Positions 1 to 64,000 of a stretch of 64,000 bases of DNA are shown piece by piece. Each line of letters starts with the position of its first letter. The stretch's first letter is position 1. The translations under genes and the position numbers were made by a program. Origin of the DNA: Dechloromonas sp. A34 (GTDB lineage: Bacteria > Pseudomonadota > Gammaproteobacteria > Burkholderiales > Rhodocyclaceae); the NCBI RefSeq assembly GCF_026261605.1, contig NZ_CP102486.1, forward strand, positions 2,976,001 through 3,040,000. Reading direction: 5' to 3'. The notes beneath the pieces are model-generated. The model saw nothing but the letters and a program-made list of their open reading frames with translations. It did no database searches and was not told the DNA's origin.

Positions 1-133
1 GATTGTCACGATATGTGCGGAAACGAACATACCAACTGCGAATTTCTGACTATAGTTTTTCCATTGGCATAAGACGTTCGGGTTTTTGCCCGAGATGCAG
101 TTCCAGAAAAAATGCCAGGGGAGCACGGTTGCG

Positions 134-2719
134 ATGGTTTTAATTGACAGGCCAAAAGAGAACTTAATTCTGGCGGCGCTCGCCGGCGCTCAGTATGAGC
201 GGCTGGTCGACAATCTCGAATTCATCCAGCTCGAACCGGGGCAGGTTCTCTACGACGCGGGAGATCGTCCGGGATATCTCTATTTCCCGACGACTTCGAT
301 TGTTTCGCTGGTGTTCACCACGATCAACGGTTCGACGGCAGAGTTGGCGATTGCCGGCAATGACGGGCTGGTTGGCGTTCCGATGGTTCTCGGCGGGCAA
401 ACCACGACCCATCGCGCCGTCGTGCAATGTGGCGGTCATACCTATCGGCTGAGGGCCGACCTGGCCCGCTGGGAGCTGGATCAGCCGGGCGGATTGCAGC
501 AACTATCATTGCGCTACACCCAGGCCTTGATGACCCAGATGGCCCAGAGTGTCGTCTGCAATCGGCACCATTCGATCAAGCAGCAGCTATGCCGCTGGCT
601 CTTGCTAAGCCTGGACCGTCTGCCGGGCAACCAGCTCAACATGACGCAGGAACTGATCGCCGGCATGCTCGGCGTGCGGCGCGAGGCGGTAACCGAGGCC
701 GCAGGGAAGCTGCAGGCCGCCGGCCTGATTCAATACAGCCGGGGCCGGATCACGGTTATCGACCGGGCCGGTATCGAGGCGCAAGTCTGTGAGTGTTACG
801 CCGTGGTGAAGGGCGAACTGGATCGCCTGTCTCGACTGGCACCGGATGAGGAGGCCAGTGACCGGGTCCGGCCGAACCTGGCGCCCCTGCGTCAGCGGGC
901 CGAGTTGCAGCTCCAGGAAACCGGGCCGCCGGAGTTGGGCCAGGAGACTGATGCCGTACGGCTGTTGCATGAGCTCCAGGTCCATCAGATCGAACTTGAA
1001 ATCCAGCTTGAAGAACTGCGCAGCATCAGTGGCGAGGCTTGTGCACTGCGCGACCGCTACGCCGACATCTATGATTTCGCGCCGGTCAGCTATTTCACGC
1101 TGAGTGCTCAAGGCACCATTCTCGATCTCAATCTTGCCGCCGCCATCCTGCTCGGCATCAAGCGCTCAGAGCAACGCAAGCATCGCTTCGCGGCCTTTGT
1201 CGCAACGTCATGCCTGAGCGAATTCAACTCTTTTCTCACCGGCGTTCTGAGCGGCCGCAGCAAGAAGGTATGCGAAATTACGCTGCTGCCAACCCGGCAG
1301 CGTCCGCAGGCGAGCATCAGAATCGAGGCCGTCTCGGACGAGAACGGTCAGGAGTGCCGGATGGTGGCGATCGATGTCTCCGCGGAAAGGCAAGCCGAAA
1401 AGCTGCTGGCGGATCGGGAGCACTACCTGCGCACCTTGCTCGACAACTTCCCGTTCATGGCCTGGCTGAAAGACGACCAGGGGCATTTCCTGGCTGCTAA
1501 TCGGGCTTTTTCTTCCGCTGGGCTGGAGGAGGACGAGTGGGCTGATGATCAAGCCGTGCTGGCCGGCGGTTCCAGCCAGCCGGTGGAGTCGATGATCGAA
1601 ACGGACGGACTGCGTCGGTGGTTCGAGATATATCAGGCGCCGGTCCAGTCGGGGGACTTGTTGGGGACGGTTGGTTTTTCGCGGGACATCACCGAGCGCA
1701 AGGAGCTCGAGCTGGCATTACAGGATAGCAATGCCTTGAAGCGCTCGATCCTGAATTCCGTGCCGACGGCGATTGCCGTCGTCGATGGCGATGGCGTGAT
1801 TCTCGTGGTCAACGACCATTGGCGCGAATTTTCACGGGAAAACGGTATTGATCCGGGTAGTGCTGCGCCGCACACCGATGTCGGCGCCAATTACCTCGCC
1901 GTCTGCCAGGCCGGCATCGATGCCATGTCTCCTGGCGCACTGGCTGCCTACGACGGCATTCAGGCCGTCCTCAACGGAAAGTTGCCGAGCTTTCGCATGG
2001 AATACCAGTGCCCGTCACCAAAGCAGAACCGCTGGTACTTGATGACCGTCACGCCGCTCATGCAGAACGCGCGCGATGGCGCGGTTATCACGCACACGGA
2101 TCTCACCGAGCGCAAGGCGATGGAGAGACAGATTCGCGAGCAGGCGTTCCACGATCCGCTCACCAAACTACCGAACCGGATCTTGTTCAAGGATCGACTT
2201 CGGTATGCCATGGCGTCCAGTAAACGGAGTGGTCGTTACAGCGCGCTGCTCTTCCTGAATCTGGACCACTTCAGGTCGCTGAACGATAGCCATGGACATG
2301 AAGTGGGCGACCTGTTGCTGATTGAGGTTGCCACTCGCCTGCAAATCGGCGTGCGCGAGATGGACAGCGTAGCTCGCCTCGGTGGCGATGAATTCCTCGT
2401 GATCATCAACGACCTGGATACCGATAAAACCAAGGCTGCCGTCAAGTGCAGTCTCATTGCCGATACTATCCGTACCTCGCTGGCCAAGCCCTATGCGCTG
2501 AAAATCAGGCAGGAGCGCAAGACGAAAACGCTCGAGTATTGTTGCTCGGTGAGTATCGGGGTATGCGTGTTTGTCAATCACGAAGCCAAGCCTGGCGATA
2601 TCCTCAATTGGGCGGATAAAGCCATGAAGCAGGCCAAAGGTTCAGGGCGGAACGTGGTTCGCTTCCACGATGCGGATTTGAAACTGGCTTCGCCTGATCT
2701 TTTAACGGTTCACGGGTGA
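134..2719 (+). CDS. Crp/Fnr-type DNA-binding domain fused to PAS domains and a GGDEF diguanylate cyclase
   Basis: About 861 residues. Residues 1-215 resemble the Crp/Fnr family: a cyclic-nucleotide-binding-like beta roll, then a winged helix-turn-helix around residues 175-215 (MTQELIAGMLGVRREAVTEA). Three PAS-like segments follow (about 309-420, 425-530, 535-665), then a GGDEF domain with the intact motif RLGGDEF near residue 749 and an RxxD inhibitory site (REMD) five residues before it. No EAL domain follows. The ATG at 134 is preferred over the upstream TTG at 86 because it begins the usual Crp-like N-terminus and has AGGGGAG about ten bases upstream. The expected role is making c-di-GMP from GTP in response to PAS-sensed signals. 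Whether the N-terminal part still binds DNA is unknown. The following gene is a phasin on the same strand, not tightly coupled. Confidence 0.85.
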   Translation: MVLIDRPKENLILAALAGAQYERLVDNLEFIQLEPGQVLYDAGDRPGYLYFPTTSIVSLVFTTINGSTAELAIAGNDGLVGVPMVLGGQTTTHRAVVQCGGHTYRLRADLARWELDQPGGLQQLSLRYTQALMTQMAQSVVCNRHHSIKQQLCRWLLLSLDRLPGNQLNMTQELIAGMLGVRREAVTEAAGKLQAAGLIQYSRGRITVIDRAGIEAQVCECYAVVKGELDRLSRLAPDEEASDRVRPNLAPLRQRAELQLQETGPPELGQETDAVRLLHELQVHQIELEIQLEELRSISGEACALRDRYADIYDFAPVSYFTLSAQGTILDLNLAAAILLGIKRSEQRKHRFAAFVATSCLSEFNSFLTGVLSGRSKKVCEITLLPTRQRPQASIRIEAVSDENGQECRMVAIDVSAERQAEKLLADREHYLRTLLDNFPFMAWLKDDQGHFLAANRAFSSAGLEEDEWADDQAVLAGGSSQPVESMIETDGLRRWFEIYQAPVQSGDLLGTVGFSRDITERKELELALQDSNALKRSILNSVPTAIAVVDGDGVILVVNDHWREFSRENGIDPGSAAPHTDVGANYLAVCQAGIDAMSPGALAAYDGIQAVLNGKLPSFRMEYQCPSPKQNRWYLMTVTPLMQNARDGAVITHTDLTERKAMERQIREQAFHDPLTKLPNRILFKDRLRYAMASSKRSGRYSALLFLNLDHFRSLNDSHGHEVGDLLLIEVATRLQIGVREMDSVARLGGDEFLVIINDLDTDKTKAAVKCSLIADTIRTSLAKPYALKIRQERKTKTLEYCCSVSIGVCVFVNHEAKPGDILNWADKAMKQAKGSGRNVVRFHDADLKLASPDLLTVHG

Positions 2720-2887
2720 TTTCCCGGCCCGTGTGCGGGGGCTGGGGCCAATTGGGCAGAAAGCGTCAAGCTGGTGTAAGTATTGTTTGAGACCATGCTT
2801 GGCGCTTTCAGGCATCCGTTCTTGCAGCGAAGTATTCTGTGTTGTTTGTGTCAAAAAAATGCCGTTTAACTCACTTAGGAGATACCC

Positions 2888-3424
2888 ATGTCGATCAATG
2901 CCGAACAATTTGTCGCTGCCAACAAGGCCGCTGTCGATTCCCTGCTGGCTGTTGCCAACACCGCCCTGGCTTCGGCCGAGCGTATCGCCAGCCTGAACCT
3001 CAATACCGCCCGTGCTGCGCTGGAAGATACGGCCGCCGGTGCCAAGGCCCTGGCCGCCGCCAAGGATCCCAAGGAAGCCGCTGCCGTCCAGGCCTCCCTG
3101 GCTAAACCAGCCATCGAAAAGGCAGTCTCTTACACGCAGTCGATGGTCGAAATCACCAAGCAGACCCAGGAAGAGCTGGCCAAGATGGTCGAAGCCCAGT
3201 TCGGCGGTTTCCAGAAGTCCGTGGCCAGCCTGCTCGAGCAGGCTTCGAAGGCTGCTCCGGCCGGTTCTGAAGGCGCCTTCGCCGCCATCCAGAGCGCGAT
3301 TGCCGCCGCCAATTCGGCTTTCGGCAACATGAATGCAGCGGCCAAGCAGTTCGCCGAAACCGCACAAGCCAACGTTGCCGCCGCAACCAAGGCCACCACT
3401 GCTGCGGCTAAGAAAGCCAAGTAA
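2888..3424 (+). CDS. phaP: Phasin family protein (PHA granule-associated)
   Basis: 178 residues, Ala/Lys-rich and fully helical in character, with the phasin_2 pattern: an N-terminal EQFVAANKAAVDSLLAVANT segment, then amphipathic helices and a C-terminal Ala-Lys tail ending TTAAAKKAK. Length matches the PhaP family (about 180-190). Phasins coat polyhydroxyalkanoate granules in the cytoplasm and control their size and number. The start is well supported by TAGGAGA seven bases upstream. Codon use is strongly biased to GCC, GCT and CTG, as in highly expressed genes. The gene is monocistronic, ended by a strong hairpin at 3445. No PHA synthase or depolymerase lies in the window. Confidence 0.93.
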   Translation: MSINAEQFVAANKAAVDSLLAVANTALASAERIASLNLNTARAALEDTAAGAKALAAAKDPKEAAAVQASLAKPAIEKAVSYTQSMVEITKQTQEELAKMVEAQFGGFQKSVASLLEQASKAAPAGSEGAFAAIQSAIAAANSAFGNMNAAAKQFAETAQANVAAATKATTAAAKKAK

Positions 3425-3444
3425 TTCGCGCTTTCGCTGCCAGG

Positions 3445-3475
3445 AAAGGCCCGGTGACTTCACCGGGCCTTTTTG
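3445..3475 (+). terminator. Rho-independent terminator of the phasin gene
   Basis: A GC-rich inverted repeat (AAGGCCCGGTG, short loop, CACCGGGCCT) is followed directly by a run of five T, 21 bases after the phasin stop codon. Confidence 0.9.
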
Positions 3476-3670
3476 CTTGGTAGCGTAACCAAAGTGTCCT
3501 GGTCTGGCTGATCCGGTCCTGTTGCAGGAGCGATGAACAAGAAAAAGGGCACCAATCCCGCCTCTTTCCATCTAACGGACGGTACGTCAGCCCTTTTCAA
3601 TTTCTGACATCGATTGAAATGCGCTGTGCTTTACCATTTCCTCGGTCATCGGACCGAGGTGGAGAGGACC

Positions 3671-4180
3671 ATGTTAGATGATGATGTACGGTTTCAACTG
3701 ATCAACCAGCGCTACCCTCATATCGGCAAAAAGCTCCTCGCCTTGTGGGAAACGGATGGGGTCGGCGATTACATCAGCGAGTTGCTCGGTGACACGCGCG
3801 GTGGTTCGCGCGCTGGTTTTCCGAAAGATATCGTCGCCACGCTGGAAGCCTTACGCATTGCCCACCTCAGGCTTCACCCCCGCGCCGCGCAAACCTCAGC
3901 CCCGGTTTCAGTTGCGGCTACGCTGGCAGAGAACGAGAACTTCAAGATCGTGAACGAACGGTTCCCGCACATCGGGAGAAAGTTGGCCGGGTTGTGGAGT
4001 TCCCAGGATTTTTCGGCATTTATCAACGAACTGTTCAGCGATACCCGCGGCGGAACGCGACAAGGCTTCCCAAAAGAGGTGTCGGTTGCGCTTTTCAGGC
4101 TGATGCAGGATCACGACCGGTTATATCCAGAGGTCGCTTATGAAGCACAGGATATCTGGAGCCTGAACAATAAGATCTAG
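3671..4180 (+). CDS. Hypothetical protein made of two tandem ~75-residue repeats
   Basis: 169 residues from the ATG at 3671, which has GAGAGG just upstream; a longer version from 3614 lacks a good ribosome site. The protein is an internal duplication. Both halves carry the pattern N-[QE]-R-[YF]-PHIG-[KR]-KL followed by LW, then DTRGG-x-R-x-GFPK and a final L-x-x-H/D-x-x-L-x-P. No signal peptide or membrane segment is visible. I do not recognise a characterised family. The conserved DTRGG and GFPK motifs in both copies suggest a small helical repeat domain with a shared binding surface. The gene stands alone between the phasin gene and a membrane c-di-GMP protein. Confidence 0.75.
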   Translation: MLDDDVRFQLINQRYPHIGKKLLALWETDGVGDYISELLGDTRGGSRAGFPKDIVATLEALRIAHLRLHPRAAQTSAPVSVAATLAENENFKIVNERFPHIGRKLAGLWSSQDFSAFINELFSDTRGGTRQGFPKEVSVALFRLMQDHDRLYPEVAYEAQDIWSLNNKI

Positions 4181-4262
4181 GCCGCCCCGGTGTCGCCGTC
4201 GGGTGCCGGCGAACGTATAGATCATTCCCTGCCGCAAATCTGCCCGGCCTAGCCTGAGCCGA
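4175..4262 (-). pseudogene. Remnant of a low-affinity iron permease 3' end
   Basis: About 85 bases here align with the 3' end of the PF04120-type gene at 11878-12321. Shared blocks include TCGCCGTCGG, TGCCGGCGAA and TGCCGCAA, and the reverse strand still encodes RADLRQG. Beyond that stretch I see no homology. The rest of 4181-4531 holds no gene I can support. Confidence 0.5.
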
Positions 4263-4531
4263 TGCTGTCGCGTTGCCGCACCGTCCGGACAAGGCGTTGC
4301 GAGCCGCTTCTCGAAGCCACGCGCTGAGCCGGCGCCGTGGAAAATTGCGTGCGTTGCCGCGCAGACCAACATAGCTCTTCTCACTAGGCTTGCATTGAAT
4401 ATGGCTGCAGCATCTGTTGCGGAGGATGGGGCAGGGCGTTGACCTGCAACCAGCGCGGCCCACTTTGTGCAATCAGGGGAATCTATTTCGCATTGGAGCA
4501 GCACAACAGATTCAATGATCCGGAACATGCC

Positions 4532-7500
4532 ATGACCTTGAACCAACCATTGCCCCGCAGATGGCGCTTTCTAGCCGAATGGATGTTTCTCCTTGGTGCT
4601 TTGTTGCTGCTGGGTGGATTTCTCGGCTATTTGCAGGTCCAGGAGTACCGGCAGGGCGAGATACTGGAGCGCGAACGTCTGGCGAGTCAGGCTGCGGTCA
4701 TTGAAAAGAATGTAGTGCCGCAACTGCTTCTCGCCAATCGCGTCATTGAACAGATACTTGCCGACCTGCCCAGCTGGCAAGTCGAGAACGATGGCTTCAA
4801 GCGCGCCAATCGCCAGTTGCAGATCATCAACGACGCCATGATCGGGATCTACCCCATCCTGGTCATTCAGGCGGACGGGGCGGTAATCGCATCAAGCAAC
4901 GAGACGCTGGTCGGCATGAACTTCGCCCAGCGTGACTATTTCAAGTCGGCGATCAGGAGTCCCGACCCCGGCATCTTTCAAGTCAGCGCACCGTTCAAGA
5001 CCGCTCTCGGTTCCTGGGTGATCAGTCTGTCGCGAACGATTCGCCGGCCAGACGGCAAATTCGGTGGCATCGTCATTGTCAGCCTGGTGCCCGAGTATTT
5101 TTCCATCCTTCTTGATTCGGTGCGCTATGCGCCTGATATGCGAACGTCGATTGCCCATGGCGACGGCAAGCTGTTCCTGACCTTGCCGCACAACTCGGAA
5201 ACCAATGGAGCGGATCTGGCCAAGCCTGGTAGCTTCTTCATGCGCCACCGGGAGAGTGGCCTGCCCGCCAATGTGTTCAGCGGGACCACTTTTGTGACGG
5301 GGGATGAACGCATGATGGCCTTGCGCACGATCCACCTCCCGACGATGGACAAAGCGCTGGTGGTGGCGGCAAGCCGGGAGTTGGCCGTGCTCTTTGCGCC
5401 GTGGCGAAAAAATTTCCTGGTGCAAGGCATTTTGCTGGGCGTGATCGCGCTATTCGGCTCGCTAGCGCTGTTGCTCACACAAAACCGGCGGCGCGATCAG
5501 TCCCGGGAACGTCGCCTGGCCGAGCATCGGATCAGCGACCTGCTGGAGGAGCAGCGTTTGATTTTCGACAACGCCCACGTCGGCATCGTCATGCTGAACC
5601 ATCGCCAGGTGGTCAAATGCAATCGGCGTCAGGCGGAGATCTTCGGCTACGCTGGGCCGCAGGAGATCGAAGGCCGAAGCACGGAAATGTTTTATTGCTC
5701 GAACGAGCAATTCACTACAGTTGGTGAGCAGTTGTACCCGGAAATGGCGGAACACGGCTTCGCCCAGGTCGAGGCGGAGATGCGCCGAAAGGATGGAACG
5801 CGCATCTGGATCATGATGACCGGCCGCCCGTTGGACCCAACGGCGCCTCTCGACAGTTCGGTCTGGGTGTACACCGACATCACCGCTCGCCGGCTGGCTG
5901 AAACCGAGCAGCGGATCGCCGCCACGGCCTTTGAGGCGCAGGAAGGCATGATGATTACCGACCCCAGCGGTGTCATTCTGCGGGTTAATAGCGCCTTTAC
6001 CGAAATCACCGGCTATACGGCCGTCGAATGCATCGGGCAGACCCCGAACTTTCTGCACTCCGGTCAGCACGATGCCGAGTTCTATCGCACCATGTGGGAG
6101 TGCATCAATCGTACCGGGGGGTGGCGAGGCGAGGTCTGGGACCGGCGCAAGAGTGGCGAAATCTATCCCAAATGGCTGAACATCGTGGCGGTGAAGGGCG
6201 GGGATGGCATTGTCAGCCATTACATCGGTACGCACTTCGATCTCACCGAACGCAAGAAATCCGAAGAAAGGATCAATCAGCTCGCCTTTTTCGACCAGCT
6301 GACCGGCCTGCCCAACCGTACGCTTCTGCATGACCGCCTGAAGCAGACCATGACGGCAAGCGCCCGCAGCGGGAGTTACGGTGCCTTGCTCTTTATCGAC
6401 CTCGATAATTTCAAAACGCTCAACGACACGCTCGGTCATGACATGGGCGATCTGCTGCTCAAACAGGTTGCCCAGCGCTTGACGAGCTGTATCCGTGAAG
6501 GGGACACCGTGGCTCGCCTTGGCGGTGACGAGTTTGTGGTGGTGCTGACCGGCCTGAATTCGAGCGAGCTGGACGCCGTCGCCAATACCGAAATGGTTGC
6601 CGACAAAATTCTCGCTGTACTCAACCATATCTACCGGCTTGGCGATATCGCTCACGCGAGCACGGCAAGCATCGGGGTCACCGTGTTCAAGGGGCAACAG
6701 ACGACAGTCGACGATCTGATGAAACAGGCCGATCTCGCGATGTACAGATCCAAGGAATCGGGACGCAATGCCTCGCACTTCTTCGACCCCCAGATGGAGT
6801 CGTTTGCCAAGGAGCGCGCCGCGCTGGAGAGCGACTTGCGCCTGGCGATCGAGGAGAATCAGTTCGTCCTGCACTATCAGGCTCAGGTAAACGACGGCGG
6901 CCAGGTTACGGGTGCGGAAGTCCTGGTGCGCTGGCTGCATCCGGTGCGCAAGCTGGTCTCGCCGGCCGACTTCATTCCCCTGGCCGAAGAGACCGGGCTG
7001 ATCCTGCCCTTGGGCCACTGGGTTCTGCAGAGCGCTTGCCTGCAACTGGCCCTGTGGGCCAAGCGACCGGAGATGAGCCATCTCAACCTTGCCGTCAATG
7101 TCAGTGCCCGGCAGATACGCCAGGACGATTTTGTCAATGAAGTGCTTTCGCTTCTCGCGGAGACCGGCGCCGATCCGCAACGACTAAAGCTGGAGCTGAC
7201 CGAAAGCCTCCTGGTGCACAACGTCGAGGAGATTATCGAAAAAATGCTGGCCCTGAAGAACCACGGTGTCGGCTTCTCGCTCGATGACTTCGGTACCGGG
7301 TATTCATCGCTGTCCTACCTGAAACGGCTGCCCCTGAGTCAGTTGAAGATCGACCAGTCGTTTGTCCGCGATGTGCTCATCGACCCCAACGATGCGGCGA
7401 TTGCCAGAACGGTCGTGGCACTGGCCCAGAGCCTTGGCCTGGGGGTGATTGCCGAGGGCGTGGAAACGGCAGAGCAAAGGAATTTCCTGGCAGATGCTGG

Positions 7501-7600
7501 CTGCCACGCCTATCAGGGCTATTTCTTCAGCCGGCCGATTCCGATCGATGGCTTCGAGTCGTTTGCCCGTGGCGAACCGGCGGCCAACCTGAAGGCGTAA
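4532..7600 (+). CDS. Membrane-bound sensor with Cache-like, PAS-PAS, GGDEF and EAL domains
   Basis: 1022 residues from the ATG at 4532 (an in-frame upstream start at 4439 would add 31 unlikely residues). A first membrane helix at about 14-33 and a second at about 292-315 flank a periplasmic double-Cache-like sensor. Two PAS domains (about 336-452 and 456-575) precede a GGDEF domain with intact RLGGDEF (near 664) and RxxD inhibitory site (REGD). A C-terminal EAL domain (about 766-1015) has EVL in place of EAL but keeps DDFGTGYSSLSYL and the terminal QGYFFSRP motif. The protein can therefore make and probably also hydrolyse c-di-GMP; which activity dominates cannot be told from sequence. It converges with the reverse-strand gene ending at 7641. 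Confidence 0.9.
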   Translation: MTLNQPLPRRWRFLAEWMFLLGALLLLGGFLGYLQVQEYRQGEILERERLASQAAVIEKNVVPQLLLANRVIEQILADLPSWQVENDGFKRANRQLQIINDAMIGIYPILVIQADGAVIASSNETLVGMNFAQRDYFKSAIRSPDPGIFQVSAPFKTALGSWVISLSRTIRRPDGKFGGIVIVSLVPEYFSILLDSVRYAPDMRTSIAHGDGKLFLTLPHNSETNGADLAKPGSFFMRHRESGLPANVFSGTTFVTGDERMMALRTIHLPTMDKALVVAASRELAVLFAPWRKNFLVQGILLGVIALFGSLALLLTQNRRRDQSRERRLAEHRISDLLEEQRLIFDNAHVGIVMLNHRQVVKCNRRQAEIFGYAGPQEIEGRSTEMFYCSNEQFTTVGEQLYPEMAEHGFAQVEAEMRRKDGTRIWIMMTGRPLDPTAPLDSSVWVYTDITARRLAETEQRIAATAFEAQEGMMITDPSGVILRVNSAFTEITGYTAVECIGQTPNFLHSGQHDAEFYRTMWECINRTGGWRGEVWDRRKSGEIYPKWLNIVAVKGGDGIVSHYIGTHFDLTERKKSEERINQLAFFDQLTGLPNRTLLHDRLKQTMTASARSGSYGALLFIDLDNFKTLNDTLGHDMGDLLLKQVAQRLTSCIREGDTVARLGGDEFVVVLTGLNSSELDAVANTEMVADKILAVLNHIYRLGDIAHASTASIGVTVFKGQQTTVDDLMKQADLAMYRSKESGRNASHFFDPQMESFAKERAALESDLRLAIEENQFVLHYQAQVNDGGQVTGAEVLVRWLHPVRKLVSPADFIPLAEETGLILPLGHWVLQSACLQLALWAKRPEMSHLNLAVNVSARQIRQDDFVNEVLSLLAETGADPQRLKLELTESLLVHNVEEIIEKMLALKNHGVGFSLDDFGTGYSSLSYLKRLPLSQLKIDQSFVRDVLIDPNDAAIARTVVALAQSLGLGVIAEGVETAEQRNFLADAGCHAYQGYFFSRPIPIDGFESFARGEPAANLKA

Positions 7601-7640
7601 GCGGTCAACGCAGGGGGCGCCCGGATTTCGACTGCCTGGT

Positions 7641-9434
7641 TCAGGCTGGTTTCAGCAGGGCAGCGAAATCATCGGCGGGCAGGGGGCGATTGAAGTAATA
7701 GCCTTGTCCTTCGGTACATTGATGGGACTGCAGGAAGGCTAGTTGTTGCGGTGTTTCGATGCCTTCGGCAATGATCCGCAACTTGAGGCTCTTGCCCATG
7801 GCAATGATCGCGCTGACCAGGGAGCCTTCCGTGCTTTCACCATCGATGTCATGGATGAAGGACTGGTCGATTTTCAGCGTATCGACCGGGAAGCGCCGCA
7901 GATAGCTCAGGCTGGAATAGCCGGTACCAAAGTCGTCGATCGCGATCTGCACACCGAGCGCCTTCAGGGCGCGCAGGATTTCAGTGGTCGGCACCGTGTC
8001 CTGCATCAGCCCGCTTTCGGTCATTTCAATTTCGAGACGGCTTGGGTCGAGGCCGGTTTCGTCCAGAATGGCCCTGACGCCAGCGAGAAATCCCTCGCCA
8101 TGGAATTCGGCCGCCGAGACGTTGACGGCGATCTGGCCGAAATTGAGACCGGCTTGCAACCACGCCACCGCCTGACGGCAGGCTTCGCCGAGCACCCACT
8201 TGCCGAGTGGCATGATCAGGCCGCATTTTTCGGCGACATTGATGAACTCGCTCGGAGAAATAACCGGTTGATTGGCCTGTTGCAGGCGAACCAGCGCTTC
8301 GGCACCGGTAATCGCGCCCGACTCGAGATTCACTTTCGGCTGGTAATGCAGGACAAATCCGCCCTCGTCGAGCGCCTGATGCAGCGCATCCTCGACCGAT
8401 CGGCGGGCGACGGCGTGGGTGTTCATGTCCGGCGTGAACATCCGGTAGTTGTTGCGCCCGGATTTCTTGGCCCGATACATCGCCGTGTCGGCATTCCTGA
8501 TTACGGTTTCGGCGTCCTTGCCGTCGTCAGGGTAGAGGCTGATGCCGATGCTCAAGGTGACGTGCAGCCGATGGCCGGCAATCTGGTGCGGCTCGGCCAT
8601 GGTCTTGATCAATTTTTCGGCGGTAGCAACCGCGTCTTGTGCCGCATAGACCTCAGCCAGCAGGACGACGAATTCGTCGCCCCCCTGGCGGCTGACCGTA
8701 TCCGAGTGACGGGGGAGGCAGTCTTGCAGGCGCTGCGCTGCGGACTGCAATAGCTGGTCGCCGATCGCATGTCCGAGCGAGTCGTTGATATGCTTGAAAT
8801 GGTCAAGGTCGAGATACATCAGGGCGACGCGCTTGCCATGCCGCTCGGCCAGGGCGATCGCCTGGGCCAGGCGGTCGTTGAGCAGGACCCGGTTGGGCAA
8901 GCCGGTCAGAAAATCATGCTGGGCCATATACGACATCTGCTCGGTGACGCGTTCCGCCGCCTCGGTCATCGTCTGGGCGCGAACTGTTGCGACGACCAGA
9001 CGTTCGTTCGCTTCCCGCAAGTCGGCCTCGGTGATCGCGCTCAACTCGGCCTTGGCCCGTGCTGCTTGTTCAGTCTGATCGGCAGCTTCCTGGCGAAGAT
9101 CGGCAGCCACTTGACGCAAGTCGGCCGATTCCTGGCGCAAGTCGGCATTTTCCTGGCGCTGGTCGGCCGTTGCCTGGCGCAAGTCGGCATTTTCCTGGCG
9201 CTGGTCGGCCGTTGCCTGGCGCAAGTCGGCATTTTCCTGGCGCTGGTCGGCCGTTGCCTGGCGCCGGTCAGCTTTTTCTTCGCGCTGGTCGGCGATCCGT
9301 TCGTCGGCCAGGAGCGTCGCCTCGCGCTCGCCGAGTATCTTCAGGGCCGCGGTATGCGGCAAGGATTCGCTTGTCTTGGCGGCGGCTGGTTGCCCGGCGG
9401 TGCTGCTGGTACTCGGGACGTTCTTTTTTCGCAT
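7641..9434 (-). CDS. Soluble coiled-coil GGDEF-EAL protein
   Basis: 597 residues. A charged coiled coil (about 45-145) is built from 14-residue repeats of the type ADQRQENADLRQAT. GGDEF follows (motif QGGDEF near 250, RxxD site RHSD), then an EAL domain (about 348-595) with intact EALVR and DDFGTGYSSLSYL. No membrane helix is present. The start at 9434 (MRKKNV) has GAGGAAAG upstream; an ATG 15 bases earlier overlaps the stop of the kaiC-like gene as ATGA, so translation is probably coupled either way. It is the last gene of a three-gene operon with a KaiC-like ATPase. Likely a bifunctional c-di-GMP enzyme whose oligomerisation depends on the repeat coil. Confidence 0.9.
   Translation of the reverse strand: MRKKNVPSTSSTAGQPAAAKTSESLPHTAALKILGEREATLLADERIADQREEKADRRQATADQRQENADLRQATADQRQENADLRQATADQRQENADLRQESADLRQVAADLRQEAADQTEQAARAKAELSAITEADLREANERLVVATVRAQTMTEAAERVTEQMSYMAQHDFLTGLPNRVLLNDRLAQAIALAERHGKRVALMYLDLDHFKHINDSLGHAIGDQLLQSAAQRLQDCLPRHSDTVSRQGGDEFVVLLAEVYAAQDAVATAEKLIKTMAEPHQIAGHRLHVTLSIGISLYPDDGKDAETVIRNADTAMYRAKKSGRNNYRMFTPDMNTHAVARRSVEDALHQALDEGGFVLHYQPKVNLESGAITGAEALVRLQQANQPVISPSEFINVAEKCGLIMPLGKWVLGEACRQAVAWLQAGLNFGQIAVNVSAAEFHGEGFLAGVRAILDETGLDPSRLEIEMTESGLMQDTVPTTEILRALKALGVQIAIDDFGTGYSSLSYLRRFPVDTLKIDQSFIHDIDGESTEGSLVSAIIAMGKSLKLRIIAEGIETPQQLAFLQSHQCTEGQGYYFNRPLPADDFAALLKPA
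9139..9264. repeat. Three tandem 42-bp repeats inside the coiled-coil gene
   Basis: The block beginning AAGTCGGCATTTTCCTGGCG starts at 9139, 9181 and 9223, a period of exactly 42 bases, with more degenerate units on both sides. It encodes a 14-residue coiled-coil unit, so copy-number change keeps the frame. Confidence 0.9.
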
Positions 9435-9445
9435 CGTTTCTTTCC

Positions 9446-10924
9446 TCATTCAATCGAGGCTGGTGCAGAGGTCTGTGTCGGCCGGCCACCGAGGATTCCC
9501 TCGTAATCGGCCACCGGATTGCCAATGACGATATGGCCGTCGACGATCTCGTATTGGCGGAGTTCGTCGCAGTGGGCGCTGCCGCGCACCTTGACGACGG
9601 CCATGACGCGTTTGAGGCGGCTCTCGACTTCGATGTAACGCTGGACAATGATGGCGTCGGTAAGAAAAGCCGAGCCATAGGGTGAAAAGCGGAGATCCGT
9701 GTAGCGGTCTTCGAGTTCCGAGGTCATCAGTACCGTGACACCGAGACCGGAGAGCACGGCGACCATGCGAAACAGCGACTCGCGAAAGTCTTCTCGGAAG
9801 CTCGGCGCTACCGCCAGTTCGAAGCCGGACAAGGAGTCGATCACCACCCGGGTGGCTTTCATCTTGTCAATGAGGTCGACCAGGCGTTGAACAATCTCGT
9901 CGATCGACAGATCCAGCGCCCGCGTATTGATCAGCCCGAGGCTGCCGGCGCGCACCATGTCGTCGATCGTGCGCGTTCGCGACTGGCTGGGTGTTTGCTC
10001 GAACGCGACGATGATGCCCGGCTCGCCGATGCGCACGCCCTCGGCCAGAAAGGCCGTGGCGAGTATGGTCTTGCCCGATCCGGATGGCCCCGCCACCAGC
10101 ATCGAATAGCCAGCCGGCAAGCCGCCGCCGAGCATTTGGTCGAGGTCCGGGACGCCCATGGTCAGCCGTGCTTCGCTCGGTTTCGGGGCAGCCTCCTGGT
10201 GCGCTCTGCCGCTGTCGTCGCGAACGATGGCCGCGGGAAATACTTCGACCCCATCGCCGGTAATGCGAAAGGTATGCATCCCCGGGCGGGTTGCCTGGCC
10301 ACGCATTTTCAGAACCTGCAGCTTGCGCACCATCGAATTGCGCGAGACGAGCTGGTCCAGTACGAGCAGGCCGTCGGCTACGGTGAACACCGGCGGGGGA
10401 TCGCTTTCCGAGAGATATTCGCCAATCAGAAAGGTGGTCGCCTGCCAGCCGGTGAGGAGGACACCCAGTTGTTGGATGAACTGTTGCAGGTTGAGCCGGT
10501 CCTGCTTCTGGCGTCCTGCCTCGAGCATGACCGAACGGAACGAATCGACAAAGACCAGGGCTGGCGAAAATGCCTCGACCTCTTTGGTGATATGCGCCAG
10601 TAGCTGGTCGAAATTGCCCATCGAGATCTCGTCGCTCAAATTGACGAAGCGGATCGAGGTGTCGATTTTTTCGGCGTCGAAAAAGGAGAACTGCTGCTGA
10701 TAACGCAGCATCTTCAAGGGCGGCTCGCCGAGCACGGTGAAGAACAGTGCCGGCCGCTCCGGTGTCGCCAGGGAGAACATGATCTGGTGGGCCAGCGTCG
10801 TCTTGCCTGAGCCTGGTGTTCCGACAATCAGATTGAAGGAAAATTCCGGCAGGCCGCCGCCCAGTATGGCATCGAGCCCGGGCACCCCGGTGGCGAGTCG
10901 GTGAATGGCGACTTTGTTGTTCAT
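9446..10924 (-). CDS. KaiC-like double RecA-domain ATPase
   Basis: 492 residues from the ATG at 10924, preceded by GGAGAG. Two tandem KaiC/RecA domains are evident. The first has Walker A GTPGSGKTTL (about 34-43) after the typical start TGVPGLDAILGGGLPE. The second has TMGVPDLDQMLGGGLPAGYS followed by AGPSGSGKTIL (about 278). Proteobacterial KaiC-like proteins are soluble hexameric ATPases/autokinases usually tied to signal transduction rather than a full circadian clock; no kaiA or kaiB is visible. Its start overlaps the stop of the upstream small gene (ATGA), and its stop overlaps a possible start of the downstream GGDEF-EAL gene, suggesting that it regulates or is regulated by c-di-GMP turnover. 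Confidence 0.93.
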   Translation of the reverse strand: MNNKVAIHRLATGVPGLDAILGGGLPEFSFNLIVGTPGSGKTTLAHQIMFSLATPERPALFFTVLGEPPLKMLRYQQQFSFFDAEKIDTSIRFVNLSDEISMGNFDQLLAHITKEVEAFSPALVFVDSFRSVMLEAGRQKQDRLNLQQFIQQLGVLLTGWQATTFLIGEYLSESDPPPVFTVADGLLVLDQLVSRNSMVRKLQVLKMRGQATRPGMHTFRITGDGVEVFPAAIVRDDSGRAHQEAAPKPSEARLTMGVPDLDQMLGGGLPAGYSMLVAGPSGSGKTILATAFLAEGVRIGEPGIIVAFEQTPSQSRTRTIDDMVRAGSLGLINTRALDLSIDEIVQRLVDLIDKMKATRVVIDSLSGFELAVAPSFREDFRESLFRMVAVLSGLGVTVLMTSELEDRYTDLRFSPYGSAFLTDAIIVQRYIEVESRLKRVMAVVKVRGSAHCDELRQYEIVDGHIVIGNPVADYEGILGGRPTQTSAPASIE

Positions 10925-11340
10925 GTTGTGCTCTCCGGTTTTGATGCGGGTAACGGCGGTGCCCAGATCGGGGCCAGCAGACGCTCGGCCAGCGATTGGC
11001 CGATCAGGCTGGCCAGTAGCTCCGTGAAGGTCACAAAAAGGGCATCGCTGGCCTCGATGGCAAGCGCTGTCTCGCAACTGGCAAGGCGTGCCTGAAGGGC
11101 TGCCAGCAGTTCTTCAGTGCTGCTGCCCGCATGCCCGGCCACCGCCAGGCAGGGGAGGGTCCGGCCGGCGAGATGAAGAGAACGCCGGAGCAGGACATCG
11201 ACCCCTTGCCCGCCGATCACCGGGGCGAGCCGGACTCTGGCGTCGTGCCAGATACTGATTGCGGCGTCGGCGACTGCCTTGGCGTCGGCGCCACTCCCAG
11301 CCCGCTGCACCAGTGTTCTCCTGCTGATCTCGCGGTTCAT
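10921..11340 (-). CDS. Small protein coupled to the KaiC-like ATPase
   Basis: 139 residues from the ATG at 11340, with AGAGGGA upstream. The N-terminal half contains ISIWHDARVRLAPVIGGQGV and RRSLHLAG; the C-terminal half is helical (FTELLASLIGQSLAERLL). No membrane segment or enzyme motif is evident and I cannot assign a family name. Its stop codon overlaps the kaiC start as ATGA. A partner or regulatory subunit of the KaiC-like ATPase is the simplest inference from context. Confidence 0.8.
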   Translation of the reverse strand: MNREISRRTLVQRAGSGADAKAVADAAISIWHDARVRLAPVIGGQGVDVLLRRSLHLAGRTLPCLAVAGHAGSSTEELLAALQARLASCETALAIEASDALFVTFTELLASLIGQSLAERLLAPIWAPPLPASKPESTT

Positions 11341-11636
11341 GTGGGAATCCCTCTTTGATATCGAAACGGGGGGAGGCAATTGCGTTCGCCACGACCTGCA
11401 CGGCGAAATGCAATTGTCGTGCAGAGGCCTTGACGAATCTGTGCCCTGTCGCACATATCCGCACCGCGCACACAGCCGCATTCCAATCGCGTGCCCGGCA
11501 GTGCGAAATCCGTCTTACCCGGAGTGGCTATGGGTGCTGCCGTACGGAAAATGAAGTGGTCAACGACTAGCCTGTCGTTGAGGCCGGCCCCGATGTTTTC
11601 CCGGCAAAGCCGGTCGCCACCAGAAAAGGATTCATC

Positions 11637-11837
11637 ATGAGCACACCCCTCAGAAAAACAGTCGCGTCGCCGTGTGCAACGGCAGCGGCGAACGATCTAG
11701 TCGCCAGCAGCCCGTTTGCCGACTACGAAAAGATTCATGCGCTGGCAATAAGGAGGGGGAACATTGCCGAGAACGGCAGCGAGTCGACAGCGCCCGCGCC
11801 AGTCGAAGAAGAGATTTGCTATCCGGGCGTCAGATAA
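11637..11837 (+). CDS. Possible short hypothetical protein
   Basis: 66 codons with AAGGATTC eight bases before the ATG. The product has no recognisable domain, and a second overlapping frame is also open, so coding is uncertain. The flanking 11341-11636 stretch holds the divergent upstream region of the KaiC operon and no other feature I can identify. Confidence 0.3.
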   Translation: MSTPLRKTVASPCATAAANDLVASSPFADYEKIHALAIRRGNIAENGSESTAPAPVEEEICYPGVR

Positions 11838-11877
11838 ATGCGATGGTCACCAAAGCCGCAAACGACAACCTGAAAAG

Positions 11878-12321
11878 CTAGATCAAGGCCCCATCGTCGC
11901 CGTCGGTTGCCGGCGAACCGGTATCGATATTCCCTTGCCGCAAGTCCGCCCGGGCGCGCTCGGCCAGTCGTTGATACTTGCTGCGGATGGCGTCGAGCTC
12001 AGCCTCTTCGAGTTGCTCGAGGTCGAGCAGGGCATTGTGAGCACCGTCGCTGGAACGGATCACTTCATCCAGCTTGATCTGCATGGCTTCGGAGTCGACG
12101 TTCTGGGTGTGCTGGATCAGAAACACCATCAAAAAGGTGACGATGGTGGTTCCCGTGTTGATGACCAGTTGCCAGGTGTCGCCGAAGCCGAATAGCGGGC
12201 CGCTGCAGATCCAGACCAGGATGATGCTGAGCGCGATGCCAAAGGTAGCCGGGCGGCCGGCCATGCGCGCCGTCCATTTGGCAAAACGACTGAAGCGCGA
12301 CCGGTTGCGGGCGCGTGTCAA
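11878..12321 (-). CDS. Low-affinity iron permease family protein (PF04120-like)
   Basis: About 147 residues. After a short basic N-terminus (RFSRFAKWTARMAGRPATF) come two membrane helices (SIILVWICSGPLF and VINTGTTIVTFLMVFLIQHTQN), then the conserved charged tail beginning DSEAMQIKLDEVIRSSDGAHN and a coiled C-terminus. This is the pattern of the PF04120 family. The reading frame is open much further upstream, but that part lies antisense-shifted over a separate DUF1328 gene and has no family character, so the true start is probably the TTG at 12321. Support for that start is weak because no clear ribosome site precedes it. Confidence 0.7.
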   Translation of the reverse strand: MTRARNRSRFSRFAKWTARMAGRPATFGIALSIILVWICSGPLFGFGDTWQLVINTGTTIVTFLMVFLIQHTQNVDSEAMQIKLDEVIRSSDGAHNALLDLEQLEEAELDAIRSKYQRLAERARADLRQGNIDTGSPATDGDDGALI

Positions 12322-12347
12322 ATGCTTGCCCGCGCAACCGGGGGTCG

Positions 12348-12512
12348 CTACTTGCGCCGTACCAGCCCCATGACGAGCGACACGACGAACAGCAGGATGA
12401 AGATGAAGAACAGGATCTTGGCAATCTCGACGGCACCGGCGGCAATGCCGGTGAAGCCGAAGAGCGCGGCGATCAACGCGACGATGAAGAACACGACGGC
12501 GTAGTGCAGCAT
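12348..12512 (-). CDS. DUF1328 small membrane protein
   Basis: 54 residues, [18 protein letters not shown] then [20 protein letters not shown], ending in VRRK, which is the typical two-helix DUF1328 (YtjA-like) inner-membrane protein. GGAAAGGAAAA lies immediately upstream of the ATG. It sits among other small stress-associated proteins, and its function is unknown. Confidence 0.88.
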
Positions 12513-12571
12513 GGTTTTTCCTTTCCTTAACTTCCCGTGTTCCGCTCAATAGACGGATTCGGGAGGAAACG

Positions 12572-12730
12572 TCACAGCTTGCCCAGCATGAAGAGTACGA
12601 GCAGGATCACCAGAACCAGCCCGAGACCGCCACTGGGACCGTAACCCCAGCCCCGACTGTGGGGCCAGCTGGGGAATGAGCCGATCAGCATGAGTACAAC
12701 GATGATCAGCAGAATTGTTCCGATTGACAT
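12572..12730 (-). CDS. DUF3309 small membrane protein
   Basis: 52 residues: an N-terminal hydrophobic helix (MSIGTILLIIVVLMLIGSFP), a Trp/Gly/Ser linker with HSRGWGYGPSGG, and a second hydrophobic helix ending MLGKL. This is the DUF3309 pattern found in many Proteobacteria. AAGGAGAAA precedes the ATG. Confidence 0.85.
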   Translation of the reverse strand: MSIGTILLIIVVLMLIGSFPSWPHSRGWGYGPSGGLGLVLVILLVLFMLGKL

Positions 12731-12958
12731 TTGATTTCTCCTTGTCCTGGTTTGTAGCCGCCCGGCGCCGATCTTGTAGATAAGCCAGCGCGGTGACTAC
12801 TTGCCATCCAGACTACGCGGCCCCCACCCAGCGTCTGTACGCCAGCACACAGACAATGCCTGGCCGGTGGATGAGGATGTGATTCAGGAAAGTGCGCTTT
12901 CGGGTGCTTTCCCGCCACCGGCAATAGCCCCCTCGCAACATAGGCATAAGGAGAAATC

Positions 12959-13291
12959 ATGATCAATGGAACGTTCACCAACGATGGGACGGTCGAAGGC
13001 AGCAAGCAGGCCCTCGTCACGGATCTCAAAAATGCTGTCGGCGATGCCGGCAACCTGGTCAACAACGCTGCCGCAGCAACTGTCGATGAGTTTGCACAGG
13101 CCAGAACCAAGCTCGAAGCCCGCCTTGACCAGGCCAAGACCCGGCTGATCGATGCCAGCCACGCGGTGTCGGACAAGGCCAAGTGCACGGCTGATGCCAC
13201 CGATCAGTTCGTCCGGGACAACCCCTGGAAGGTGCTCGGGGTCGCCGCAGCGGCCGGGATTGTCATCGGCGCCATTCTCAGCCGCCGCTGA
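12959..13291 (+). CDS. YqjD/ElaB-like (DUF883) membrane-anchored protein
   Basis: 110 residues with AAGGAGAAA upstream. A long amphipathic helical region rich in Ala, Asp and Lys is followed by the diagnostic RDNPWKVLGVAAAAGIVIGA and a final SRR, a C-terminal membrane anchor. The E. coli relatives ElaB and YqjD are stationary-phase inner-membrane proteins, and YqjD associates with ribosomes. The position next to CsbD and DUF1328 genes fits a general stress block. Confidence 0.88.
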   Translation: MINGTFTNDGTVEGSKQALVTDLKNAVGDAGNLVNNAAAATVDEFAQARTKLEARLDQAKTRLIDASHAVSDKAKCTADATDQFVRDNPWKVLGVAAAAGIVIGAILSRR

Positions 13292-13508
13292 TCGTCCGCG
13301 GCAGGATTTTGGGCGTCAGCCGGGCCGATGCCCGGCGCATATGTATCGAACCGTACTGACCGGCTGTGACCAAGCGAATAGTCTTGGTTCAGCATCAAGG
13401 GCTTTCCCGGCAAGTACCCAAAGACCTGCCAGTTCCGGAAAGCCCGCTGTCAGTCAGGATGCCCGAGTGGTCTGGTGACTGCTCGGAACACAAGCAAAGG
13501 AGTTGAAC

Positions 13509-13733
13509 ATGAACTGGGATATCGTTGAAGGTAACTGGAAACAATTCAAGGGCAAGGTCAAGACGCAGTGGGGCAAGCTCACCGACGACCACCTCGATGT
13601 GATCGCCGGCAAGCGCGACCAGTTGGCCGGCAAGCTGCAGGAAAGCTACGGCATCACCAAGGACGAAGCCGAGGAGCAGATCAAGCGTTTCGAAGATGCC
13701 AACAAGGACTTTCGTCCCCCCGGCGCTTCCTGA
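13509..13733 (+). CDS. CsbD family stress-response protein
   Basis: 74 residues starting MNWDIVEGNWKQFKGK, with the characteristic QWGKLTDDHLDVIAGKRDQL and GKLQESYGITKDEAEEQI segments. AAAGGAG lies seven bases before the ATG at 13509 (a TTG six bases earlier is less likely). CsbD proteins are small cytoplasmic stress-induced proteins of unknown mechanism. Confidence 0.92.
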   Translation: MNWDIVEGNWKQFKGKVKTQWGKLTDDHLDVIAGKRDQLAGKLQESYGITKDEAEEQIKRFEDANKDFRPPGAS

Positions 13734-13754
13734 GCAAAGCGCAGCAAAATCACC

Positions 13755-13943
13755 ATGAAAAGCCTTTTGCTGCCAGGGGGCAGTCTCGCCACACACGGCC
13801 GGTCATGCCCCCTTTGCAACGGTTCGACCAACCGTATTCCCCGACGCTGGATCGATTTGCTACAGAGCATTTTCGTTCCCGTTCAACGTCATCGTTGTCG
13901 TTCGATGCGCTGTGGCTGGGAAGGCAATCTGCGCGAGAAGTGA
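13755..13943 (+). CDS. Small zinc-ribbon-like protein
   Basis: 62 residues. The pattern CPLCNGSTNRIPRRWIDLL, then VPVQRHRCRSMRCGWEGNL, gives a CxxC followed about 30 residues later by C-x4-C, a plausible single zinc site. The conserved RIPRR-x-D and CxWEGNL look like a real domain, although I cannot name it. The gene begins 21 bases after csbD and may be co-transcribed. The ribosome site is weak. Confidence 0.55.
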   Translation: MKSLLLPGGSLATHGRSCPLCNGSTNRIPRRWIDLLQSIFVPVQRHRCRSMRCGWEGNLREK

Positions 13944-13976
13944 TCGCTCCGGTCATACCATTTGAAGGAAGAGCAC

Positions 13977-14264
13977 ATGTCGAGCATCGGTTTTCACGAG
14001 CCTGTCGAAGAACTTTCCGCCGAAACGCGCGACCTGCATCGGGCCATCGTCTCCCTGATGGAGGAGTTCGAAGCCATCGACTGGTACAACCAGCGTTGCG
14101 ATGCCTGCAGCGACACCGAACTCAAGGCCATCCTCGAACACAACCGGGATGAGGAAAAGGAACACGCCGCAATGTTGCTGGAGTGGATTCGGCGCCATGA
14201 CGGCAAGCTCTCCGGACAGCTCAAGACCTATCTGTTCAGCGAAAAGCCGGTTGCCGGCCATTAG
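13977..14264 (+). CDS. Encapsulated-ferritin-like (EncFtn) protein
   Basis: 95 residues beginning MSSIGFHEPVEELS. The body matches the EncFtn family: DLHRAIVSLMEEFEAIDWYN and AILEHNRDEEKEHAAMLLEW, with candidate ferroxidase residues E30, E60 and H63. Family members form decameric rings that oxidise Fe(II), normally inside encapsulin nanocompartments. Here the protein ends at LFSEKPVAGH with no C-terminal encapsulin-targeting peptide, and no encapsulin gene is in the window. GAAGGAAGAG precedes the ATG. The next gene starts seven bases after its stop. Confidence 0.85.
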   Translation: MSSIGFHEPVEELSAETRDLHRAIVSLMEEFEAIDWYNQRCDACSDTELKAILEHNRDEEKEHAAMLLEWIRRHDGKLSGQLKTYLFSEKPVAGH

Positions 14265-14271
14265 TAGAGTC

Positions 14272-16392
14272 ATGCCGAATACCAGCCCGGCCGTGAGTAC
14301 GCCGCCGACCACCGTTCTCCTGGTTGAAGACGATCCGGCCGACGCAAAGCTGATTCAGGAGGCACTGGCCGGGTCGGTCGGGCATACCTATCAGGTCACC
14401 TGGGTAACCCAGTTGTCGACGGCGCTTGAGTTGCTGGGCAAGGCCAGCAGCGACGTTATCCTGCTTGACCTGAGCCTGCCCGATGCAAAGGGTATCGAAG
14501 CATTCGACCAGATCTTCAAGGCGGCGCCGCGGGCGCTGATTCTCGTCCTCAGTGGCGCAACCGACGAAGAGTTGCTGTACCAGGCCATGCAGCGCGGCGC
14601 CCACGACTATTTTGCCAAGGGCCAGATCGATGCCCACTGGTTGCCACATGCGCTGCGCTACATCATGGATCGCAAGGTGGCGCAGGGCGCACTACGCGAC
14701 AGCGAAGATCGTTTTCGGTCGATCAGCGACGCCTCGCCGCTTGGCATTTTCGTTTCCGATGCGCAGGGCGAATGCGTTTATACCAACGAGGCGTATCAGA
14801 AGATATCCGGGCTGAGCTTCGAGCAGGCCCTGGGCACCAAATGGAGCTCGGCGATCCATGCTGATGATCGGCAGCGCATCGTCGCTGAATGGCGCGACGC
14901 AGTGCGCAGCCAAGAGCCATTTCAGACCGAGGTGCGCTTTCTGCGTGAGGACGGCAGCCTGGTCTGGACCCGCCTGAATGCGGCCGCCATGCGCGATGGC
15001 CCGGGTTCGCGCGGCCGGGTGCAGACGGTCGAGGACATCACCGAACGCAAGGCCGCGGATCACGAGCTGGAACTGGCCCAGGAGGCCCTGTTCGAGGAGA
15101 AGGAGCGGGCCCAGGTGACGCTCAATTCGATTGGCGATGCCGTCCTGAGCACCGACATCTCGGGCAATGTCACCTTTCTGAATCAGGTGGCCGAGACGAT
15201 GACCGGCTGGTCCGCCGCGGACGCGCAGGGTCGGCCGCTGACCGAAGTTTTCCGGATCATCGACGGGACAACCCGCCAGCCGGCCGATGACCCGGGGTGC
15301 CGCGCCATTGCCGAGAACCGGGTGGTCGGTCTGGCGACGGACAGCATCCTGATCCGGCGCGATGGTCTGGAGTCCGCCATCGAGGATTCCTCGGCCCCGA
15401 TCCACCACCGGGATGGCCGGGTTACCGGCGCCGTGATCGTCTTTCACGATGTCAGCGAAGCGCGCGCCATGGCGCAGAAAATGTCGCATCTGGCCCAGCA
15501 TGATTTCCTGACCGGCCTGCCCAACCGGCTGTTGCTGACCGAACGCTTTTCGCGGGCGATCGGGCAGGCGCAGCGGCACCGCAAGCAGGTCGCCTTGCTT
15601 TTCCTCGATCTCGACTACTTCAAGAACATCAATGATTCGCTTGGCCATGAAATCGGCGACCGCCTGCTGCAGTCGATTGCCGAGCGCCTGGTCGACTGCG
15701 TGCGGACGACCGATACCGTCTGTCGCCAGGGCGGCGACGAGTTCGTGATTCTGCTTGCCGAAATCGAACACCAGCAGGATGCGGCCCAGGTCGCCGACAA
15801 ACTGCTGGCGGCCCTGCTCGTACCGCACCACATCGACGGCCATGACCTCCACGTCACTTTGAGCATCGGCATCAGCATCTATCCTGACGATGGCACCAGT
15901 GCCGATGCCGTGATGCAGAACGCTGATACCGCGATGTATCACGCCAAGGCCAAGGGGCGGAACAATTACCAGTTCTTCACCGCCGACATGAACGCCCGGG
16001 CCGTCCAGCGCCTGTACGTCGAGAACAGCCTGCGCCGGGCCTTGAAGCAGGACGAATTCGAACTGCACTATCAGCCGAAGATCGAAATCGCCTCCGGCGC
16101 GATGATCGGTGTCGAGGCGCTGGTCCGCTGGCAGGACCCGGATCTGGGCATGGTTTATCCGGGCCGCTTCGTGCCCATCGCCGAAGAGTGCGGCCTGATC
16201 GTGAACATCGGGCGCTGGGTGTTGCGCGAAGCCTGTCGCCAGGTTCAGGTCTGGCTCGCGGCCGGTCTGCCCGCCGTGCCGGTGTCGGTCAATATTTCGG
16301 CAGTTGAATTCAGGCACCTGGACTTCATCAAGGGGGTTACCCTGATCCTCGAGGAGACGGGCTGGACCCGCGCTATCTCGAACTGGAACTGA
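14272..16392 (+). CDS. Response regulator with PAS-PAS-GGDEF and the first part of an EAL domain (frameshifted)
   Basis: Reads as 706 residues, but the frame breaks near 16361. REC domain: VLLVEDDPAD, phospho-acceptor D66 in LLDLSLPD, and the conserved Lys in DYFAKGQ. PAS domains lie at about 143-263 and 277-403. GGDEF (motif QGGDEF near 486) has its RxxD site RTTD. The EAL domain starts with VEALVRWQDP, but after LILEETG the frame gives WTRAISNWN and a stop, where the family expects GLDPRYLELELTES. One extra C in GGCTGG (to GGCCTGG) restores a continuous gene to 16799 (842 residues). As read, the EAL part would lack its active-site second half, leaving a cyclase only. Confidence 0.85.
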   Translation: MPNTSPAVSTPPTTVLLVEDDPADAKLIQEALAGSVGHTYQVTWVTQLSTALELLGKASSDVILLDLSLPDAKGIEAFDQIFKAAPRALILVLSGATDEELLYQAMQRGAHDYFAKGQIDAHWLPHALRYIMDRKVAQGALRDSEDRFRSISDASPLGIFVSDAQGECVYTNEAYQKISGLSFEQALGTKWSSAIHADDRQRIVAEWRDAVRSQEPFQTEVRFLREDGSLVWTRLNAAAMRDGPGSRGRVQTVEDITERKAADHELELAQEALFEEKERAQVTLNSIGDAVLSTDISGNVTFLNQVAETMTGWSAADAQGRPLTEVFRIIDGTTRQPADDPGCRAIAENRVVGLATDSILIRRDGLESAIEDSSAPIHHRDGRVTGAVIVFHDVSEARAMAQKMSHLAQHDFLTGLPNRLLLTERFSRAIGQAQRHRKQVALLFLDLDYFKNINDSLGHEIGDRLLQSIAERLVDCVRTTDTVCRQGGDEFVILLAEIEHQQDAAQVADKLLAALLVPHHIDGHDLHVTLSIGISIYPDDGTSADAVMQNADTAMYHAKAKGRNNYQFFTADMNARAVQRLYVENSLRRALKQDEFELHYQPKIEIASGAMIGVEALVRWQDPDLGMVYPGRFVPIAEECGLIVNIGRWVLREACRQVQVWLAAGLPAVPVSVNISAVEFRHLDFIKGVTLILEETGWTRAISNWN

Positions 16393-16799
16393 CCGAAAGC
16401 ATTCTGATGCACGAAGCCGAAACTTCGGCGCTGGTTCTTCAGAAACTCAAGGCAATGGGCATCAGTCTGGCCATCGACGACTTCGGTACCGGTTATTCGA
16501 GCCTCAGCTATCTCAATCGCTTCCCGATCGATACGCTGAAAATCGACCAGTCCTTCGTCCGCGATATCGCGACCAATGCTGACGATGCGGCCATCGTCAG
16601 CGCAGTCATCGCGATGGGCAAGAATCTCAAGCAGCGGGTTATTGCCGAGGGGGTTGAAACCCGCGAACAACTGGCATTTCTGACCAGCCAGCAATGCGAC
16701 GAAGGGCAGGGCTACCTGTTCAGCTACCCGGTGTCGGCCGGGGACTTCGCCCGTTTGCTGGCGGCTGCCCCGACCGAGGCACATCCGCGGCCGACCTGA
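16362..16799 (+). CDS. Displaced C-terminal half of the EAL domain of the preceding gene
   Basis: 146 codons in the +1-shifted frame, reading LDPRYLELELTES, then IDDFGTGYSSLSYLNRFPID, RVIAEGVETREQLAFL and QGYLFSYP. These are the second half of an EAL phosphodiesterase domain, exactly continuing the gene that starts at 14272. It has no ribosome site of its own (the first ATG is at 16407), so independent expression is unlikely. Together the two segments make one REC-PAS-PAS-GGDEF-EAL gene with a one-base deletion or a sequence error. Confidence 0.8.
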   Translation: MDPRYLELELTESILMHEAETSALVLQKLKAMGISLAIDDFGTGYSSLSYLNRFPIDTLKIDQSFVRDIATNADDAAIVSAVIAMGKNLKQRVIAEGVETREQLAFLTSQQCDEGQGYLFSYPVSAGDFARLLAAAPTEAHPRPT

Positions 16800-16960
16800 G
16801 CCGGCGGGGAGGGGGCGCTATGTGCTCCAGCGCACTGAGCTGGTCAGTGCTATCCCATATCCTGAATGGATGCGTCGATACGCTCCGCGCGGAACGCGGA
16901 TGCCCTTCGCCACGGTGACATGCGTCGCTGAACCAAATTTTCGCGAAAGGTCGCCCCGAA

Positions 16961-18145
16961 TTGAGTGCAGGTAACAAACTCTCCGAATATCTTCGGCAGT
17001 TGCTGGTGCGGTTGCGCGGTGGCGAAACAACGCGGGGTTCGGTTGATGGGGAGGCGCCACTGCGCGCCGAGTTGTATAGCGCCGACCAGATGGCGCAGCA
17101 TGGCAAGGCGCTGGCGGCAAACCACCGCCTGGCTTCCGGCCCGGCCCCCGACTTGCTGCTGGCCAGGCTGGCCGACAATGAAAACATCCTGGTCGGTGTC
17201 TGCCAGTTGCTGACCTCGGCAGTGGCCGACAACCGGCGGATCACCCCGGCTGGCGAATGGCTGCTCGACAATTTTTACCTGATCGAAGAGCAGATCCGGA
17301 CTGCCAAGCGCCACCTGCCCAAGGGCTACAGCCTCGAACTGCCCCGCCTGGCCAGTGGTCAATCGGCCGGCCGGCCGCGGGTCTACGACATCGCGCTGGA
17401 AACGGTTGCCCATGGCGATGGCCGGGTCGATACCGAAACGCTGACCCGCTTCGTAGCCGCCTACCAGAGCGTCACCGATCTCAAACTGGGTGAGTTGTGG
17501 GCGATTCCGATCATGTTGCGCCTGGCGGTGATCGAAAACCTTCGCCGCGTCGGGGTGCGGATTGCCGCCGGCTGGGACGAGCGCAACCTGGCGGATTCCT
17601 GGGCCGACCTGATGGTCGATGCCGCCGACAACGACCCGAAAAGCCTGATCCTGGTGATCGCCGACATGGCGCGCTCGAATCCCCCGATGGGCAGTTCCTT
17701 CGTTGCCGAACTGGCGCGTCGCCTGCAGGGCAGGGGGCCGGCCCTGGCCTTGCCGCTGACCTGGATCGAACAGCGTCTGGCCGAATCCGGCCTGACCATC
17801 GCCCAGTTGGTCCAGACGGAAAACCAGTTGCAGGCCGCCGATCAGGTCTCGATCAGTAACAGCATCGGCAGTCTGCGGGTGCTCGGGGCAATGGACTGGC
17901 AGGAATTCGTCGAGACGCTCAGCGTCGTCGAGCAAAGCCTGCGCGAAGACCCCGCCGGCGTCTATGGCCAGATGGATTTCGCGACCCGCGACCGCTACCG
18001 TCACGCCGCCGAAGAAATTGCCCGCTATGGCAGCTTGAGCGAGGGCGAAGTCGCCCGTCAGGCTGTCGAACTGGCCCGCGCCGGGGGCTGGCCGAAAGCG
18101 CCGGCGCGGCCGGCGAGCGGGCCGGGCATGTCGGTTTCTATCTGA
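16961..18145 (+). CDS. Cyclic beta-glucan synthase-like protein, segment 1 of 3 (N-terminal domain)
   Basis: 394 residues from a TTG start. It matches the N-terminal part of NdvB-type cyclic beta-1,2-glucan synthases, including ANHRLASGPAPDLLLARLAD, NRRITPAGEWLLDNFYLIEE and HLPKGYSLELPRL, a region that in full-length enzymes precedes the GT84 transferase. The frame is lost near 18081: the last residues [10 protein letters not shown] are unlike the family, while the frame two bases over reads [20 protein letters not shown]. One additional C at about 18081 (CGCCCGGG) restores it. With a second correction near 23247 the three segments give one gene of 2914 codons. Confidence 0.8.
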   Translation: MSAGNKLSEYLRQLLVRLRGGETTRGSVDGEAPLRAELYSADQMAQHGKALAANHRLASGPAPDLLLARLADNENILVGVCQLLTSAVADNRRITPAGEWLLDNFYLIEEQIRTAKRHLPKGYSLELPRLASGQSAGRPRVYDIALETVAHGDGRVDTETLTRFVAAYQSVTDLKLGELWAIPIMLRLAVIENLRRVGVRIAAGWDERNLADSWADLMVDAADNDPKSLILVIADMARSNPPMGSSFVAELARRLQGRGPALALPLTWIEQRLAESGLTIAQLVQTENQLQAADQVSISNSIGSLRVLGAMDWQEFVETLSVVEQSLREDPAGVYGQMDFATRDRYRHAAEEIARYGSLSEGEVARQAVELARAGGWPKAPARPASGPGMSVSI

Positions 18146-21100
18146 TCGACCAGGGGCGGCCACAACTCGAACAAATCGCGGTGGTTCGCCTGTCCATCAT
18201 CCGCCGCTTGCGCCGGGCGGCGGCAAGGCAGCCGCTGCTGATCTATCTCGGGGCGATCGTGCTGGTCACGACGCTGATCGGCGGCGGCCTCCTGGCGCTC
18301 GGCATGCCGGCAGGTCTCCCCGTCTGGCTGCTGGTGCCGATCGGCCTGGTCGTGCTGCTGGCCAGCAGCCAACTGGCGCTGGCACTGGTGAACTGGCTCG
18401 CCACCTTGCTGGTCGCGGCACATCCGTTGTCGAGAATGGATTTCTCCACCGGAATTCCGGTCTCGGCGCGGACTCTGGTCGTCGTGCCAACCATGCTGAC
18501 CAGCCCGGCCGGGGTCGAGGATCTGGTCGAGGCGCTGGAGGTCCGTTTCCTGGCCAATCGCGACCCCAGCCTGCATTTCGGGCTGCTCACCGATTTTCGC
18601 GATGCGCCGCAGGAAACGCTGGCCGAAGATGCGGATCTGGTCGAACTGGCCAGCCGCCGGATCGATGAGTTGAACGCCAAATACGGCAGCATGGTCGAGC
18701 CGGAGCGGGGCGACATCTTCTTCCTCTTCCACCGTCCACGGCTGTGGAATGCGCAGGAAAGCGTCTGGATGGGCTACGAGCGCAAGCGCGGCAAACTGGC
18801 CGATCTCAACGCGCTGTTGCGCGGCAACGCCGGCGGCTTTTCGCATCTGGCCGGCAATCCGGCCGACCTGGCCGGCGTCCGCTACGTCATCACGCTGGAT
18901 ACCGACACGCAGTTGCCCCGCGACTCGGCGCATCAGTTCGTCGGCGCCATGGCCCACCCGCTGAACCGGCCGCACTTCGACCCGGTGAAGCGGCGCGTCA
19001 CCGCGGGCTACGGCATCCTGCAACCGCGGGTCGCGGTCAGCCTGCCCGGCACCAACCGCTCGCTCTACGCCCGCCTCTATGGTGGCGAACCGGGCATCGA
19101 TCCCTATACGCGCGCCGTTTCCGACGTCTATCAGGACGTCTTCGGCGAAGGTTCCTTCATCGGCAAGGGCATCTACGATGTCGATGCCTTCGAACTGGCG
19201 CTGGGTGGGCGTTTCCCCGAGAACCGCATCCTCAGCCACGATCTGCTCGAGGGCTGTTATGTCCGGGCCGGGCTGTTGAGCGATGTCCAGTTGTTCGAGG
19301 ATTATCCGGCCCGTTACAGCGCCGACGTCAGCCGCCGCTACCGCTGGATCCGTGGCGACTGGCAATTGGCCGGCTGGCTGCGGCGGCGTGTGCCCTGCGC
19401 CTGTGCCGGCGAGACTGTGCGCCACCAGCGCAATCCGCTTTCCGCCCTGTCGCAGTGGAAACTGTTCGACAATTTGCGGCGCAGCGTCGTTCCCGCTGCG
19501 CTGCTGCTGGTCCTGCTGCTCGGCTGGACGCTCATGCCCTCGGCCGGACTGTGGACTGCCGCCGTCATCGGCATCCTGCTGATTCCTGCCATGTGCGCCG
19601 CCGGCCTCGACCTGGTACGCAAGCCGGACGAGGTGCTCTTCCGGCAACACCTGGCGGCCGTCGCCGACTCGGCTCTCCGGCATCTCAAACAGGTCGCGTT
19701 CGAACTGGCCTGTCTGCCCTACACGGCATTTTTCAGTCTCGATGCCATCGCCCGCACGCTCTGGCGCATGCTGGTCACCCGCAAACCGATGCTCGAATGG
19801 AATCCATCGAGCGAAGTCGATCGCGAACTCGCGAGCCGTGACCGCAGCGGCCTGGCCGCCAGTTTCCGCTGCATGTGGGTCGGCCCGCTCGTGGCCACTG
19901 CGGCCGCTTTCTATCTGACCGCAGCGCGCCCGGAAACGCTGGCCGTGGCCGGGGCGGTCCTGCTGCTCTGGCTGGCTTCTCCGGTCATTGCCTGGTGGGT
20001 CAGCCGGCCGCTCGTCCGCCGCCAGGCAACGCTGAGCAGCGAACAGCGCTTCTTCCTGCGCCACCTGTCGCGGCGGACCTGGGCCTTCTTCGACAATTTC
20101 GTCGGCGCCGAAGACCACTGGCTGCCGCCCGACAATTTCCAGGAATACCGGATTGCCTCGATTGCCCATCGCACCTCGCCGACCAACATGGGGCTGGCGC
20201 TGCTGGCCAATCTCTCTGCCTACGACTTCGGCTACCTGACGGCCGGCCGACTGCTCGAGCGGACCGCGCAGACGCTGAGCACCATGGCCGGCCTGGAGCA
20301 GCACCGCGGCCACTTCTACAACTGGTATGACACTCAGACCCTGCTGCCGTTGCCGCCGCTCTATGTATCGACAGTAGACAGCGGCAACCTGGCAGGCCAT
20401 CTGCTGACCTTGCGGGCCGGCCTGTGCGCACTGGCCGACGAGAAGATTCTGCCGCCACGGCTGTATGCCGGCTTGCGCGACACGCTCGGCGTATTGACCG
20501 AAACCGCCGAAGCCGGCACCAAGGGTACGCTGGCGGCGTTCGCGAAGCTGCTCGATGCCGCCGCCGCAGCGCCGCCCGCCACCGTCGGTGCCGCCCGCCT
20601 GACGCTGCAACATCTGGCCAACAACGCGGCCGATCTGGGTATCGAGATTACCGCCAGCCTTGCCGCCCGCGACCCAACCCTGCCGGCCAGTGAGGCCAGC
20701 GACTGGGCGCAGGCGCTGGCCGGGCAAATCGCCGAGGCGCTGGCCGAACTGGACCGTTTTGCCAGCGATCCGGCAACCGATGCCCTGCCCACCCTGCGCC
20801 ATCTGGCAGGGGAGGGCAACGCCTTTGCCACCGCCCGGCTGCAGGTGATCGAAGACCTCGCCGGCCAGGCCGGCCAACTGGCCGACATGGAATACGGCTT
20901 CCTGTTCGACAAGGGGCGCCAGCTGCTGACCATCGGCTACAACGTGGCCGAGCACCGCGCCGACACCAGCTATTACGATCTGCTGGCCTCCGAGGCGCGG
21001 CTGTGCAGCTTCGTCGCCATCGCCCAGGGCCAGGTGCCGCAGGAGAGCTGGTTCTCGCTCGGCCGCCTGCTGACTGGCACTGGCGGCGAACCGGCGCTGC

Positions 21101-23400
21101 TTTCGTGGAGCGGCTCGATGTTCGAGTACCTGATGCCGATGCTGGTCATGCCGAGCTACGACAACACGCTGCTCGACCAGACCTGCAAGGCAGCGGTTGC
21201 CCGGCAGATCGAGTACGGCAGTCAGCGCAGTGTGCCCTGGGGGATTTCGGAGTCGGGCTACAACACGGTCGATGGCCATCTGAATTACCAGTACCGTGCG
21301 TTCGGTGTGCCGGGCCTCGGGCTCAAGCGCGGCCTGGCCGAGGATTTGGTGGTGGCGCCCTATGCGACGGCGCTGGCGCTGATGGTGGCTCCCGAAGCTG
21401 CCTGCCAGAATCTGCAACGCCTGGCCGGGGAGGGTGCGCTCGGCAAGTTCGGCTTTTTCGAAGCCATCGACTACACGCCGGCCCGCCAGCGGCGCGGCCA
21501 GGCCAAGGTGGTAGTGCACTCCTATATGGCCCACCATCAGGGGATGAGCCTGCTGGCGCTGGCTTATCTGCTGCTCGATCGCCCGATGCAGCGGCGTTTC
21601 TCGTCCGAGCGCCTGTTCCAGGCGGTGATGCTGTTGCTGCAGGAACGGATTCCCAAGGCGACCTCGCTGTTTGCCCATACCGCGCAGCTTTCCGAAGTGC
21701 GTGCCACCTCGCTTGCTGCCGAGATGCCAATCCGGGTTTTCGCGACGCCGAATACGCCGATCCCCGAGGTCCAGTTGCTGTCGAACGGGCGCTATCACGT
21801 GATGGTGACCAATGCCGGCGGTGGCTACAGCCGCTGGAACGACCTTGCCGTCACCCGCTGGCGCGAGGATGGTACCTGCGACAACCGCGGCACCTTCTGC
21901 TACATCCGCGACCTGGCCAGCCAGACCTTCTGGTCGAACGCCCACCAGCCCACGCTCAAGCGCTCGGCCAGCTACGAGGCGATTTTTTCCGAAGGCCGGG
22001 CCGAGTTCCGCCGGCACGACGCGGTCGGCAGCGGCGAAGTCAGTTTCGAGACCTATACCGAGATCGTCGTTTCGCCGGAGGACGACATCGAGTTGCGTCG
22101 CGTCCGCATCACCAACCGCTCGCGGCAGCGCCGCGACATCGATGTCACCAGCTACGCCGAAGTGGTGATCGCAGCGCCGGCCTCGGACGATCTGCATCCG
22201 GCCTTCAGCAGTCTGTTCGTGCAGACCGAGATCCTGCGCGACCGCCGGGCCATCCTCTGTTCGCGGCGACCGCGCTCGCCCGGCGAGCGGCCGCCATGGA
22301 TGCTGCACTTGATGGCGGTGCATGGCGCGGAAATCGGCGAGGTTTCCTATGAAACCGATCGCCAGCGCTTTGTCGGCCGGACGCGAACCCCGGCCGATCC
22401 GCTGGCGCTCAACGAACCCGGCGCGCTGTCCGGTGCCGATGGCTCGGTGCTCGATCCGGTCGTCGCCATCCGCCATCTGCTGACCCTGGGCCCGGAACAG
22501 TCGGTGACCATCGACCTGGTATCGGGGGTCGCCGAGAGCCGCGAGATGGCCCTCGGCCTGATCGATAAATACCAGGACCGGCATCTTGCCGACCGCGTCT
22601 TCGACCTGACCTGGACACACAGCCAGGTGGTCCTGCGCCAGCTCAACGCGACCGAGGCCGATGCCCAGCTCTATGCCCGGCTGGCCAGTTCGGTGATCCA
22701 TGCCAATGCCTCGTTGCGCGCCGATGCCAGTGTCCTTGCCCGCAACCGCCGCGGCCAGTCCGGGCTGTGGGGCTACGCCATCTCCGGCGATCTGCCGATC
22801 GTCCTGCTGCAGATCGGCGATGCCGCCAATATCGATCTCGTCCGCCAACTGGTCCAGGCCCATGCCTACTGGCGACTGAAAGGCCTGGCCGTCGATCTGG
22901 TGATCTGGAACGAGGACCATGCCGGTTACCGGCAGCGCCTGCACGACCAGATCATGGGGCTGATCGCTTCGGGGATCGAGGCCAGCGTCATCGACCGGCC
23001 GGGCGGCATCTTCGTCCGCCTCGCCGAGCAGATTTCGGGCGAGGACCGCATCCTGCTCCAGTCGGTGGCCCGCGTCGTGATTACCGACGGCCGTGGCATG
23101 CTGGCCGAACAGCTCGAGCAGCGCAATCTGCCCGAAGCCCGGGTGCCGCGCCTCGAGCCGAGCCGGCGCTATAGCCCGGAAGCACCGCCGCCGGCAACCG
23201 GGCCGCGTCGCGATCTGCAGTTCTTCAATGGTCTCGGCGGCTTTGCCCGGATGGCCGCGAGTACGTCATTGCGCTGGCGCCCGGACAGACGACGCCGGCG
23301 CCGTGGAGCAACGTGCTGGCCAATCCGCAATTCGGCACCGTCGTTTCGGAAAGCGGCATGGCCTATACCTGGAGCGAAAACGCCCACGAGTTCCGGCTGA
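18082..23400 (+). CDS. Cyclic beta-glucan synthase-like protein, segment 2 of 3 (GT84 and membrane region)
   Basis: This is the core of the large glucan synthase. From 18181 it has two N-terminal membrane helices ([13 protein letters not shown] and [17 protein letters not shown]), then a GT84 glycosyltransferase with [13 protein letters not shown], the DxD-type [25 protein letters not shown] and [10 protein letters not shown]. More membrane helices and the glucoamylase-like domain follow ([14 protein letters not shown] segment, [15 protein letters not shown]), then the first GH94-type beta-sandwich. The transferase elongates UDP-glucose-derived beta-glucan at the inner membrane. The useful frame ends at about 23247; the last ~50 residues are Arg-rich readthrough. 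The long antisense open frame at 18058-22944 is a shadow. Confidence 0.85.
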
Positions 23401-25703
23401 CGCCCTGGCTCAACGATCCGGTCAGCGATGTCGGCGGCGAAGCCATCTACTTGCGCGATGACGACACCGGGCGCTTCTGGTCGCCGACGCCCTTGCCGGC
23501 CGGGGACGGTTTGTCCTACCTCATCCGTCATGGCTTCGGTTACAGCGTTTTCGAGACCCGCTGCGCCGGTATCAGCAGCGAGCTCTGGGTATTCGTCGCG
23601 GCCGACGCCGCGGTCAAGTTTTCCGTGCTCAAGGTGCGCAATGAATCGGGCCGCTCGCGGACGCTGTCGGCCACGGCTTACACCGAGTGGGTGCTGGGCG
23701 ATCTGCCGGCCAAGTCGGCCATGCATATCGGCACCGAACTCGCCCCGGCGGGCGGTGCGCTCTATGCGCGCAATCCCTACAGCATGGAATTCGCCGAGCG
23801 CGTTGCCTTCTTCGATGTCGATGATCCGGGGCGCACCCTGACTGGCGACCGCGTCGAGTTTCTCGGGCGCAACGGCAGCCTGCACAATCCGGCGGCGATG
23901 CAGCGCGCGCATCTTTCCGGCCGCGTCGGCGTCGGGCTCGACCCCTGCGCTGCGCTGCAGGTGGCTTTCGAACTGGCCGACGGCCAGGAACGGGAGATCG
24001 TTTTCCGGCTCGGGGTGGGGCGCAATGCCGACGATGTCGGCCAGCTGGTCCAGCGCTTTCGCGGCGGCATGGCGGCTCTCCAGGCACTCGAAGCAGTGCG
24101 CCAGCACTGGCGCCGGACGCTCGGCGTGGTGCAGGTGACGACACCCGATCCCGCTGTTAACGTGCTGGCCAACGGCTGGCTGATCTATCAGACCCTGGCC
24201 TGTCGCATCTGGGCCCGTAGCGGCTATTACCAGTCCGGCGGCGCCTTTGGCTTCCGCGATCAGCTGCAGGATGTCATGGCGCTGGTACACGCTGAACCGG
24301 GACTGGTTCGCGCCCATCTGCTGCTTTGCGCCAGCCGCCAGTTCCTGGAAGGCGATGTCCAGCACTGGTGGCACCCGCCCGCCGGGCGCGGCGTGCGCAC
24401 CCATTGTTCGGATGATTATCTGTGGTTGCCGCTGGCGGTGTGCCGCTATGTGACGAGCAGTGGCGATCGCGGCGTGCTCGATGAGACGGTGTCGTTTCTC
24501 GAAGGGCGCCCGGTCAATCCGGAAGACGACTCCTATTACGATCTGCCGGGCGGCTCGTTCGAGTCGGCCAGCCTGTACGAGCATTGTGTGCGTGCCATCC
24601 GCCATGGCTTGACCTCCGGGGCGCATGGCCTGCCGCTGATCGGCTCCGGCGACTGGAATGACGGCATGAACCGGGTCGGTGTGCTGGGCAAGGGCGAAAG
24701 TGTCTGGCTCGGCTTCTTCCTCTGTGAAGTCCTGCGCCGTTTCGGCGAGGTGGCGGTGGGGCATGGCGACCCGGCGTTCGCCGAGTTTTGCCGAGGGGAG
24801 GGCGCCCGACTCCGCCTGAACCTCGAGGAACACGGCTGGGACGGCGCCTGGTATCGTCGCGCCTACTTCGACGACGGCACGCCGCTCGGTTCGACCAGCA
24901 ACGCCGAATGCCGGATCGACTCGATTTCTCAAAGCTGGTCGGTGCTTTCCGGCGCCGGCGATGCGCAGCGTTCGCGCATGGCCATGAATGCGCTGGATGA
25001 ACGCCTGGTACGGCGCAAGGATGGCCTGGTGCAGCTACTCGATCCGCCATTCAGCAAATCGCTGCTCGATCCCGGCTATATCCGCGGCTACGTGCCCGGG
25101 GTGCGGGAAAACGGCGGGCAATACACCCACGGCGCGATCTGGGCGGCCATGGCGTTCGCCGAATTGGGCGACAGCGCCCGGGCCTGGGAACTGCTGGCCA
25201 TGATCAATCCGGTTAACCACGGGCTGACGGCGGACGACGTAGCTCGCTACAAAGTGGAGCCTTACGTCGTCACCGCCGATGTCTACGCCGTGCCGCCGCA
25301 TGTCGGCCGGGGCGGCTGGAGCTGGTACACCGGATCGGCCGGCTGGATGTACCGCCTGATCGTAGAATCGCTGATCGGCCTGCGGCGCGAAGGCGAGACG
25401 CTTCATTTCACGCCGTGCCTGCCAGCAGATTGGCCGAGCATCAGTATCCGATACCGGATTCATGAAACGGACTATCAAATTACCATCGGCCAAACGGGCG
25501 CGGACTCGACATCGGAGGTGGGATCAATCACCGACGCCATCGATGGTGTCCTGCATGACGCCAATGCCGTTCAGTTGATTGAGTTCGTTAAATTAGCCTC
25601 GTCAGGAAAGACGACAATTAGTCATTCAATTGCGCAGACTTGGCAGTTATCTTTGATTTCCAATGGTTCGTCACGTTTTGCAGTGATTTGCGACTCAAAA
25701 TAA
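23250..25703 (+). CDS. Cyclic beta-glucan synthase-like protein, segment 3 of 3 (GH94 phosphorylase domain)
   Basis: Continues the same protein: [42 protein letters not shown], then the GH94 catalytic barrel with [36 protein letters not shown] (which holds the catalytic Asp of the family) and [18 protein letters not shown]. In NdvB proteins this domain sets the chain length of the cyclic glucan by phosphorolysis. One extra C in the CCC at 23246-23248 (GCCCCGGAT) joins it to segment 2. The last ~70 codons (25490-25703) are clearly more AT-rich than the rest. A strong terminator follows at 25745. Confidence 0.85.
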
Positions 25704-25744
25704 TTGACTCCGTTACGTCCAGACTGATCTTGAATCCGCCAAAT

Positions 25745-25785
25745 AAATGCCCAAGGTTCAATCTGAACCCTGGGCATTTGTTTTA
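25745..25785 (+). terminator. Strong rho-independent terminator after the glucan synthase gene
   Basis: Arms AAATGCCCA-A-GGTTC and GAACC-C-TGGGCATTT around a five-base loop, followed by GTTTTA. The hairpin could work in both directions. The rest of 25704-26020 is AT-rich with no gene I can support. Confidence 0.88.
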
Positions 25786-26020
25786 TAAAACACTCTAGAA
25801 TAATTATTTACTGAGATTTTTATACAAATACATGATTCAACTTCTGAATTTAAATTGGACTGGAGGTGGCGCAGAACTGTTGCGGCATCGGCGTGATGAA
25901 GCCGAGACTGAATTCGCCATCAGGGCTGACCAGATAATCAGTTGGTCGATAGGCTGCTATCAATGAAGGCAAATCTTTCCAAATAATGCACTATGCTGAG
26001 GTAGTAAATGGAGGTGAAAC

Positions 26021-26971
26021 ATGCCAGCTTTTCCAAAGCCCAAGTTTTCCTTTGAATACGATCTAAACGCGGAGGTTGGCCGCCTGCGTAAGCACAAGAA
26101 AGTGCGCGCAATTCCCAACCGAGAGCAAGGCAAGCTTCTGGTGGGCACATGGAATATTGCAAATCTCGGCGCCCAGCAACGGCGGGATCAAGACCTTTCG
26201 ATTATCGCCGAGGTTGTCAGCTGGTTTGACATCACCGCGGTGCAGGAATGTCGGGAGAACTTTGGCGATTTGTTCGACATACAAAAAAAGCTTCCAAAGT
26301 CCTACCGCATCGTCATGTCTGATGCATCGGGGAATAATGAGCGGATGGCGTTTGTTTACGACAAACGGAAGTTATCCGTACTGGAGGAAATTGGCGAGAT
26401 TGCTTTCCCGCCTTCCAGCCTCAAGTCGATCAAACTTCCTGGAATTGATGCTCAGTTCAACGGATTTGACCGCACCCCGTATCTGGCTGCATTTGCAGTA
26501 GGTGATACGTCCATGATGTTCGTCAATGTCCATTTGTATTTCGGGAACGAGAAACCGGAATCCGTGGCTCGCCGGTCATTGGAGACATTCGCGGTAGCCA
26601 AATGGGCGGACCTGAGAAAAAGAAGTCTTTTTTCTTTCACGCGTGAGCTGGTCGCCCTGGGTGACTTCAACATGCCCAAATGCGAGCCTGGTGATCCGAT
26701 CTACAAAGCCCTTACCAAACTCGGCCTGGAACTCCCTGAGCATTCCACTCAAATAGCCTCGAGCATCAGCAGTAGCGCAAACTACGACCAGATTGCCTTT
26801 TTCCCGGAGACGACGCGCAATCACTTCACGGGAAAGAAGGGCGTGTTTGATTTCGATGCGGTGATCTTCCCTGAACTATGGCAGAACGGGACAAATATGA
26901 AGGACTTCAAAACCTACCTGCGTTATTTCATATCCGACCACCGACCGATGTGGGTGCAGTTGTCGATCTAA
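26021..26971 (+). CDS. Endonuclease/exonuclease/phosphatase family protein
   Basis: 316 residues, with an excellent ribosome site (GGAGGTGAAAC) before the ATG. Family motifs are clear: GTWNIANLG near residue 43, the catalytic-Glu motif VQECRENF, NVHLYFGN, LGDFNMP (metal-binding D and N) and the C-terminal SDHRPMW with the general-base His. These metal-dependent phosphoesterases cut DNA, RNA or phospholipids; the substrate cannot be told from sequence. No signal peptide is visible. The gene is more AT-rich than its neighbours, hinting at a foreign origin, and it ends 84 bases before the prophage attachment core. Confidence 0.88.
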   Translation: MPAFPKPKFSFEYDLNAEVGRLRKHKKVRAIPNREQGKLLVGTWNIANLGAQQRRDQDLSIIAEVVSWFDITAVQECRENFGDLFDIQKKLPKSYRIVMSDASGNNERMAFVYDKRKLSVLEEIGEIAFPPSSLKSIKLPGIDAQFNGFDRTPYLAAFAVGDTSMMFVNVHLYFGNEKPESVARRSLETFAVAKWADLRKRSLFSFTRELVALGDFNMPKCEPGDPIYKALTKLGLELPEHSTQIASSISSSANYDQIAFFPETTRNHFTGKKGVFDFDAVIFPELWQNGTNMKDFKTYLRYFISDHRPMWVQLSI

Positions 26972-27337
26972 AATCGGGTTGTGCGAGCGTTGAGGGGGAT
27001 TTGGTAAGGCAGCTTGCCGCGACGCGCTTTTTGGTCGCCGCCTTCGTTCAAATGAGTTCGCATAATTTGTATTCGCCGGGCCGTTATTGGTGGCCTGGCA
27101 GGGCAGGTTAGGGGAGGTTTCGACTACTGGCGCGGGCGTGTTTTTGGTGGTGAAGTTGGCGGCCAGGGCGGCGCCGGGATCAAGGCCGAGCAAAGCAGCG
27201 GCGGCCAGGGCGGCGGCCGGGGAAAGGTGGCCGCGTGCGGTGGCCTGGCTGAATGCCTGGCGGCTCATGCCGAGCGCGGCGGCGCAGTGGGCGGCGATGG
27301 GGTAGCGGCTGGCGAGTCGTTGCAGAAGGGTTTCCAT
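26876..27337 (-). CDS. Prophage helix-turn-helix protein, probable repressor, with a host-encoded C-terminus
   Basis: 153 residues in the integrated state, from the ATG at 27337, preceded by GGAAGGG. Residues about 10-60 look like a small DNA-binding domain (YPIAAHCAAALGMSRQAFSQ). The reading frame runs through the attachment core (encoding NTNYA near residue 93) into host DNA and picks up about 60 residues (beginning NSFERRRRPKS) that overlap the 3' end of the phosphoesterase gene. In the excised circle the same frame instead continues into 36562-36181, giving about 220 residues. It is divergent from the phage operon and faces an inverted repeat at 27421, as expected of a lysogeny regulator. 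Function is inferred; no characterised homologue is recognised. Confidence 0.7.
   Translation of the reverse strand: METLLQRLASRYPIAAHCAAALGMSRQAFSQATARGHLSPAAALAAAALLGLDPGAALAANFTTKNTPAPVVETSPNLPCQATNNGPANTNYANSFERRRRPKSASRQAALPNPPQRSHNPILDRQLHPHRSVVGYEITQVGFEVLHICPVLP
27055..27082 (+). other. Left attachment site (attL), hybrid dif
   Basis: Host XerC arm AGTTCGCATAA (27055-27065), centre TTTGTA (27066-27071), then phage sequence TTCGCCGGGCC in place of a XerD arm. The phage attP therefore has a good XerC arm and centre but a poor XerD arm. Confidence 0.88.
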
Positions 27338-27420
27338 GGTGCGGGCCCTTCCATTAACCGCGCCCGGCGGCGCGTTGTTGTGTCGCCTTCGTGGGATCGT
27401 TTTTCGATGCCTACTTATTC

Positions 27421-27441
27421 CCGTCAACGTGTGGTTGACGG
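27421..27441. promoter_or_regulatory. Inverted repeat, candidate operator between the divergent phage genes
   Basis: Perfect 8-bp arms CCGTCAAC and GTTGACGG separated by GTGTG, located between the helix-turn-helix gene and the first rightward gene. The right arm contains TTGACG, a -35-like hexamer, with AAAAAT 19 bases downstream, so repressor binding could block the early promoter. Confidence 0.5.
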
Positions 27442-27495
27442 AACCGGATTACATGCCGGAAAAATAAACTTCGCTTGTTCTGAGCGGGGTTAATC

Positions 27496-28035
27496 ATGGA
27501 AAGCGTTCAGATGATGGCCGGCGGCCATGTGGGGCACGTTCGCGCTGTTTTTTCGCGGCGTCGGCAGGGTTTCGCGGTGCCAGTCGATTTGCTGCGGGTG
27601 CATTTGCGGGGATGCAATCGGCTTTCGGCCGAGCGCCATAACGCGGCGGTGTATGAGCGACTAGCCGGGGATTTTGCCGGCTATCTGGTGACAGAAAGCG
27701 ATTGCGATTCGATCAGCGATGCCGAAACGTTTGAGGCCATTGACTTAGTTTTGGCCGATGGCAAGGCGACAACGGAAGAAACGGCGCAGCAAAGGGCGCG
27801 GGCGGCGTTGGGTATTGATGATTTGCCGGTGTGGCGTGATAGGGAGTCGGGGCGCGTGGTGTGCCTGGGTTCAATAAATTACGTTCGCGGGTTGCGGGAT
27901 GGGTTCGATTCTTTCGAGCGCGATTGCCTGGACGCGCCGCACCATTTGCCGGCGGGTAGCGTGACGCGCCATGTAGCAAACGGCGAGGCGATGGCATCGG
28001 ATCGGCGTTTTTTTCGGGATGGGTGGTTCAAATGA
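27496..28035 (+). CDS. First gene of the phage operon, unknown function
   Basis: 179 residues; GCGGGG precedes the ATG. Two tracts look ordered: an N-terminal basic part (HVRAVFSRRRQGFAVPVDLL) and a central acidic helical part (SDCDSISDAETFEAIDLVLA). No membrane helix or recognised motif. Its stop overlaps the endolysin start (ATGA). Being first behind the putative operator suggests an early or replication-accessory role, but nothing in the sequence proves it. Confidence 0.75.
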   Translation: MESVQMMAGGHVGHVRAVFSRRRQGFAVPVDLLRVHLRGCNRLSAERHNAAVYERLAGDFAGYLVTESDCDSISDAETFEAIDLVLADGKATTEETAQQRARAALGIDDLPVWRDRESGRVVCLGSINYVRGLRDGFDSFERDCLDAPHHLPAGSVTRHVANGEAMASDRRFFRDGWFK

Positions 28036-28373
28036 GCGCCCTTTCCGATCAACAGAAAAAGTTCTCTCTGATGCTGGCCGCCTTGATTGTTGAGGCCGAT
28101 CGCCAGGGGTTCGGGGTGACGATGGGCGAGGCTTACCGTTCGCCGGAAGAGGCGCGGCGCCTGGCGTTGGCGGGCCGGGGAATTGTCGAGTCGTTGCATT
28201 GCAAGCGCCTGGCCGTGGATTTGTGCATGTGGCGAGGTCAGCGCCTGCTGACGCTGACGGAAGAATATGAACCGCTCGGCGTGTGGTGGGAAAGCCAGGG
28301 CGGCGCCTGGGGTGGGCGCTTCAAGCGAGCCGATGGAAATCATTTTTCGCTCGCCTTTGGGGGGTTCCAATGA
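28032..28373 (+). CDS. M15-family peptidoglycan peptidase (endolysin)
   Basis: 113 residues. Zinc-ligand pattern of M15 D-Ala-D-Ala/L-Ala-D-Glu peptidases: SLHCKRLAVDL gives H56 and D63, and GNHFSL gives H104; the GEAYRSPEEARRL segment before it is also typical. The enzyme would cleave peptide stems in peptidoglycan for host lysis. No signal peptide is present, so export would need a holin; the small membrane proteins at 31018 and 31222 are candidates. Start and stop both overlap neighbours as ATGA. An endolysin placed before the replication gene rather than at the end is unusual for a lytic cassette. Confidence 0.85.
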   Translation: MSALSDQQKKFSLMLAALIVEADRQGFGVTMGEAYRSPEEARRLALAGRGIVESLHCKRLAVDLCMWRGQRLLTLTEEYEPLGVWWESQGGAWGGRFKRADGNHFSLAFGGFQ

Positions 28374-28630
28374 GCGCGGCGGCGGTGGTCCATCTGGAAG
28401 AGGCGCGGCGCATCCTGGGCGGTGAGCGAGATCCGTTGCGGCCGGTGTGGGATCAACAGGCAACCGACAAAGAGCGGCGCCTGTTGCTGGCGATGGCCGG
28501 CGCCACGATGGCCGAGGCGCAAGCCTGGTCGGGCCGGGCGTGGTGCGATTTGCGGCCGGAAGTGCGTAGCAATATTGCCGGCGGTTTGCGCCGGTTTAAG
28601 GCCTGGGCTGAGCGGGTGACGAGTGGATAA
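28370..28630 (+). CDS. Small phage protein upstream of the replication gene
   Basis: 86 residues starting at the ATG overlapping the endolysin stop. Mostly helical with Arg/Ala-rich stretches (KERRLLLAMAGATMAEAQAW, RSNIAGGLRRFKAWAERV). No recognised motif. It overlaps the GTG start of the replication gene by eight bases, so translation is coupled. Confidence 0.7.
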   Translation: MSAAAVVHLEEARRILGGERDPLRPVWDQQATDKERRLLLAMAGATMAEAQAWSGRAWCDLRPEVRSNIAGGLRRFKAWAERVTSG

Positions 28631-30389
28631 TTCGGCGCCTGGGGTGTTGCGGCGGGTTGAGCCTTGGTGCATTCCATACGCTGACGGAACGCGCTTGATT
28701 GATGCCCGCTTGCGCGGCGTCGAGGCCAGGCAGCAAGAAGAGGCCCGCAAATGGATGAAAGCCAGGCTCGCCGGGATGCCGGCGATTTGGGCAAAACAGA
28801 TTGCTGCCGAGCATGGCCGGCGGGGCGGGCTGGATAGCGGGCCGGCGAATGCCTGGCTACTCGATATGACCGGCAAGGCGGCCGGGCGCTTGCCGTTGGC
28901 GGCCAATGATTACGACATCCGCGAGGCGGCCGAAGAGGCGGCGCGGGTGGCGGTTCTGTTCGCCAAAGAGGAAATTCACGGCGGCGCCGGAAATGCGGCG
29001 GTGCGGGTGGTTCTCGAGGATCATTGCCGATCATGGGGGATTGAGCCGGCCGGGCAAGAAGGCATTCCGGGAATGTTGCGCATGATGGATTCGCGCTGGT
29101 ATTTGCGCCGGATGCGGAGGGCGCATAACCGGCGGGCCGAGGGCGCGGCGATTGTTGGCGGCGTGGTGCGGCGGGGTCTGTGGCCGTATGCCTCGCAGGA
29201 TGCGGTGCAGCGGCGCCAGGATCAACGCAAGCGCAACGCGGCGGCCATGGATAGGGCCGAGGCGGTGGCGGCCGATGGCGAGCGCGTGGCGATGGCTGAC
29301 GTTGTGGCCGGAAGCCTGGCGAACCCGGAAAACAAGCGGGCTGAACTGATGGTCAGAATTCGCGGCTGCGATGGTTACGCATCGTTGCAGGGGTGGGCGT
29401 GCGAGTTTTGGACGCTGACCACGCCAAGCCGGTTTCACGCGCAACGGATAACCGGCGCCTGTGCCGAGGCAAACCCGAATTACCGGGGCGCCACGCCACG
29501 CGAGGCGCAGCAATGGCTTTGCCGAATTTGGGCGCGGGCGCGGGCGGCCTGGAAGCGGCGCGGCCTGGTCGTGGCCGGCTTGCGAACGGCGGAACCGCAT
29601 CACGATGGATGCCCGCATTGGCATTTGATTGTCTATGGGGTGGCCGAGGATGTGCGTCTAGCCCGCCAGTTGTTGCGGGTCTATGCAATGCGCGATTGCG
29701 GCGGCGAGCCGGGCGCCTGGGGTCATCGGTTTAATTTCAAGATAGCCGAGGAAGGCACGGGCGCGGCGGCCTATGCGGCGGCCTATGTCTCGAAAAACAT
29801 TGACGGCGGCGGCATGGATGGCGAGCGCGATAGTGAAACCGGGCGCAAGGTTTCGGATGCGGTAAAGCGGGTTGATGCCTGGGCTTCGCATTGGGGCATT
29901 CGGCAATTTCAGTTCTTTGGAATGCCGGCCGTTGGGATTTGGCGCTGTTTGCGCCGGGTCGAAATGAACACGATGCCGCCAGGCTCAGATATATATCAAG
30001 CGTGGATGGCCGCCGATGATTCGGACTGGTGCAATTTTTGGATACACGCGGCGCGGGGCGGCCTGGCGCTGATTAAGGCCGGAATCGGCCGGCTGACCGA
30101 GTATGGCGACGAAGCGGCGGCAACGATTGCCGGGGTTGCCGAGGGCGCCCGGCGCCTGATGCTCAAAGCCCGTGATTGGGTTATTCATTGGGGCGGGATC
30201 GGCAAAAAAACGGACGGGGTTGCTTTTGATCTTCCTCGGTCCTGTGTCTCTAACTGTACGCGGGGCGATCTGGAAAAGCGGGCAGACCTAGACCAAGAGG
30301 AAAAGAGGCGGCGCGGTTTCGCGCTGGCTGAGCGTGAATTCGCCGGCATGGCGGCGGCAATTTTCGAGGATGCGCGGGCCGTGGCATAG
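28623..30389 (+). CDS. HUH rolling-circle replication initiator, P2 gpA-like
   Basis: 588 residues from a GTG start. The central domain carries superfamily I rolling-circle motifs: motif 1-like FWTLTTPSRFHA, motif 2 HDGCPHWHLIVYG with metal-binding H332 and H334, and motif 3 YAAAYVSKNIDGGG with two candidate nicking tyrosines Y384 and Y388 and K391. This matches the Phage_GPA family (P2 gene A, related to phiX174 A and PM2 P12). Such proteins nick one strand at the origin, stay covalently bound and drive rolling-circle replication in the cytoplasm with host helicase and polymerase. It ends the first phage operon; a new promoter and leader follow. Confidence 0.92.
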   Translation: MDNSAPGVLRRVEPWCIPYADGTRLIDARLRGVEARQQEEARKWMKARLAGMPAIWAKQIAAEHGRRGGLDSGPANAWLLDMTGKAAGRLPLAANDYDIREAAEEAARVAVLFAKEEIHGGAGNAAVRVVLEDHCRSWGIEPAGQEGIPGMLRMMDSRWYLRRMRRAHNRRAEGAAIVGGVVRRGLWPYASQDAVQRRQDQRKRNAAAMDRAEAVAADGERVAMADVVAGSLANPENKRAELMVRIRGCDGYASLQGWACEFWTLTTPSRFHAQRITGACAEANPNYRGATPREAQQWLCRIWARARAAWKRRGLVVAGLRTAEPHHDGCPHWHLIVYGVAEDVRLARQLLRVYAMRDCGGEPGAWGHRFNFKIAEEGTGAAAYAAAYVSKNIDGGGMDGERDSETGRKVSDAVKRVDAWASHWGIRQFQFFGMPAVGIWRCLRRVEMNTMPPGSDIYQAWMAADDSDWCNFWIHAARGGLALIKAGIGRLTEYGDEAAATIAGVAEGARRLMLKARDWVIHWGGIGKKTDGVAFDLPRSCVSNCTRGDLEKRADLDQEEKRRRGFALAEREFAGMAAAIFEDARAVA

Positions 30390-30405
30390 CGGCGATAAAT
30401 AAAAC

Positions 30406-30434
30406 TTGCAACGTCGATAAATTTTATTTATGGT
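30406..30434 (+). promoter_or_regulatory. Candidate promoter of the phage structural operon
   Basis: TTGCAA at 30406 and TATGGT at 30429 with a 17-base spacer, in the only AT-rich gap between the replication gene and the next gene. Downstream lie a hairpin (GATAGC-GTGTT-GCTATC, 30446-30462) and a ribosome-site hairpin (TTTTCC/GGAAAA). Confidence 0.45.
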
Positions 30435-30491
30435 GCGGCCAGGTTGATAGCGTGTTGCTATCGGCTAACCATTTTCCAAAGGGGAAAAGCT

Positions 30492-31013
30492 ATGCGTAAA
30501 TCTCTCCGCGCTCTGGCCGCCATCGTTGCCGCTGCCAATCCGGGTGTTCTGTCCTTCCATCTGGCCGCCATTACTGGCGACAAGTCGCTCAAGTTCAACG
30601 GCCGCGTGGTCGTCGATGGAACTACCTACGAGGTCGCTGCCGACAATGGCAAGATCAAGAAGTATTCCGATGCTGACGGCTTCACGAAAGACCTTGCCGC
30701 CTACTTCGCCACGCCTTCGGGCACCTACGAAATCAGCGTTGAAACCGGCCTGATTCTGGTGTCTCCGCTGCCGGCTGACCTAAAGAAAAACGCCGCTGCC
30801 AAGGTTGTTTCCCTGGGTGCCAAGAAAACCGCGCAGCAAGCCATTGTTACCGGCCTGGATGCCGATTTGGCTTTGATGGCCGGTTGGGATGTCGGCAACG
30901 CGTTGCAGGTCGCCCGCTTCAACGAGGTGACGGCGCAGAAGGTGTCTGTTGTCGCTGACATCGCCGCAATTGACGCGCTGATCGTCACTTACACCGCCAT
31001 TGCCAATAGCTAA
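30492..31013 (+). CDS. Candidate major virion protein of the dif prophage
   Basis: 173 residues from the ATG at 30492, which follows AAAGGGGAAAAG, the strongest ribosome site in the prophage. The product has a short N-terminal Ala-rich helix, a beta-rich middle (KFNGRVVVDGTTYEVAADNG, YEISVETGLILVSPL) and an Ala/Val-rich C-terminal half. No homology is recognised. Codon use differs from all neighbours: Ala is mostly GCC/GCT and Leu mostly CTG, while flanking phage genes prefer GCG and TTG. High-expression codons, a private promoter and first position in the structural operon make it the best candidate for the most abundant virion protein. Confidence 0.7.
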   Translation: MRKSLRALAAIVAAANPGVLSFHLAAITGDKSLKFNGRVVVDGTTYEVAADNGKIKKYSDADGFTKDLAAYFATPSGTYEISVETGLILVSPLPADLKKNAAAKVVSLGAKKTAQQAIVTGLDADLALMAGWDVGNALQVARFNEVTAQKVSVVADIAAIDALIVTYTAIANS

Positions 31014-31017
31014 AGCG

Positions 31018-31218
31018 GTGGAACCCGATCTGCTATTGCAGGTCGGGCTTTCTGTGTTGGCAGCGGGTGCCGTCTATGGCGGCATTCGCCAGGATTTGAA
31101 ATACCTGCACGAAAAGACCGACGCGGCGCGAAAGAGCGCCAGGCGGGCGCATAGGCGATTAGATGCGCTGATTACCAAAGGCCGGGCGGGCGAGCGGGCC
31201 GGCGATCTAGGGGAGTGA
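31018..31218 (+). CDS. Small single-span membrane protein
   Basis: 66 residues from a GTG at 31018 (a TTG at 31000 overlaps the previous stop). One N-terminal membrane helix (LLLQVGLSVLAAGAVYGGI) is followed by a basic helical tail (KTDAARKSARRAHRRLDALI). The arrangement resembles phage lysis accessory or minor membrane proteins; assignment is uncertain. Confidence 0.6.
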   Translation: MEPDLLLQVGLSVLAAGAVYGGIRQDLKYLHEKTDAARKSARRAHRRLDALITKGRAGERAGDLGE

Positions 31219-31221
31219 AAA

Positions 31222-31404
31222 GTGGGAATCACCAAAGACAACAAGGTATTGCAGCGTTTGCGCGAACCTTCAACGATGGCCGGGTTGGGCGCTCTGGCGC
31301 TTCTGTTCGGTCTGCCGCCGGATACCATCAACGTTGTTTTGCAGGCGGTGGGGGCGATCCTGGGAGTCCTGGCTGTGGTTTTGCCGGAAAAGGGCGGTAA
31401 CTGA
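31222..31404 (+). CDS. Small hydrophobic protein, holin-like
   Basis: 60 residues from a GTG with AGGGGAG seven bases upstream. REPSTMAGLGALALLFG and INVVLQAVGAILGVLAVVL form two hydrophobic segments before a short PEKGGN tail, a pattern familiar from small phage membrane proteins often called holin-like. Its stop overlaps the next start (TGATG). It could also be a virion membrane protein. Confidence 0.65.
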   Translation: MGITKDNKVLQRLREPSTMAGLGALALLFGLPPDTINVVLQAVGAILGVLAVVLPEKGGN

Positions 31405-32225
31405 TGTTCGCCACTTACGCATTCAACGGAAATGCGTCCATGGTTCAGGTGGTGGCCGATGTTGTGGCGTTGATCTGTGGCGGTTCGGTGGCTTCGCTGT
31501 CGGCTTCGTGCAACAAGGCGCTAACAACGGTGGCCGGTGCGGCAACGCCATATTCCGCGCCATCGGCGCAGAGTTTTGGCGTTGTGCAAGCAACGTGCAT
31601 GGATGGCGTCAGCAAGAAAATATTCCGCTTGGTGGCAACGTCAAACGTTGCGACGTTGCAGGCTTACGATACTTGGAACGGCGCAACCAATACCGGGACC
31701 AATGCGACAACGGCGCGCAATTGCATGTATTTGGATGCGAATCCGGGGACGCTTTGGATTGTGGCAACGGATGAAATTTTGGCCATTGGCATGGCAAATA
31801 CCTATTGCGGAATAGGGTTTGAAATCAAGCGGGAAGCGCCTTTCATGGTCGGAACGTCGCGGCCGTGTTGGGGCGTGGTGACAAATTCAGCCTATGCGCC
31901 GGAAATGCCGAGGGCCAAAAGTATGACGGCGGCCGGCGATCAGGTAATTGTTCCGGTCTATCTGACCAGCCCGCTTAATGGTCTGACGTTCGGATTCCCA
32001 AGGGGGGCCGACGATTTGAATTACAACCAAATGCTGCCGTGTTTCGCAATGCTGCAATACGGTGGCTATATCTACGCGGGCGCGATCCGTGGGGCGATGT
32101 GCGGGGCAGAGGCAATAGGCGCGGTTGGCGACAATTACACGGATGACATCGGCAGAAATTACCTGCTAATTAAGACCGGGGCGCCAACGCCATCGCATAA
32201 AACTATTGCGGTGTTGCGCGGATGA
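31404..32225 (+). CDS. Phage structural/spike-like protein A1
   Basis: 273 residues. The N-terminal ~70 residues follow the pattern Q-V-x-A-D-[LV]-VAL-I-x-G-x-x-V-x-x-LSASCNKA that I associate with putative structural or receptor-binding proteins in several phages. The remainder is Gly/Thr/Cys-rich and beta-like (AYDTWNGATNTGTNATTARN, LNGLTFGFPRGADD). It is homologous to the protein at 32843 over the N-terminal region and part of the body. It overlaps the next start by ATGA. Virion function is inferred from family resemblance and position. Confidence 0.7.
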   Translation: MFATYAFNGNASMVQVVADVVALICGGSVASLSASCNKALTTVAGAATPYSAPSAQSFGVVQATCMDGVSKKIFRLVATSNVATLQAYDTWNGATNTGTNATTARNCMYLDANPGTLWIVATDEILAIGMANTYCGIGFEIKREAPFMVGTSRPCWGVVTNSAYAPEMPRAKSMTAAGDQVIVPVYLTSPLNGLTFGFPRGADDLNYNQMLPCFAMLQYGGYIYAGAIRGAMCGAEAIGAVGDNYTDDIGRNYLLIKTGAPTPSHKTIAVLRG

Positions 32226-32839
32226 CTGAGCGAACGGGGCGCCTTGTCGGTGGCGATCTGTTCATGGTGCCGGGTGGTTTTGTTGATGCCGCCCAAAATT
32301 TCGCCGGGCATATCGAGGCGATAGTTCTGGAAATGGTGCCGGGCGGCTATGCGCGAACGTCGCAGAGTTTTTCGGGTGTCGGGGTGGTGCAGGCCGGGGC
32401 AGGGGAGGCGCCAGGCGGCGGCGGTAGCGTCGATTTGCCGGCGGCTTGGCAGTCGGTGGAATTGCCGGCCGGCTATATCTGCCCTCTGCTCGGCCAGGTC
32501 GCTTTGGCGCGAGGCGAGGCGGTGGCCTATGACGCGGCCAGCAAGCGGCTGACCATCGGCGGCCGGGTGTTGATCGGCACGGCCGGCAAGGTGTTTGCCT
32601 TCGCCAGCAAGCCGGCGGCCGATATGTGGGAGTCGATCAATCGGGCGCGGGTGGCGCGGGAATTGGAATTGCTGGCCGGGCTGACGGCGGGCGCGGTGGT
32701 CGCCTTCAAGGCCGGCAAGGTGGAAGGGATGCAGGCGAGGGCGGCGAGGATAACCGCCAATGCGGCAAAAACGGCCGATCCGCAAAAGCGGGCGGCGCTT
32801 ACGGCCGAGGCCGGATTTTATGCAACGAAGTGGAGCTAA
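32222..32839 (+). CDS. Structural-module partner protein B1
   Basis: 205 residues. A central conserved block reads VDLPAAWQSVELPAGYI and RGEAVAYDAASKRLTIGGRV with LIGTAGK, followed by a helical C-terminus rich in Ala and Arg. It is paralogous to the protein at 33644, which carries IDLPPVWSAFALPAGYI and RVTIGGRLLIGPAG. Function is unknown. Strict pairing with A-type genes suggests that A and B products work together, for example as spike and connector. Confidence 0.7.
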   Translation: MTERTGRLVGGDLFMVPGGFVDAAQNFAGHIEAIVLEMVPGGYARTSQSFSGVGVVQAGAGEAPGGGGSVDLPAAWQSVELPAGYICPLLGQVALARGEAVAYDAASKRLTIGGRVLIGTAGKVFAFASKPAADMWESINRARVARELELLAGLTAGAVVAFKAGKVEGMQARAARITANAAKTADPQKRAALTAEAGFYATKWS

Positions 32840-32842
32840 AAA

Positions 32843-33640
32843 ATGTACGGTGTTTATTCGTGGAACGCGGGCGCGGTGGCCGCACAGGTGCAGGCCGATC
32901 TAGTGGCGTTGATTGCCGGCGCGGCCGTGGGCGATCTGTCGGCAAGCTGCAATAAGGCGGCGAGTTCGCGGGCCGGTGGCGCCTCGGGTTGGTCGGTGGT
33001 CGATGCCGGCTATGGTGTGGTTTCGATGCCGGGCCAGGCCGGCGGGCCGGGGGCTTTCGGGCGCGTCACGGTGTCGGCAGCGCCGCGCATTCAGTTAGCG
33101 GCGGTTGATGCCTGGAATATGGGAACCCATGCCGCCGGGTTTCAGACTACTGCGATTGATTGCTCGCAATCGCTATCGGTCGCGGGTTCGGTGACGGTCC
33201 TGGCGAGCGCGGCGGGTTTGTTGCTGGCGGCGTCGGATTGGGGCTTTTGGGCCTTCGTCGGCGAGGTCAAGCGGGATGGTCAATCGCTGGTCGGTGACGC
33301 GCTGGCGCCGGGTTCGATCATCGTCAATGTCAATGGTCAATGCTACATGCCGAGGCTTAAAAGCCCTTCGGCCGTGGGCGATCTGTCCGGGCCTTCGGTG
33401 ACGTTCGCCTCGTCGTTCGGCACGCTGTCTGCGTCGGCTTCGCGCAACAGGGCCGAGTCGCTCTATATCCCGATGGTGCCGGCCGTGGTGGCTTACTCGT
33501 CGGTGCCGGTGGGCGAAGTGGCGGGCCTGATGATTGCCGGCGGCTATGGTCAGTCGGGAGATTTCATGCTCGATAGCTCGGGCGGTGATTTCCTGATTGC
33601 CAAGTTTTCAAACACGCTTTGCGCGGTGCCGAGGGTCTAA
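32843..33640 (+). CDS. Phage structural/spike-like protein A2 (paralogue of A1)
   Basis: 265 residues starting MYGVYSWNAGAVAAQVQADL, then VALIAGAAVGDLSASCNKAA, closely matching A1 at the N-terminus but diverging through the body, where Ser/Gly/Val-rich beta-like sequence dominates (SPSAVGDLSGPSVTFASSFG). Three bases separate it from B1. The relation to A1 points to a tandem duplication of an A-B pair followed by divergence of the distal part, as expected for surface proteins. Confidence 0.7.
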   Translation: MYGVYSWNAGAVAAQVQADLVALIAGAAVGDLSASCNKAASSRAGGASGWSVVDAGYGVVSMPGQAGGPGAFGRVTVSAAPRIQLAAVDAWNMGTHAAGFQTTAIDCSQSLSVAGSVTVLASAAGLLLAASDWGFWAFVGEVKRDGQSLVGDALAPGSIIVNVNGQCYMPRLKSPSAVGDLSGPSVTFASSFGTLSASASRNRAESLYIPMVPAVVAYSSVPVGEVAGLMIAGGYGQSGDFMLDSSGGDFLIAKFSNTLCAVPRV

Positions 33641-33643
33641 GCG

Positions 33644-34366
33644 GTGGCCCAACTCAATACCGGCGGGCGAGTCGATATTGGCGATGTTTTTGGCGCGGCG
33701 TTGCGGCTCAAGGTCGGGGCGCGGCCGAGCCTGGCCGCCGTGGTCGTTGGGGCACGCCTGGCGATTGCCTTTCGTCTGCTCGGCTTGCCGTTGGGATTGC
33801 AAAGGGCAGGGCGGCTAGAAATTTCAACGCGCTTGCGGGCCTGGTCGAGTGGATCGGGCCAGGATGCCGGGCGGCGCTTGTCGATTACAAAGCGGCTCGG
33901 CCGGTTTCAGGTGGGGGCCATTGCCGGCGCGGGCGGGCCTGGGGTGTCGGCCGGTGAAACGTTCATAGACTTGCCGCCGGTGTGGTCGGCCTTCGCCTTG
34001 CCGGCGGGGTACATCGGCCGCGAAGTGGCGGGACTGGCGATCATGCGCGGCGAGCCGGTGGAATTCGCGGCCGGGCGGGTGACGATTGGCGGCCGGTTGT
34101 TGATCGGGCCGGCGGGCGCCGACGAATTTTTCGACAATTCGGCAGCAGTGGCGCGGTGGGTTAGTTTGCGGGTTGGTGATGCCGCGTTGTGGTTGGGTGC
34201 GGTTGGTTTGCCGGATGGGGCCGAGCGCGATGCGTTGCTATCCAAATATCGGAATTCCGGCGCGGTGGCGGTTCGCAAATACGCCAGGCAGTTGCCGAAA
34301 GGCGGCGAGGCGGCGCGGCGCGTGGCCCTGGTGAGCGATCTTGATTGGGTGGGGTTGAGGGTATGA
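33644..34366 (+). CDS. Structural-module partner protein B2 (paralogue of B1)
   Basis: 240 residues from a GTG three bases after the A2 stop. An N-terminal extension absent from B1 (GRVDIGDVFGAALRLKVGAR) precedes the shared block (LPAGYIGREVAGLAIMRGEP, VTIGGRLLIG) and a helical C-terminus. The stop overlaps the start of the HU-like gene (ATGA). Confidence 0.7.
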   Translation: MAQLNTGGRVDIGDVFGAALRLKVGARPSLAAVVVGARLAIAFRLLGLPLGLQRAGRLEISTRLRAWSSGSGQDAGRRLSITKRLGRFQVGAIAGAGGPGVSAGETFIDLPPVWSAFALPAGYIGREVAGLAIMRGEPVEFAAGRVTIGGRLLIGPAGADEFFDNSAAVARWVSLRVGDAALWLGAVGLPDGAERDALLSKYRNSGAVAVRKYARQLPKGGEAARRVALVSDLDWVGLRV

Positions 34367-34698
34367 ACCGGGCAGAATTGGCGGCGGTGGTGGCGCAGGC
34401 CACGGGGGAGAATGCAACCCATGTCGAGGATATTTTGCGCTATGCGGAAAGCGCCATAGTCAAGGCGGTGACGCAGGGCGAATGGGTGGAGCTTCGATAC
34501 TTCGGGAAGTTCGTCACAAAGAAGCAAGCGGCGCGGCGAATCAAGATGCCGAAAACCGGAATATGGCACCAAATACCAGCGACAACGCGGGTTAGTTTCG
34601 AGGCGTCGAAGTATTTCAAGGCGTCGGTGGCGGGGAGGAAACCGGGCGGGCAATACATTGAAGCCAGGGCGGCCCGGCCATCGGTCATTGAGCGGTAA
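34363..34698 (+). CDS. HU/IHF-family DNA-binding protein encoded by the prophage
   Basis: 111 residues from the ATG at 34363, which overlaps the B2 stop. HU-family features: MNRAELAAVVAQATG, the helix EDILRYAESAIVKAV, GEWVELRYFGKFVTKKQAAR and the arm motif RIKMPKTGIWHQIPATTRV. A ~20-residue C-terminal extension (GGQYIEARAARPSVIER) exceeds standard HU length (about 90). It could compact phage DNA for packaging, assist origin opening, or act at dif/attP. It closes a run of overlapping genes from 31404. Confidence 0.85.
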   Translation: MNRAELAAVVAQATGENATHVEDILRYAESAIVKAVTQGEWVELRYFGKFVTKKQAARRIKMPKTGIWHQIPATTRVSFEASKYFKASVAGRKPGGQYIEARAARPSVIER

Positions 34699-34710
34699 AA
34701 AATGGCTGTT

Positions 34711-34798
34711 GTCTTACGGATAAGAAAAAAGACGCAAAATAATGTTTTCTTCCCGGAAGCGCCGAATGTTTCTAATTTTTGAGTCTTATGAATAAGAC
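34711..34798. promoter_or_regulatory. Two palindromic GTCTTA-type boxes, candidate operators
   Basis: GTCTTACGGATAAGA at 34711-34725 and GTCTTATGAATAAGAC at 34783-34798 share the pattern GTCTTAyGrATAAGA and stand 72 bases apart in the AT-rich gap before the 34826 gene. Repeated palindromes in a short intergenic region suggest regulator binding. Confidence 0.5.
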
Positions 34799-34825
34799 CT
34801 ATTTTTGACCGAGAGGGGGCCGTAA

Positions 34826-35704
34826 ATGCCGCTGCCGCTGTTGTTGATTCCGCTTTGGGAAGTGTTGGTCGCGATCCTGTCATGGGTTGCGGCAAACAAG
34901 GTGCGGGCGCTGACCATCGCCGCGTTGACGTCGCCGATGGCTGACGCGCTGACAGATAACGAGCTATCGGAACTGATGCGACGTTTGCGAAACGGGTTCG
35001 CGGCAACCATTAATTCCCTGATTGATACGTCGTTAAACGGCGATGATTTCGAGTCGGCGCAACGCTTCAAAATCGGGCTTGGGCGAGAGATTGGCGCCCG
35101 TGCAGGCATCGTGTTGCGTGATGTGACAGACCGAGAAACGTTGCGCGAGGATTTGGAAAGTCATGCGCTTTTGCTGTTCGAGCAGAAAACAGGGATGCGC
35201 CTTACATCACTGCGCGACAAAGAGGCGATCAAGCAGGATTTTGCCAGGCTGGCGGCGTCTTATGTGGCCGAGAATGCCGGTATTCCGTTGTCAAACATCC
35301 TCGATCCCGAGGCGGTCAAGGCCGATGTCATGGAATGGGCGCAAGATCAGGCCATGATAAGAATTAGCGAAAACGTTGATGCTGCGTTGCAGGCCAGGCT
35401 CTCGAGCGGGGTTTCGTTGCTCCAACAAATGCGCGATTCAACGGGTAAAAATGTGAGTCCAAAGGCGCTTTTGGTTGGGATCAATGATGCGATTGTTTCG
35501 CGCTATATAGTGCGGGTTGATGTCTTGGACGCTATGAGCAAGCCGGATCGGCGCCGGATGTCAAACCGCATTGCACAAAGAAAATTCAGGGATCGGGCGA
35601 ACCCGAGTTCGCCGCTGTACGATGGGCGAACGGGTGGGAAGGCGGTCTATGTGGCGAAGGGGTGGCAAGTGCAGCAAACGCCGCCGGCCGAGCCGCCAGG
35701 GTGA
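34826..35704 (+). CDS. Phage protein with N-terminal membrane segment, unknown function
   Basis: 292 residues; GAGAGGGGG precedes the ATG. Residues 2-22 are hydrophobic (LLLIPLWEVLVAILSWVAA); the rest is soluble, charged and helical (RETLREDLESHALLLFEQKT, KEAIKQDFARLAASYVAENA), with a Pro-rich end. A terminator follows 18 bases after the stop. It has its own upstream regulatory boxes. A minor virion protein, pilot protein or membrane-anchored assembly factor are all possible; no family is recognised. Confidence 0.7.
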   Translation: MPLPLLLIPLWEVLVAILSWVAANKVRALTIAALTSPMADALTDNELSELMRRLRNGFAATINSLIDTSLNGDDFESAQRFKIGLGREIGARAGIVLRDVTDRETLREDLESHALLLFEQKTGMRLTSLRDKEAIKQDFARLAASYVAENAGIPLSNILDPEAVKADVMEWAQDQAMIRISENVDAALQARLSSGVSLLQQMRDSTGKNVSPKALLVGINDAIVSRYIVRVDVLDAMSKPDRRRMSNRIAQRKFRDRANPSSPLYDGRTGGKAVYVAKGWQVQQTPPAEPPG

Positions 35705-35721
35705 AAGCGAACGATATTGAG

Positions 35722-35750
35722 ATAGCCGGCAATTGCCGGCTATTCTTTTT
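35722..35750 (+). terminator. Terminator inside the prophage
   Basis: A 22-base perfect palindrome built on ATAGCCGGCAA and its complement, followed by TTCTTTTT, directly downstream of the 34826 gene. Confidence 0.88.
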
Positions 35751-35788
35751 GGGCAATTGGTGCAGAATATGCGCTCATGATTTTTTGA

Positions 35789-36067
35789 TTGGGGCGGGCC
35801 GTGGGGTATATCGGGTTTTTCATCGGGGCGGCGCTGGCCGTGGGCGCCTTCAACTGGCGCGGGCGCGGCTTGGCCTGGCGCCTGGTGTGCGGGTTGGGTT
35901 GGGTCGTGTTGCAGGCTCTAGCGTTCGTTGGAAGCCTGATGGTGTCAGGTGAATGGTTATGGTCGGTCGCCTGGGCGATGTTGGCCGGATTCCTGGCGGC
36001 GGCTGTTCTGTGCGTTGTCGAGTGGTTGGCGATGGGCGCGAAAAAACTGGTAAGCCGGGGTAAATAG
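35789..36067 (+). CDS. Small polytopic membrane protein of the prophage
   Basis: About 92 residues from a TTG at 35789, or 88 from the GTG at 35801. Three hydrophobic stretches: GYIGFFIGAALAVGAF, LVCGLGWVVLQALAFVGSL and MLAGFLAAAVLCVVEWLAM, then a basic tail. It lies between two terminators, so it needs its own promoter or readthrough. No family is recognised; superinfection exclusion or a membrane role in the virion are guesses. Confidence 0.55.
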   Translation: MGRAVGYIGFFIGAALAVGAFNWRGRGLAWRLVCGLGWVVLQALAFVGSLMVSGEWLWSVAWAMLAGFLAAAVLCVVEWLAMGAKKLVSRGK

Positions 36068-36095
36068 TTGGGTGCCGGTCTGTGGCAATAAATGG

Positions 36096-36125
36096 GCCCG
36101 TGATTTAGATCGCGGGCTTTTTTTT
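36096..36125 (+). terminator. Terminator after the last rightward phage gene
   Basis: GCCCGTGAT, loop TTAG, ATCGCGGGC, then eight T. Confidence 0.9.
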
Positions 36126-36148
36126 GCCCGTCGTTTCGATGGTCAATA

Positions 36149-36169
36149 GATTGCGCTTATGGCGCAATC
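36149..36169. repeat. Perfect 8-bp inverted repeat near the prophage right end
   Basis: GATTGCGC, loop TTATG, GCGCAATC, with no T tract. It could end leftward transcription of the split regulator gene or mark a replication or assembly signal. Confidence 0.4.
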
Positions 36170-36180
36170 AGAATAATCAT

Positions 36181-36562
36181 TCAGGCGGCGAGGCGTTGTC
36201 TATTGCGTGCCGGGCGTTGCGTGGCTGATGATGCGCCCTTGTTCGTCGGTGGTCGTGGTTGGGGGTTGGCGAAGGCTTGATATTCCGTAATGGCGTCAGG
36301 CACAAAGCGAACCCAAGCCGGATCGATGGGCGGGCAATTGGCGATACTTTCGGTGAAGGTGCCGGCCTTCTTGGCGGCGAAAATCTTCTCCGGAACTCGC
36401 CAGCGAGAAACGTAGTAAGCGAATCGTGGTGAGTCGGCGCGGATGCCAGCCACGGCTAAAACCCAGCGTATCAGATCGATTGCGGTGTTTTGATCTTTGG
36501 AGGTTATGAAATGAACATTTGGCAAGGGCGCGGATTGTCCGCTTTTTTTTGTTCTCTGCAAC
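36181..36562 (-). CDS. Detached C-terminal part of the split helix-turn-helix gene
   Basis: 126 codons from the attachment core to the stop. The sequence includes NVHFITSKDQNTAIDLIRWV, RFAYYVSRWRVPEKIFAAKK, then PPIDPAWVRFVPDAITEY, which looks like a genuine folded domain of unknown family. In the integrated state the frame is also open back into the host to an ATG at 36630, but that start has no ribosome site and adds 17 host-encoded residues. In the circular phage the frame joins exactly to the helix-turn-helix gene at 27337 through the shared NTNYA codons. It is therefore best read as the C-terminal domain of the phage regulator, orphaned in the lysogen, not as an independent gene. Confidence 0.65.
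36530..36550 (+). terminator. Terminator-like hairpin just inside the right attachment site
   Basis: GCGGA-TTG-TCCGC followed by eight T, twelve bases before attR. On the plus strand it would stop phage transcription from entering the host. It lies antisense inside the split regulator's reading frame, where it appears as an A8 tract. Confidence 0.6.
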
Positions 36563-36588
36563 TTCGCATAATTTGTATTATGTAAAAT
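36561..36588 (+). other. Right attachment site (attR), complete dif-like XerCD site
   Basis: XerC arm ACTTCGCATAA, centre TTTGTA, XerD arm TTATGTAAAAT. The first two bases are from the phage; the host version reconstructed from attL has AG there. The site is 28 bp like known dif sites, so it marks the chromosome terminus and should still work for dimer resolution in the lysogen. Confidence 0.9.
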
Positions 36589-36662
36589 TGTAAATTTGGA
36601 AACGCCAATCGGTATTGCCCGAGCAAACATGGGATAGCAATTGGTTAGCGATCAGCCCTGCT

Positions 36663-37274
36663 CTAAATGCTCGGCGCTGGAATCGGCGGATCGAAGTGAT
36701 AGCCCTGGAACAAGTCGAACTGCAGATCCATGCAGCGTTGTGCGCACTGGCTCGAGTCGACTTTCTCGGCCAGGAGTTGCAGCGGAAACTTGCGTAGCGC
36801 CCTGACCAGTTCCTCGAGGTTTTCGTCGTCGAGAGACAGAAGATCCACCTTCACTATGTCGGCGAGGTCGAACAATGGTGTGTACTCGTCCTGGCAATCG
36901 CAGACGTCGTCGAGGGCGAGATGGAAACCGCGGCGCTTCAGTTCGGCACAGCGGCAAATGACGCGCTCGTCGACCTCCACTGTTTCGAGAAGCTCGAGTA
37001 CGACACGCCAGCAAGGCAAGGACTCGATCCGCGAGGAAAACAACATCTCGGCATCGACATTGATGAAACCCGGCAGGCCTCTCAGTACTTGCTGACCATG
37101 CCCGCCGTTGCCGTAGACGAGGTTAATGACTTCATCGGTGGCCAATGCATCGTCGCTTATCTGCGCAGCGATGGCATTGCCACGCCGGTGGAGCAATTCG
37201 AAAGCGGCCACTCGGCATTGCCGGTTACGGATGGGCTGCGGCGAAACGCGGATATCACAACTCTTCATGGACAT
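36663..37274 (-). CDS. Stand-alone divergent EAL-domain protein
   Basis: 203 residues from the ATG at 37274, which has GGAGAAA upstream. The fold resembles the EAL half of YuxH/CdgJ-type EAL-HDOD proteins: FELLHRRG (ELL in place of EAL), NVDAEMLFSS, LALDDV and VKVDLLSL, AEKVDSSQ, then FQGYHFDPP. Several catalytic residues of active phosphodiesterases are replaced, so it is probably a c-di-GMP or protein binder. The HDOD domain normally following is absent; the protein stops shortly after the EAL part, 74 bases from dif. It is transcribed toward the prophage and could drive the orphan frame at the right end. Confidence 0.75.
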   Translation of the reverse strand: MSMKSCDIRVSPQPIRNRQCRVAAFELLHRRGNAIAAQISDDALATDEVINLVYGNGGHGQQVLRGLPGFINVDAEMLFSSRIESLPCWRVVLELLETVEVDERVICRCAELKRRGFHLALDDVCDCQDEYTPLFDLADIVKVDLLSLDDENLEELVRALRKFPLQLLAEKVDSSQCAQRCMDLQFDLFQGYHFDPPIPAPSI

Positions 37275-37836
37275 GATTTCTCCTTTCCTTGACAGGCCAA
37301 ACACCGAATTCATCGGTTGCAAAGCCGTCTTGGCTAGATTTCAAATACAGGAAGTGGGAGGTCCGATCCACGATGCCTTGATCGGGATCAGAGTCCGTGG
37401 TGATGCTGATGAAAAGTGGCAGGAGTCAAAACTATTCTTAGATTTCATGGATGATCTCCGTTGGCATCTGACAATTTGCCAAATATCCCTCCGGCAAGTG
37501 TATCGGGGGGTTGATTTCAGCATAGAAAGCCGGCCGGCAACTTGCTGTCGGAAGCAACTGAAATCGATGTAGGACTGTTCCTGCCCTGCTGACTCAGCCC
37601 GGCAGTTTGCCCGAATGGTGACGGAATCGCCCGACAGAGAATTCGGAATCGTCCGACAAATCGCCAGGCCGGGTTCGCCTAAACTGGAATTGGGCGCTTT
37701 CCGTCTCACTGCTGCGAGGAAATTTGGGAGCGCCGAACAATCGATTTGGAGGCATCTCCATGCAACGCCTCGTCTCGTTTGGCCCCAACCCGCCACCGGC
37801 GACTGTCGGCACGGCTGACCGCCTCATTGTCGGCCG
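37275..37836. other. Non-coding stretch with no supported feature
   Basis: 562 bases between the divergent EAL and AsmA genes. Short open frames exist on both strands but none has a ribosome site with protein-like sequence. It probably holds both promoters; I could not place them. Confidence 0.5.
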
Positions 37837-39852
37837 ATGACAGCGCGACACCGCTTCCTCTGGGCCCTGCCCTTGCTCCTCATCGCTGCCGTCGTGGCAT
37901 GTGAGGCCAGCGGCTGGTTTTTCCTGCGCGCCCCGGCCGAATCCATCCTGACCTCGCAGATGGGGCGCGAGGTCAGGATTACGGCGCCGTTGCGGCTGCA
38001 TTTTCGCCGCACGATCCGCCTTGAACTGGGCGCGCTGTGGATTGCCGCCCCGGCGGAGTTTTCTGTTCCCCACCTGGTCGACGCCCAGGGGCTGAAGCTG
38101 AGCCTGCATTATGCCGATCTGCTTGCGCTACGCCGGCCGACCGAACCATTGCGTCTCGCCGCCCTGGCGGCGGACTATATCGACGTTCGGCTGATTCGCC
38201 TGGCGGACGGTCAGGCAAGCTGGCAATTCGCAAGCGAAACGACGCGTCCGCCGCCCATTGTCGAGCACCTGGGGCTGCAAAGTGGTGAAATCGTTCTGCG
38301 CGACCCCACCCTCACCGCCGACCTCGATGCCCGAATCGGCACCCGGGAAAGCGAAGGTTCTCCGGCCGCCGTCGCCGAGATTTCCGGCCGGCTCAGGGAG
38401 CGTCCCTTGCGCGCCAGCATCACCCTGCCCGACGGGCTGCCGCGCACCCAGCCGGAGGAAGGTGGCGAGCCCATCGCGGCGCAAGGCAAGGCCGACTATG
38501 GCGGGCTGCATCTCGATTTCACGGGGACCGTCGGTGCCGACGACTTTCGCGGAGCGGTGGCCATCAAAGGTCCCTCCCTCAGCGTCCTCGGCCGCCTCTT
38601 CGACACGGTACTGCCCACCACCGCCCCGTTCACCTTGCAGGGCACGGTCGTCAAGGATTCGCCGGTCTGGCAGATAGCGGTAACCAGCGCCCGGGTCGGC
38701 AAGAGCGACCTGGCCGGCAATTTTACCTACGACACGCGCTCGCAACCGCCGCGTCTCGACGGCCGGCTCACCGGCCGTAACTTCGTCCTCGCCGATCTGG
38801 CCCCGGCCTTCGGTACGCGCAATGAAGATGGGGCCGTCGTTAACCCGGCGCGCGGCCGCACCCTGCCCGACCGCCCGCTCGACCTGCCGGCGCTGACTCG
38901 CCTCGACGCCGGTATCGCCATTGATCTCGAGCAGGTCGACTTGGGTTCCGCATTCCGCCAGCCGATCTCCCCGCTCCGCGCCAAGCTGACGCTCGACGGC
39001 GGCCGCATGACCCTGTCCGACATCGATGCCAGCACCGCCCAGGGCCTTCTCGCCGGCACACTGGCGATCGATGCCAGCCCCACCCGGCCGGAGTGGCGCG
39101 CCGACCTCGGCTGGGACGGCGTCCGCCTCGACAATTGGCTCAAGGCCGCCAAATCGGCCCCCGACGATATCCGCCGCCAGGCCACCGACCAGCCGCCGCC
39201 GCCCTGGTTCACCGGCAAGCTGCACGGCCGCACCCAACTCGTCGGCCACGGCCGGTCGACAGCCGAACTTCTGGCTTCCCTCGACGGCCGGACGACCATT
39301 TTCGTGCGCGACGGCAGCCTTTCCCACCTGGCGCTCGAAGCCATGGGGCTCGATGTCGCCCAAGGTCTGGGTTTGCTGCTGCGCGGTGATGACCGGCAGC
39401 CGGTGGAGTGCGCCGTGATCGATCTCGATGCCCGAAGCGGCCGCATGACGCCCCGCGTCGCCATGATCGCGACACCGGTAACGGTGGTCATGATCGACGG
39501 CAACATCGATTTTGTTCAGGAACAACTGGACCTGCGCCTCACCGCCAAGCCCCAGAACGTCTCGCCGCTAACCCTGCGCACGCCATTGCGGGTGCGCGGC
39601 TCCTTCGCCACCCCCAAGCTCTCCGCGGATGCCACCCCGATCGCCGCCCGGGCGGCGGGTGCCCTGGGCCTCGCCCTGCTCAACCCGCTGGCCGCCATCC
39701 TGCCCTTTGTCGACCTGGGTGTGCGTGACGCGGCGACCTGTAGCCAGGCGCTGGCCGGGCAGGTTTCGGGAGCCGACCGCCCTCCCCGCCGCTCGAGCCG
39801 CCCCGTGGAACCACCCGGCGCCAATCGGGATCAAATGAAACAAACTCAGTGA
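37837..39852 (+). CDS. AsmA family protein
   Basis: 671 residues. One N-terminal membrane anchor (FLWALPLLLIAAVVACEASG) followed by a large periplasmic beta-rich body with the AsmA pattern: SQMGREVRITAPLRLHF near the start, LDARIGTRESEG and RPEWRADLGWDGVRLDNWL in the middle, and a C-terminal LTAKPQNVSPLTLRTPLRVR then GSFATPKLSAD. AsmA/TamB-type proteins are linked to outer-membrane assembly and phospholipid transport. It lies seven bases before the Cfa-like gene and is probably co-transcribed, which suits a shared role in envelope lipid homeostasis. Confidence 0.88.
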   Translation: MTARHRFLWALPLLLIAAVVACEASGWFFLRAPAESILTSQMGREVRITAPLRLHFRRTIRLELGALWIAAPAEFSVPHLVDAQGLKLSLHYADLLALRRPTEPLRLAALAADYIDVRLIRLADGQASWQFASETTRPPPIVEHLGLQSGEIVLRDPTLTADLDARIGTRESEGSPAAVAEISGRLRERPLRASITLPDGLPRTQPEEGGEPIAAQGKADYGGLHLDFTGTVGADDFRGAVAIKGPSLSVLGRLFDTVLPTTAPFTLQGTVVKDSPVWQIAVTSARVGKSDLAGNFTYDTRSQPPRLDGRLTGRNFVLADLAPAFGTRNEDGAVVNPARGRTLPDRPLDLPALTRLDAGIAIDLEQVDLGSAFRQPISPLRAKLTLDGGRMTLSDIDASTAQGLLAGTLAIDASPTRPEWRADLGWDGVRLDNWLKAAKSAPDDIRRQATDQPPPPWFTGKLHGRTQLVGHGRSTAELLASLDGRTTIFVRDGSLSHLALEAMGLDVAQGLGLLLRGDDRQPVECAVIDLDARSGRMTPRVAMIATPVTVVMIDGNIDFVQEQLDLRLTAKPQNVSPLTLRTPLRVRGSFATPKLSADATPIAARAAGALGLALLNPLAAILPFVDLGVRDAATCSQALAGQVSGADRPPRRSSRPVEPPGANRDQMKQTQ

Positions 39853-39859
39853 GGCTCGT

Positions 39860-41170
39860 ATGCAAGCGAAAATCACACGCAGAGATCATCCTGGCAACCT
39901 CTCCGGCGAACGCTGGCGGTCGGCTGCCAGCTTGCAGCAGCCGGTGTCCGGCCAGACGGCTTTTGCGCCGCCCGGCCCGGTTTGTCCGGGAACGAGCCGC
40001 ACCCCCCGGCGCCCGGCCGGCGCCGCCCGCGCCGGCTCTGTTTCGCGGGACGTGGCGGCCTTCGCGTCATTGCTGGCCGAGGCGGATATCCGTATCGACG
40101 GCGACCGGCCCTGGGACATCCAACTCCATTATCCGCAGGCGGCCCAACGCATCCTGGCGCGCGGCAGTCTCGGCTTGGGCGAGAGCTACATGGAGGGCTG
40201 GTGGGATTGCCCCCGGCTCGACGAGTTCATCGCCCGCCTGCTGTCCGCCCGGCTCGACGAAAAGGCCGGCGCCGCCCTGCGCGTGCTGCAGGTCGTGCGG
40301 GCACGCCTATTCAATCTGCAGAGCCTGCGTCGGGCCTGGCGGGTCGGCGAGGTGCACTACGATATCGGCAACGATTTCTTCGCCGCCATGCTCGACGGCC
40401 ACATGGCTTACACCTGCGGCTACTGGGCCGACGCGGCAACGTTGGACGAGGCGCAGACCGCCAAGCTCGACCTGATCTGCCGCAAGCTCGGCCTGCGTCC
40501 CGGCATGCGCCTGCTCGACATCGGTTGCGGCTGGGGGAGCCTGATGCGCTATGCCGCCGAGCATTACGGCGCAAGCTGCGTCGGGATCACGATTTCGCGC
40601 GCCCAGGCGGAACTCGGGCGGCAGCGCTGCGCCGGACTGCCGGTCGAGTTCCAGTTGATCGATTATCGAGACTTCGGCCGCGATGGCGGCCAGCACGGCC
40701 AATTCGACTGCGTCGCCTCGATCGGCATGTTCGAGCACGTCGGCAACAAGAACCATCGCCCCTTCTTTGCCGTCGCCCGGCGCTGCCTGCGGGATGATGG
40801 CCTGTTCCTGCTGCACACGATCGGGAAAAACCAGCGTAGCACCCCGGCCGAACCGTGGATCGACCGCTATATCTTTCCCAACGCCGACCTGCCCTCGCTC
40901 GGCCAGATTGCCGACGCCTCGGAAGAATGCTTCGTCATCGAGGATGTCCACAACTTCGGCGCCGACTACGACCGCACGCTGATGGCCTGGAACGAGCGTT
41001 TCGAAGCGGCCTGGCCCCGGTTCGCCGAACATCGCGGCGAGCGCTTCCGGCGCATGTGGCGCTATTACCTGCTCGCCTGCGCCGGATCGTTCCGCGCCCG
41101 CACCAATCAACTCTGGCAGATCGTGCTCTCGCCGAGCGGCGTCGAGGGGGGTTATCGGCGCATGGTCTGA
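39860..41170 (+). CDS. cfa: Cyclopropane-fatty-acyl-phospholipid synthase-like methyltransferase
   Basis: 436 residues. The first ~50 are Pro/Arg-rich and probably not conserved. Then come the CFA-synthase features: GSLGLGESYMEGWWDCPRLD, VHYDIGNDFFAAMLDGHMAY, TCGYW, the SAM-binding LLDIGCGWGSLMRYAAEHYG, IGMFEHVGNKN, and YIFPNADLPSLGQI. The enzyme adds a methylene bridge from S-adenosylmethionine across double bonds of membrane phospholipids, typically in stationary phase or under stress. The gene follows the AsmA gene directly. The intergenic stretch after it (41171-41422) has a small hairpin at 41251 but no other feature. Confidence 0.9.
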   Translation: MQAKITRRDHPGNLSGERWRSAASLQQPVSGQTAFAPPGPVCPGTSRTPRRPAGAARAGSVSRDVAAFASLLAEADIRIDGDRPWDIQLHYPQAAQRILARGSLGLGESYMEGWWDCPRLDEFIARLLSARLDEKAGAALRVLQVVRARLFNLQSLRRAWRVGEVHYDIGNDFFAAMLDGHMAYTCGYWADAATLDEAQTAKLDLICRKLGLRPGMRLLDIGCGWGSLMRYAAEHYGASCVGITISRAQAELGRQRCAGLPVEFQLIDYRDFGRDGGQHGQFDCVASIGMFEHVGNKNHRPFFAVARRCLRDDGLFLLHTIGKNQRSTPAEPWIDRYIFPNADLPSLGQIADASEECFVIEDVHNFGADYDRTLMAWNERFEAAWPRFAEHRGERFRRMWRYYLLACAGSFRARTNQLWQIVLSPSGVEGGYRRMV

Positions 41171-41422
41171 GTGCTCCATACCGGAGGCTTGCCGGTGTGC
41201 ATTCTTGCTAGCTTGAGCGCACAGGCTCACTGTCGTTGACCAACAGAGCCACCCAGTTTCCCCCTGCTGGGTGACTAGCAGAAACGTGCCCGCTGCTATC
41301 CTTCAGGCCATCACAGGCTGAGTGGCCGGCAACCGATTACAACTGCCGTTCCAGACGAATGCTTACTGCCGAGTTGCAGGCATTGGCTGTCAGGCAGCTT
41401 GTTGACCAGCATCGCGATCATC

Positions 41423-42694
41423 TCAGCCGCCGGCCCTGGTGCCCTCGGTTGCATCGTAGATCCGCCGGAAGACGCGGTTGCCGAGTCCGTGGCGGGCGAG
41501 CAGGAACATCGCGGCATTCCAGGACTGTCCCGGCATGCCTTCGGGCCGGCCGCTGCGGCCGTGGAACCACTCGGTGAATCGCCAGCCGTTGGCCGCATTG
41601 GCCCGCGCCAGCCCGGCCAGTTCCTGCGCTGCCTGCGCTTGCCGGCCGACGGCTGCCAGCGCCAGGACCCAGAAGCCGCCGACGAAAGGCCAGATGCCGC
41701 CGTTGTGATAGCAGTATTCGAGATTCTGGCGGTGGCGGCCCATGTAGGTCCGCCAGAATGGATCGCACTGGCTGATCGGCGTGCAGGTGACGCGCACCGG
41801 GAAGGCGGCGCCGACCTGGTTACGCTGGATGCAGGCCAGGATACGACTGGTGCGGTACTCGTCGGCCAGACCGAACAAGGTCGCCAGCAAGTTCCCGAAG
41901 ACATCGCCCTCCTCGCCCCAGTAACCGAGATTGACGAAGCTCAGGTACATCTCCTTATTGATCGGTTTGCGCCGGGCGTAATGGATCAACAGGCGCAGGC
42001 GCTTGTAGTCGGCGCGGTCCAGACCGAAGGGATGAAAGAGGTAATTGAAGTGTTCGCCGGTTTCGCCGACATGGGGCAGCCGGTAGAGTCCCTTGACGTA
42101 GTACCAGAGGGCGTTGCTGTAGAGCACGAAGCCCGAGCGCGGCATGATGTCGGCCCAGTCGCTGGCTTCGTTCTGCTGGAGCAGGAAGATCTGCTGATGC
42201 TCCTGGCACGAAAGCCAGCCGAGAGCCCGTCCGATCGGGTCGCGCAGGCGCCGATCCAGTCCCGGGACGCGGCGTGCGAGATGGGCGATGGCTATCAGCC
42301 ACCACAGGGTGGCGTCGATACAGCCGAGATACCAGAAATCGGCACTGTTCGCCTCGGCATCGACATATTTCGGAATTTGCCCGTTGGCCGCCTGCTGGGC
42401 GCTCAGGGCCAGCAGGCTGCGCTCGGCGCCGGCGATCAGTTCGCCGTCGCCGCAGTGGGCGGCGGCGATGGCGCAGATCGCCGCATCGCGCCCGAAAACC
42501 CGGTCGTAGCCGCGCTGCCGGGCATCGCTGCCGGGCGTCGCCGCGCGAAAACCCTGCGGCCCGAGATTGGCGTGCAGCAGAGCGATGGCCCGCGCGGTGC
42601 ACTCGGCGATCAGCGCCTCGCCATCGCGCGCCGAAGATGGCGGGAATCCGGGGCCACCGCCGGCCGGCACACCGTCCATTTCACTCGGTTTCAT
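41423..42694 (-). CDS. GH100/amylo-alpha-glucosidase-like glycoside hydrolase
   Basis: 423 residues from the ATG at 42694, overlapping the treY stop as ATGA. An (alpha/alpha)6-barrel pattern: YDRVFGRDAAICAIAAAH, SADFWYLGCIDATLWWLIAI, ASDWADIMPRSGFVLYSNAL, CYHNGGIWPFVGGFWVLALA and WFHGRSGRPEGMPGQSWNAA. YHNGGxWP and the final PGQSW resemble GH100 invertases and also bacterial glycogen-debranching glucosidases. Its place at the end of the glycogen/trehalose operon favours an alpha-glucan substrate, but sucrose cannot be excluded. It is the last gene of the long reverse-strand operon. Confidence 0.75.
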   Translation of the reverse strand: MKPSEMDGVPAGGGPGFPPSSARDGEALIAECTARAIALLHANLGPQGFRAATPGSDARQRGYDRVFGRDAAICAIAAAHCGDGELIAGAERSLLALSAQQAANGQIPKYVDAEANSADFWYLGCIDATLWWLIAIAHLARRVPGLDRRLRDPIGRALGWLSCQEHQQIFLLQQNEASDWADIMPRSGFVLYSNALWYYVKGLYRLPHVGETGEHFNYLFHPFGLDRADYKRLRLLIHYARRKPINKEMYLSFVNLGYWGEEGDVFGNLLATLFGLADEYRTSRILACIQRNQVGAAFPVRVTCTPISQCDPFWRTYMGRHRQNLEYCYHNGGIWPFVGGFWVLALAAVGRQAQAAQELAGLARANAANGWRFTEWFHGRSGRPEGMPGQSWNAAMFLLARHGLGNRVFRRIYDATEGTRAGG

Positions 42695-45600
42695 ATCTCC
42701 CCCGCTTCCGGCAAGGCATCCGGGCCGCTGGCCAGCAAGGCCACCGGAAAATACTCGAGCAGGCGATCGAGCGCCAGGGCTTCTGGTGCCCCACTCCCCG
42801 CCCCGCCGGCCGGCCGCCAGACCTGGCCGGTCAGGACATTGAACCACGGCTGTCCGGCCAGCGGGGACGGCAATTCGATCCGCGTGTCGCCCCATGCCGC
42901 CCGTCCCTCTGGGGCCGTGCCCCGCCCGCCCTGGCGTTTGAGATCGAGTCGCGGCACCACCGTGATGACCGCCCGCTCGCCCAGGCGCCGGGCATAGGCG
43001 CAGACATGGGCGGCATCGCGACCGCCGGCCGGCAGCGGCAGATAGTCGCCGTCGCGGAACACCTCGGACCAACGCCGACGCCATTGCAGCGTGCACCAGA
43101 TCATGTAGAGCTTGAGGCGACCGTCGGCCATCTCCGCCGCCAGTTCGCGCAGCGCCGGCCCCCAGCCCGCCGCCGGGGCGCCGGGGCGCGCGCTCCTCAG
43201 CTCCCGGAGTTCGGCCAGCCAACGCTCCCGCCAGGCAAAATCGACCGGCCGCCGGTTGTCCGGGTCCACCAGGTTGAACTGCCATAGCTCGTCGCCCTGG
43301 TAGATGTCCGGCACGCCCGGCGAGGTCAGCCTGACCAGGGTCTGGGCCAGGCCATTCAGCAGCCCGAAATGCGCCAGGCGGCGCGCCGCCGGCCCGAAGT
43401 CGGCAAGGAACAGGTTGTTCGCCCCGGGCGCCAGCAGGCCATCGACGAAGGCGCTGAGGGCGGCCTCATATTCGTCATTGATGTTGATCCAACTGCTCTG
43501 TTCCTTGGCTTCGCGCACTGCCTTCAACAGGTAGCAGCCGATGCGCTGCCGGTAGTCGGCCAGTGCCGCGTCGCTCATCTCGTGCAGCGGCCAGGTGCCG
43601 AACAGGGTCTGGTAGATCAGGTACTCGTCGTTGCGCGAAGGCGCCGGCTGGCCCTCCACCACGCGTTTCTTGCTGCGGTTGAGGCGCCGCCAGCGGTTCA
43701 GGGCGACTTTCCAGGCGGCGGGAATCTCGGAGAGGACATCGATGCGCGCGCGCACATCCGCGGAGCGTTTGCTGTCGTGGGTCGAGGCGGCCAGCATGGT
43801 GTACGGCCAGCGCTGCGCCCGCGCCCGGCTGAGGGCATGGAAGGCCGCCACGGTGATGCCGAAACGGCGCGGGTCGCCGCCGACATCGTTGAGCGAGACG
43901 AGCCGGTGATAGCGATAGAAGCCCGTGTCCTCCATACCCTTGGCCATGACTGGCGCCGTGTATTGCTGGAATTTCATGGCGAAGGTCCACACCCGCTGCC
44001 GGTAGGCGTCGCTGCCGTCGCCGGCGATGTCGCCGCTGAGGACGGCACGGACAAAATCGAAGACGCTGATGTCGGCCGCCGGGCTGCGCCGCTTGGCGAC
44101 GGCCACGGCCCGCTCGATCAGGCGACGGTCCTGGGTGCCGAGCTGGCCGGCGGCGAAATAGCTGCGATAGACCGGGAAACAGGCCACTACCTCGGCCAGT
44201 GCCGCGCGCAGGCCGTTCAACGTGAAATCGCAGGTGTGGCGGCTGGCCGCCGCAATGCGCGACAGCTGGCTGGCGAGGACATTGAGCTCGCCCTGCAGCG
44301 ACCAGCGGATGATCAGTTTCTTCGCGTCATGCACCAGTTCGTCGAATTCTGTCCGGCGGCCGGTGAATTCGGCATAGATCCGGCTCATGCGTTGCTCCGC
44401 CGCGGCATCGACGAAGAGGCCATTGACCTGGTTGGCGAAGCGGTAGCCGGTATCCCCGTGGATGGGCCACTCTTCGGCCAGCCGCTCGCCCTCGGCGAGA
44501 ATTTTTTCGATCACCAGGTAGAGCGGCAGTTGGCGCCGCCGCCGGGGCGTCGCGCCAGTGCCTTCGCGGGCGCCGGCTGCGGCCTGCAGGTGGCGGAAAT
44601 AGCGGGCCGGGTCGTAGAGCCCGTCGGCATGATCGATGCGCAACCCCTGCACCAGTCCTTCGTCCACCAGCGACAGTACCAGGCGGTGACAGTCGGCGAA
44701 GACCTCGGGATTCTCCATGCACACGGCGGCCAGGTCGTTCTGGTCGAAAAAGCGGCGGTAGTTGATCTCGTCGGCGGCGACGCGCCAGTAGGCCAGGCGG
44801 TAGGCCTGCGCCTTGATCAGGGCGTGCAGCGCATCGAAACGCTCGCCGTTGTCTGGCGCCGCCGCATCGTCGTCCGGCCCGGCGCCGCCGTTCAGGGCGG
44901 CGACGTTGGCCGCGAGATGCGCGGCAATCGCCGGCGCGGCGCTACAAAGAGCGGCCAGGTGACGCTTGTGCACCTCCTTGTCGCGCTGCCGTTCGGCGAT
45001 CCTCTCCGGCCTCGTATCGCCGCGCTCCGGCAAGTGGCCGAAAGCGGTCGCCAGGCTCTGCAGTTCGAGCAGACTTTCGTCGCCGGCGCCCAGGGTGGCG
45101 CCCAGGAGGTCGAAGCGGTCCGCGATGATTCGCCCATAGCCGGCCGGATCGATGGGCAGCCGATGGGCGTAGTAGTGGAGGCTGAATTCGCCGCGCCCGG
45201 CATCGAAAGCCAGGCTCAGTTCGCCACGCCCGAGGACCGTGCCGTAGTGTTCGCCGAGGATGGGCAGCAGGACCTTGCCCTGCAGCTCCGGGTTCAGGGG
45301 TTGCCAGTCGATGTCGAAATAGTCGGCGTGGGCTGCCGCCGGGCCATTTTCCAGCACGTCCAGCCACCAGGCGTTGTCGGCGCCCATGACCCCCATGTGG
45401 TTGGGCACGAAGTCGAGAATCAGGCCCATGCCATGGTCCCGCAGGGTCGCCGCGAAATGCCGGAATTCCCCGGCCGTGCCGATTTCCGGATTGAAGGCGT
45501 TGTAGTCGACGATGTCGTAGCCGTGCGTGCTGCCCGGCCGAGCCTTCAGGCAGGGCGAGAGGTAGCAGTGGCTGATGCCGAGTTCGGCCAGGTAGGGCAC

Positions 45601-46550
45601 GATTGCCGTGGCCTGGGCCAGGGTGAAGTCGCGATTGAGCTGAAGACGGTAGGTGGCGCGGGGGATTTGCGCCGCCCTGGCTGCGCTCCGCGGAGGTCGC
45701 GACTCCGGCAGCGCGCCGGCCGCCGGCCCGCGCTCGCGGCGCAGCATCTCGGCCAGTGCCAGCAGGCGCGGTTCGTCCGCCCAGGCTTCGAGTTCCAGCG
45801 GCAGGCGGCGCCGCCAGTTGGGATGGCTGGTCGTGGTCCCCGGCAGGTTGGTCTGGTCGATGACGCCGAAGACGTCCTCGAGCTGGACACCGAGCAGCAT
45901 GGTCGGCGAGCGGGCCAGGTAAGCGTGTATCGCCAGCGCCAGCTCGGCCGTCATCGCCGGCACGGCGGCTGTCGGCAGCGCGCTGCCTTCCGCCAACAAG
46001 CCTTCGCGCTGCAAGGCGAGCAGCAAGCGGGCGCGGTCGCCGGCCCGTGCCACGACGGCGGCTTCCAGCTGCGCCGGCGCGGGCAGCTGGCCGAGAGCGG
46101 CGCGGGTGTCGATGTCGCGGCCCTGCCAGTAACCATAGAGGGTCGCCATGTCGTGGGTGCCGACCACGGCCAGCGCCTGGCGCGGATAGGCGGCCGGCGC
46201 CTTGAAACCGCCGCCGTCGTCGCGTTCGAAGAAGAGCGGGCGATAAGAGAGCACGCCGCGCTCGGCCACGGCGGCCCGGAACCCGGCGGGTACGGTACCG
46301 AGATCCTCGCCGATGACGGCGCAGCAGTGGCGCTGGCTCTCCAGGGCCAGGATGCCGAGCAGGTCGGCGAAGGGATAGCGGACATAGGCACCGGCCGCCG
46401 CACCCTCCCCGGACGGCACCCAGAAGACGTGCTCGAGGGCCATGACATGGTCGATGCGCAGGGCGCCGGCGTGGCGCATCGCGGCGCGCAGGGTGGCGAT
46501 GAAGGGCGCGTAGGCAGTCTCGCGCAAGGCCTGCGGCAGCAGGGCAGCAG
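42691..46550 (-). CDS. treY: MalQ-TreY fusion, segment 2: 4-alpha-glucanotransferase C-terminal half and malto-oligosyltrehalose synthase
   Basis: In the downstream frame the product begins with the catalytic half of MalQ (GALRIDHVMALEHVFWVP, AVIGEDLGTVP, VGTHDMATLYGYW) and continues without a stop through a short linker (RSAARAAQ) into a complete TreY: IPRATYRLQLNRDFTLAQA, GSTHGYDIVDYNAFNPEIG, catalytic VQGLRIDHADGLYDP, YLVIEKILAEGE and STHDSKRSADVRARID. TreY isomerises the reducing-end alpha-1,4 bond of malto-oligosaccharides to alpha-1,1. The open frame extends to 46758 upstream but is out of phase there with the MalQ N-terminus; the break is near 46541-46556. MalQ-TreY fusions occur in other Proteobacteria. 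Confidence 0.88.
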
Positions 46551-47926
46551 CCCCCAGTCCTGACCGTCGCGGCTGAAATCGTCGGGCGGCGCGCCGAGAT
46601 GGGCGCCCCGGGCGTACCACGCCTGCCCGCTCCAGGCCTCGGCGCCGCCCGGATCGATGCCGAGGGCCAGATCCTGGTACAGGCCGATGGCGAGGCGGGG
46701 CGCCCCGCCCGCGCCGTCCTGCCTGGCCGCGGCCGCCAGCTGTTGGTCGGCCAGCCACTGCAGGTAGAGGTAAAAGTCGATTTCCTCGCCGTGCTCGGCC
46801 GCGTAGGCGCGGACCGCCGCGGCATCCGGCGACTGAAACTCAGCGGGCCAGGCCGGCCAGCCCCAGGACTGCCCATCGGCGGCACGAAAATGGGCCTGCA
46901 GTGCATCGAACAAGGCTTGTGCCTCGAGCGCTGCACCACCGGCGGCGCGGAACTGTCGCCAGGCCTTGGCCCGAGCGGTGTTAGGCACTAGGTGGTGGTC
47001 GCGAAAATGAGCAAAGGCCAGGCGCAGGGCCTCGAGTTTCGCCGCCGCCACCTGGCCGTAGTCGACCAGTTCGCCGGCCTGCAGACCACGCAGCCGGGCC
47101 TGGAAGTCAGGGCCTGCGACCAGGGCGCGGGCCGCGGCGCTGGCCTGGAAATCGGCGACGGCCTCGACGTCGATGTAGAGCACGTTCAGGAACAGCCGGC
47201 TGGACGGACTGTAGGGACTGCACCGCTCAGGCTGCTCGGGGAACAGCGCATGCAGCGGATTGACCCCGACCAGCGCGGCGCCGGCTCCGGCGGCATAGGC
47301 GACGACGGCCTGCAGGTCGGTGAAGTCGCCGATTCCCCAATTGAGCCGGGAACGCAGGCCGTAGAGTTGCAGGGTCGGCCCCCACGCCCTGCACTCACCA
47401 CGCAGCACCTGGGGCCAGTAGCAAGTGGCCGGGGTGACGATGAGTTGCGTCGCCGCGGCAGCATCCTGCCCGGCGCTGGCCGGAGCCAGTTCGAGACGGT
47501 GATAGCCGATGCCCAGGGCCGGCAATGGCAGTTGCCAGCGTTGGAAGCGGGTGCCGGCGATGGTCCGCTCGGCGCGCAGCGGCAAGGCCGCGGGCGGAAA
47601 GTGCCGGTCTGCCGTTCGCCGCTTTCGAAAGTCAGCGACCAGCGCCACTCCGCCTGCGAAGACGTCGCCGGCAGCGTGAGCTCGACGGCAGCTTGCTCGA
47701 CGTCGGCCCGCAACACCTTCACCGGCGGCAGCGGACGGCGCCAATCCCGGGTTTCCAGATCATCGGCGAGGGCTTCCAGGTCGCCAACCAGCACCAGCCC
47801 GAGGGCGGCGAGCAGTTTTTCCCGGGTCGCGTCGCTGGTCGCGCGCTGTTCGCCGCGGTAGTCGTCATACCCGTCCTCGATGCCGCAGCATGCCGCCAGG
47901 CGGCGGATGGCCTCGCCGCGGCTCAT
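46545..47926 (-). CDS. malQ: MalQ-TreY fusion, segment 1: 4-alpha-glucanotransferase N-terminal half
   Basis: Starts at the ATG at 47926 ([20 protein letters not shown]), which overlaps the treZ stop (ATGA). The frame continues to about 47595, where GERQTGTF should run into PPAALPLRAERTIAG, but one base is missing. The middle part (WGPTLQLYGLRSRLNWGIGD, VGVNPLHALFPEQPERCSPY, SPSSRLFLNVLYIDVEA) is typical MalQ, ending in DDFSRDGQDWGLL before a second one-base loss near 46550. Adding both bases gives a single 1745-residue MalQ-TreY protein. MalQ (amylomaltase) disproportionates maltodextrins and feeds longer chains to TreY. Confidence 0.82.
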
Positions 47927-49800
47927 GGCCCGGCCCTGCCGCTCCTTGCCGCGGCGTCGAGCACCCAGGCTACGGACCAGGGCGGCAGGCGGCCGGCGGC
48001 CAGATCCTCGGCCGTGAGGCTGTCGCTGCGGTGGATGGCAACTCCCGGCGGCGGCGCCACGGGGCCGACCGGCTCGGCGCCGAGGTTGGCGAGAAGGGTC
48101 AGCCGGCTGCCATCGCCGAGGCGCCACGCGACCTCGAGGGCGGCCTCGCCGAGGGTGTCCCAGGCCGCCTGGCCCGATTTCATGCCGCGCAGGCGCGGCA
48201 CGATCTGCTGCCGGCGGATCGCCAGCAGGCTGCGGTAGAAAACCAGCCAGCGCTCATGCGGCGGCGCCAGGCGGCTCGCCCAGTCCAGCACGCAGGCGGC
48301 AAAGGTGGATTCGGCATTGGGATCGGGCAGTTCGGACGGCTGCGCCGGGCCGTCGGCGGCCGTGACGGCCAGGAAGCGGGCGAGTTCCCGGCGGCGGCCG
48401 GCGCGCACCGCCGCCGCCAGTTGCGGTTCGAAATCGCAGAAATAGAGAAATGGCTGGGCGGCGGCGAATTCCTCGCCCATGAACAGCAGCGGCGGCGCCG
48501 GGGCGAGCAGCAGGATGGCGGTCGCCGCCGCCAGCGCCTCCGGCGGCACCAGCTGGCCGAGGCGTTCGCCGAAGGCCCGGTTGCCCACCTGGTCGTGGTT
48601 TTGCAGGAAGCCGACGAAGGCGGTCGGCGGCAGGTGGTCGCTCGGTTCGCCGCGCGGTACATGGCCGCGATACGGCGAGAATTCGCCCTGGAAGGCGAAG
48701 CCTTCGCCGAGGGCGCGGGCGAGGTGGCGGGCCGGCGCGCCGAAGAGCGCGGCGTAGTCGCCATAGTAGCCCTCCGCTTCGCCGGTCAGCAGGCGGTGCA
48801 GCGGGTGATGGAAATCGTCGTTCCACTGGGCCGTCGCGCAGCACGGCGCGCCTTCCGCATCGCGGCCGAGGTAGCGGGCCTGGTTGCGGTCGTTCTCCAG
48901 GATCAGGTGGATCTGGCGCTGGCGGCCCGGCCCCTGGCGCACGGCGGCGGCCAGCGCCTCGACGATATCCGGCGTCGAGGCGTCGTCGATGGCATGGACG
49001 GCATCGATGCGCAGCCCGTCGAAGTGATATTCCTCGAGCCAGTAGAGGGCGTTGTGGATGAAGAAGCTGCGCACCGGCTCGCTGTCCGGACCTTCGAAAT
49101 TGATGGCCGGCCCCCAGGGCGTGCGGCGCGCGGCGTTGAAGAAAGGCTCGGCGTAGGTGTGCAGGTAGTTGCCTTCCGGCCCGAAGTGGTTGTAGACGAC
49201 ATCGAGCAGCACCATCAGGCCCCGCGCATGAGCGGCCTGGATCAGGCGTTTCAGGTCGTGCGGCCGGCCGTAGCTGCTGTCCGGCGCAAAGGGCAGGACG
49301 CCGTCGTAGCCCCAGTTGCGGCGGCCGGGAAAATCCGCCACCGGCATCAGTTCGATAGCCGTCACGCCGAGTTCCGCCAGGTCGTCGAGGCGGCCGGCGA
49401 CGGCGGCGAAGCTGCCCTCCGCCGTGAAGCTGCCGACGTGCAGCTCGTAGATCACCGCCTCCTCCCAGGGCCGGCCGCGCCAGTCGCCGTCGGCCCAGGC
49501 GAAGGCGGCGGGGTCGATGACTTCGCTCGGCCCGTGCACGTCCTCGGGGTTGAAGCGGGAGGCGGGATCGGGGACGAGCCGTCCGCCGTCGATGCGGAAG
49601 CGGTAGCGACTGCCCGCCCCGGCCTCCGGCACGTCGACCGCGAACCAGCCCTGCCCGATCGCCGGCATCGGCAACTCGGCCGCCTCGAGACACAGGCTGA
49701 CCTGCCGCGCCGATGGCGCCCACAGCCGGAAATGCACGCCGCCGCCGGGTTCGAGTTGGCTGCCGAAGGGCATGCGGTGGCTGCGGTGGAGCGGATTCAT
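47923..49800 (-). CDS. treZ: Malto-oligosyltrehalose trehalohydrolase
   Basis: 625 residues from the ATG at 49800, with AAGGAGG eight bases upstream; the longer open frame upstream overlaps glgX out of frame. An N-terminal CBM48-like domain ([18 protein letters not shown]) precedes a GH13 barrel with [26 protein letters not shown], the nucleophile motif [12 protein letters not shown], acid/base [14 protein letters not shown] and [17 protein letters not shown]. TreZ releases trehalose from maltooligosyltrehalose made by TreY. It is coupled by ATGA to malQ-treY downstream and to a short ORF upstream. Confidence 0.93.
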
Positions 49801-49910
49801 TGCGTCGCCTCCTTGTCTGTCATCGTGCTCCGGGCCGCCTCGCGTCGGCGGTGGGCGGCATTCGCGGGCGGGCGCATCCCCGCGCGGCGGGGCCCCTGCT
49901 TCCTGCTCAT
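49797..49910 (-). CDS. Short ORF between glgX and treZ, homologous to the glgB-glgE linker ORF
   Basis: 37 codons. The ATG overlaps the glgX stop (CAATGA) and the TGA overlaps the treZ ATG (ATGA). The product begins [14 protein letters not shown] and ends with MTDKEATQ, as in the 28-codon ORF at 58229-58315. The gap-free coupling and conserved ends suggest a translated peptide or a conserved translational-coupling leader. The treZ ribosome site lies inside it. Confidence 0.5.
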
Positions 49911-52057
49911 TGCGCCACCCACTGGTCAGGAGCCGGCCGCGCCAGGCGGAACAGGGCCATCGAGCGCCCGACCAGCGGGAACGGCTGGCCGCCGGGGCAA
50001 GTCCGGCCCTGGCCGACTTCGCCGCTGGCGGTGTCGAGGAGCAGTTCCCAGACCCGGCTGTTCTCCCAATCGGGCAGTTGGAAGGGGAGCGTCTCGTGGT
50101 GGGCGTTGAAGAGCACCAGCAGGTTGTCGTCGCGCACCCGGCGGCCGCGCCGGTCGCGCTCGTCGAGGCCGCTGGCGGCGAGGAACATGCCGAGGCAGCG
50201 GGCATAGCTTTCTTGCCAGGCTTCGTCGCTCATTTCGCTGCCGTCCGGGTTCATCCACAGGATGTCCTTGACGCCGCTACCCTTGAGCGGGCGCCCCTCG
50301 AAGAAGCGGCGGCGGCGAAATCCCGGATGCCGCTTGCGCAGGCGCAGCAGGTGGCCGACAAAGGCGAGGAAATTGCGCCGGGGCGGATCGAGTTGCCAAT
50401 CGATCCAGCTCGTCGCGTTGTCCTGGCAATAGGCGTTGTTGTTGCCGCCCTGGCTGCTCCCCAGAATGTCCCCGGCGACCAGCATCGGCACCCCCTGCGA
50501 GAGCAGCAGGGTGGCCATCAGGTTGCGTTTCTGGCGGGCGCGCAGCACGAGGACCGCCGGATCGGCGGTCGGCCCCTCGACGCCGCAGTTCCAGGACAGG
50601 TTGCGGTCGCTGCCGTCGCGATTGTCCTCGCCGTTGGCTTCATTGTGCTTGGCGTCGTAGCTGACCAGATCTTCGAGGGTGAAGCCGTCGTGGGCAGTGA
50701 CGAAGTTGATGCTGGCGTGGGGCCGCCGCCCGCTCGAGGCGTAAAGGTCGCTGGAGCCGGTGACGCGATAGGCGAATTCGCCGATCAGGCCGCCGTCGCC
50801 TTTCCAGTAGGCGCGCACGGCGTCGCGGTAGCGGTCGTTCCACTCGGCCCAGCCGAAGGGGAAATTGCCGACCTGGTAGCCGCCCTCGCCCAGGTCCCAC
50901 GGCTCGGCGATGAGCTTGACCTGGGACAGCACCGGGTCCTGGTGGATGATGTCGAAAAAGGCGCTCAGCCGGTCCACCTCGTGCAGCTCGCGGGCCAGCG
51001 CCGAAGCCAGGTCGAAGCGGAAACCGTCGATGTGCATGTCCTCGACCCAGTAGCGCAGGCTGTCCATGATCAGCTGCAGGACATGCGGATGCTGCAGGTT
51101 GAGCGTATTGCCGCAGCCGGTGTAGTCCCGGTAGTAGCGCGGATCCTCGGGCGACAGGCGGTAGTAGGCGGCGTTGTCGATGCCGCGGAAACATAGCGTC
51201 GGCCCGAGCTGGCTGCCCTCCGCGGTATGGTTGTACACGACATCGAGGATAACCTCGATGCCGGCCGAATGCAGTACCTTGACCATGCTCTTGAACTCCT
51301 TGATCGAACCGGTGGCCGAGTAGCGGGCGTCCGGGGAAAAATAGCCGATCGAGTTGTAGCCCCAGTAATTGGCCAGCCCCCGGCTCACCAGATGGCGGTC
51401 GTCAACGGCGGTATGCACCGGCATCAGTTCGACCGCGGTAATGCCCAGCGCCTGCAGATGGGCGATGACCGGCGCCGTGACGAGCCCGGCGTAGGTGCCG
51501 CGCAAGGGCGGCGGAATATCCGGGTGGCCGATGGTGAAGCCCTTGACGTGCAGCTCGCAGATCACCGTTTCGTGCCACGGCGTGCGCGGCGGCCGGTCGT
51601 CGCCCCAGGTGAAGGCGGGATCGACCACCCGGCAGCGCGGCATGCCGGCGGCGTCGTCGCGGCGATCGATGCGCAGATCGCCGTAGCGGCCGCCGACCCG
51701 GTAGCCGAAATGGGCGTCGCTCCAGCGGATGGCGCCGACGATGTCGTGTGCGTAGGGGTCGAGCAGGAGCTTGTGCGGATTGAAACGGTGACCGTGCAGC
51801 GGGGCGTAGGGGCCGTGCACGCGGTAGCCGTAGAGCAGCCCGGGGCGGGCCTCGGGCAGGTAGCCGTGCCAGATCTGGCCGGTCCGCTCGGGCAGTTCGA
51901 TGCGCTGGGTTTCGCGCCGTCCCTGGCGATCGAAGATGCATAACTCGACCTTGTGGGCATGCTCCGAAAAGAGGGCGAAATTGACCCCCTCGCCATCCCA
52001 GATGGCGCCGATCGGATAGGGAGCGCCGGGCCAGACGGCGGAGAGCGGAATATCCAT
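49907..52057 (-). CDS. glgX: Glycogen debranching enzyme GlgX
   Basis: 716 residues, the usual length. CBM48-like N-terminus ([20 protein letters not shown]) and GH13 barrel: [25 protein letters not shown] start ([10 protein letters not shown]), [15 protein letters not shown], nucleophile [14 protein letters not shown], acid/base [16 protein letters not shown], and [20 protein letters not shown] with [10 protein letters not shown]. It hydrolyses alpha-1,6 branches of limit dextrins, supplying linear maltodextrins for MalQ and TreY. It starts 50 bases after the TM-helix protein gene. Confidence 0.95.
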
Positions 52058-52107
52058 CGCTTCAGGCCGCCTGCGGCGGCATCGCCCCTTGCTGCGGTCG
52101 GCGGAGA

Positions 52108-52797
52108 CTAGTCATTGCCGGGCTCCCTCTTCTTCTGTTGCGGCCACCAGCGCTCCAGCAGGTTGGCCGCCCATTGCCGGCCGCCCAGGCCGAAGGCCAG
52201 GGCCAGGGCGAGCACGATGCCGGCGAGGATGATCAGGAAGCTCTCGCGGATGATGTCGCCGGCGATGCCCAACTGTTCGAGGGCGATCAGGACGACGAAA
52301 AGCATGACCGCATAGCGCGCCAGGCGGCCGAGCAGCGGCGCTTCGTCGAAGCCGACGTTGCGGCCGTAGATGGTGACGCTGCCGTCGATGAAGTAGGCGA
52401 AGTAGGCGCCGCCAGCGAGGATCACCACGGCCAGGATGACGCGCGGCACGAACAGGGCGATGCGGGACAGCAGCTCGCTGACGTAACTCAGGTCCAGACT
52501 GTTGCAGGCCATGATCAGGGCGGCGACGATCACCAGCCAATAGACCAGCGTGCCGAGAAGAGCGGTGGTGTCGGCCGTCGAGCCGCCCATCTGCAAGAAG
52601 GCGTCGATGCGGGCGCGCTCGGTCATGACGTGGAAGTTGATCGAGCGCAGGGCCTTGACGACGGTGAAGCGTGCTGCCTTGGCGAGCAGCCAGCCGGCGA
52701 TGGCGATCGCCACCGCGAGCAGTACCCGGGGGAGAAAGGCCGCCGCTTCGGAGAGCAGCATGCGCAGGCTTTCAAGGGCGAGGTCGATCGTTTCCAT
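52108..52797 (-). CDS. Small channel-like membrane protein (conserved TM-helix repeat, PF05552 type)
   Basis: 229 residues from the ATG at 52797 with GAGGAGAA upstream. About five membrane helices: FLPRVLLAVAIAIAGWLLAK, LGTLVYWLVIVAALIMACN, RIALFVPRVILAVVILAGGA, YAVMLFVVLIALEQLG and SFLIILAGIVLALALAFGLG. The repeated PRVLLAV/PRVILAV hairpins and final AFGLGGRQWA resemble the TM-helix repeat proteins related to MscS-type mechanosensitive channels, but the MscS beta domain is missing. Inside a trehalose operon, an osmotic-stress role is plausible. Confidence 0.8.
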   Translation of the reverse strand: METIDLALESLRMLLSEAAAFLPRVLLAVAIAIAGWLLAKAARFTVVKALRSINFHVMTERARIDAFLQMGGSTADTTALLGTLVYWLVIVAALIMACNSLDLSYVSELLSRIALFVPRVILAVVILAGGAYFAYFIDGSVTIYGRNVGFDEAPLLGRLARYAVMLFVVLIALEQLGIAGDIIRESFLIILAGIVLALALAFGLGGRQWAANLLERWWPQQKKREPGND

Positions 52798-53700
52798 GCC
52801 ATTCTCCTCAGTCGCCGGGCGTCGCATCGAGCGCCGCCAGGATGCCCTGCAACGGCAGGAACACCCAGTCCGGCCGGTGGGCCAGCTCGTAGCGCAGTTC
52901 GTAAAGCGCCTTTTCGAGCAGGAACAGGTCGAGCAGCCGGCGCCCTTCCGACCATTCGCCATGGAGCCGGGCGCCACCGGCGGCGGCCGTCGCCACGTAG
53001 CTGTCGAGGAAGGTGCCTGTTACCTCCGCGCGCCAAGCATCGGCCTGCGCCGTCAGCGCCTCGCTATCCTTGGGCGACTCGCCGGCAACGCGGGCCAGCA
53101 CCGTGCGTACCGCATAATCGAAGGAGCGCAGCATGCCGGCGACATCGCGCAGCGGCGAACTCTTTTGCCCCCGCTGGGCCAGGCTGCGCGTCGGCTCGCC
53201 TTCGAAATCGATGATGATGAAATCGTTGCGCGCGACCAGCACCTGCCCCAGATGGTAGTCGCCGTGCTGGCGGATCTTCAGCGATTCGAGAGTGGCCGGG
53301 GCGGCGCCCGCGATCCGCGCCAGCAGTTCCTGGCGCCGCGCCAGCAAGGTCTCGGCGAGCGGCCGCGCGTTCGCCGGCAGGCTCGGCAGGGCGTGTTCGA
53401 GCTGCGCCAGGCTGGCCATTGCCTCTTCGCCGGCGCTCTGCGTCCAGCCGCCGAGATCGCGCTCGGCGATCGGTTCCGGGTCGAACAGCGGGTCGCCCGT
53501 CGTCAGCGCCAGGGCCTGGTGCAATTCGGCCGTGCGCTGGCCCAGGGTGCGGACCAGGGCGAGATAGGCGCCATGCACGTCGGCCGGCAGTGCGCCGCCA
53601 GCGGCCGCCTCGAAGTTCTCGAAAAAGCGCTCGAGGTAAGCCAGGGTGTAACTCCAGCCGTCGCCCTGGTTCTCGACGTAGCTCTGGAGCAGGGCCAGCG

Positions 53701-56205
<2,505 letters not shown>

Positions 56206-56213
56206 GATGTCTC

Positions 56214-58232
56214 TCACAGGAAGTAGTCGAAATCGTGCTCGGTCCGGACATGCCGCCGCATGCGGAAGATGTGCGCCGGACTGTGCTGCGGATCGAGGGT
56301 GATGAAATTGCGCGGACCGCTCCACAGGTAGCGGCCATCGCCGAGCAGGTCGTGCACCTGGTAGGGGCGCGGCGGGTCGGCGATGCCGAAGCGTTCCAGC
56401 GGCAGGGTCAGCCAGCCGCTCTGGACATGGTGCGGGTCGAGATTGACGGCGACGATGATGGCGTCGGCCAGATCGTCGGTGTATTTCCCGTAGCAGAGGA
56501 TCTGCTCGTTATCGACTTCGTAGAACTCGAGTTGCCAGTCCTGCTGCAAGGCCGGGTGTTCGCGGCGGATGCGGTTCACGCGGCCGATGATTTCGCGCAG
56601 GCTGTCCGAGCGCTCGAGATCCCAGTACCGCACCTGGTATTTTTCCGAGTCGCGGTATTCCTCGCCGCCCGGGTCGCGCGGCGTGGCTTCCAGCAATTCG
56701 AAGGCCGGGCCGTAGATGCCGTAGTTGGCGCCGAGGGTGGCGGCCAGCACCAGGCGCACGACGAAGCCGGGGCGGCCGCCGAACTGCAGGTATTCGGTCA
56801 GGATGTCCGGCGTATTGGGCCACAGGTTGGGCCGGAAAAACTCGCGCACCTCGCTCCGCGTCAGTTCGTCGAAATACTCCGTCAGTTCGCGCTTGCTGTT
56901 GCGCCAGGCGAAGTAGGTGTAGGACTGCGAGAAGCCGAGCTTGGCCAGCCGGTACATGAGCTTGGGCCGGGTGAAGGCCTCGGCCAGGAAAAGCACCTCG
57001 GGATGGTCGCGGCGCAGTTCGCCGATCAGCCATTCCCAGAACGGGAAAGCCTTGGTGTGGGGGTTGTCGACGCGGAAGATGGCGATCCCCTCGCCGATCC
57101 AGAATTCGAAGACGGCCTTGAGTTCCTGCCACAACTCGCGCCAGGCGGCGCTCTCGAAATCGATCGGGTAGATGTCCTCGTATTTCTTCGGCGGATTCTC
57201 GGCGTACTGCACGCTGCCGTCCGGGCGGTGGCGGAACCAGGCGGGATGTTCGCGCACCCAGGGATGGTCCGGGGAGCACTGGAAGGCGATGTCAAGGGCG
57301 ATCTCGAGACCGAATTCCCGGGCCCGGGCCACCAGGTGGCGAAAATCGTCGAGACTGCCGAGCCGGGGTTCGATGGCGCAATGGCCGCCGCTCGCCGCGC
57401 CGATTGCCCACGGACTGCCGGGGTCGCCGGCCGCGGCGGTCAGCGTATTGTTCGGCCCCTTGCGCTGGGTGCTGCCGATGGGATGGATCGGCGGCAGATA
57501 GAGGACATCGAAGCCCATCGCCGCGACGTAGGGCAGACAGCGTTCGCAACTGGCGAAGGTGCCGTGGGCGGCGCCCTCCTCCGCGGCCAGGCAGGAGCGT
57601 GGGAAGATTTCGTACCAGGCGCCGCAGCGCGCCCGCGGCCGGTCGACCCAGAGCGGCAATTCCGGTTCGTGGGTGGTGGCCAGGCGCCGGTCCGGATAGC
57701 GCGCCGCCAGTTCGGCGAGCAGCGGATCGAGAGCGAGCAGCTTGCCGCGCTCGGCATCGGTTTCGCCGCGCAGGGCCGTGGCCAGCGCTTGCAGGCTGGC
57801 CCGGTCGGCGCCGTCGGCACGCCCCGCCGCCTGACTCGCCAGTTCGGCGCCCAGTTGCAGCGCGACGAGAATATCGGCGGCATCGACGCGCTGGGCCAGT
57901 TCGGCGCGCCAGGACAGGAAATGGTCGATCCAGGCGGTGACCGTATAGCGGTAGCCGCCCAGTTCATCGACCATGAAGTCGCCGCGCCAGCGATTGTTGG
58001 CCAGCGCCGCCATCGGCGTTTCCTGCCAGGCGCTCGCCCCGTCGCGCCGCCAGCGCAGCAGGCAGACAATTTTGTCGTGACCGTCGCAATAGGCATCGGC
58101 CTCGACCACCACCCGGTCGCCGCGGGAACGCTTGACGGCGAAGCGCCCGCCGTCGACCACCGGACTCAATCCTTCGACGACGACGCGGCAACGACCGTCG
58201 GCCAGCACCGAGGGGGTGGCGGCCGGGATCAC
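56214..58232 (-). CDS. glgE: Alpha-1,4-glucan:maltose-1-phosphate maltosyltransferase GlgE
   Basis: 672 residues from a GTG whose second base begins the TGA of the upstream short ORF (GTGA). N-terminal beta domain ([20 protein letters not shown]), then the GlgE barrel: [52 protein letters not shown], nucleophile [17 protein letters not shown] and acid/base [20 protein letters not shown]. GlgE extends alpha-1,4-glucan chains with maltose-1-phosphate made by TreS-maltokinase, so trehalose can be converted to glycogen. Confidence 0.95.
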
Positions 58233-58311
58233 GGCGCCGCCTCCTTGGCTGTCATCGCGCTCCAGGCCGCGGCCGGACGCATCCCCGCGACACGGGGGCC
58301 CTGCTTCCTGC

Positions 58312-58315
<4 letters not shown>
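58229..58315 (-). CDS. Short ORF between glgB and glgE, homologous to the glgX-treZ linker ORF
   Basis: 28 codons: starts [15 protein letters not shown] and ends [10 protein letters not shown]. The ATG overlaps the glgB stop (ACATGA) and its TGA overlaps the glgE GTG (GTGA). The N-terminal 14 residues match the 49797-49910 ORF at all but two positions, and the MT-x-KEA tail is also shared. Confidence 0.5.
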
Positions 58316-60261
<1,946 letters not shown>

Positions 60262-60285
60262 GGTCTCGCCTCCCCTCGCCCGGAT

Positions 60286-60810
60286 TCAGTAGCTCTTGCG
60301 GAAGCGCGTGCCCAGGCAGAGTGGGCAGGGAGCGACATGGGCCGTCCGGTCGAGCCGGATGACGTGATCGCAATTGAGACAGGTCAGCGTACCGGCGCTG
60401 GTGATTTCGCCGCTCTCGTAAATGATTGCCGCATCGGCTTTGTGCGACCATTCCTGCAGCATTTCACCGCCGCTGCGCAGCACGGTCGCCAGCGTTGCCA
60501 GCATGCCGTCGCGCAGACGCTCGGGCTGCAGGTGCTGTCCGGCTTCGCGGCCGAACTGGCGGGCCAGTCGCGCCTGCTCGTCGAGATGGAGGCCGAGGTC
60601 GCGACGCAGATACTCCTTGAAGCGCTCGCCCTGCCCGGCAGTTAACTCGCCGGCCGCGGCCAGCCGCTCCCGGGTCTTTTCCATGGCCGCCTCGAACCCT
60701 TGCCGGCCCAGGCTGCGCCCGCTCTGCACGGCTTCGGCGACATGCCCGGCAAAGCGGTCATAAGCGGCCTCGAGCCGCTCCTTGCTGTATTCATGTGTGT
60801 GATCGCTCAT
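60286..60810 (-). CDS. YbeL-like (DUF1451) zinc-ribbon protein, first gene of the glycogen/trehalose operon
   Basis: 174 residues from the ATG at 60810, preceded by AAGGAGGAAGGA. A long helical region (ERLEAAYDRFAGHVAEAVQS, GRSLGRQGFEAAMEKTRERL) is followed by a C-terminal zinc ribbon (LTCLNCDHVIRL, then CPLCLGTRFRKSY) with two CxxC pairs. This matches the DUF1451 family. The function of the family is unknown. Being first in the operon it may have a regulatory or chaperone-like role. Confidence 0.85.
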   Translation of the reverse strand: MSDHTHEYSKERLEAAYDRFAGHVAEAVQSGRSLGRQGFEAAMEKTRERLAAAGELTAGQGERFKEYLRRDLGLHLDEQARLARQFGREAGQHLQPERLRDGMLATLATVLRSGGEMLQEWSHKADAAIIYESGEITSAGTLTCLNCDHVIRLDRTAHVAPCPLCLGTRFRKSY

Positions 60811-61511
60811 TCCTTCCTCCTTGCCCAAGACCGAATAATGGTCATGCCGGAGAGCAGTTCTTTTTGCTGCGACACCTGTAGTGAGGACCGGCCGGCGTTC
60901 GTGAAAGTTCCCGCCGCGCGAGACATGCGTCATATCTGCCGCGATGCGGGCAGCGATTGCGGCGGCAGGAACGGCCGGGCCGTCGAGCGTCCGATCTTGG
61001 CCGGTTGCGGTGCTCTGGCAATCACCATGATGGGTGGTGCCCCGGGCAGAAACAGGGTGGTAATTCTGATCCTGATACGCATGGCCGGTCTCCATTTTGG
61101 AAAATTGCCAGAATTTCCATTGGCAAACGTGCCGAAAGTGGAATCCAGTATATGAACCGGGCCTGGAAGGCGCTGTCAGACCTAACCGAAACGTCGGTAG
61201 GAGGATTCCTGCATGCCCGGGCACTGTTCCGCGACCGTGTTGTCCTGCAGCGGAGACTCCCGGGCGGGGCGACGCCGGCTTGCCGCTTGGGGCGACCGCC
61301 AAACGGCTCATGGTCGGAACTTCTTACCGCCGACCCGGAAAAATCTACAAGGTCTGCCCGGCCCGGCCTCGCCGGCGGCGCATCGCCGCTTGCGGCCGAA
61401 ATGGCGCTACGGTGGCCGAAAGCTGCATGACGTTTTGATTTTTCACCCGGCACGGTCGTCCCGGGTCGCGGTTTCAGGTTTGGCGCTTTTTTTGCTTCTG
61501 TATCGCTTGCC
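60811..61511. other. Long intergenic region, no supported gene
   Basis: 701 bases between the divergent glycogen operon and the sensor kinase gene. Several short open frames are present but lack ribosome sites or protein-like composition. Promoters for both sides must lie here; I cannot place them with confidence. Confidence 0.5.
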
Positions 61512-64000
61512 ATGACCAGGTTTTCAGCCCTTTTCCGCCGAATCGACGCGTTCTGGCCGAGCGCTTCGCTACGCACCTATCTGGTCGCCATGATCCTGCT
61601 GGCGACGCTGCCGATTGGCCTGTTGATGGGCTACTGGATCTTCACCGATCTCCAGGGGGACCAGCAGCGCATAAAGCTGGAGTTGCAGCAGTCGGCCAAT
61701 TCCCTGGGCCAAATCGTCGAACGCGAGTTGGTTTCGTCGTTCGATGCCCTGACCATTCTCGCCGGCACGGATGCCATCCGGACCCACAACATCGTCGCTT
61801 TCGAAAAGACACTGCGCAGCACCCGCGCGCAGTTGCATCCGAACTGGCTCAGCGCCTACCTGCTCGACGAGCGGGGCAATCTGCTGTTCGACACCAGCTC
61901 GCAAAAACCGACCGGACGGTCGCGGCCCTCCGCCCCGCCGGCGGACGGCGCGAACAAACCGGCAGTTGGCAAGCCGGCACCGCTTGTCGATCATCGTCCG
62001 GACAAGGGCACCGTCGTCATCGAAGTTCCGGTGCTGGTCGATGGCAAGCTGCGCTACCGCCTCGGCGCCTGGATCGCTGCCACCGTCTGGCAGGACTTGC
62101 TGTACAAGGCCGGGACTCCGGCCGGTGCGGTGGCCGGAGTCTATGACCGGGAACACCGCCTGATTGCCCGAACCACGGCGCCGGCGGCATTTGTCGACGA
62201 TACCCTGCCGCCAATGCTGGTCGGCTCGATCGGCAACGCTGCCGCGGGACTCCACCGGACCCAGCGCAGCGCGCAGATCGCCACCTACGATGCCTGGAAA
62301 ACCATCGCCGTGGCCGGCTGGGTGGTCGATGTCGGAATGCCGGCCGGGCCGTTCGACGCCCGCCACAAGCGGGCGATCGTCCTGGCGCTGACGACCGGCT
62401 TGGCCTGCCTGGTCCTCGGCGTGGTCCTGGCCCTGCTGATGGCCCGCCGGCTGACCCATCCGCTCGATCAGCTGGCAACCGACCCCCGCAGCCAGGCCGG
62501 CAAGCGGATCGTGATCCGTGAGGTGGCGCAGTTGCGCGACGCCCTGGTCGCAGCCAAGGATCAGGAGGAAACCGTTCAAGCCCGCTTGAAAGCCAAGCGC
62601 GATCTGCTGCAACGCAAGGCCGACGAGTTCGAAACCCTGTTCGAAAGCAGCCCGATCGGCCTGGCCTTTGCCCAGGACCAGGCCTGCCGCGAGGTGCTAC
62701 ACAACGCCGCAATGAATGTGCTGATCGGCCCGCCGACGGCGCCGACGGCCCGCTTCCATCAAGGCCGGCAGGGCCGCCTGGAAGACGACAAGCAGCCGCT
62801 GCAGCGGGCCGCGGCGCGCGGCGAGTCGGTCCGCGGCCTCGAACTGGAACTGGTCAGCGAAGGCCAGGAACCCCGCTACGTACTGGTCAGCGCGGTGCCT
62901 CTATGCGACAACAACGGCCTGCCACGCGGCGCCCTCAGCGCCGTGGTCGACATCACCGTGCGCAAGCGGACCGAAGCTCATCTCGCCAGTGCCGAGAAAA
63001 ATCTCCGCGAAAGCCAGCGCCTGATCGAACTGGCTCAGGAGGCCGGCCATCTCGGCTTCTTCCACTATCGCTTCGAAACCGACACGATGGCATGGACGCC
63101 GGGCCTCGCCCGCCTGTTCGGTATGGCGGCGGTGGCCAGGGAAAGCACCCTCGGCGATTTTCTGGTCAGCGTCGTCGACGGCCATCGCGAACGCATCGAA
63201 GCCGCGTTGCGCCGTGGCTGCGCCGACGAGCAGGACGAAGAGACGCTGGAATTCCCGATCCGGCTGCCCGACGGCACCGAACGCTGGCTGTCCTGCCGCA
63301 TCATGACCAATTACGGCGACCATGGCCGGCCGCTGCAGATAACCGGCGTCAGCCTCGATATCAGCGACCAGAAAGAGGCGGAGCGCGGCCGGGCGGCGCT
63401 GATCCAGCGCGAACATGCGGCGCGCCTCGAAGCCGAGGCGGCGAACCGGGCCAAGGACGAATTTCTCGCCATGCTCGGCCATGAATTGCGCAATCCGCTG
63501 TCGGCGATTGCCGCGGCCATCGAGGTATTGAACCGGGTCGATCCCGGCGCCGACAATGCGACCAGCGCGCGCGCCGTGATCCTCCGCCAGACCCGTCATC
63601 TGGCTCGCCTGATGGACGATCTGCTCGATGTCGGCCGGGTCATCGCCGGCAAGATCCTGCTTGCCCGCCAGCCGCTCAACCTCGTGCCGCTGGTCGAACG
63701 GCTGGTGGCGACCATGCGCCTGACCGGCGTCGCCGACCGCCACCAGTTGTACGTCGCGCTCGACGAGGTGTGGATCGACGCCGACGCGACGCGCATCGAA
63801 CAGGTCGTTAACAACCTGCTGACCAATGCCCTGAAATACACACCGGCCGGCGGACGCATCGACGTCAGGGTCGCCAGCGAGGGGACGCAGGCAGTACTCG
63901 AAGTCAGCGATACCGGGGTCGGCATCCACCCGACGCTGCTGCCCAAGGTCTTCGACCTCTTCGTCCAGGCCGAGCGCACCCTCGACCGGCGCGCCGGCGG
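61512..64000 (+). CDS. Sensor histidine kinase with Cache-like and PAS domains (cut by the window end)
   Basis: At least 829 residues, no stop before the window edge. TM1 at about 20-42 (LRTYLVAMILLATLPIGLLM) and TM2 at about 285-308 (LALTTGLACLVLGVVLALLM) enclose a periplasmic Cache-like sensor, followed by a short HAMP-like segment, two PAS segments (FETLFESSPIGLAFAQD; LAQEAGHLGFFHYRFETDTM) and a histidine kinase: phospho-His in FLAMLGHELRNPLSAIAAAI, N box EQVVNNLLTNALKYTP and G1 box DTGVGI. It probably continues as a hybrid kinase or ends soon after. Its signal is unknown. It is transcribed away from the glycogen operon. Confidence 0.9.
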   Translation, partial: MTRFSALFRRIDAFWPSASLRTYLVAMILLATLPIGLLMGYWIFTDLQGDQQRIKLELQQSANSLGQIVERELVSSFDALTILAGTDAIRTHNIVAFEKTLRSTRAQLHPNWLSAYLLDERGNLLFDTSSQKPTGRSRPSAPPADGANKPAVGKPAPLVDHRPDKGTVVIEVPVLVDGKLRYRLGAWIAATVWQDLLYKAGTPAGAVAGVYDREHRLIARTTAPAAFVDDTLPPMLVGSIGNAAAGLHRTQRSAQIATYDAWKTIAVAGWVVDVGMPAGPFDARHKRAIVLALTTGLACLVLGVVLALLMARRLTHPLDQLATDPRSQAGKRIVIREVAQLRDALVAAKDQEETVQARLKAKRDLLQRKADEFETLFESSPIGLAFAQDQACREVLHNAAMNVLIGPPTAPTARFHQGRQGRLEDDKQPLQRAAARGESVRGLELELVSEGQEPRYVLVSAVPLCDNNGLPRGALSAVVDITVRKRTEAHLASAEKNLRESQRLIELAQEAGHLGFFHYRFETDTMAWTPGLARLFGMAAVARESTLGDFLVSVVDGHRERIEAALRRGCADEQDEETLEFPIRLPDGTERWLSCRIMTNYGDHGRPLQITGVSLDISDQKEAERGRAALIQREHAARLEAEAANRAKDEFLAMLGHELRNPLSAIAAAIEVLNRVDPGADNATSARAVILRQTRHLARLMDDLLDVGRVIAGKILLARQPLNLVPLVERLVATMRLTGVADRHQLYVALDEVWIDADATRIEQVVNNLLTNALKYTPAGGRIDVRVASEGTQAVLEVSDTGVGIHPTLLPKVFDLFVQAERTLDRRAG

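Follow-up and report, generated by a model that had tools for sequence, protein, structure and literature searches.

The attachment site of a dif-integrated element in Dechloromonas sp. A34 lies within the reading frame of its own helix-turn-helix regulator

Precedents exist for regulators interrupted by an attachment site: BPs, with a phage integrase and a tag, and XacF1/Cf, with a dif attP inside the regulator. Integration-dependent immunity is described for mycobacteriophage BPs and for clusters G, I, N and P (PMC4557955, PMC9262239), and the Bifidobacterium prophages Bb423phi2/689b-1 are a related case (PMC6109161). In these systems attP lies inside the repressor gene, which is truncated at integration; the virally encoded form bears an ssrA-like end (--LAA or similar), and a divergent promoter region carries an operator. 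XacF1, a filamentous phage of Xanthomonas, has its attP in regulator ORF12 and integrates by Xer/dif (PMC4076744, PMC5666396); according to the latter report, the prophage is destabilised once the 5′ part is removed. In phiRSS0 the dif attP used by XerCD falls at the 3′ terminus of ORF13, which may be an immunity gene (PMC3816273). Jorvik, a small circular phage of the Vinavirales, is described as having a dif-type att near a helix-turn-helix (HTH) gene, a putative M15 endolysin and no predicted integrase (PMC10589892).

Here we analysed a 64,000-nucleotide stretch of the Dechloromonas sp. A34 genome (the window, to which all coordinates refer). The element it contains shares with BPs the attP inside a regulator gene that is truncated at integration, the ssrA-like end of the viral form and the divergent control region, its operator being predicted. 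Unlike BPs, whose tyrosine integrase is co-transcribed with the repressor, it uses dif rather than a tRNA gene as attB, with no integrase found; it also loses 127 residues including a conserved domain, while the lysogen form acquires a host-coded tail. Degradation of the viral form, as in BPs, is predicted here from sequence alone.

With XacF1, Cf and Cf1c the element has in common host Xer/dif integration and an attP within a reverse-strand regulator gene that is split at integration, although these phages are described as inoviruses with a Zot-like protein. In Cf1c (record L086) the core at 5197–5211 lies within gene 5120–5620; unlike here, about 25 residues follow it, the protein ends RKRTGQ and a shared C-part was not seen by eye. 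The XacF1 precedent went unnamed in the preliminary description of this DNA. The likeness to phiRSS0 follows its published description (dif attP, XerCD, possible immunity gene). Jorvik resembles the element in its dif-type att near an HTH gene, its M15 protein and its lack of a predicted integrase, but its attP is reported to be set apart from the HTH gene by a non-coding region, and its packaging ATPase and capsid genes have no recognised counterpart here.

The element and its dif cores

The element was delimited by exact 17-bp repeats and by genes common to relatives; in a gene comparison, several of its genes were common to four other dif-integrated relatives.

27057–36562 (no strand): dif-integrated element, 9506 bp, from the left core to the last base ahead of the right core
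27057–27073 (no strand): left att core, XerC arm and centre, with element sequence at the expected position of the XerD arm
36561–36588 (no strand): complete dif at the right end, 28 bp, containing the right core

The identical 17-bp dif core TTCGCATAATTTGTATT is present at 27057–27073 and 36563–36579; of the exact repeats shared by the two end regions that were compared it is the longest, the runner-up measuring 13 bp. The right-end site is the sole complete-dif match in the source genome (0–2 mismatches). At this stringency a match was present in 14 of 36 genus genomes (source genome counted) and absent from 22, and reversed-pattern controls gave no matches. The site is close to the Dechloromonas aromatica dif published earlier (PMC2731167). 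Among the 14 rightward ORFs accepted as genes, none has a recombinase domain by Pfam, and the host genome encodes XerD (above cut-off) and a second Xer-like protein. Three observations make host XerCD the likely agent of integration: the site is dif, these ORFs show no recombinase domain and the host has a XerD. An att core corresponding to the chromosomal dif, with no recombinase of its own found, appears to place the element among the Xer/dif-integrating mobile elements.

Three further genes were assigned from profile matches.

28023–28373 (forward): M15 peptidase, likely endolysin (PF13539, above cut-off)
28623–30389 (forward): GPA-type rolling-circle replication protein, Rep (PF05840, 8.9e-64; phrog_91, 2.1e-124)
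34345–34698 (forward): HU-like DNA-binding protein (PF00216, 7.7e-19)

Rep alone matched phage records in an INPHARED search (324, every one below 60% identity), which revealed no relatives of the element DNA, P0002 or a 273-aa protein. From the viral collection 80 Rep loci were kept, L002 being the only one compared further. Identity as a filamentous phage (Inoviridae) was set aside for want of a Zot/pI-type ATPase match among the rightward ORFs searched (Pfam 14 of 14, PHROGs 8 of 14, NCBIfam 9 of 14). Filamentous coat protein genes were likewise unmatched among the rightward ORFs, though such proteins are short and diverse. A Corticovirus/Jorvik-like identity was considered on account of the M15 protein, dif and GPA-type Rep; an ATPase and capsid were not recognised. 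Fold comparison of a conserved 189-aa protein found nothing in BFVD at E ≤ 0.001, its PDB hits all being long-helix look-alikes, and PADLOC returned nothing for three proteins.

A regulator gene divided by the core

The preliminary description had placed the core inside an HTH frame, in phase at both ends. The exact repeats at 27057 and 36563 bear this out: both reverse-strand frames traverse the core in one codon phase, reading NTNYA, and the predicted frames thereby confirm that the attachment site lies inside the element's own HTH regulator.

26876–27337 (reverse): lysogen regulator, 153 aa, comprising the HTH part (27337–27058) and 60 host-coded residues past the att peptide
36181–36579 (reverse): C-terminal portion of the regulator in its free-phage form, from the att peptide through a linker and a conserved helical domain to the tail; within open frame 36181–36630

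From ATG 27337 the HTH frame reaches NTNYA at residue 89 and continues for 60 residues, in agreement with the gain of about 60 host-encoded residues claimed earlier; the final stretch of this tail is encoded antisense to the adjacent host gene, at its 3′ end. The right-hand frame has 127 residues after NTNYA, such that the joined protein of the predicted circle comprises 88 + 5 + 127 = 220 residues. Weak HTH matches were obtained for the lysogen regulator in PHROG. Fold comparison of a model gave a homologue of the regulator a Cro/cI-like fold, and the HTH part is similar to Cro-type proteins of 60–70 residues. In the structure model the linker that contains the att peptide is predicted to be disordered.

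The C-terminal piece as sole query retrieved 47 proteins at E ≤ 1e-3, itself included. HTH, att peptide and C-domain are fused in 14; a complete dif is read through, as at lysogen ends, in 10; eight have other short N-parts in which an HTH was not recognised, and no att peptide was seen in the remaining 15. Full-length relatives from metagenomes are known here as proteins alone. In all five testable lysogens the frames are in phase and the prophage encodes a C-terminally altered regulator; L089/G004 (contig begins within the C-domain), L085 (C-domain unfused) and L092 (C-domain DNA identical to G063) were left out of this count. The 14 natural fusions and the five in-phase lysogens rule out a chance frame match and sustain the proposal of a gene of about 220 residues continuous in the phage and split in the lysogen. 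The relatives are not uniform in this respect: in L085, a distant one, the C-part is a separate ORF downstream of a dif (45% identity over 66 residues), the kind of arrangement that the preliminary description had named as refuting its proposal, and we count it as evidence against. The further claim that the C-part lacks a start of its own holds for G060 and G061, whose open frames begin a mere three codons ahead of NYA and leave the att peptide without a preceding start codon, but not clearly for the source lysogen, in which ATG 36630, in host DNA, could initiate a protein of 149 aa.

A predicted tag, operator and switch

Three features bear on how the split might act.

36181–36195 (reverse): RLAA at the C-terminus, followed by the stop; an ssrA-like end, predicted to act as a degradation tag
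27338–27495 (no strand): divergent control region separating the regulator from the rightward operon
27421–27441 (no strand): predicted operator, an 8-bp inverted repeat with a 5-bp spacer

The end -RLAA resembles the tmRNA tag of the source host, ANDEQFAIAA (tmRNA above cut-off with RF01850 and not with RF00023). Tails ending [AV][AV] (AA, VA or AV) make up 22 of 33 free-form tails (48 sequences, minus 3 with short tails and 12 redundant) versus 21 of 269 host ORFs, the other 11 free-form tails lacking such an end. None of the five lysogen forms has one. The ssrA-like tag thus appears confined to the virally encoded form, which strengthens the analogy with BPs drawn in the preliminary description.

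Within the control region, GTCAAN7TTGAC occurs once in the 64-kb window against 0.02 expected, and not at all in 400 kb of host DNA. The palindrome is found in three of five elements, namely the source element and, at the same place, G060 and G062; it is absent from the control regions of G061 and G063.

We consider it probable that integration swaps the C-terminal domain and predicted tag for host-coded residues, converting an unstable free-phage protein to a stable lysogen repressor. This reading builds on the dif cores, the in-phase frames, the full-length and split natural forms, the C-terminal residues that recur among relatives and the palindrome resembling an operator, and we favour a BPs-like integration-dependent immunity that would be driven by host XerCD. 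The 220-aa protein would be made from the circular form and cleared by ClpXP via its -LAA end, allowing the operon to run. After XerCD recombination at dif, the HTH part with its random host tail would persist, bind the palindrome at 27421–27441 and keep the operon off. On excision the gene would become whole again, returning the switch to its starting state.

The C-terminal domain and alternative readings

No part of the regulator is more conserved than the C-domain, which has invariant D-S-P-R-F and S-R-W blocks (alignment A1) and is rare in sequenced genomes (five loci in a species-genome scan; 3 of 60 relatives, source genome counted). In 14 of 32 members it matches phrog_10187, a group annotated as of unknown function. 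A PDB sequence search with A1 gave no match, and Foldseek with P0002 yielded nothing at E ≤ 0.001 in PDB or BFVD, the C-domain being barely covered in the PDB fold comparison. With the lysogen N-piece as protein query, none of the 7996 candidates scored was returned, the piece itself included, probably owing to alanine-rich words.

The conservation of the C-domain raises a possibility to which we give perhaps one chance in a few: that the C-domain is an effector (of replication, anti-repression or Xer recombination, for example), silenced when integration parts it from the regulator's promoter and start, the HTH part mattering less. The variable N-parts, eight of 47 being short and without a recognised HTH, agree with this, as do the startless orphans of G060 and G061 and the separate ORF of L085. 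The in-frame HTH fusion in 14 of 47 relatives, the palindromic control region facing the HTH gene, the AA-type ends, which suit an unstable protein, and the possible host start of the orphan in the source lysogen argue otherwise. Silencing of the C-domain and loss of the tag can both hold, and the domain probably contributes a free-state function as well.

Many repressors require a C-terminal oligomerisation domain. Were this so here, as the strong conservation of the C-domain would allow, the free (episomal) form might be repressed by the full-length protein, and integration would inactivate that protein by leaving an HTH part unable to function without its C-domain. We regard this polarity as improbable, given the likeness of the HTH part to Cro-type proteins of 60–70 residues, the tag-like end of the full form and the destabilised XacF1 prophage (PMC5666396). 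That a dif-like site merely fell in a tolerant linker, with no regulatory role, is very improbable: the linker is predicted to be disordered and would accept many peptides, but the site keeps to it while its reading (NTNYA, LYYVK/LHYVK, IQIMR/MQIMR), orientation (two) and phase (two) change, and a comparable arrangement has been published for BPs and XacF1.

Returning to the tag-loss reading, we tentatively suggest, at somewhat less than even likelihood, that integrase-less dif-hijacking phages of Azonexus-like bacteria independently evolved a domain switch in which XerCD recombination alone sets the lysogenic state: a single crossover would strip the repressor's degradation tag and disconnect an effector domain that is conserved and acts in the free state, both changes being undone at excision. 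If true, integration-dependent immunity, a trait of actinobacterial phages that carry an integrase, would arise also without a phage integrase; host chromosome-dimer resolution enzymes would be the switch, linking lysogeny with cell division and Xer activity, and the retention of the att site inside the regulator by some Xer-hijacking elements would be explained. Free and lysogen proteins that occur as natural pairs offer a ready test set.

Beside the right core, on the strand opposite the KKSG codons, lies one further feature.

36530–36550 (forward): terminator-like hairpin with a T run

Four terminator-like hairpins were found in 36000–36800, compared with 1.0 expected.

The element and its regulator frame

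The window (positions 2976001-3040000 of a 4.76-Mb genome, single contig) contains a dif-integrated element whose principal features are as follows.

27057-36562: element of 9506 bp with a 17-bp exact repeat, TTCGCATAATTTGTATT, at both ends
27337 (start ATG), reverse strand: helix-turn-helix (HTH) regulator, with the left core read as NTNYA at residue 89
27421-27441, divergent region: predicted operator, CCGTCAAC-N5-GTTGACGG

The right copy of the repeat sits within a complete 28-bp dif, and the left copy comprises the XerC arm and centre only. This complete dif is the sole site with 0-2 mismatches in Dechloromonas sp. A34, one of 14 genomes among the 36 of the genus to give such a match (22 gave none at 0-2 mismatches); reversed-pattern controls returned zero matches. 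It is close to the published dif of Dechloromonas aromatica, as given in an extract of PMC2731167. The element encodes a GPA-type replication protein, an M15 peptidase and an HU-like protein; none of the 14 rightward ORFs taken as genes showed a recombinase domain. With neither capsid nor packaging genes recognised in it, the element is likely, rather than certainly, a phage. Two tandem paralogue pairs lie mid-element at 31404-34366 (273/265 aa, 31% identical; 205/240 aa, 44% identical over 71 residues); apart from itself, the 273-aa protein matches one other protein, encoded on a 10,034-bp contig, at 74% identity.

Translation at both cores bore out the proposal that two frames cross them in exact phase as NTNYA, the phase of the right-hand frame at the right core matching that of the regulator at the left. 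In the predicted circle the joined frames would form one 220-residue protein, in agreement with the continuous regulator of about 220 residues anticipated in the preliminary description. The lysogen regulator has 153 residues, 60 of these beyond the att peptide (the core as translated in frame). Antisense to the KKSG codons adjoining the att core, positions 36530-36550 form a terminator-like hairpin followed by a T run; relatives also show a KK motif at this place.

Relatives of the regulator and of the element

Used by itself as a protein query, the right-hand piece returned 47 proteins including its own, known as proteins rather than DNA and sorted by sequence pattern. An HTH N-part, att peptide and conserved C-terminal part (C-domain) are fused in 14; a complete dif is read ahead of the C-domain, as at a lysogen junction, in 10, the window's own included; the att peptide follows a short N-part of 27-56 residues in eight and is not visible in 15. 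The peptide takes the form of NTNYA or a close variant, of LYYVK/LHYVK (dif in opposite orientation) or of IQIMR/MQIMR (a different phase). Both frames were in phase in all five testable elements at dif (the window, G060, G061, G062 and G063). Coincidence had been considered less likely beforehand; with the natural fusions and these five elements, the frame match, as judged from sequence, is not chance. The expectation that relatives carry one gene rather than two held for the fused proteins and failed at locus L085, where, downstream of a dif, a C-domain relative (45% identical over 66 residues) stands as an ORF of its own. L085:9370-15226 is a different small element adjoining a dif, with this stand-alone relative and, across the dif, a lytic transglycosylase-like and an HTH-like gene (by eye).

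In seven proteins (P0023, P0026, P0027, P0034, P0036-P0038) N-parts of 27-41 aa replace the HTH and the core is still in frame, IQIMR/MQIMR being in another phase; several carry KLSPR, KLTPR or RLAPR close to the N-terminus.

The N and C parts of G060 (Dechloromonas denitrificans ATCC BAA-841) are on separate contigs and possibly represent two elements. G061 is a single-contig MAG chromosome in which 43 kb separates the ends (G061:C1:440879-484350, L132-L134), and therefore something large may be nested between its two dif cores. Over 56 bp, the sequence at its N-side core matches the C-side core and flank at 91% identity, and tRNA-like genes (by eye) then follow. The G062 element is 11.6 kb and of LYYVK type. 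The C-side core of G063 is degenerate and is apparently separated from dif by a second element; the cores at 28883, 37460 (degenerate) and 44172 (G063:C33:28883-44186, L136) suggest two elements stacked at a single dif.

The C-terminal tail and the C-domain

The C-domain is followed by a basic tail of variable sequence, which in the window's element ends RLAA. Tails were taken from 48 sequences (47 matches and the G060 piece), of which 45 were usable and 33 remained after dropping 70%-alike tails; the control was 269 ORFs, each 150 aa or longer, called mechanically in 400 kb of host DNA. With descent ignored in both Fisher values, 22 of the 33 tails end in [AV][AV] versus 21 of the 269 host ORFs (6e-14), and 16 end in AA versus 18 (6e-9). 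Over the last 30 positions the serine at -16 is least variable, followed by the last position. The C-termini of the five lysogen forms are VLP, PSF, LRR, ERS and SMP. The host encodes ClpX, and its tmRNA tag is ANDEQFAIAA; known variants of the ssrA tag include LVA, AAV and ASV, and the C-terminal end of MuA is a basic ClpX motif.

In size and conservation the C-domain exceeds what a tag requires, and it therefore likely has an additional role in the free state. These same properties, together with the eight relatives whose short N-parts lack a recognised HTH and the separate ORF at L085, are why we retain, as an unlikely but live alternative, that integration chiefly silences the C-domain.

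The predicted operator and known systems

The window's 64 kb contain a single copy of GTCAAN7TTGAC versus 0.02 expected, and 400 kb of host DNA contain no copy. It was present in the divergent region of two of the four other elements (G060 and G062) and not found there in G061 or G063.

Searches of the open-licence literature found neither integration-dependent immunity joined with a XerC/dif phage nor an integration-dependent attP/repressor system with XerC in filamentous phages; an ssrA-like tag together with XerCD was absent among the matches listed, and for a Dechloromonas prophage at a dif site only a dif survey matched. Extracts of the relevant papers describe XacF1 (PMC4076744, PMC5666396) and phiRSS0 (PMC3816273) as Xer/dif phages with attP within the regulator, so it is the combination of integration-dependent immunity with Xer/dif integration that looks new, not either half. 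The XacF1 prophage is described in part of PMC5666396 as unstable once the 5' part of the regulator gene is deleted and attP kept. Cf1c resembles the window's element in having its att core inside the regulator gene; however, its protein ends RKRTGQ.
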